Virus record (IMG/VR): IMGVR_UViG_3300034374_007549
Span: 1-29,000 of that record
DNA from: a virus
DNA: 29,000 nucleotides
Strand: one strand, 5' to 3'
Shown here: piece by piece, positions 1 through 29,000 of the stretch
Numbering within the stretch: the first letter of the stretch is position 1
How the letters are laid out: every line of letters begins with the position of its first letter
Translations under genes and position numbers: made by a program
Notes under the pieces: generated by a model
The model's database searches: none
Seen by the model: only the letters and a program-made list of their open reading frames with translations
Told to the model about the DNA's origin: nothing

Positions 1-740
1 GGTATGACCCTGTTAAAGGTGTTAAATTAACTGAAGCTAAAACAAGAAGAACTTATTTAGCTGAAGCAGACCCTGAAGAAGGTGGTGAAGAAGAAACTAC
101 TGATGAGGAGGGTGAAGAAGAAAACTCTGATTTTGATTTTGCCGCAGAAACACCGGCAGCTGACGAAGAAGGTGGTGAAGAAGGGAATGATGAATTTGAT
201 TTTGGTGATGAAGGTTCACCTGAAGACGAGTCAACTGAAGAAGGTGGTGAAGAAACTGAAGATGAGTTTGGTACTGCTGATGAATTTAGTGCAGCTGACG
301 ATTTGGAATCAGAAGATGAGGAGGTTGAAGAAATTGATGTGACTTCTATTGTAAAAGGTTCAGATGAAGCAAAAGAAATGGCACAACAAGCTGTAACAGT
401 TGGTCAGGAAAATAGTTCTTATTTAAAATCATTAACAGATAAATTATCTAATTTAGAAACACAATTATCTAAAATGGATACAATAGCATCAAAAATTGGT
501 AAATTAGAACAAGATATTAAAACACCTGAAGAAAAATTAGAATTACGTTCATTAGATTCATACCCATTTAACGTTAAGTTATCCGATTATTGGGAAGATA
601 AAGCATCTAACGATTCAAGGTATAAAATTACAACTGGTGATGAAAACGGAGTTGAAAAAGATTTTACATTAAGACCTGAAGACGTTGAGGACGACTATAA
701 TGAAGAAACCATTAAAAGTTCATTCAACCCAAACAACTAA
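1..740 (+). CDS. Acidic repeat protein, 5'-truncated (function unknown)
   Basis: The reading frame is open from the window edge (first full codon at 3) to TAA at 738-740, so this is the last ~245 residues of a longer protein. The ATG at 303 is internal. The first ~110 visible residues are extremely Glu/Asp-rich, with three copies of an EEGGEE unit and short aromatic DFDF/EFDF spacers. A probable coiled coil follows at about fragment residues 138-174 (heptad-like Leu/Ile/Met spacing). The tail contains a compact LRSLDSYPFNVKLSDYW stretch that looks like a folded or interaction motif. I do not recognise the family. An acidic coiled-coil protein next to T4-like genes could be a scaffold, head-core or DNA-mimicking protein, but nothing here decides this. 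It is separated from the SSB operon by a terminator and promoter, so it ends an upstream transcription unit. Confidence 0.85.
   Translation, partial: YDPVKGVKLTEAKTRRTYLAEADPEEGGEEETTDEEGEEENSDFDFAAETPAADEEGGEEGNDEFDFGDEGSPEDESTEEGGEETEDEFGTADEFSAADDLESEDEEVEEIDVTSIVKGSDEAKEMAQQAVTVGQENSSYLKSLTDKLSNLETQLSKMDTIASKIGKLEQDIKTPEEKLELRSLDSYPFNVKLSDYWEDKASNDSRYKITTGDENGVEKDFTLRPEDVEDDYNEETIKSSFNPNN
75..254 (+). repeat. Imperfect in-frame repeats encoding EEGGEE units
   Basis: The 18-base word gaagaaggtggtgaagaa occurs identically at 75-92, 165-182 and 237-254, spaced 90 and 72 bases apart (multiples of three). It encodes E-E-G-G-E-E within the acidic protein. The intervening segments are related (FDF/FGDE-type), suggesting expansion of a longer unit by recombination or slippage. 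Confidence 0.8.
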
Positions 741-782
741 TATCATAATTTAATCACTCATATAAGAGTATTATATGACCGA

Positions 783-813
783 CCCAGAAAGAAATTTCTG
801 GGTTTCTTTTTTT
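783..813 (+). terminator. Rho-independent terminator after the acidic protein gene
   Basis: A perfect 8-bp stem (cccagaaa 783-790, tttctggg 795-802) with a GAAA tetraloop is followed by a T-rich tract (tttcttttttt, 803-813). It lies 42 bases after the stop codon and before the SSB promoter, so it insulates the two transcription units. Confidence 0.9.
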
Positions 814-826
814 GCATAAAAAGCTA

Positions 827-855
827 TTTACAAATTTAAGTTTTGTGGTTATACT
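827..855 (+). promoter_or_regulatory. Sigma70-like promoter for the SSB/replication operon
   Basis: TTTACA (827-832) and TATACT (850-855) are separated by exactly 17 bases, 5/6 matches each to the -35 and -10 consensus. The pair lies between the terminator and the SSB start, where a promoter is expected. It resembles the host-sigma early promoters of T4-like phages more than the TTTG/TAnnTTTG pattern described for Bacteroidetes. AT-rich DNA produces such matches by chance, so this is a prediction. Confidence 0.5.
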
Positions 856-901
856 TATAGAGAATATTATATTAATTATTAACTAAAAAAAACAAAAATT
901 T

Positions 902-1795
902 ATGAGTGTACTCGATGCAATCGCGAAACAGTATGAAAACAACAAATCTGGTGGTGGTAATACTACTGGTGGTTCATACGAACAAGATTTCAGCAGATAT
1001 TTTGCTGTAAGATTAGAAGAAGGTTCTGACAACGGAGAATCAACAATTAGATTGATGCCACCTAAAAAAGGTGTTCACCCTGTTATTAAAGAAGGTGAAA
1101 CTCCTTTTGATGAAGGTCATTGGCATTCTGTTAAAGTAGGTGGTAAATGGAGAAAAATCTACTGTAGAAAAAAGAATGATGGTGAAGATTGTCCGTTATG
1201 TGAAGTTTCTGATGAATTATTTAAGTCATGGAAGGAGACTGGTAATAAAACAGATAAAGAATTAGCCACACAATATTCAGCTAAAAAGTTTTATTTAGCA
1301 AGAATCATTGATAGAGCTAATGAATCTGATGGGGTTAAGTTTTGGAGATTTTCACACAACTACAAAGGTGAAGGAGCTTTAGACAAAATTATTCCTTTAT
1401 TCACAAAAAGAGGTGATATCACAGACCCAAGAGAAGGTAGAGACATCACATTAATCATTGGTCGTGACAATAAAGGTTACACAAAAATCACATCAATTAT
1501 GGCAGAAGATACTGGTGTTTTAACTGACCCAAAATCTGAAAACGCTAAAAATTGGATGGGTGATGATGTAACTTGGAAGGATGTTTATAGAGCACAACCA
1601 TTGGATTACGTTCAATTAATTGCTGATGGTGAAACACCTCAATGGGACAAAAATTTAGAAAAGTTTGTGGCTAAAGGTGATGATTCAGATACAGAAACAT
1701 CTTTTAAAACAACAACAGTTTCTACACCTAAAAAAGAAACAGTAAGTGTAGAAAACACAACTACTGAAAATTACGAAAACGAAGAACCGTTCTAA
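902..1795 (+). CDS. 32: T4 gp32-like single-stranded DNA-binding protein
   Basis: 297 aa (T4 gp32 is 301). The protein coats single-stranded DNA during replication, recombination and repair, and in T4 it contacts the helicase loader, polymerase and UvsY. A zinc site is visible: H75, C88, C97 and C100 (with CPLC at 97-100). The spacing is close to T4 gp32's H64, C77, C87, C90. The N-terminal ~25 residues are basic/Gly-rich and flexible. The OB-fold core (about 30-240) has many aromatic and basic residues. The C-terminal tail is Ser/Thr/Glu-rich and ends NEEPF, recalling the acidic tip of bacterial SSB (DDDIPF), a protein-docking element. The leader is A-rich with no Shine-Dalgarno sequence. 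It is first in the replication operon, 14 bases before uvsX. Confidence 0.92.
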   Translation: MSVLDAIAKQYENNKSGGGNTTGGSYEQDFSRYFAVRLEEGSDNGESTIRLMPPKKGVHPVIKEGETPFDEGHWHSVKVGGKWRKIYCRKKNDGEDCPLCEVSDELFKSWKETGNKTDKELATQYSAKKFYLARIIDRANESDGVKFWRFSHNYKGEGALDKIIPLFTKRGDITDPREGRDITLIIGRDNKGYTKITSIMAEDTGVLTDPKSENAKNWMGDDVTWKDVYRAQPLDYVQLIADGETPQWDKNLEKFVAKGDDSDTETSFKTTTVSTPKKETVSVENTTTENYENEEPF

Positions 1796-1809
1796 AAAAA
1801 AAATAAAAC

Positions 1810-2853
1810 ATGGCTAAAACAAGTATTAAGAAAAAATCATTTTCTTTGGATTCTGTTAAAGACAGATTTTCATCGAAAACAAAATACAAACCCGATAGAT
1901 TTATTGATTTGGGTGAAGTATTTCAAAAAGCAACAGGTGTACCTGGACCAGCAATTGGTCATCTTAATGTTTTTTTAGGTCATTCTGACACTGGTAAAAC
2001 AACGGCTTTAATTAAATCGGCTATTTGGTGTCAGAAAAACGGAATTTTACCTGTATTCATTATTACAGAGAAGAAATGGAATTTTTCTCACGCAAAAATG
2101 ATGGGGTTTGAATGTGAAGAAGAATCTCCTGGCGATTGGTCAGGATTCTTCTTATTCCGTGATGACTTTGATTACATTGAACAGATTACAGATTATATGA
2201 ACGAAGTTTTAGATTCACAAGAAAAAGAAAATTGGCAACACGAAGACGGGACACCAATGGATATTTGTTTCTTGTGGGATTCAGTAGGTTCTATTCCTTG
2301 TAAGATGACTTTTGAAGGTAAGGGTGGTAAGATGCATAACGCATCAGTATTAGCAGATAAGATTGGTATGGGACTTAACGGTAGAATCACAGGTTCAAGA
2401 AAAGAAACTTGTACACATACAAACACAATTGTATTTGTTAATCAACCTTGGGTAGAATTACCAGATAACCCTTTTGGACAACCAAAAATTAAAATGAAGG
2501 GTGGTGAAGCTATTTATTTGAACAGTACCTTAATCTTTTTATTCGGTAACCAAAAGAATGCTGGAACAAACAAATTAAAGGCTACTAAAAATAGTAGGAG
2601 TATTAATTACGCCACTAGAAGTAAAATATCTATTTTGAAAAACCACGTTAACGGAATTGGATATCAAGACGGTAAAGTTATTGTAACACCACATGATTTC
2701 ATAGAAGATACAAAAGTGGCAGAAGAGAATTATAAAAAAGAATATGCTGATTATTGGATTAATATGTTTATTAAGAGTGGTTTAGGTGAACTTGATGAAA
2801 CTGACGTTAATTTTGATATTGAAGAAACAGACGATATTGAAGGTTTGGCTTAA
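1810..2853 (+). CDS. uvsX: UvsX-like RecA-family recombinase
   Basis: 347 aa. A RecA/Rad51-family ATPase that forms filaments on single-stranded DNA and drives strand invasion for recombination-dependent replication, working with the gp32-like SSB encoded just upstream. Walker A is GHSDTGKT at residues 57-64. Walker B is ICFLWD at about 152-157 (DSVGS follows). A VNQPW segment at about 210-214 fits the L1/motif 3 region following the ATPase core. The 'DSVGS' and 'GNQ' motifs fit the UvsX rather than the bacterial RecA branch. It is somewhat shorter than T4 UvsX (391 aa), mostly at the C-terminus, which ends in an acidic tail (DIEETDDIEG). The start is preceded by an A-rich leader. Confidence 0.92.
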   Translation: MAKTSIKKKSFSLDSVKDRFSSKTKYKPDRFIDLGEVFQKATGVPGPAIGHLNVFLGHSDTGKTTALIKSAIWCQKNGILPVFIITEKKWNFSHAKMMGFECEEESPGDWSGFFLFRDDFDYIEQITDYMNEVLDSQEKENWQHEDGTPMDICFLWDSVGSIPCKMTFEGKGGKMHNASVLADKIGMGLNGRITGSRKETCTHTNTIVFVNQPWVELPDNPFGQPKIKMKGGEAIYLNSTLIFLFGNQKNAGTNKLKATKNSRSINYATRSKISILKNHVNGIGYQDGKVIVTPHDFIEDTKVAEENYKKEYADYWINMFIKSGLGELDETDVNFDIEETDDIEGLA

Positions 2854-2864
2854 AACAATAAATT

Positions 2865-3107
2865 ATGAAATTAGATTATAATAAATTAGTGGAAATTAAT
2901 AAATATTCTTGTGTAGATAATTATGGAACATTAAATTGTTTTTGGATTATACAAGATTCCATTGAAAAGTTTATGAGGGGTGATGAATTAACCCCTCAAC
3001 AAACTCAATTATTAATAGAATTAGAAGTTCTAAAATTAGAAGAAGAAGATAGAAGAGTAGTTAAATCCTTTAATTTTACTGAAGATGGGTCTAAAAACAC
3101 CAACTAA
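2865..3107 (+). CDS. Small protein of unknown function (80 aa)
   Basis: 80 aa, not recognised. The N-terminal half has Cys and aromatic residues (YSCVDNYGTLNCFW), and the C-terminal half is a predicted charged helix (LIELEVLKLEEEDRR). It starts 11 bases after uvsX with an A-rich leader and its last 23 bases overlap the start of the next gene, so it is very probably translated as part of the operon. In T4, small recombination mediators such as UvsY act with UvsX and gp32. Position alone would allow that kind of role, but I see no sequence evidence for it. Confidence 0.7.
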   Translation: MKLDYNKLVEINKYSCVDNYGTLNCFWIIQDSIEKFMRGDELTPQQTQLLIELEVLKLEEEDRRVVKSFNFTEDGSKNTN

Positions 3108-4107
3108 AAGTAGAAAAAGAACAAAAACACTAATTGTTGATGGTAACGTTCTTATGAAACGTTCTTATAATGGGGCTAAGAACGTTTACCATAAAGACAA
3201 ACATATTGGTGGTATATTTGCCTTTTACAGTACCTTACGTAAACTAATCGTAGAACATAAGATAGATAAAGTTGTTATCACTTGGGATGGTGAACGTAGT
3301 GGTACTTTGCGTTTAGATTACTATCCCGAATATAAGGGAAACAGACCTAGATATTTCGACCAAGAGTATGAAATCCAAAAACTTAGAGTAAAACAATACG
3401 CTGAAGATTTATTTATAAGGCAGTATGAACATGAAGATGTTGAATCAGATGATTTAATAGCTTTCTATTGCCAAAATAAAAATAAATTAGAAGACGTAAT
3501 GATTTATACTAATGATAGGGATATGTGCCAATTAATTAATGAAGAAGTAACTATATTTTTAGCTGATAAAAAAATGGAAGTTGGTATCGGTAATTATGGT
3601 TGGTTTTTTGAACACAATTATCAAAACGCTGGATTAATAAAAATCATACAAGGTTGTTCTTCAGATAATATTAAAGGCATTGATGGTGTAACAGAAAACA
3701 CACTATTAACTTATTTCCCACAATTAAAAGAACGTAAAGTAACCTTAGATGAGATATTTGAGGAATCTAAGAACATCCAAGAAGGTAGAGAAGGTAAACC
3801 TTTAAAAATTATTGATAACATCTTAAATGGTGTATCAAAAGGTGTTCATAGAGGACCATTTTATGAAATAAATCAAAAAATAATTGATTTAAATCAGCCT
3901 TTATTAACAGAAGAGGCTGGAGAATCTGTAAAAAATTTAGTAGATTTACCATTAGACCCTGAAGGTAGAGAATATAAAAATGTTTTAAAAATGATGATTG
4001 AAGACGGAGTTATATACGCAATACCTGGTGGTGAAAATGGATATGTAAATTTTATGGAACCATTTATTAAATTAATAAAAAAAGAAAAGTTAAATTTTAA
4101 AAAGTAA
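3085..4107 (+). CDS. rnh: T4 RNase H-like 5'-3' exonuclease (FEN family)
   Basis: 340 aa. A structure-specific 5' nuclease that removes RNA primers and flaps from lagging-strand fragments. The acidic metal-binding residues of the FEN/T4 RNase H family are in order: D19 (LIVDGN), D68 (ITWDGERSG), E120/D122/D123 (VESDD), D144/D146 (YTNDRD), and the helix-hairpin-helix region GCSSDNIKGIDGV at about 190-202 with D194 and D200. The basic arch region with YYPEYKGNR (79-87) is typical. T4 RNase H is 305 aa, so this version has a slightly longer C-terminus. The start at 3085 overlaps the preceding gene by 23 bases. There is no other ATG before the first catalytic motif, which supports it. Confidence 0.9.
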   Translation: MGLKTPTKSRKRTKTLIVDGNVLMKRSYNGAKNVYHKDKHIGGIFAFYSTLRKLIVEHKIDKVVITWDGERSGTLRLDYYPEYKGNRPRYFDQEYEIQKLRVKQYAEDLFIRQYEHEDVESDDLIAFYCQNKNKLEDVMIYTNDRDMCQLINEEVTIFLADKKMEVGIGNYGWFFEHNYQNAGLIKIIQGCSSDNIKGIDGVTENTLLTYFPQLKERKVTLDEIFEESKNIQEGREGKPLKIIDNILNGVSKGVHRGPFYEINQKIIDLNQPLLTEEAGESVKNLVDLPLDPEGREYKNVLKMMIEDGVIYAIPGGENGYVNFMEPFIKLIKKEKLNFKK

Positions 4108-4114
4108 AAAAAAG

Positions 4115-4552
4115 ATGAAAAAGTTCGAGTTTATTTTGTACATTAATGAAAACATTGTGTGTCAAAGGTATTTCACAGTTAGAGGTTTTAATTCAGAATC
4201 ATTAAAATCTATTGAAGCAAAAGAGTGTGTAGAAAACTGTGTATCCATAATCCAAAGAGATTTAAAATCTAAAACAATGGATTATTTAGAAAAAAATTAT
4301 AATCCTTGGTCTGAACAAAAACCCGAAGATGTTGTTGTTGAAGATATTTTTGAAAATGAGGATGTTTTTGATTTCGAAATTAAAACTGACGAGAAAACTA
4401 TTATGAAAAAACGCTTTACTGGTAATGTTTATCCACAAAGAGTAAGATATTCAGTTGATATTAGAAAATTAATCCCTTCTTTAATAAAGGAAATACAAGA
4501 AACATTTTCAGCAGAAAATTTTTGTGTGGAATATAGTGGAATATCATTGTAA
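4115..4552 (+). CDS. Unknown protein in the replication operon (145 aa)
   Basis: 145 aa, not recognised. It begins with a beta-like segment (FEFILYINENIVCQRYF), has a central acidic patch (DVVVEDIFENEDVFDFE) and a C-terminal helix (LIPSLIKEIQETF). There is no signal peptide, membrane segment or metal motif. It sits 7 bases after the exonuclease gene with an A-rich leader and 18 bases before the helicase gene. That is where T4-like genomes can carry helicase loader or primase-associated functions. Whether it is such a factor cannot be judged from the sequence. Confidence 0.75.
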   Translation: MKKFEFILYINENIVCQRYFTVRGFNSESLKSIEAKECVENCVSIIQRDLKSKTMDYLEKNYNPWSEQKPEDVVVEDIFENEDVFDFEIKTDEKTIMKKRFTGNVYPQRVRYSVDIRKLIPSLIKEIQETFSAENFCVEYSGISL

Positions 4553-4570
4553 ATAGTTATTTATTATTAA

Positions 4571-5968
4571 ATGTTGGGTATGAGTAAAGAGTTAACGTTA
4601 GGTTATTTAGGATATAAGTTTCAAACAGAATTGATCAATCAAATTCTTCACCCGGCTAATAAAAAATTTGCTGATAGAATCATTGATATTGTACACACAA
4701 ATTATTTTGACAACGAATATTTTAGGCTTATTATAGCTACAATAAAAGATTATTACGAACAATTTGAAAAGATTCCGGCTTGGGATACTTTAGAAACTAT
4801 ACTAAAAGTTGAGATTAAAGAAAAAATAACACAAGAGTATGTTTTTGAAATAACTAAAGAAATCAGAGATTTGGATGTAGAAGATTGGGAGTATGTACAA
4901 AGAGAAGCTTTAAATTTTTGTAGACAACAAGAACTAAAAAAAGCGAATGACAAAATATCCAAAATTATTGACCAAGGACAATTTGGTAGATATGAGGAAT
5001 GTGCTGAAATAATGAAAGAAGCTTTAGCCGTTGGTTCTGAAAAGGATGACGGCACTTCTATCACTGAAGGATGGGACACAGTTTTAGAAGAAGATTTTAG
5101 ACACCCAGTTCCTACGGGAATAAGTGGTATAGATAATTTAACCGATGGGGGTCTATCAAGAGGTGAGTTAGGTGTTGTATTGGCACCATATGGTGTTGGT
5201 AAAACTACAATACTAACAAAAATAGCGAATACAGCCTATAATGTTGGTGTGAATGTTTTACAAATTGTTTTTGAGGATAAAGAAGATGTGATTAAAAGAA
5301 AACATGCGGCATGTTGGAGTGGTATAGAATTAAACCAATTGTCGGAGGATAAAGAAACTATTTTAAAAGTTATCAAAGATAGAACACAAGGTAAAGAGAA
5401 TGATTTAATAATCAGGAAGTTTCCGTCTGAGGGTATAACTGTTAATCACATAAAATCCTATATAAGACATCTAATATCAATAGGTTTTAAACCTGATTTG
5501 GTTGTTTTGGATTATATCGATTGTTTGGAATCAACAAGAAAATATAATGATGAATGGTCAGGTGAGGGTAATGTAATGAGAGGTTTTGAATCTATGTTAG
5601 CTGAGTACAATATTGTAGGTTGGACTGCAGTACAAGGTAATAGGAGTTCAGTATCGGCTGAAGTCGTAACAGGAGACCAAATGGGTGGTTCAATTAAAAA
5701 GGCACAAATAGGTCACTTTATTATGTCTGTAGCTAGAACATTACCACAAAAAGAAAGTAATAGAGCTACGATAGCTGTTTTAAAATCTAGGTTTGGTAAA
5801 GATGGTGTTATATTTGAAGATTGTACTTTTGATAATGGTAGGGTTTACATTGACACAGAAACATCTGATACTTTTTTAGGTTATGAGAAAAAAGTAGAAG
5901 TTAGAAAAGAAGAAAATGCTAGAGAAAGATTAAAAATGGTTAAATTAAGAAAAGAAGCAAACAATTAA
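4571..5968 (+). CDS. 41: gp41/DnaB-like replicative DNA helicase
   Basis: 465 aa (T4 gp41 is 475). A hexameric 5'-3' helicase that unwinds the fork. An all-helical N-terminal domain (about 1-150) is followed by a RecA-like ATPase domain. Walker A is APYGVGKT at about 205-212, with Ala in the first position instead of the usual Gly, as I recall for T4 gp41. Walker B is LVVLDYID at about 310-317. A conserved VQGNRSS segment follows in the motif H4 region (DNA loop and arginine-finger side), then MGGSIKKAQ, typical of DnaB-family helicases (the 'D..GS..I...AD' position). The C-terminus is strongly basic. An alternative ATG at 4580 (MSKELTLG) is possible. Confidence 0.9.
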   Translation: MLGMSKELTLGYLGYKFQTELINQILHPANKKFADRIIDIVHTNYFDNEYFRLIIATIKDYYEQFEKIPAWDTLETILKVEIKEKITQEYVFEITKEIRDLDVEDWEYVQREALNFCRQQELKKANDKISKIIDQGQFGRYEECAEIMKEALAVGSEKDDGTSITEGWDTVLEEDFRHPVPTGISGIDNLTDGGLSRGELGVVLAPYGVGKTTILTKIANTAYNVGVNVLQIVFEDKEDVIKRKHAACWSGIELNQLSEDKETILKVIKDRTQGKENDLIIRKFPSEGITVNHIKSYIRHLISIGFKPDLVVLDYIDCLESTRKYNDEWSGEGNVMRGFESMLAEYNIVGWTAVQGNRSSVSAEVVTGDQMGGSIKKAQIGHFIMSVARTLPQKESNRATIAVLKSRFGKDGVIFEDCTFDNGRVYIDTETSDTFLGYEKKVEVRKEENARERLKMVKLRKEANN

Positions 5969-5996
5969 ATAACAAAATAAAAAACAAAAAAAAAAT

Positions 5997-7877
5997 ATGG
6001 AATTATCTAATAAAATTTTATCCGAAATTACTGTTTACATGAAATACGCTAAGTATATTCCTGAACTACAAAGAAGAGAAACTTGGGAAGAGTTGGTAAC
6101 TAGGAATAAAGAAATGCACCAAAGAAAATACCCTAATTTAAAAGAGGAAATTGAAGAAGTGTATAAAAAGGTGTACAATAAAAAAGTTTTACCTTCAATG
6201 AGGTCATTACAATTTGGAGGGAAACCAATCGAAACATCACCAAATAGAGTTTATAACTGTGCTTATTTACCTATCGACCACATTGATGCTTTTGCTGAAA
6301 CAATGTTTTTATTATTAGGTGGAACTGGTGTTGGTTATTCAGTACAAAAACACCATGTAGAAAAATTACCAGAGATTCAAAAACCAAATCCAGAAAGAAC
6401 AAGAAGATATTTGATTGGAGATTCAATTGAAGGGTGGGCTGATGCTATTAAAGTATTAATGAAATCTTATTTTGGTGTTAATTCATCAACACCTATTTTT
6501 GATTATTCTGATATTAGACCAAAAGGAGCTATGTTAGTTACATCAGGAGGTAAAGCACCTGGACCACAACCATTAAAAGATTGTATCCATAATATCACAA
6601 AAGTTTTAGACGCAAAAGAAAATAGACAAAAATTAACAACATTAGAGGTTCACGATATTGTTTGTTATATTGCTGACGCTGTTTTAGCGGGTGGTATTAG
6701 AAGAGCAGCTTTAATTTCACTTTTCTCAGCTGATGACAACGATATGGTTACGTGTAAGTCGGGAGCATGGTGGGAACTTAATCCACAAAGAGGTAGAGCT
6801 AATAACTCGGCAGTTTTACTTAGAAATAAAATCACAAAAGAATTTTTCTTAGATTTATGGAAAAGAGTAGAATTATCAGGAGCTGGTGAACCTGGAATTT
6901 ATTTCTCTTACGATAAAGATTGGGGAACTAACCCTTGTTGTGAAATTGCACTTCGTCCTTTTCAGTTTTGTAACTTATGTGAGGTAAACGCTTCAGATTT
7001 AGAATCACAGGAAGATTTAAATAACAGAGTTAAGGCGGCAGCATTTATTGGGACTTTACAGGCTGGTTATACTGATTTCCACTATTTAAGAGACGTGTGG
7101 AAAAGAACAACTGAAAAAGACGCTTTAATTGGTGTATCGATGACAGGTATTGGTTCAGGGACTGTGTTAGGGTATGACATGAAAGAGGCAGCTGAGGCAG
7201 TTAAATCAGAAAACGCTAGAGTAGCAAAATTAATTGGTATTAATGAATCAGCTCGTACCACAACAGTTAAACCAGCAGGAACAACTTCATTAACATTAGG
7301 TACGTCATCAGGTATTCACGCATGGCACAATGATTATTATATCAGAAGAGTAAGAGTTGGTAAGAATGAGTCAATTTATACTTATTTATCAATCTATCAC
7401 CCTGAGTTAATTGAAGATGAGGTATTTAGACCACACGATACAGCAGTAATCTCTGTACCACAAAAAGCACCTGAAGGTTCTATTCTTAGACACGAATCTC
7501 CTTTTGAATTATTAGAGAGAATTAAAAGAGTGGCTCAAGAATGGATTAAACCTGGACATAGAACAGGACAAAATACACACAATGTATCGGCTACAGTATC
7601 ATTGAAAGAAGATGAATGGGAGTTAGCTGGTGAATGGATGTGGGACAATCGTGAATTTTATAACGGTTTATCTGTATTACCGTATAATGGGGGGACATAT
7701 CAACAGGCTCCTTTTGAGGATTGTACAGAAGAAACTTACAATAAAATGATGAAATCACTTTCTAATGTAGATTTATCTAAAATCGTTGAGTTAACCGACA
7801 ATACAGATTTAAGTGGTGAATTGGCATGTTCCGGAGGAAATTGTACTGTGGATTCTTTTGGTAAAAAAGAAGATTAA
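5997..7877 (+). CDS. nrdJ: Adenosylcobalamin-dependent (class II) ribonucleotide reductase
   Basis: 626 aa. It reduces ribonucleotides to deoxyribonucleotides using a B12-generated thiyl radical, so no oxygen and no NrdB subunit are needed. It resembles the monomeric ribonucleoside-triphosphate reductase (Lactobacillus leichmannii type). The active-site stretch NPCCEI at 312-317 supplies N312, radical cysteine C314 and E316. The reducible cysteine pair is C88 (RVYNCAYLP) and C325, exactly 11 residues after C314 as in the L. leichmannii enzyme (408/419). The C-terminal relay pair is C611-x4-C616 (CSGGNC), matching 731/736. The protein is about 110 residues shorter than the Lactobacillus enzyme (739 aa), so the insertion carrying its allosteric site may be reduced. 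Last gene of the replication operon; a terminator follows. Confidence 0.9.
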   Translation: MELSNKILSEITVYMKYAKYIPELQRRETWEELVTRNKEMHQRKYPNLKEEIEEVYKKVYNKKVLPSMRSLQFGGKPIETSPNRVYNCAYLPIDHIDAFAETMFLLLGGTGVGYSVQKHHVEKLPEIQKPNPERTRRYLIGDSIEGWADAIKVLMKSYFGVNSSTPIFDYSDIRPKGAMLVTSGGKAPGPQPLKDCIHNITKVLDAKENRQKLTTLEVHDIVCYIADAVLAGGIRRAALISLFSADDNDMVTCKSGAWWELNPQRGRANNSAVLLRNKITKEFFLDLWKRVELSGAGEPGIYFSYDKDWGTNPCCEIALRPFQFCNLCEVNASDLESQEDLNNRVKAAAFIGTLQAGYTDFHYLRDVWKRTTEKDALIGVSMTGIGSGTVLGYDMKEAAEAVKSENARVAKLIGINESARTTTVKPAGTTSLTLGTSSGIHAWHNDYYIRRVRVGKNESIYTYLSIYHPELIEDEVFRPHDTAVISVPQKAPEGSILRHESPFELLERIKRVAQEWIKPGHRTGQNTHNVSATVSLKEDEWELAGEWMWDNREFYNGLSVLPYNGGTYQQAPFEDCTEETYNKMMKSLSNVDLSKIVELTDNTDLSGELACSGGNCTVDSFGKKED

Positions 7878-7902
7878 AAAATATTTATTTAACTTCACAA
7901 AG

Positions 7903-7937
7903 TCCTCTATATATTTATATGTATAGAGGATTTTTTT
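7903..7937 (+). terminator. Terminator after nrdJ, abutting the GIY-YIG gene
   Basis: A 9-bp perfect stem (tcctctata 7903-7911, tatagagga 7922-7930) with a 10-base AT-rich loop is followed by seven T (7931-7937). The ATG of the GIY-YIG gene begins at the very next base (7938). The hairpin should end nrdJ transcription and keep translation of the endonuclease from read-through transcripts low. Confidence 0.85.
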
Positions 7938-8357
7938 ATGATACAGTATATATACAAAATAGAAAATAAATTAAATGGTAAGGTTTACATAGGGAAGACC
8001 AAAGACCTAGAAAAAAGAATATACCAACACAGAAGGAATGTTGGTAAAAAGAGACATAGATTATATGACGCAATATTACATTATACATGGGATAATTTTT
8101 TAGTGGAAATTATAGATAAAACTGAGGGTGATATAGATGAATTAGAGAAACACTATATTAAACAATACAATTCAATTACAGAGGGTTATAATTATACTGA
8201 AGGTGGTGAAGGTGGTGACACATTTACACATAAAAGTGAAGACGAAAAAAATATAACCAGAAAGAAATTAAGTAAAGCAGCTAAAATAAGTAACCAAAAA
8301 AATATAGAGAGAACACTAAAAAACTTTGGGAAAACCCAGAATATAGAGAAAAAATAA
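7938..8357 (+). CDS. GIY-YIG homing endonuclease, catalytic half (frameshifted gene)
   Basis: 139 aa as read in this frame. The GIY-YIG nuclease domain occupies about residues 3-95: YIY (4-6), VYIG (16-19, with catalytic-type Y17), R27, and E70 (DELEKHYI) as the metal-binding glutamate. It ends at TAA 8355-8357 just after a Lys/Ser-rich linker. The remaining DNA-binding modules continue in the -1 frame to 8677 (separate entry). The full gene would be about 246 aa, a normal length for a phage free-standing homing endonuclease. It stands alone between two terminators (7903-7937 and 8701-8727), typical of an inserted intergenic endonuclease cassette. Its leader is only the T-tract of the terminator, so expression is expected to be poor. 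Confidence 0.85.
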   Translation: MIQYIYKIENKLNGKVYIGKTKDLEKRIYQHRRNVGKKRHRLYDAILHYTWDNFLVEIIDKTEGDIDELEKHYIKQYNSITEGYNYTEGGEGGDTFTHKSEDEKNITRKKLSKAAKISNQKNIERTLKNFGKTQNIEKK

Positions 8358-8677
8358 CCAAAAAACTCAAAGAAATTAACCAAACAGAAGAATATAGGAC
8401 TAAAATATCTGAAGGACTTAAAAAAAGGTTAAAAGAACCTGAGTTACTTAAAAAATGGTCTGAAGTTAAAAGTGGTAAGAAAAATGGTAGGTGGTTAGGT
8501 GTTATAGTTGTTTACGATGAAAATGATAATGAGATTGGTAGGTATGAAACAGCTGTAGAGGCAGCTAAAGAATTAGGTATTACGGCTCATGTAATAAGAG
8601 ATAAAGCTAGAAATGGTGAACCATATAAATCAAGAAAAACAAAAAACTATGGAATTAGGTTTAAATTCGTTAAGTAA
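8294..8677 (+). pseudogene. GIY-YIG endonuclease C-terminal half (NUMOD3/NUMOD1), -1 frame
   Basis: This frame is open from 8294 to TAA 8675-8677 and continues the GIY-YIG gene. From 8303 it reads YRENTKKLWENPEYREK, then more NPE/EEYRTK-type repeats typical of NUMOD3 DNA-contacting modules. It ends with a NUMOD1-like helix-turn-helix (VVYDENDNEIGRYETAVEAA...LGI, then ...YGIRFKFVK). The match quality from 8303 puts the frame change in the seven-A run at 8296-8302; a second A-run lies at 8318-8323. Restoring one A would fuse both halves. It is either a broken gene, an assembly indel, or a slippage-expressed protein. It has no start codon of its own in a convincing position. Confidence 0.8.
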
Positions 8678-8700
8678 TTAAACCAAAACAAATATTAACT

Positions 8701-8727
8701 AACCCCATCAGAAATGGTGGGGTTTTT
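8701..8727 (+). terminator. Terminator after the GIY-YIG gene
   Basis: A 10-bp stem (aaccccatca 8701-8710, tggtggggtt 8715-8724; one T-G pair) with a GAAA tetraloop is followed by TTT (8725-8727). It lies 23 bases after the end of the endonuclease frame and upstream of gp25, so baseplate transcription probably starts downstream of it. Confidence 0.9.
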
Positions 8728-8772
8728 CATGCTTAAAATTTACATTTAAGTAATTACCCATAAATTATAAAA

Positions 8773-8785
8773 TTAGATATTTATT
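8773..8785 (+). promoter_or_regulatory. Candidate late promoter element before gp25
   Basis: TTAGATATTTATT ends 13 bases before the gp25 ATG and recurs exactly before the gp6 gene (10886-10898, 15 bases before its ATG). It lies between a terminator and the first baseplate gene, where a promoter is needed. The reverse complement contains AATAAATA, one base from the T4 late promoter TATAAATA, so its orientation is uncertain. Shorter versions (ATATTTATT) occur inside genes, which lowers confidence. Confidence 0.35.
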
Positions 8786-8798
8786 AATAAAAAGATTT

Positions 8799-9203
8799 AT
8801 GGCAGAAAGATTTATTAACATAGAGTTCCCCTTCCAAGACGATAATAACAAAAATTATTTCTTGAAGATGAATAAAGATGGAAAAAGGGCTTTAAAATCT
8901 GATCTAATGCATTTGTTATTAACAACACCTGGTGATAGGTTATATTTACCTGATTTTGGTACAAATTTAAGAAAATTTATTTTTGAACAAAATGATAACG
9001 AAACTTATAATGGTATAAAAGAAGAGATACAATCGGTGATTAACAAATACATACCAAACCTTAAATTAACAGAATTAACAATAAACAAACCCGAAGTTGG
9101 TGAATATAATGTGGATATAGAACATTCTGCTGTTGTAAGAATAGATTATGTTTATACTGAGGGTGCTTTATCACAAACAGATTTTGTGGAATTTGTTATA
9201 TAA
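8799..9203 (+). CDS. 25: gp25-like baseplate wedge subunit
   Basis: 134 aa (T4 gp25 is 132). GPW/gp25 family: a conserved component of the inner baseplate wedge core that joins the gp6 dimer and nucleates sheath attachment in contractile tails. The family signature is clear: a FPF near the N-terminus (10-12), then LLLTTPGDRLYLPDFGTNLR (39-58) and FIFE (60-63). The usual G-E-R of the core-bundle (EPR) motif is G-D-R here. Its TAA stop (9201-9203) touches the stop of the minus-strand endonuclease (9204-9206) with no gap. In P2-like and T4-like genomes gp25 (W) directly precedes gp6 (J). Here the pair is split by that endonuclease gene. Confidence 0.93.
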   Translation: MAERFINIEFPFQDDNNKNYFLKMNKDGKRALKSDLMHLLLTTPGDRLYLPDFGTNLRKFIFEQNDNETYNGIKEEIQSVINKYIPNLKLTELTINKPEVGEYNVDIEHSAVVRIDYVYTEGALSQTDFVEFVI

Positions 9204-10826
9204 TTAATTTGTTTTATATACATATACTTTTTGACCAGAATCAAAAATCCTACTTAAACCCATTTCTAACATAATTTCTGTTGCTGTTTTATTTATATCA
9301 CCACCCATTTCTATTAATTTATGTTTTTGGTATTTAATACGATTCTCTTTTTTCCCTTTATTTACAACAAACCAATTAGGTGTGGTATTTTTAACAAATT
9401 CAAAACCAAGGTTTTCATATAATAATCCTTGACTCCATGATCTATCAGCATAACTAATTATATTACTAGGGTTATAATTTTTAATAAAGTGTGTGAATAA
9501 TTTAGATGCTGCACCAACAACACTAATATTTAATTTATTACAAAATCTTATTAATTCATATTCCGAACTATTCAAAATAGGTCTTTTACCAAAAGTCATA
9601 ATTGAGACTAATTCATCTTTATAATATAACCCTAAATCTATTTTGGAACCAACACTACCTTGTATATGATTTGTATCTAAAAATTTCTTTTTATCTCTTT
9701 TATTAACAACTTTAATTACACACTTACGTGCATATATTTTATATTCATTTAATTTTAGGATATTCTTTATTCTAGATTTTACGATATTTTCCTTTAACAA
9801 CCAATCATCTTCATAAATATGTATTAATTGTACACCCATCTCTTCACACTTATTTGTTTTTATTAAGTGATAATCATTATTTTTATATTCCTCTGAATGC
9901 CAATACAAACCATTATATTCTATAGCTATATTGTGTGATGGTATATAAATATCTAATTCATACTCTTTTAATAAAGATCTATCATTTTCAATACACTCAA
10001 TACCCATTTCTCTAATAAAATCAACTATTTTTTTCTCGTTTAATGATAAACTATTACTACAATTTTTACAACCATAACAATTTAAGTGATAATGTGGTCT
10101 AACATTTATGATACCATGTATTGGACATATTATTTTAACCTCATCAAAGGTTGATTTATAATCTACCAATGAATAATCATATTTATTACCATGTATTTGT
10201 TTTGATTTTTCAATAAACATTTGTGTATTTATAATCCTACCTACACATTCTGGACAACCTTGTTTTTTTGAGATATGGTTATTAGGTATTTGTTCAAACT
10301 CACCATGAATTGGACATGTAATTTTAATAGGTTTTCTAGATAATTCATAATCTACTTTATAGTAATCATATTTATCACCATGAACTTCTTTTGCTTTAAT
10401 TATAAAAAGTTTTGTATCCATTTTAGTAGTTCCACCACAATACCTACACCCTTTACCACTTAAATGATTACCAGGTGTTTGTTCAAACTCACCATGTATT
10501 GGACATATTAATTTTACCTTTGTCCCCAATGATTTATATTCTACCAATGAGTAATCATATTTATCACCATGTATATTAATAGCTTCACTAATAAACTCTT
10601 CTTTTGTTTTCCTTTGATTATTAGATACTTTAATTATGGCACACTGATTACATCCTTGTTTAGCATTAACATGTTTTACTGGTTTTTGTTCAAACACACC
10701 ATGAATTGGGCATATTATCTTTACTTTTGTTGATGAGTTTTTATATTCTACTAATGAATAATCATATTTAATACCATGTATTTTAACGGCTTCAGTAATG
10801 AATTCTTTTTGTGTTTTTTTTCTCAT
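9204..10826 (-). CDS. Homing endonuclease: four Cys/His modules plus Vsr-like nuclease
   Basis: 540 aa from the ATG at 10826. A TTG nine codons upstream (10853) would extend the frame but is less likely. Residues ~5-260 are four tandem ~65-aa modules with the consensus F-x-x-x-A-x-x-x-H-G-x-K-Y-D-Y-S-L-V-x-Y, CPIHG and GC-x-x-C. Each supplies C-x2-H and C-x2-C ligands: C39/H42-C59/C62, C108/H111-C127/C130, C171/H174-C191/C194, C234/H237-C253/C256. They resemble the DUF723 family and are likely zinc-bound DNA readers. The nuclease core follows, with E290, LD292, E303 and YWH310S (ELDIYIP...IAIEYNGLYWHSE). This matches the Vsr-like (EDxHD) phage homing endonucleases related to I-Bth0305I. The C-terminal ~200 residues are further folded sequence. 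It is the only gene on the minus strand and lies convergently against gp25. Confidence 0.82.
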   Translation of the reverse strand: MRKKTQKEFITEAVKIHGIKYDYSLVEYKNSSTKVKIICPIHGVFEQKPVKHVNAKQGCNQCAIIKVSNNQRKTKEEFISEAINIHGDKYDYSLVEYKSLGTKVKLICPIHGEFEQTPGNHLSGKGCRYCGGTTKMDTKLFIIKAKEVHGDKYDYYKVDYELSRKPIKITCPIHGEFEQIPNNHISKKQGCPECVGRIINTQMFIEKSKQIHGNKYDYSLVDYKSTFDEVKIICPIHGIINVRPHYHLNCYGCKNCSNSLSLNEKKIVDFIREMGIECIENDRSLLKEYELDIYIPSHNIAIEYNGLYWHSEEYKNNDYHLIKTNKCEEMGVQLIHIYEDDWLLKENIVKSRIKNILKLNEYKIYARKCVIKVVNKRDKKKFLDTNHIQGSVGSKIDLGLYYKDELVSIMTFGKRPILNSSEYELIRFCNKLNISVVGAASKLFTHFIKNYNPSNIISYADRSWSQGLLYENLGFEFVKNTTPNWFVVNKGKKENRIKYQKHKLIEMGGDINKTATEIMLEMGLSRIFDSGQKVYVYKTN

Positions 10827-10853
10827 ATAGTTCTTTACGATAGTTCGTTTCAA

Positions 10854-10913
10854 TATAAATATATTAAATATTAAAAAAAATAAATTTAGATATTTATTTA
10901 AAAAATAAGTTAG
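10854..10913 (+). promoter_or_regulatory. Divergent intergenic region upstream of gp6 and the endonuclease
   Basis: This A/T-only-like spacer separates the minus-strand endonuclease from gp6. It holds an exact T4 late-promoter word TATAAATA (10854-10861, + strand, 53 bases before the gp6 ATG) and TTAGATATTTATT (10886-10898), the 13-mer also found before gp25. Because gp6 cannot be co-transcribed cleanly through an opposing gene, a promoter is expected here. Which element serves is undecided, and TATAAATA also occurs by chance inside genes of the window. Confidence 0.45.
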
Positions 10914-12785
10914 ATGTCAACACAAACAAAAAAAATAAATTATTTTGCTAGGAACTTCGCTGATGTTAGAGGTGAGTTAATAGATTTCATTAAACTATAT
11001 TATCCCGATTTATATAGTGATTTTAACGATGCGTCAGTTGGTACAATGTTATTAGAGTTAAACGCTGCTGTAGCTGATATGTTATCATATCATACAGATA
11101 GAATGTTTAATGAGACCCAATTGGATTACGCACAAGAACGTAAAAATGTTTTAGCTATAGCGAGAACTTTGGGTTTAAAAATACCTGGTTTACGACCTAG
11201 TGTTACTTTGGTTGATTTCGCTGTAACCATACCTGTCAGAGGTGATACTTGGGATATTAGATACGCACCAACAATTAGATATGGTTCACAAGTTTTAGGT
11301 GGTGGCCAAACTTTTGAAAATTTAGAAGATATAGATTTTTCATCACCTTACACAACAGGAGGTATACCAAATAGGTTAATTTTACCTAATGTTGATGATA
11401 ATGGTATTTTAAGGGATTATACTATAGTTAAGAGGGAGTTGGTAGTTAATGGTTTAACAAAAACATTTAAAAAAGTTATAACTCAAGTAGATTCAAAACC
11501 ATTCTTAAATATTTATTTACCTGACAACAATGTATTGTCGGTAGAAAGTATTATTAATTTAGAAGGTACTAATTTTACAACAACACCAACTTTGGATCAA
11601 TATCTAGACCCAACGTTAAGATGGTATGAAATGGATTCTTTGGCTGAAGATAAAATTTTTGTTGAGGATGGTGTCAGAGAAACAGATAATTCGGCTGTTA
11701 GACCTGGTAAATATGTGAGTACAACAAGGCGTTTTGTTAAAGAATTTACAGACAATGGTTATTGTAAATTAACTTTTGGTTCTGGATCTAACACAATGGA
11801 TGAACAACTAAAAAACATATCTTCAACAGGCATTAAAATAGGTGATTTTATTAATACAACGGCTTTGGGTGAAATAATAAAACCAAACACAACACTTTTT
11901 GTTAGATACAGAGTTGGTGGTGGACCTAGTACAAATATTGGACCGAATAGTGTTAATAGTATTGGTTTAATGACTATTAATGTTGATGGACCTAATAATG
12001 CTATTAACCAAAATGTTAAAAGAAGTTTAAGAGTTAATAACCCAATTCCTGCTATTGGTGGGGCGGGTATTCCATCGGTTGAACAAATAAGACAACTAAC
12101 TAAATATAACTTTGCATCACAAAATAGAGCAGTTACAATTAAAGATTATCACGCTATAATTGGTAAAATACCTGGTAAATTTGGTTCACCATATAGATAT
12201 ACTGTAACAGAAAACCAAAATAAAATAGATGTTAGTGTGTTAGGGTTAAATGCGAATGGCAAATTAACAAACCAATCAACAAATACACTAAAAGAAAATA
12301 TAGCTACATGGTTATCTGATTATAGAATGATTAATGATTATGTTTTGGTTAGAGATGGTAAAATAGTTAATTTAGGTTTTGATATAGATTTGTTTATAGA
12401 TAAAGCAGTTAACCAATCCGAGGTAATTAATAATGTTATTAATAGTATTAAAAACTATTTTGATGTTAAAAAATGGGAGATGGGTGATAATATTTATATG
12501 GCACAACTAATAGAAAATATTAATAATGTTGGTGGTGTATTAAATGTTATTAAAGCAGATGTATATAATTTAATTGGTGGTAAGTATTCATTAAACCAAT
12601 TATCACAAGCATTTATTCCATCATCAACAGTCACAACACAACAACCATTTAATAATGGTAAACAAATAGATTTGGGTGAGGATTATGCATTGTATGGTGA
12701 TTATAATTCTATGTTTGAGATTAAATATCCTGAAACAGATATTAGGGTAAGAGTTAAAAAAGCTTCAGTAGTTACACAGTCTTAA
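10914..12785 (+). CDS. 6: gp6-like baseplate wedge protein (baseplate J family)
   Basis: 623 aa (T4 gp6 is 660). It forms the dimeric ring that joins the baseplate wedges and triggers the sheath-contraction conformational change. Support: an N-terminal block with PDLYSDFNDASVGTMLLELN (31-50) followed by ...ADMLSYHTDRMFNETQLDYA and R-x-N-V...A-R-T-L-G, the standard gp6/J opening. A mid-region matches the J-family AP.IGG.G....E.IR segment (NPIPAIGGAGIPSVEQIRQL, then VTIKDYHAII at about 410). The C-terminal domain has alternating beta segments and helices. The upstream region has a candidate promoter, since the endonuclease interrupts any continuous gp25-gp6 transcript. The next gene starts 4 bases after the stop. 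Confidence 0.92.
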   Translation: MSTQTKKINYFARNFADVRGELIDFIKLYYPDLYSDFNDASVGTMLLELNAAVADMLSYHTDRMFNETQLDYAQERKNVLAIARTLGLKIPGLRPSVTLVDFAVTIPVRGDTWDIRYAPTIRYGSQVLGGGQTFENLEDIDFSSPYTTGGIPNRLILPNVDDNGILRDYTIVKRELVVNGLTKTFKKVITQVDSKPFLNIYLPDNNVLSVESIINLEGTNFTTTPTLDQYLDPTLRWYEMDSLAEDKIFVEDGVRETDNSAVRPGKYVSTTRRFVKEFTDNGYCKLTFGSGSNTMDEQLKNISSTGIKIGDFINTTALGEIIKPNTTLFVRYRVGGGPSTNIGPNSVNSIGLMTINVDGPNNAINQNVKRSLRVNNPIPAIGGAGIPSVEQIRQLTKYNFASQNRAVTIKDYHAIIGKIPGKFGSPYRYTVTENQNKIDVSVLGLNANGKLTNQSTNTLKENIATWLSDYRMINDYVLVRDGKIVNLGFDIDLFIDKAVNQSEVINNVINSIKNYFDVKKWEMGDNIYMAQLIENINNVGGVLNVIKADVYNLIGGKYSLNQLSQAFIPSSTVTTQQPFNNGKQIDLGEDYALYGDYNSMFEIKYPETDIRVRVKKASVVTQS

Positions 12786-12789
12786 TGTT

Positions 12790-15195
12790 ATGGAAAGAAT
12801 AAAACAGTTATTAGGTAGGGCAAGATTTAAATTAGCTTCAGATTTGGACTATACATATAGTTTTAATTTGGAGAATAAAAATGCCTTACTAAAAAATAAT
12901 TTAAATAAAATCGTAACAATATTAAGTCAAGAAGATGTTTTTAGACAAGAAAGAATTAAATCTAAAAAACATAGGGTTACAGGTAAACTAAATATAATAA
13001 CTGATAATAAACTAGGTTATGGTGAGGAACCATATATAAAATACCCAACAACAGATGAGTGGTCACCAAAATTTAATGGTAATGTTAGTAACTTAAAAAC
13101 AGACCCTAATAGTTGGGTTTTACAGGTTTTATACCCTAGTTCAATAGACAAATATACGAATTTGGAATCATCAAACCAAGCATATAGAGGTGTTAATATA
13201 AACAAAACAAAAGGGGTTACATCTAAAACGTTATTACAAATAACAACAACACAAAATCATGGTTTAATTGAGGGTGATTATTGTTATATCTATAGTATAG
13301 ATAAAGACAGTGTCTACACTGGTGTACATAAAGTTGAGTTTTTGGGTGAAAATGGTAATGACACAGAAACAACAGTTAGATTAAATACTAAGTTCACTAT
13401 AAATGAAAGTGATGAAAAATTATTATTAAAAAGAGTTTCTAAACCATCATCATATGATTTAACATTTAGCAACACACAAAAACCAATAAAAGTAAGTATA
13501 TGTAATCAAAACGGTATAGACGTATCAATCACAAACCCAACAGCTAATTATGTTAAAATAATAACAGGTGACCTAACATCCAACCCTGATTCAACACACG
13601 GTTTAAGAGAAGGTGATTATGTAGATATTAGGGTTAAGGATAATAATAATTTAGAATTAAATGGTTTACACAGAGTCGAAAAGATTATAAATAGATATGG
13701 TTTTGTTATAGACCTAAAATTAAATAACCCAATACCACCCAACCCTAATTTTGATTTTAGAAGAATGAGTGGTACACCATCTGATTATTACATACGTAAA
13801 TTTGAAGTTTTAACTGGTAATGGTTATGATGTAACAAGAGCCACATCATTTGGTAGTAATATATACCCTGAAACACAAATAAAAGAATTGGGTGTATCTA
13901 ATTTAACATGGTTATTTACTTTTTTAGATGATATAGATTTAACCAACGTATATAGTCACAGAGGAGGCCAAGTTACTGAATTATATTTAGCGACAATTAA
14001 AATGGCTGGTGATAAACCTTATCCTTGGGGACCCGTAACAGCACATTGGGATTTCCAAAAAAGATATGCTGATAAAACAAATAAATTAGAAACAATATCC
14101 ATTTATAATTGGGGTAATGCTGGTGATGGTGTTGGTTCGTTGAATAAAATATTAAATGGGCCTTCATGTATTGGTGATTTTGTTGAATTTAATAGAAGTG
14201 AATTAAAAGAAAAAACTTTATCTGAGATTATACATAGATGGGGTTTAGCTCAAGATGAAAACATAGATTTGTCTGGATATGAAACGGAAGAACAATTATT
14301 AAGGTTTGGTATAGAGGATAAACATGAGTTGGTATATGGTGGTACATATGGTAATAATGATTCTTTAATGGTAAAATTACCTAAAACACCATGGACTTTT
14401 AGGTTTAGTATAAATATCGCACCTAGAGTAAGTGGAGGTGGACCATATGCACCAATAGACACAACAACAAAATATTGGATTAGGTGGAGAATATATAACG
14501 ATTATACTAACAATGATATCGAAGGGTTAGAGGGTCCACTACAAGGAAAAAAATTAGACTACCATTTATTTGATTTAACACAAACAGGTTCTCCACCTTA
14601 TTATGATAACCAGGGTAGAAATTATATATATATTTATGTTTATTCAGAGAAACCTTTAGATGTTTATAGTACTTTAAATGTTGAAAATACAACATCTGAT
14701 ATTGACATGTATAGAACAACTGCTGTTGCATTAAAAGATTGGTATAGTTCTGAAGAAACTTTTGGTGATGAATACGGTACAGGTTCAAGAAAAAGGACAA
14801 CCCAACAATCAAGTCGAACATTAAATTATTCAGAAGATGTTCTTTCTTTATTAGAAGCCCCAACCAAAGGTTATTATATCTACCCATTCCATAGGGTAGA
14901 TATTAGAAAATTTTCTAATGTAATCGAAACAGTTAAAGGAACTCAAAAAGTTGTGGGTATACCTGGTGATGCAGAAAAACGACCAAATGGTGATACAATA
15001 TGGAGAGATGTTTTGGAACCTGGTTATATCGAAGATGGTAATAATGGTGTGGACTTCCCTTTTTTAAATGGGGCTAATTATATTTTTATAAACAAAGATA
15101 TTTTTATTAGAAAACAATTATTAGAGGGTTTAGGTCTTAAAAAAACAGATGAAGGTAATAATACTAATAATGTCGAACCAATACAAATTTGTTAA
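12790..15195 (+). CDS. Large structural protein with duplicated HGL-EGDY modules (801 aa)
   Basis: 801 aa, probably a baseplate or wedge-associated protein by position directly after gp6. I do not recognise a named family. The N-terminus is helical and basic (residues 1-70). Two beta modules are related to each other: at about 150-205 (QNHGLIEGDYCYIYSID...YTGVHKVEF) and about 255-312 (THGLREGDYVDIRVKD...NGLHRVEKI). Both follow an HGL-x-EGDY...G-x-H-x-V pattern common in phage structural proteins. The C-terminal region contains YIYPFHRVDIRKF, RPNGDTIWRDVLEPGY and FPFLNGANYIFIN, which look like conserved packing motifs. Very few Cys, unlike later genes. The TAATG overlap with the next gene (15193-15197) implies coupled translation. 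A gp7/gp8/gp53-like role is possible but not shown. Confidence 0.8.
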   Translation: MERIKQLLGRARFKLASDLDYTYSFNLENKNALLKNNLNKIVTILSQEDVFRQERIKSKKHRVTGKLNIITDNKLGYGEEPYIKYPTTDEWSPKFNGNVSNLKTDPNSWVLQVLYPSSIDKYTNLESSNQAYRGVNINKTKGVTSKTLLQITTTQNHGLIEGDYCYIYSIDKDSVYTGVHKVEFLGENGNDTETTVRLNTKFTINESDEKLLLKRVSKPSSYDLTFSNTQKPIKVSICNQNGIDVSITNPTANYVKIITGDLTSNPDSTHGLREGDYVDIRVKDNNNLELNGLHRVEKIINRYGFVIDLKLNNPIPPNPNFDFRRMSGTPSDYYIRKFEVLTGNGYDVTRATSFGSNIYPETQIKELGVSNLTWLFTFLDDIDLTNVYSHRGGQVTELYLATIKMAGDKPYPWGPVTAHWDFQKRYADKTNKLETISIYNWGNAGDGVGSLNKILNGPSCIGDFVEFNRSELKEKTLSEIIHRWGLAQDENIDLSGYETEEQLLRFGIEDKHELVYGGTYGNNDSLMVKLPKTPWTFRFSINIAPRVSGGGPYAPIDTTTKYWIRWRIYNDYTNNDIEGLEGPLQGKKLDYHLFDLTQTGSPPYYDNQGRNYIYIYVYSEKPLDVYSTLNVENTTSDIDMYRTTAVALKDWYSSEETFGDEYGTGSRKRTTQQSSRTLNYSEDVLSLLEAPTKGYYIYPFHRVDIRKFSNVIETVKGTQKVVGIPGDAEKRPNGDTIWRDVLEPGYIEDGNNGVDFPFLNGANYIFINKDIFIRKQLLEGLGLKKTDEGNNTNNVEPIQIC

Positions 15196-16211
15196 TGAGT
15201 ACATATAGATATACAATAAGAAATAATAAAACTTTTTTTAGTGGTGGTACTGGTAGTATTGATCCTATGATAAGTAATGTAAATACTGGTACACAACAAT
15301 TTAGTGAGTATCTAACTATATATAAATACAAACCTGGACAACAAACTAGTTTTAGTACAAACGATTTGATTACTTATGGGGATAGCAATAGTGGAGTTAT
15401 AAATACACCAAATTTTAATAATGTTAAAACACAGGTACAAGGTAGTGCAATATTTTATACACAAAAAAATAAGAATAGTTTATTAATATCTTCAGGTACA
15501 ACCGTTAACCCCGACCTTAACTTTAAAAACATAATAATACCAATATCTAATCAAGGCAATGCAATGGATTATTCTGATGATATTGGTGGTTGGGTTGATG
15601 GTGAGGTTAAAAAAAATATTAACCCTATTTATGATGGAGAGAGGGTAAAATATAAATCTAAAAATATCGAAAAAGAGATTAAATTCCTTTTTCTTAAATC
15701 AAACACCGCCAATAACTTCCAAGATTCCTATGAGAATTGTGGATTCGTAACTGAAGATTTTTTAAAGAATAGATTTAAAAAAAGTTATTTTAGATTATAT
15801 TTTTTTGATAGTAATGATGTTAAAACACAAAAATTATTATTAACTGAAGATATTAGTGTTAACGGAACTAGAAGATCTTTTTTTAATTTTGATAGATTAT
15901 TTTGGTTAAAGAATGATGAATTATTTTTAAATACAAACAATGATAGGGTTGTTTATATGACAGCAAGATTTTTTAATGCAAAAACAGGTAAGGTACATAG
16001 ATTCATTAACCCACCAATTGGTGGGTATGGGGTTATAGACATAAATGACTTAAAACAAAACCCTCAATGGTTATCCGTACCTATTAAAATATTTAATCCA
16101 TCAAATAATAATGGTAGATATGGTTTTGAAGTTACTTATAATAATGGGAATGATGGTGTTGGATTAGATGGTGAAATAACTATGACTGAATATATATTAA
16201 AAACAACATAA
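15195..16211 (+). CDS. Structural protein of unknown function (338 aa)
   Basis: 338 aa from ATG 15195, which overlaps the previous stop as TAATG. A TTG two codons upstream is unlikely to be the start. Not recognised. It begins MSTYRYTIRNNKTFFSGGTG and is rich in Asn/Thr/Gly and aromatic residues with many short beta-like segments, as in tail and baseplate proteins. The centre has a longer, more helical, charged stretch (KNIEKEIKFLFLKSN). It ends with another TAATG overlap with the next gene. It carries a perfect 18-base palindrome near its 3' end (16009-16026). Position in the gp6-led block suggests a baseplate or tail component made in fixed ratio with its neighbours. Confidence 0.78.
   Translation: MSTYRYTIRNNKTFFSGGTGSIDPMISNVNTGTQQFSEYLTIYKYKPGQQTSFSTNDLITYGDSNSGVINTPNFNNVKTQVQGSAIFYTQKNKNSLLISSGTTVNPDLNFKNIIIPISNQGNAMDYSDDIGGWVDGEVKKNINPIYDGERVKYKSKNIEKEIKFLFLKSNTANNFQDSYENCGFVTEDFLKNRFKKSYFRLYFFDSNDVKTQKLLLTEDISVNGTRRSFFNFDRLFWLKNDELFLNTNNDRVVYMTARFFNAKTGKVHRFINPPIGGYGVIDINDLKQNPQWLSVPIKIFNPSNNNGRYGFEVTYNNGNDGVGLDGEITMTEYILKTT
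16009..16026. repeat. Perfect 18-base palindrome inside a structural gene
   Basis: ACCCACCAATTGGTGGGT reads identically on both strands. It lies in the coding frame (encoding the region INPPIGGY) in GC-richer bases than its surroundings. It could bind a dimeric protein, fold as a small hairpin in mRNA, or be chance. Confidence 0.7.
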
Positions 16212-18598
16212 TGGAGTTTTACGAGAGAAATATAAAGTTTTATAAACAATTTAAACTTATAGATACTGATGGTGATGGTGTTAAAGACACTATAACATAT
16301 AGTCCTGTGTCTAGTAATTATTATTTACAAATAGGTTTAAACCAAGATGTTAAAGATATTGGTTATTATTTTAGTGATGATAGTGATTTTGAGGTTATTG
16401 ATTTGGGTGATTTACCATTTAATCCTCCAGGTACCGAACCTATTACAGGACCAGTTGATTTAACAGCTCAAACTAGTGATGATTTTTATATCGAACCAAC
16501 ACCACCTAGTGTACCAAAAACAAAAAAAACAACATTAAAAGATTTAAACATAGATTGTTTAACTATATACACAGATTGGGGTCCATGGAATAATAGTATA
16601 CTATTAAATGATACACAACAAAAATATGTAGTTAAAACAGAGTGTTTATTAACCTTTAGGTTAATAAATTTATTGGCAACAACAAATTACAACAATTCAA
16701 AACCAATTGATGGTGGTTGGTATGGAGCACATATCAAAATAGAAATAAACGAGGGTAATGGTTTTAAAACTTTAGATGTTTCTAGTAGTTATGTTTATGA
16801 CTTAGATACTGATATAGAATTCAATACAAGTAATAATGGCTATACTTTAGATAAATCGGTGAGAATATGGGAAGCATCAAAATCTAATACAAGTTATTAT
16901 ACAACAAAACCTTTTAGGGATTTAACAATAAAACCACCAAAAGGGTCCGTGTTAAGAATAAGTTATTTAAACCCAACACAAAACACACAAGATTATAATA
17001 ATTATGCTAAATATTTAAGGTTACAAGTTATAAAAGGTAATAATACCAATGTTAAACCAAAAAACCCTGTTTTAAGTTTAGAAACACCAACAGAATGGCA
17101 TCAAAACACACCACAAATAAATACTTATTTGGGGACTATAAATAACAGAATTAGTGATGGTGAAACTTTTCATTATATAACAAGTGATAACACAAAATTA
17201 AGTGGTTTAAAAACAACAATATGGTTAAATTATTTAAATGGGTATTCAAATAAAACAACCACTTTACCATGGGGTGATAATAATGTTGGTGTTTTTTCTG
17301 GTTATTTTTATGATTTAGAAGGCGTTAGTAATTTATATGATTTTGGTAAAGATAATGAATCAACAATACTTAGTGATTCAAAAAACCAATCCTTAAATTA
17401 TTTCCAAAACCCAGAAGAAACTTTAACTGAATTTAATTTTGATTGTTTAATTCAGAATAATTTAGTTTCTTATTATGATAAAAATGGTGATGGGTTTATT
17501 GAGTATGAACCTAGTTATCCAAATAATAGTGGTTCAGTAGATTTGGGTTTATTTAGTAAAACAAGATACGATTCACCATATGTTTATTTAAAACCTGGAA
17601 CTAAAGATGGTGTCTCACCTTTAGATGATAACGAGTTGTTAACAACAACAGATAATGGGAATAATGTACCAATAAGTTTTGCTTCACCTGCGGGTTGGAG
17701 GGATTATGCATATATAGGTGTTGGGGGTAACCCAAGTATTGGTGGTATAAAATATTCTTTTGCTAAAACATCACCAACATGCCAATTGGGTGGTGTTGAT
17801 AATTTACCAAACACAAACAACGAGTTAGTTGACCCGGATAATTATAATTTATTTTTACCACAATCTGATTATGGTTTAAACGATGATCCAAACCAAGCAA
17901 ATTTCGGTACAGGAACTACAATCAATCATGTTTGGAATCAAGGGTTAAGTGATGCTAAAGGTGGGTGTTGTGCTAAACATTATGATTCAACCTTAGTTTT
18001 TTCAACACAAGGCCCTTATTTAGATAACGAATGTTCAACATGTCATATGCAAATGACCACAAGGTCAGCACAACCTGTTTTAGATAATAGTGTTAAAATA
18101 GCGATGCAAACAACCGATAGTGAGGTTTATTATGGACCATTTTATGACCCTAGTAATCCTACATATAATGGTTATGGTCTAGCTTTTTCTAAAGCAAACA
18201 CATTTTGTAGAAATGTTAAAGGTAAAAATGGGGTTGAAGTTATTAATTCTGATGCAGGAACAGAAGGTAATTATTTATTTATAGGTGGTATTTTACATGG
18301 TGGTGGTTCACAAATAAATCCTAATACAGATTTGAACCAAAATCTAGGTGTTTATTATGATGTGAATAGTTTTACTAATGTTAATACTAATAAAACTAGT
18401 TGCCCTAGTGGTACTAAATTACCTTTAAAATGTACAAAAGTTGTTAAAGACCCTAATTGTCCTAAAGATAATTGTATTAAATGTGTTTATTGTTTTAAAT
18501 GCAGTACTGATAGTATAAAATCGGGTGTATTCACAGGAAAACAAAACATCCAAACAAATGGAGCAACAAATGGTATAACAATAATCAATCAATATTAA
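16211..18598 (+). CDS. Cys-rich structural protein with calcium-type loops (795 aa)
   Basis: 795 aa, not assigned to a family. It begins at the TAATG overlap. Near the N-terminus is DTDGDGVKD (18-26), and at about 424 is DKNGDGFIEYEP, close to a canonical EF-hand loop (D1, N3, D5, G6, I8, E9); both are calcium-binding-type. A Pro/Thr-rich linker follows residue ~70. The middle is a beta-rich, Asn/Thr-rich sequence suggesting a fibre, spike or jelly-roll-like architecture. The last third is Cys-rich: GGCCAKHY (~585), CSTCHM (~607) and a closing cluster at ~730-763 of seven cysteines, ending C-x4-C-x2-C-x2-C-x2-C. This cluster looks like a zinc-ribbon or metal site. Extended host-contact or baseplate spike protein is the best guess. 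Confidence 0.78.
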   Translation: MEFYERNIKFYKQFKLIDTDGDGVKDTITYSPVSSNYYLQIGLNQDVKDIGYYFSDDSDFEVIDLGDLPFNPPGTEPITGPVDLTAQTSDDFYIEPTPPSVPKTKKTTLKDLNIDCLTIYTDWGPWNNSILLNDTQQKYVVKTECLLTFRLINLLATTNYNNSKPIDGGWYGAHIKIEINEGNGFKTLDVSSSYVYDLDTDIEFNTSNNGYTLDKSVRIWEASKSNTSYYTTKPFRDLTIKPPKGSVLRISYLNPTQNTQDYNNYAKYLRLQVIKGNNTNVKPKNPVLSLETPTEWHQNTPQINTYLGTINNRISDGETFHYITSDNTKLSGLKTTIWLNYLNGYSNKTTTLPWGDNNVGVFSGYFYDLEGVSNLYDFGKDNESTILSDSKNQSLNYFQNPEETLTEFNFDCLIQNNLVSYYDKNGDGFIEYEPSYPNNSGSVDLGLFSKTRYDSPYVYLKPGTKDGVSPLDDNELLTTTDNGNNVPISFASPAGWRDYAYIGVGGNPSIGGIKYSFAKTSPTCQLGGVDNLPNTNNELVDPDNYNLFLPQSDYGLNDDPNQANFGTGTTINHVWNQGLSDAKGGCCAKHYDSTLVFSTQGPYLDNECSTCHMQMTTRSAQPVLDNSVKIAMQTTDSEVYYGPFYDPSNPTYNGYGLAFSKANTFCRNVKGKNGVEVINSDAGTEGNYLFIGGILHGGGSQINPNTDLNQNLGVYYDVNSFTNVNTNKTSCPSGTKLPLKCTKVVKDPNCPKDNCIKCVYCFKCSTDSIKSGVFTGKQNIQTNGATNGITIINQY

Positions 18599-18601
18599 AC
18601 T

Positions 18602-19045
18602 ATGATTATAAGTGGATTTACAGATTCTAGATTAAGTGAAGTTAAAACATACGACGCAAATAACCCATATCAGGTTGGTTATAAGGGTGTTACAAGTATA
18701 ACAGCTGATATTAATGGAAATATAACTTTGGTTGAATATACGATAGATGGTATAGATTATGTTACTTCTATTGGCCAACCACTATTCCCTAATTCTGACC
18801 TTTATTTTAAAACACAAACGGTTTATTATTTTAATTCTAGTGGTTTAACACAGAATGATATAAATGTAATAAAAAAAGAAGCTGAAATGGGTATATCTGA
18901 AAAACCGAAAATAGAATCTGATATATTTATTGAAAGACAGAGCACTTCTATTTTTGAGAAGTTTTTAAGGTTAGATGAAATAGGTAATCTAGAAGAACTT
19001 GTTGATTATGGGAATGGTTATTATAAAATTTTTAAAATAGATTAA
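18602..19045 (+). CDS. Small structural-region protein of unknown function (147 aa)
   Basis: 147 aa, not recognised. The N-terminal two thirds are beta-like with many Thr/Ile/Tyr residues (SITADINGNITLVEYTIDG). The C-terminal third is a charged helix with FEKFLRLDEIGNLEELVDYG. It contains no Cys, unlike the preceding gene. It begins 4 bases after its neighbour and ends 3 bases before the next gene. Such a small protein between larger structural genes could be a connector or a capping protein, as with the small wedge-tip proteins in T4-like baseplates. That is inference from position only. Confidence 0.72.
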   Translation: MIISGFTDSRLSEVKTYDANNPYQVGYKGVTSITADINGNITLVEYTIDGIDYVTSIGQPLFPNSDLYFKTQTVYYFNSSGLTQNDINVIKKEAEMGISEKPKIESDIFIERQSTSIFEKFLRLDEIGNLEELVDYGNGYYKIFKID

Positions 19046-19048
19046 AAA

Positions 19049-19942
19049 ATGGCGACAGGAAATTACGGAACAGTTAGACCGGCTAATGTATCACCAGATG
19101 ATATAGATATATTTTATACATATAGTCCTAGTAGGGATGTACCACCTGTTGGTCCTGTTAGATTATTGGATGCTAATACGGTTTTAACACAATTCAATAA
19201 CCCTATACCAGCTAATGGTGTACAAAATATTTTATCAGGTTTGTATAATTTAAATTTACCTTCAGATTTGTTTTCTGCTAAAGGTTATTATACAATTATG
19301 ATTAGACCAAAACAATATTATACAAATATTGTTGATTGTGGTGTTTTATCTGCATACCCTGATATTAAAGGGTTGGTTTTAGATATAAACCAATTACCCT
19401 CTTTTTTAGCACAAAATGATGCTTTGATTGGTTATAGAATAGAATATTTAGATGACGCTAGTCAAATTATCCCTAATTTATATAGGGTTGTTACATCAGT
19501 TAATTTGGCTGAAGGTGTACAACAAAACTTATCTAATACATCACAAAAAGCTATTAGATATAGGTTTACAGATAATAGTAATCTTTTATTTTGTACTTTA
19601 ACACCTTCATCACCATCTACAGTTAGACCAAACAGAATACCTTTTATTGGTTCACCTGGACAAACAATTGTTTTAACAAATACATTTTTTAATCCTGTAA
19701 CAATAGAATTAGAAATGGTTGATTACGATATTGAGACATTAGCTTATGGATTATTTGGTAATCAATCTAAGTCCATTCAAGATGGTAAGTATACTATTTA
19801 CGACTTTAATAATAATATTTACAAACAATACAACTTATACGAGATCCAAGATCAGTTTACTAATGAACCTTTATACGAAGTTAGGGAAGAAACAGACCAA
19901 ATAGATGATACAAAAGATTTTGATATAATAACAAACCAATAA
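19049..19942 (+). CDS. Structural protein of unknown function (297 aa)
   Basis: 297 aa, not recognised. It opens with a Pro-rich segment (PVGPVRLLDANTVL). A predominantly beta-strand body follows, with the repeat-like IPANGVQNILSGLYNLNLP and a STVRPNRIPFIGSPGQTI loop. It ends in a helical, acidic tail (REETDQIDDTKDFD). Two Cys only. The start is preceded by an A-rich leader after the previous stop (19046-19048 gap). It lies immediately before the gpI/gp7-like gene, so it may be a wedge component that binds that protein. Confidence 0.74.
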   Translation: MATGNYGTVRPANVSPDDIDIFYTYSPSRDVPPVGPVRLLDANTVLTQFNNPIPANGVQNILSGLYNLNLPSDLFSAKGYYTIMIRPKQYYTNIVDCGVLSAYPDIKGLVLDINQLPSFLAQNDALIGYRIEYLDDASQIIPNLYRVVTSVNLAEGVQQNLSNTSQKAIRYRFTDNSNLLFCTLTPSSPSTVRPNRIPFIGSPGQTIVLTNTFFNPVTIELEMVDYDIETLAYGLFGNQSKSIQDGKYTIYDFNNNIYKQYNLYEIQDQFTNEPLYEVREETDQIDDTKDFDIITNQ

Positions 19943-19954
19943 GTTTAAATATAA

Positions 19955-22936
19955 ATGGCTAAAAAAGTACCAGGTTCAATAACGGAACCATATAAAATAG
20001 GACAAGGTGATTTTTCACCTAATTTGGTTGGGCAACAATTTACCCAAGGCAGTTCTGTTTTTACTTTAGGTAACTTTTCTATAACAACTAGTTCAGACCC
20101 TACTATAGATGTTGTTTACAATACAGGTACTTTTTCTGAACCTTATACATTAGAAACGTTAAACTTAACAGAAGAAGAATCAATAAAATTTTCTAATGAA
20201 ACAATAAAAACTAATTTAAATTTAGATGATACAGACCTAACTAGATTTGTGTATTTTGGTAGTTTTTATGAATATATAGCTTCTAATATTAAACAAATAA
20301 TGTTAAACTGGAAGGGTTCGTTGTATTTAGATATTTTTATTCCTGATGACCCTACAGCACAAGTTAAAAATACGGTTTTAGATTATACTTATGATTCTAT
20401 AAGAGACGAATCTTACTTTAAAATACCAACACCAACTATTGTAAATACTTTTGGTTTAATTTACGATAGTAGTTATGGTGGAACAAATAACCAACAACAA
20501 AGTACGGTATTTAACCCAGACCAAGGTTTTGGTAATATTAGTAATTTAAATTTACACTACACAAAGTATCAAATAAGTAATTTACATGGTGATTTTCCGG
20601 TACAAGAGTTTACTGGTACTTCTACAACGGATAATTATATACATGTAAAAGTTAAAGGTGATGCTTGGCCAAGTTTATCAGGTATAGGATTCGGTAGTTT
20701 CCAATACCACTTTAGACCAAAAGAAGAAACTTTAAACAAATATTATTTTAGTCAGTTAGACGAGTTTCAAAACGCTATATTAAATAGGTTAACAACACCA
20801 CAATATAGTTATTCTTTAAAAACATTCAAAAAAACTGATAATGGTAACACTATTATTAGTACTAAAGTTTTAACATGGCCAACAACCGATGGGTTTAATT
20901 TGGATACTGCTGGTCCTTCTTTTTCTGTTTATGTTAATAATTGGTTAGATGCAGCAAAAAATATAGATGAGGTTAAAACAGATTTGATAACAAGAAGGTT
21001 TATTAGTTCGTCTATTGTCGAATTTGATACTGAAGGTGATGGTACTGATGTTTATGGTAGAAAAGTAAATAAATTATTGAGAATATATGGTAGGGAGTTT
21101 GATGAAATTAAAAAATATATTGACGCTTTAGCATTCTCAAGAATTGTTACTTACGATAAAAAAGATAACACACCAGACGAACTTATTAAAATGATGGCTT
21201 CAGAGTTAGGTTTAGATGTTTTATTAAGTTTCTTTGATAATAACTTCTTTGGTGATGTATTACCACAAAACTCTAATAATTTAGAATCAATACCTTTTTC
21301 TGGTTATTCTAGGTATTTATCACCACGAGAAATGGATACAGAGTTATGGAGACGTTTGGTTATTAATGCATGGTGGTTATTTAAGTCAAAAGGCCATAGA
21401 AAAGTTTTGGAGTTTTTCTTAAACCTTTTTGGTATACAAGATTGTGTTGTTAGTTTGGACGAACATGTTTATGTGGCTAAAAATGCACCACTAGATATAG
21501 AAGAAACAAATAAATTAATAAACGATTATTTGGGTACCACTGGTGATACAATAACACCTGTACCTAATAGTGAATACCCCATCGATGAATATGGTTTCCC
21601 AAGAAAACTACCTAACACACCGGATTACTACTACCAGTCATTTGGTTTTTGGTATAATGGTGGTAATTTATTAGAACTAGGTAATAACCCACATATAGGC
21701 CCATATGATTATGGTAATACTTATTTTGATAGGTTTAGGTGTTTTATTGATGGTTTTAATGGTACAACAAGTGGTACAACAACATTCACTAAATTAACAA
21801 ACTTATTTATCGATTATGAGAATGGTACCATTGAATCTGGACCACCTAGTTTTGGACCTAATTATGCTGCCATAATGGAATATAATAATAGAAAATCTGA
21901 TGATATGGTTATTATATCTGCAGGTGCTGATAACACAATCACCTATAATAATAGTGGACAATCTTTAAGAATTAAATTTGGTGTTAACAGTAGTGGTTCA
22001 TGTAATATTAAACCATGTCCTATTAGTTTTATAGAATACTCAAACGGTTTAATTTTTATTGGTATACCTAATGGTAGTACAGTCGATACTACAAATAGTA
22101 TTTATGACTACATTTTAGAATCAGATATACCGAATATATACCAAAATGATCCTGAAAAATTGGTTTCAGCAACACAAATGGATGAGCAATGTTGTATTAA
22201 TGCTGGAGGTGTTTTAGAACCTGTAGGTGATAGTACTAACACTAGTGGTACTTTTAGTCCTTTAGATTTATTTAATGAAACGAATAGTAGTGGTTTAGCT
22301 TGTTATTGGTGTCCAGAAACAAAAATAGTTAAAGAAACCTCTTATCAAACAATAACCACAACTAATAATCAAATATGTAGTTATACAAAAACCAACCCAA
22401 GTGAGGTCCTTTTATATAGTAATGATAATCATATTTTATTGAAAGATACATTACCTAATCAACAAACAATGGGTAATGATTTAGTTATTGATTCTGAATA
22501 TAAAATAACATTTACTTTAGGTACAAAAAATTATGGTCCTTTTACTTATGACTACAAAGGAAATATACAATCAGGGACTATATATGATGGTACTTTTTAT
22601 GTTAATAATGGTGTTAATGGTAATAACATAAAAATAAGTTACAATAATAATGATTACTCACAAAATTTAAAAACTTTATTTGATGATATAAAAGCGGGTT
22701 ATTCTAGCGTGACAAGTACAAGTGAAGGGATACCATATTTAGATGTACCTTTAGAAGTTAAAATAGAGTATAATGGTGACTGTTCTAGTATTGCAACCAC
22801 AACAACCACAACAACAATTAATTACGATACCATCAAATCAACTAATGATAATGATATAACAAATGTAAAATGTTGTACTAATAGGGGTGGTAGTATACAA
22901 AAAATAAATAATAAAAATGTTTGCGTTAAAAATTAA
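19955..22936 (+). CDS. Large wedge protein with gpI/gp7-like core and Cys-rich tail (993 aa)
   Basis: 993 aa. About residues 340-510 contain a segment resembling P2 tail protein I and the core of T4 gp7. It reads ...KVNKLLRIYGREFDEI..., ...TPDELIKMMASELGLDVL..., then ELWRRLVINAWWLFKSKGHR (~462-481) and KVLEFFLNLFGI. The R-x-L-(V/I)-x-x-A-x-x-L-(F/Y)-x-x-K-G pattern is the I-family hallmark. P2 order W-J-I matches gp25-gp6-(this). The N-terminal ~330 residues are beta-rich and Thr/Asn-rich. The C-terminal ~300 residues are Cys-rich: CCINAGG...CYWC near 745-785 and CCTNRGG...C at the extreme end, with a seven-Thr linker before it (22796-22816). T4 gp7 is 1032 aa. It is the least uncertain of the post-gp6 genes. 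Confidence 0.82.
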   Translation: MAKKVPGSITEPYKIGQGDFSPNLVGQQFTQGSSVFTLGNFSITTSSDPTIDVVYNTGTFSEPYTLETLNLTEEESIKFSNETIKTNLNLDDTDLTRFVYFGSFYEYIASNIKQIMLNWKGSLYLDIFIPDDPTAQVKNTVLDYTYDSIRDESYFKIPTPTIVNTFGLIYDSSYGGTNNQQQSTVFNPDQGFGNISNLNLHYTKYQISNLHGDFPVQEFTGTSTTDNYIHVKVKGDAWPSLSGIGFGSFQYHFRPKEETLNKYYFSQLDEFQNAILNRLTTPQYSYSLKTFKKTDNGNTIISTKVLTWPTTDGFNLDTAGPSFSVYVNNWLDAAKNIDEVKTDLITRRFISSSIVEFDTEGDGTDVYGRKVNKLLRIYGREFDEIKKYIDALAFSRIVTYDKKDNTPDELIKMMASELGLDVLLSFFDNNFFGDVLPQNSNNLESIPFSGYSRYLSPREMDTELWRRLVINAWWLFKSKGHRKVLEFFLNLFGIQDCVVSLDEHVYVAKNAPLDIEETNKLINDYLGTTGDTITPVPNSEYPIDEYGFPRKLPNTPDYYYQSFGFWYNGGNLLELGNNPHIGPYDYGNTYFDRFRCFIDGFNGTTSGTTTFTKLTNLFIDYENGTIESGPPSFGPNYAAIMEYNNRKSDDMVIISAGADNTITYNNSGQSLRIKFGVNSSGSCNIKPCPISFIEYSNGLIFIGIPNGSTVDTTNSIYDYILESDIPNIYQNDPEKLVSATQMDEQCCINAGGVLEPVGDSTNTSGTFSPLDLFNETNSSGLACYWCPETKIVKETSYQTITTTNNQICSYTKTNPSEVLLYSNDNHILLKDTLPNQQTMGNDLVIDSEYKITFTLGTKNYGPFTYDYKGNIQSGTIYDGTFYVNNGVNGNNIKISYNNNDYSQNLKTLFDDIKAGYSSVTSTSEGIPYLDVPLEVKIEYNGDCSSIATTTTTTTINYDTIKSTNDNDITNVKCCTNRGGSIQKINNKNVCVKN

Positions 22937-22941
22937 AAAAT

Positions 22942-24519
22942 ATGCTATATATAGTAGATACTAACAAACCGAATGGCACCAAAGGTCCAGACCCTTGTGA
23001 AGGTGTTGAAGGCTGTTTAGATAGAGGTGGTCAATACATAGATTGGTGGCCATACGAAGGACATCCAATGGCTAAAAAATACACCTTAACTTTTCAACCC
23101 ACAAATTATGATGCAAAAGATCCTAACACTAATTGCCGCCCTACTAAGATGTGTAGAACCTTCGATTGTGTGGAACGCGTAGGTCCTGCATGCACACTAT
23201 GGAATACGAAAGCTGATATTGAGAAATGGCAACATATAGGTCATTTTATGCCTAACTCAGATAGAATGCAAACAATAAATCATGATCAAGAACCAAACGA
23301 TATAAACAACTATGTTGGTGATAATGAAAGGTGGTCTAGAGGGTGTTGTACTTATAAAGTAACTAAGATAGAAGAAATCATAGAACCACCAACTAGCACT
23401 ACAGGTACTACAGGTACTACAGGTACTACAGGTACTACAGGTACTAATTGTGATACCTCAAATTGGAGTTTATTACAAATAATAGAAGAGACACCAACAA
23501 CCAATGATAGTTATGATGGTAGTTTAGAGGTTAAGTACAACAACCAAACACCAACTATAAATGATTTTAAAGATTTTTATTGGATTTTATCGAATGGTAA
23601 CAAAATTAGAGTAAATAAATTATCTGGTTTAATTCCTGGTACATATACGTTTTATATTGAAGATTATAGTGGTTGTACACATACAGAAACCTACGTATTA
23701 AATGTAGAAACAACACCTACAGAAGGTGGTACGACACCTACAACAGCTACAACTACAACCACAACCACAACTACAACTACAACAACAATAACATTAAATG
23801 AAACACCATTAATTATTGATGATTGCCAAGATTTATTGGTTTCAGCTAAATTATATTTTTCACAACCATCAGTTGAGTGTGTTACAAATTCTATAACAGC
23901 ATCACTCTTACCTGATAACCCTAATTTTTCTGTTGAACAATTAGGTGTTTTTGATTCAGATACTGATGGTTTTGGTAATTGGGTTGATATGGGTATTAGG
24001 ATTTTAAGTCCAAATAGTGGTGACACATTTAACATAAACTTAAACTTTATTGGTTTAAATGATTGTTGTGAATACGATATTAGGGTGGATAATATTAGTG
24101 TTGATTGTTATTCTGATGAACAAAGAATATTTTATGATAGTAAAAAATGTCCTGGTTTTGAATTAAGAAGAGTTATCGATAACAAAAAATCTTGGGTATA
24201 TAACCCTGGTACTAGTGTTATAGGCAAATCTGAAGAAGATAATATCGTAAGAAACAGAGGTGATAGAACTTTATTGGAAGATTTTGGTTTTGTTAATAGA
24301 ACATTTGCACCAAGTTCTGATGCAGACTTACCATGGAGATACACAGATTATTATGTACAATCAAATATTTTAGAACCACACAGTAATGCTGTATTAAACA
24401 ATAAAGAATTGATGTTAACATTTAACATGTGTGCTGATTGTTGTTACGAGTACTCACCTTGTCCAAAAGGCTTTACATTAAGCGGTGGTACAGATATTTG
24501 TTATAGTGGTACAACTTAA
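22942..24519 (+). CDS. Cys-rich tail protein with SprB-like repeat (525 aa)
   Basis: 525 aa. Region 1 (about 1-150) is Cys-rich (CEGVEGCLDRGGQY, CRPTKMCRTFDCV, GCCTY) and contains W/H-rich segments. A Gly-Thr-Thr linker (five gggt-type nine-base repeats at 23401-23445) leads to an SprB-like module at about 170-255: NDSYDGSLEVKYNN, FYWILSNGNK, then ISNL-like KLSGLIPGTYTFYIEDYSGC. This is the Bacteroidetes adhesin repeat (DGS...SNG...GTYT...GC) of gliding surface proteins. A second Thr run of 13 follows (23749-23787). The C-terminal part has a DSDTDGFGNWVD loop (~339-350, calcium-like) and ends in another Cys cluster (CADCCYEYSPC). It is probably a fibre or adhesin displayed on the baseplate. 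The start is ATG 22942 with an A-rich leader. Confidence 0.8.
   Translation: MLYIVDTNKPNGTKGPDPCEGVEGCLDRGGQYIDWWPYEGHPMAKKYTLTFQPTNYDAKDPNTNCRPTKMCRTFDCVERVGPACTLWNTKADIEKWQHIGHFMPNSDRMQTINHDQEPNDINNYVGDNERWSRGCCTYKVTKIEEIIEPPTSTTGTTGTTGTTGTTGTNCDTSNWSLLQIIEETPTTNDSYDGSLEVKYNNQTPTINDFKDFYWILSNGNKIRVNKLSGLIPGTYTFYIEDYSGCTHTETYVLNVETTPTEGGTTPTTATTTTTTTTTTTTTITLNETPLIIDDCQDLLVSAKLYFSQPSVECVTNSITASLLPDNPNFSVEQLGVFDSDTDGFGNWVDMGIRILSPNSGDTFNINLNFIGLNDCCEYDIRVDNISVDCYSDEQRIFYDSKKCPGFELRRVIDNKKSWVYNPGTSVIGKSEEDNIVRNRGDRTLLEDFGFVNRTFAPSSDADLPWRYTDYYVQSNILEPHSNAVLNNKELMLTFNMCADCCYEYSPCPKGFTLSGGTDICYSGTT
23401..23445 (+). repeat. Tandem 9-bp repeat, five copies, Gly-Thr-Thr linker
   Basis: acaggtact is repeated five times without a mismatch, encoding Thr-Gly-Thr units between the Cys-rich and SprB-like parts of the tail protein. 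It is slippage-prone DNA and probably varies in copy number between relatives. Confidence 0.92.
23749..23787 (+). repeat. Poly-threonine microsatellite (13 Thr codons)
   Basis: An uninterrupted run of ACA/ACC/ACT codons encodes 13 threonines in the linker after the SprB-like module. Similar but shorter Thr runs occur at 22796-22816 (seven Thr at the end of the gpI-like gene) and a Thr/Gly-rich stretch in the next protein. These are flexible linkers built of mutable repeats. Confidence 0.88.
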
Positions 24520-24556
24520 AAACTATGTATTAAGATAATTATAATAAAAAGAAGAT

Positions 24557-25102
24557 ATGACAGGGAGTACCATAACGGTTAAAGCGGATTTAGATAATTG
24601 TACAAAAAAACTTAATCTAATTGAATTGGAAGAATATAAGAAAAACTTCCAAAGTTTTTGGGTTAAGATGGCTGAACAGTTTGTTCCTGCTACAACTATT
24701 TTTATTTCCGGTGAAAAATGGTGTAATAATGACGAATTTATCTGTACTCAATTTGAAGAATGTGATTATGATTTTGAATATGTTGATTCCGAAATAACTG
24801 TTATAGAGTATGATACTAATTTTGTGCCACCGACCACTGGTTCTACAACAACTAATGGTGGTGGTGTTACAGAAGGTACAACAGGGGGTACAACAACTAA
24901 TAGTAGTGGTGGTGGTTATCCGTGGGAGGATACCACAATATTTTCCGAAGGAACAACTATTTTAGGTACACCCGTTAATGAAGGTTGGACAACAACTTTT
25001 GGCGGAGGCCCATATACTGGACTAACAGGTCCCTTATTACAACAAAAAAGAAATTACAACGCTAATTTAATAAAAGAAAAACCACAAACAGTTTTTGTAT
25101 AA
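24557..25102 (+). CDS. Tail protein with FW-EQFVPATT motif and Thr/Gly linker (181 aa)
   Basis: 181 aa, not named. Residues ~20-75 hold LEEYKKNFQSFWVKMAEQFV followed by PATTIFISGEKWCN, a motif I associate with structural proteins of phages of Bacteroidetes-like hosts (from memory, not searched). Acidic/Cys residues follow (CTQFEECDYDFEY). The second half is a Thr/Gly/Ser-rich linker (TTGSTTTNGGGVTEG, TTTNSSGGG) and a Trp-containing tail. It begins after the largest gap in the tail block (37 bases, A/T-rich, with no convincing promoter) and ends in a TAATG overlap with the next gene. It is probably a fibre-tip or connector element. Confidence 0.75.
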   Translation: MTGSTITVKADLDNCTKKLNLIELEEYKKNFQSFWVKMAEQFVPATTIFISGEKWCNNDEFICTQFEECDYDFEYVDSEITVIEYDTNFVPPTTGSTTTNGGGVTEGTTGGTTTNSSGGGYPWEDTTIFSEGTTILGTPVNEGWTTTFGGGPYTGLTGPLLQQKRNYNANLIKEKPQTVFV

Positions 25103-26742
25103 TGTGTATACTTTGTAAAAATAAAAAAACCGAAATACCAACAGTTAATCCTGATATATTAATACAAGAAGATATTGATAGGTCTGGGTTATCCAATATT
25201 TTTAATATTTCTAATGAAGTTGCTTTATGTAATGAAGTATTTATTGAACCATTATATTATATGGATGGAACTGTTAAAGCAACAACAGGTTATACAACAA
25301 CGGCTTGTAGTGGTTATACAACAGGTGATACATATTCTGTTTCAGGTTGTTCAGGTGTTTATAATTTATCTGAAATAGATGATTTTGATATAACATTTAA
25401 TATCACAGGAAATACACAATATAGTGGTTATACAGGTGAGTTTTGTTATCATACCTTTAATTTATTTAATTTAGGTGAGGGTGTTGATTATGTAACACAA
25501 TTTAACTCAGTTGTGTCTAATTGTTTTGAATATTCGGGTATTACTGGTAACACAATTGTTGATACTATTGGGGTGGATAAACTACCATATACTGACGCAC
25601 AATATTTTATTAAAGATTATAATAAGTTTTACACACAAGATTGTCCAACAAAATTATTAATTAATACTTTTGATATTGCAACACAATTTACGGCAGATAC
25701 TTTTAATAATGGTTGGTATTTTGTAACAACAATTAACCCTGAACCAGCAACCATCATACAAAACGATAATATCGATTTAAGTGATAACGCTGTTTTAAGG
25801 ACTGAGAATATTGAATTATTTGAAGGCATGACAAGTGTTTTCACTATTAAAGGAACACCATTAAACAATGAGATGATTATACATGTTAATGGGATACAAT
25901 TATTGAATGGTGTTGATTGGCAACCTGTTTCAGGACAAACTGGGGCTTTTGAATTATTAACAGGTACTTTAGAACCTAATAATGATACATTAACAGCAAC
26001 TTACTTAACTTTAACAAATATAGAATCTTTAGGTGATATAGATATAGGTAGTGAGTTTCCTGATATATTTAATTTAAACGAAATTTATTTAAAATTAGAT
26101 GCTTTTACTGTTAGTAGTATTACAACGGGTACAACAACAGCAACAACAATAACGTCAACACCTATTGTTAACTATAACCCAACAAAAAACAGACAAGAGA
26201 TTTTATTAACAGGACCAATAGAATCATTAAGTTCAATAATATTTGTTGTAAACGGAGTTAGATTAACAAAAAATATCGATTATTATATTAGTAGAACTGA
26301 TAATAGAAAAATAATAATGGATCTTAATTCTATTATAAAAATAGGTGATGATATATCTGTTTTTTATTATACAGACGAATCCCTTTTATATACAGAATTA
26401 GGGTATTTTAGAACAGACACACCAACAATACAATGGTCAGTACCAATTAGTTATTCGGCTTATACATCAGATAACGGGAAATTTTTGGTACAAGTAACAA
26501 CAAGGTCTGATGAAGATTTCACAACACCGGTACAACAAAAATTTGTTGATTATGAAGGTGGTGTATATGATTACACAACAGAATTAGACCCAATACCAAC
26601 AAACGTAGGCCAAAAGTTTTTGGTTAGAGTATATTTTTTCAAAGATTACCATATATTATTTGATAATGTTATAACCACAAGGTCTGTAAGTAATGTCGCT
26701 TCATTCAGTTTAAATGTGGAATATATTGAAAATACTTATTAA
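25102..26742 (+). CDS. Fibre-like structural protein with repeated VNG modules (546 aa)
   Basis: 546 aa. The first ~20 residues include a C-x2-C (MCILCKNKK) and a Thr/Gly/Tyr-rich segment with short TTGYTT, SGYTTGDTYS repeats. Two related modules are visible: IIHVNGIQLLNGVDW (~258-272) and IIFVVNGVRLTKNIDYYISR (~377-396). Each is followed by strand-rich sequence ending DISVFYYT in the second. The V-x-V-N-G-x-x-L-x-x-x-x-D-Y pattern is typical of phage tail-fibre and receptor-binding proteins. The start overlaps the previous stop (TAATG at 25100-25104) and the end overlaps the next start in the same way. Inferred role is a tail fibre or whisker subunit. Confidence 0.8.
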   Translation: MCILCKNKKTEIPTVNPDILIQEDIDRSGLSNIFNISNEVALCNEVFIEPLYYMDGTVKATTGYTTTACSGYTTGDTYSVSGCSGVYNLSEIDDFDITFNITGNTQYSGYTGEFCYHTFNLFNLGEGVDYVTQFNSVVSNCFEYSGITGNTIVDTIGVDKLPYTDAQYFIKDYNKFYTQDCPTKLLINTFDIATQFTADTFNNGWYFVTTINPEPATIIQNDNIDLSDNAVLRTENIELFEGMTSVFTIKGTPLNNEMIIHVNGIQLLNGVDWQPVSGQTGAFELLTGTLEPNNDTLTATYLTLTNIESLGDIDIGSEFPDIFNLNEIYLKLDAFTVSSITTGTTTATTITSTPIVNYNPTKNRQEILLTGPIESLSSIIFVVNGVRLTKNIDYYISRTDNRKIIMDLNSIIKIGDDISVFYYTDESLLYTELGYFRTDTPTIQWSVPISYSAYTSDNGKFLVQVTTRSDEDFTTPVQQKFVDYEGGVYDYTTELDPIPTNVGQKFLVRVYFFKDYHILFDNVITTRSVSNVASFSLNVEYIENTY

Positions 26743-29000
26743 TGAAAAATAGTAGTTTTAGGATTAGAACAACACCTGGTGTTGATAAAAACATTAATGT
26801 TGCATTAGAACAAGATTACGATTTTTTGGAGATATTAAGTTTAAAAATATCCCAACAAGATCTATACCAATCTTTTTGTGCTGATTATGGTGTTTTAGTT
26901 GGTAGGGTTATTGCCAACGAAGGTTTTGGTGTTCCTAATGCTAAAGTATCCGTATTTATTCCAATAAGTAATGAAGATGAAAAAAACGAATTAATAAGTT
27001 CGTTATACCCATATAAAACGGTTAATTCATTAAACGAAGATGGTGTTAGATATAATTTACTATTAGAAGAATCTACATGTAGTTTATCAACACCTGTAGG
27101 TACATTCCCATCAAAATCTAGATTATTGGAACACGATATTTGGGTTGAAATATATGAAAAATATTATAAATACACAACAACAACAAACGACGCTGGCGAT
27201 TATATAATATTTGGAATACCAACAGGTCAACAAACAATACATATGGATGTTGATTTAAGTGATATTGGTTTTTTAAGTTTAAGACCATATGACTTAAAAA
27301 GACAAGGTTATCCCGAAACTCTATTTAATGGTTTGGAATTTAAGGTATCAACTAATTTAGATGAATTACCACAAATTAGAACACAAAATAAAAGTGTTGA
27401 TATACAACCATTTTGGGGTGATAAAGATATTTGTACAATAGGTATTAGTAGGGTTGATTTTAATATCGGAAACGATTTGGGGGCTAACGCAATATTCATG
27501 GGGTCCATATTTACCGATTCTGATGATAATGCGTTAAAACATAATTGTGATGTTAGAAGAAAAATGGGTGAACAAGGACAATTAATTACTGGTGCTGGAA
27601 AAGTTGATATTATTAAAGCTAATGTTGACGAAACTAGTGAGCCAACCTCATTAGAGTTTTTACCACAACAAGAAATAGATGAAGATGGTGCGTTTGTTTT
27701 TACGTTACCAATGTATTATGATAAAGTAATAACCGATGAGTTTGGTGAAATTGTTGAATCACCAGACCCAACTAAAGGAATTCCAACCAAGGGTAAATAT
27801 AGGTTTAAGTTAAAATTTAATGATGCAGCAACAATAGATAAAAATAAAACAATTACTACAGCTAGTTTAATTGTACCATCATTACATGAACGTTTTTCTG
27901 GTATACGTTACACAAATAAAAGTAAATTCACAATAAATAATGATTATTTAAATCAATTAAAATCCACTCCAAATTTATTTAATTATGAATTCCATACTTT
28001 TGAATGGAAACAAATTTATACAACAACACAATATATTAAAAAGAATCTTAAATTGGGTAATAGATTTGAGTTTATTGGTTTAAAAGATTGTGGACCAATG
28101 GATTTTACTAACCAAAAAGATGATGACAATGATAATGAGATTGATGATGATTCAACCAACTCTAACGTATTAAGTTTACCTTACACAACTGGTATTAAAA
28201 GATTTGGTAATCGTAAATTTAAATTATGTTTTCACGATGCTTGGTTAAATGGTGGTAACTATATGTTTAAATTTACGTATAAAAACAAAAATAATGGTGG
28301 GTTTAAATATTGTGGGCCAACAACTGGTTTTGATGATAGTAATAAAAAAAACTGTAGATGTGATGGTAGTAGTGAGGTAAATAAAGACCCATATCTAAAT
28401 GATTGTATAGTTATATCACCAAATTTCATTAAAGGTAGTGACGGGACGATATACACATCCGATTCTAATGGTGCTAGTGATACTAATGAATTTATTTATT
28501 GTAATTTTGGTTTAAGTACTAAAATAATAAATATTGGTATAATGAGTATATGTGGTGAATTATTAGATGACTTAAAAAATATAAACACAACTTCATATTT
28601 AAAAAAATATGATAACACTATAGGTATGGGTACGGGTAAAGAATCTGGGTTAGATATTGATGGTGTTAACGTAGTTAGTTTTGATGATGGTAGTGGTGCC
28701 ATTATATATCCACCAAACCCCACACCAACAATAGATATCTTACCAACAACATCTTATAAAGATGCTAGACCCCTTATAAATTTTTTTAGTGATAATAAAA
28801 AGGGTAAATTACCCAATAACCGATTCCAAGATGGTGATTGTTATGAAGAAGAGTTTAAGTTTTGGGATGGGTCGGATATTGAAAAAAGTGTTGGTTATTA
28901 TACCAAGGAAATGTGTAAAATACATATAGAGGTATTTCAAACAAATCCTGATCCTGATGGTGGTACAAGGGTTAATGTTGGTGGTACACCTTTTGCTGGA
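26742..29000 (+). CDS. Large tail protein with carboxypeptidase-regulatory-like domain, 3'-truncated
   Basis: The frame is open from ATG 26742 (TAATG overlap) to the window end, 753 codons without a stop, so at least 753 aa and probably much longer. Residues ~48-165 form a carboxypeptidase-regulatory/CnaB-like beta-sandwich: VLVGRVIANEGFGVPNAKVS, then after an insertion TTNDAGDYIIFGIPTGQQ. Later come LRPYDLKRQGYPETLFNGLE and VDIQPFWGDKDICTIGISRV, and the last part is Cys-rich (CRCDG, CGELLDD, CYEEEF) with several acidic, Asp/Asn-rich loops. The regulatory-like domains are rigid spacers in surface proteins. A large baseplate spike, hub-associated or fibre protein fits the location. No enzymatic motif was seen. 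Confidence 0.85.
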   Translation, partial: MKNSSFRIRTTPGVDKNINVALEQDYDFLEILSLKISQQDLYQSFCADYGVLVGRVIANEGFGVPNAKVSVFIPISNEDEKNELISSLYPYKTVNSLNEDGVRYNLLLEESTCSLSTPVGTFPSKSRLLEHDIWVEIYEKYYKYTTTTNDAGDYIIFGIPTGQQTIHMDVDLSDIGFLSLRPYDLKRQGYPETLFNGLEFKVSTNLDELPQIRTQNKSVDIQPFWGDKDICTIGISRVDFNIGNDLGANAIFMGSIFTDSDDNALKHNCDVRRKMGEQGQLITGAGKVDIIKANVDETSEPTSLEFLPQQEIDEDGAFVFTLPMYYDKVITDEFGEIVESPDPTKGIPTKGKYRFKLKFNDAATIDKNKTITTASLIVPSLHERFSGIRYTNKSKFTINNDYLNQLKSTPNLFNYEFHTFEWKQIYTTTQYIKKNLKLGNRFEFIGLKDCGPMDFTNQKDDDNDNEIDDDSTNSNVLSLPYTTGIKRFGNRKFKLCFHDAWLNGGNYMFKFTYKNKNNGGFKYCGPTTGFDDSNKKNCRCDGSSEVNKDPYLNDCIVISPNFIKGSDGTIYTSDSNGASDTNEFIYCNFGLSTKIINIGIMSICGELLDDLKNINTTSYLKKYDNTIGMGTGKESGLDIDGVNVVSFDDGSGAIIYPPNPTPTIDILPTTSYKDARPLINFFSDNKKGKLPNNRFQDGDCYEEEFKFWDGSDIEKSVGYYTKEMCKIHIEVFQTNPDPDGGTRVNVGGTPFAG

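Follow-up and report, generated by a model that had tools for sequence, protein, structure and literature searches.

A Hef-like gene with a zinc-module array, a Vsr-like nuclease core and a Mom-like domain between the viral baseplate genes gp25 and gp6, and its probable target site inside gp6

RESULTS

The endonuclease gene and its neighbours

The window, the whole 29,000-nt stretch of viral DNA analysed here, carries on its minus strand a gene (9204..10826) that we annotate as encoding a Hef-like free-standing homing endonuclease, on the basis of the ORF itself, a match to DUF723, PHROGs 559 and 3339 and annotated relatives named as Hef-like. The ORF runs from 10826 down to 9204 and specifies 540 aa counted from the ATG; an alternative TTG start at 10853 would make the protein 9 aa longer. 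The left neighbour is the baseplate wedge gene gp25 (8799..9203, plus strand; Pfam GPW_gp25 1.5e-11, PHROG 261/43), the last base of which (9203) directly precedes the stop of the endonuclease gene, so that position, strand and stop-to-stop arrangement are as an earlier, sequence-only reading of the window had given them. The right neighbour and putative target gene is the baseplate wedge gene gp6 (10914..12785, plus strand; PHROG 219). It is preceded by a segment of 87 nt (10827..10913, plus strand) that extends back to the start of the endonuclease gene; in the empty relative L014 (related loci are given L numbers) gp25 and gp6 lie 21 nt apart. This segment contains a ATATTTATTNATAAA-like motif at 10890-10904, directly 5' of gp6, and the same kind of motif lies directly 5' of gp25 (8777-8791). 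The motif is weak in the window (P about 0.06) and recurs 6-15 nt 5' of gp6 in several carriers of the endonuclease gene, not significantly in all of them; it may restore gp6 expression after convergent insertion. Further upstream, the window holds a second HEG of the GIY-YIG type (7938-8357, plus strand; Pfam 1.3e-14), located 3' of a ribonucleotide-reductase-like gene (5997-7877).

Compared as a whole with Pfam, the 540-residue protein matched DUF723 (6.5e-14) and DUF4379, a probable treble clef, and both MTES_1575 and Mom were hit below their cut-offs; no GIY-YIG/T5orf172 nuclease domain was matched in Pfam at E up to 1. Its PHROG matches were 559 (3e-146), 3339 (homing endonuclease) and 1384 (Mom-like), and 1063 phage records matched it, each at less than 60 % identity, with the annotated relatives named Hef-like or homing endonuclease, among other names. 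The AlphaFold2 model of the whole protein had a mean pLDDT of 88.4 and a pTM of only 0.55, and the mutual placement of its domains is therefore unreliable. At the level of sequence, the protein combines four zinc modules, an EDxHD/Vsr-like nuclease core and a Mom-like GNAT domain.

Zinc modules and nuclease core

The modules occupy residues 6-62 (10641..10811), 75-130 (10437..10604), 138-194 (10245..10415) and 201-256 (10059..10226), all on the minus strand, and the end of module 2 together with the following linker carries GKGCxYCGGT. Each was located with a module profile that was seeded with the window's own four modules and extended by iteration through 94 related proteins; the window modules score 2e-22 to 9e-29 each, values that are no independent test, since the family itself went into the profile. 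In 73 of the 94 proteins the profile finds a total of 277 modules, a count taken from the first ATG (L096 and L098 are shortened there and have full length with another start). Over these 277 modules the four metal ligands are C in 99 %, H in 96 %, C in 100 % and C in 99 %, and the predicted metal set is Cys-His-Cys-Cys. The four tandem modules of the sequence-only reading, each with its own C2HC set, were thus recovered with zinc sites that are kept across the family, in which the number of modules differs from protein to protein. Linkers between modules (n=206) fall largely into two classes, 94 of 6-8 residues and 88 of 12-13 residues (182 of 206 together), and these may set the register of the modules on DNA.

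The modules are followed by a nuclease core (about residues 264-356; 9759..10037, minus strand), whose match to Pfam MTES_1575 is below the cut-off. A 42-member profile of this core matched the 3r3p domain at 1.4e-5, the only solved chain found at E up to 0.01. The title of the 3r3p record is 'Mobile intron protein', and we take the protein to be I-Bth0305I and the nuclease motif to be the one called EDxHD. Residues D292, E303, G306 and H310 are present in all 95 relatives, and the Vsr-like (EDxHD) core that had been proposed to follow the modules is borne out by this conservation (D292, E303 and H310) and by the 3r3p match.

The Mom-like domain

Residues 357-540 (9207..9758, minus strand) constitute a separate domain, absent from the sequence-only reading, which is a GNAT-fold relative of phage Mu Mom. 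Its predicted structure (pLDDT 94.9) gave Mu Mom (8bv8) as the first-ranked Foldseek match (4.2e-9); with a second aligner (VIA) Mom reached Z 13.2 at rank 31, amid many GNATs at 12.8-14.3. In comparisons of sequence, 67 of 83 C-terminal domains matched Pfam Mom (PF25680) at E up to 0.01, the window domain alone scoring 24.0 bits, under the cut-off of 27.1. An hhalign comparison of the C-terminal domain with seven Mom proteins gave 98 % (E 3e-13), a result that needed the seven-member Mom alignment, as the single Mu Mom sequence against the C-terminal-domain alignment gave a probability of only 6.9 % (E 0.005). GNATs crowd the structural ranking and Mom wins the sequence comparison, so the fold is that of a GNAT and the sequence that of Mom.

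Of 95 relatives, 91, 87, 91, 94 and 92 retain the equivalents of the Mom-invariant residues H58, E108, R111, D149 and Y159, respectively; at the equivalent of S146, 76 relatives have S and 16 have T. The column aligned with Mu S124 (the 8bv8 record title describes Mu Mom S124A as inactive) is T in 61 of 95 and I in the window, with some uncertainty in the placement of the column. Pooled over 16 close pairs, not all of them independent, pN/pS was 0.16 for the Mom-like domain, 0.15 for the nuclease and 0.25 for the module array. Judged by these ratios, purifying selection on the Mom-like domain is as strong as that on the nuclease, and in the family as a whole the domain is evidently no relic. 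It is probably catalytically relevant, and it may protect the intact gp6 site of the resident or bind DNA. In the related gene of phage FL12 (L263, 1891-3483) an Asn replaces a nearly invariant Asp, D461, which is kept in 94 of 95 relatives, and the Mom domain of that enzyme is possibly dead. That the domain has lost catalysis altogether and now serves as an extra DNA contact is possible, if on balance doubtful: the FL12 substitution, the S124-like column, not retained in the window, and the frequency of module-bearing nucleases without Mom (33 of 94 arrays) would all suit such a loss, whereas neither the retention of the equivalents of H58, E108, R111, D149 and Y159 in 87-94 of 95 relatives nor a pN/pS equal to that of the nuclease would be expected from it.

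Occupied and empty gp25-gp6 junctions

A scan with gp6 only yielded 80 loci (the best 80 of 182), in 75 of which gp25 directly adjoins gp6, the adjacency in L075, L076, L081 and L083 resting on BLAST coordinates. Three of the 80 carry the endonuclease gene, namely L013 (a near-identical record of the window's phage), L062 and L089; the remaining two, L038 and L042, hold a different HEG-like gene, of 253 aa, the end of which is Vsr-like as judged by eye. The first residues of that gene (MAEKKI; 2170-2931 in L038) copy the start of gp6. Endonuclease scans added the carriers L094-L100, together with L161 and L165, in which the reader (module-array) part is another one, and a scan with the module array added L186, L188 and L211. 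A small unknown ORF, not gp25, adjoins the endonuclease gene in L094.

On a gp6 tree of 90 rows the 10 carriers require 9 changes (shuffled mean 9.1), at least 6 of which are forced by well supported branches, and occupied and empty sisters are found as the pairs window/L014, L095/L006 and L089/L091-L092. The change counts do not separate gain from loss. This tree comprised gp6 matches of at least 250 residues, excluding L090 (a stop in the gp6 match) and the duplicate records L001, L004, L005, L013 and L093. A direct gp25-gp6 junction is therefore the rule among relatives and the carriers are scattered over the gp6 tree, in keeping with the earlier view of a mobile gene set into an otherwise uninterrupted pair. 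It is well supported by these comparisons that the endonuclease gene is mobile and comes and goes at one junction. The junction is also host to several kinds of HEG. In L007 a nuclease gene with three modules and no Mom domain (3916-4836, plus strand) lies between a distant gp25 and gp6, on the other strand. Elsewhere in the carriers L062 (53-1529) and L089 (113-1784), the region 5' of gp25 contains a HEG-like ORF and, after it, an ORF whose first part is the C-terminal half of an intein, fused to part of a ribonucleotide reductase (by eye); this has the appearance of a fractured gene carrying a split intein, reportedly the arrangement that Dassa et al. described in 2009.

Fossil gp6 heads and the probable break point

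The carrier L095 can be aligned with its empty sister L006 through gp25 and the intergenic stretch into gp6, where the copy of the gp6 head beside gp25 ends after CAATATTACC and is followed by the endonuclease gene, with the whole gp6 beyond. The two gp6-head copies form a 111-nt repeat, 98 % identical, that flanks the endonuclease gene. L100, of a different gp6 lineage, has a flanking repeat of 137-155 nt (81-86 % identical), and its fossil gp6 head stops after CAATATTA. Both heads therefore end at the gp6 codons QYY/P, about 90 nt inside the gene, the two divergent lineages agreeing within about 3 nt. The equivalent position in the window, assigned by homology with L095 and L100, is 11002..11006 (plus strand; codons Y30/P31). 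Of 13 distinct loci at the site these 2 keep a fossil head, and none is seen in the remaining 11, among them the window. At the second Tyr codon of L095 the fossil has TAC, like L006, and the intact head has TAT, as expected if the intact head came from a donor.

We consider that the nuclease probably breaks gp6 about 90 nt inside the gene and not at the gp25-gp6 junction. The sequence-only reading had taken the insertion point itself as the recognition site, and in most occupied loci the gene does sit at or beside the gp25 stop codon. Conservation of the junction among empty relatives is nevertheless poor, with gaps that range from -1 to 21 nt in the loci of the gp6 scan, and the 3' end of the gene overlaps gp25 in L062, L096 and L188. 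The stretch of gp6 surrounding the fossil end is, by contrast, conserved, and both fossil heads end inside gp6; recognition of the junction itself now seems quite improbable.

The repeats might instead be products of ordinary illegitimate recombination or of assembly, uninformative on cleavage. Most carriers have no repeats, and the contigs of L095 and L100 are metagenomic; two divergent lineages nevertheless agree in the end point within about 3 nt, and comparable copies of gene ends flank related genes at other sites, and such an origin is unlikely in our view. Among 167 related ORFs, flanking copies of a gene end could also be read at sites other than this junction: the sheath tail MNTGASFDNI in L101 and L109, an identical 35-nt gene tail in L142 and a gene head in L222; L103 and L113 also show flanking repeats, and the remaining repeats listed are weak or far away.

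The second Tyr codon at the probable break is TAT in the carrier and TAC in the empty relative in all five of the pairs that differ (among seven sister pairs; L007 and, for independence, L098 were left out), a pattern that was noticed in these same data and is matched at 5/5 by three other columns of 1869. A Fisher scan of 1797 columns does not place it in the top 15, and the carriers L062, L094 and L186 have TAC. Self-immunity through a silent change at the break point is suggestive at best.

Array architecture, site and the exchange of halves

The module-array scan found 94 arrays in 80 loci, 11 of which adjoin gp6 or gp25 (one of the 11 being the near-identical record of the window's phage). 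Four modules with linkers of 12 or 13, 7 and 6 residues were present in all 11 of these and in none of the other 83, and the signature GKGC.[YH]CGGT at the end of module 2 occurred in 10 of the 11 and nowhere else. On the reader tree the eight rows from the site need 2 changes (shuffled mean 7.3), and a tree in which they form one clade is no worse. The shared architecture and the few changes on the reader tree indicate that one reader lineage belongs to the gp25-gp6 junction.

This is the part of the idea of modules as target readers that gains support. The further suggestion that module number sets target length fares less well, in that arrays of 3, 4 and 5 modules are found at one and the same end of the tail-sheath gene (L118, L106 and L101), loci whose exact cut sites may differ; module number as a simple length code was rejected on this ground. 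L003 (5004-8269) encodes a tandem pair of proteins, one with seven zinc modules and one with five (counted by eye), whose C-terminal end is another one and looks like GIY-YIG/T5orf172, again by eye.

At the gp25-gp6 junction itself, L161 and L165 have a similar effector half joined to a different reader. Unrelated readers also accompany the nuclease and Mom halves elsewhere, for example in L002 near a tail-sheath gene. Among the 94 arrays, 33 come with the nuclease but no Mom domain and 22 with neither. In phage PA5oct a Mom-bearing Hef-like gene (L261, 2246-3928) lies between two ORFs annotated as DNA polymerase. On the C-terminal tree, from which L146, L158 and L164 were left out, the 10 rows from the site are scattered and require 8 changes, against a shuffled mean of 9.6. 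Reader type, with zinc modules in 72 rows and none in 20, takes 11 changes on this tree; a single clade for the site rows was not rejected by the C-terminal half (AU p 0.265 with 92 rows and 0.114 with 34, L158 being left out of the latter too). The window and L062 are joined in the reader tree (94/98) and their union is rejected in the C-terminal tree (p 0.0275); a union of the window with L094 was not rejected in the reader tree (p 0.166). An exchange of reader and effector halves between lineages is suggested by these trees, and only suggested.

Rfam introns were found neither in 28 loci with Mom-less arrays nor in 31 with Mom-bearing arrays (L182, L223 and L245 of the module-array scan excluded). 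The prediction that Mom-less relatives sit in introns is unsupported by this search and by the Mom-less HEG of L007, which lies between gp25 and gp6.

DISCUSSION

Our current working hypothesis, to which we assign a probability of roughly 0.7, is that the gene encodes a free-standing homing endonuclease of the Hef-like kind, which cuts within gp6, and that a restored gp6 start arrives with the gene. The zinc modules would bind a conserved stretch near the gp6 start and, where a co-infecting genome lacks the gene, the nuclease would break its gp6 at the codons QYY/P. Repair templated by the resident copy, using homology in gp6 on one side and in gp25 on the other, would then install the endonuclease gene together with a fresh gp6 start, and since the fresh start arrives with the gene, gp6 would stay whole. 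If joining at the left end takes place without homology, the gp6 head that belonged to the recipient would be left behind as a fossil. Free-standing phage endonucleases that target conserved neighbour genes are known, MobE and Hef both cleaving nrdB according to one report (PMC2988022), and in Tequatrovirus FL12 the same nuclease and Mom halves lie between nrdA and nrdB with another reader.

A different proposal has been made for jumbo-phage Mom-REase fusions (PMC7824862) and would apply here as restriction-modification-like interference: Mom would mark the phage's DNA and the nuclease would attack the DNA of the host or of a superinfecting phage, mobility being secondary. Mom is indeed fused to nucleases of the REase fold there, with five momylating enzymes in PA5oct (PMC7824862), a phage in which the window protein has five matching places, and strong constraint acts on the Mom domain. 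Homing to a specific site nevertheless accounts better for occupied sites that have empty sisters, for the tie between array architecture and junction and for the fossil ends of genes, and one PA5oct copy lies between two DNA polymerase ORFs; we regard interference as the main function as rather unlikely.

If the gene is a homing endonuclease aimed at gp6, the Mom-like domain might serve as its antidote, the zinc array aiming both nuclease and modification at one gp6 site. The resident's intact target would be chemically marked and only gene-free genomes would be cut. This is our boldest reading, put forward tentatively and as less likely than not. Protection of the resident copy by Mom would explain a free-standing homing endonuclease beside an uninterrupted target, and the gene would then be a single-chain, restriction-modification-like selfish element in which self-cleavage is avoided by modification, not by interrupting or mutating the target. 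Sister genomes, a site-tied architecture and fossil heads together make the target testable, in the region of gp6 codons 28-40. The arrays, which comprise 2-8 modules and in which most linkers have one of two lengths, could also provide natural material for studying DNA reading by modules of this kind.

Each part of the protein is already known: the modules (PMC10448857, PMC12350094), the nuclease family and the Mom-REase fusions (PMC7824862). A search of the open-licence literature with a few word forms found neither such proteins described as homing endonucleases with a Mom domain nor an array architecture linked to site or fossil gene ends in phages. The two published readings, as Hef-like homing endonuclease and as Mom-REase fusion, are not brought together in the parts of the literature examined.

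The closest known proteins are Hef of phage U5 and the Hef-like homing endonucleases (PHROG 559, 3339), of which annotated relatives align over nearly all of the protein at 36-41 % identity; the Tequatrovirus relative at the nrdA-nrdB position shares the nuclease and Mom halves. FL12 differs in its N-terminal reader, its site and its target gene. In the jumbo-phage Mom-REase fusions we very probably have these same proteins, approached by way of Mom, but the accessible text reads them as modification plus restriction and not as homing endonucleases (PMC7824862). With phage Mu Mom (8bv8) the C-terminal domain shares the GNAT fold and the common invariant residues, but Mu Mom is a stand-alone enzyme without reader or nuclease. 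Likewise the nuclease core is shared with I-Bth0305I (3r3p; profile E 1.4e-5), but the window enzyme is free-standing and has a zinc array and a Mom-like domain in addition. The HEGs of phage group II introns with CapR/DUF723 arrays are similar in having 3-5 CapR/DUF723-like modules and an EDxHD/Vsr-like nuclease, and different in being intron-borne; the terms Mom, GNAT and acetyltransferase do not occur in that text (PMC12350094). T5orf172 HEGs also have repeated zinc modules (CapR/DUF723/DUF4397), for which beads-on-a-string target reading has been proposed, but their nuclease is T5orf172 (PMC10448857), whereas that of the window protein is EDxHD-like. Finally, the proposed restoration of gp6 has a counterpart in the fungal mitochondrial mORF hybrids (Allomyces atp6, Glomus), where the endonuclease gene likewise brings a restoring end of the target gene and the native gene end remains (PMC3630166); that case is mitochondrial and concerns the C-terminal end, whereas in the window it would be the 5' end of gp6.
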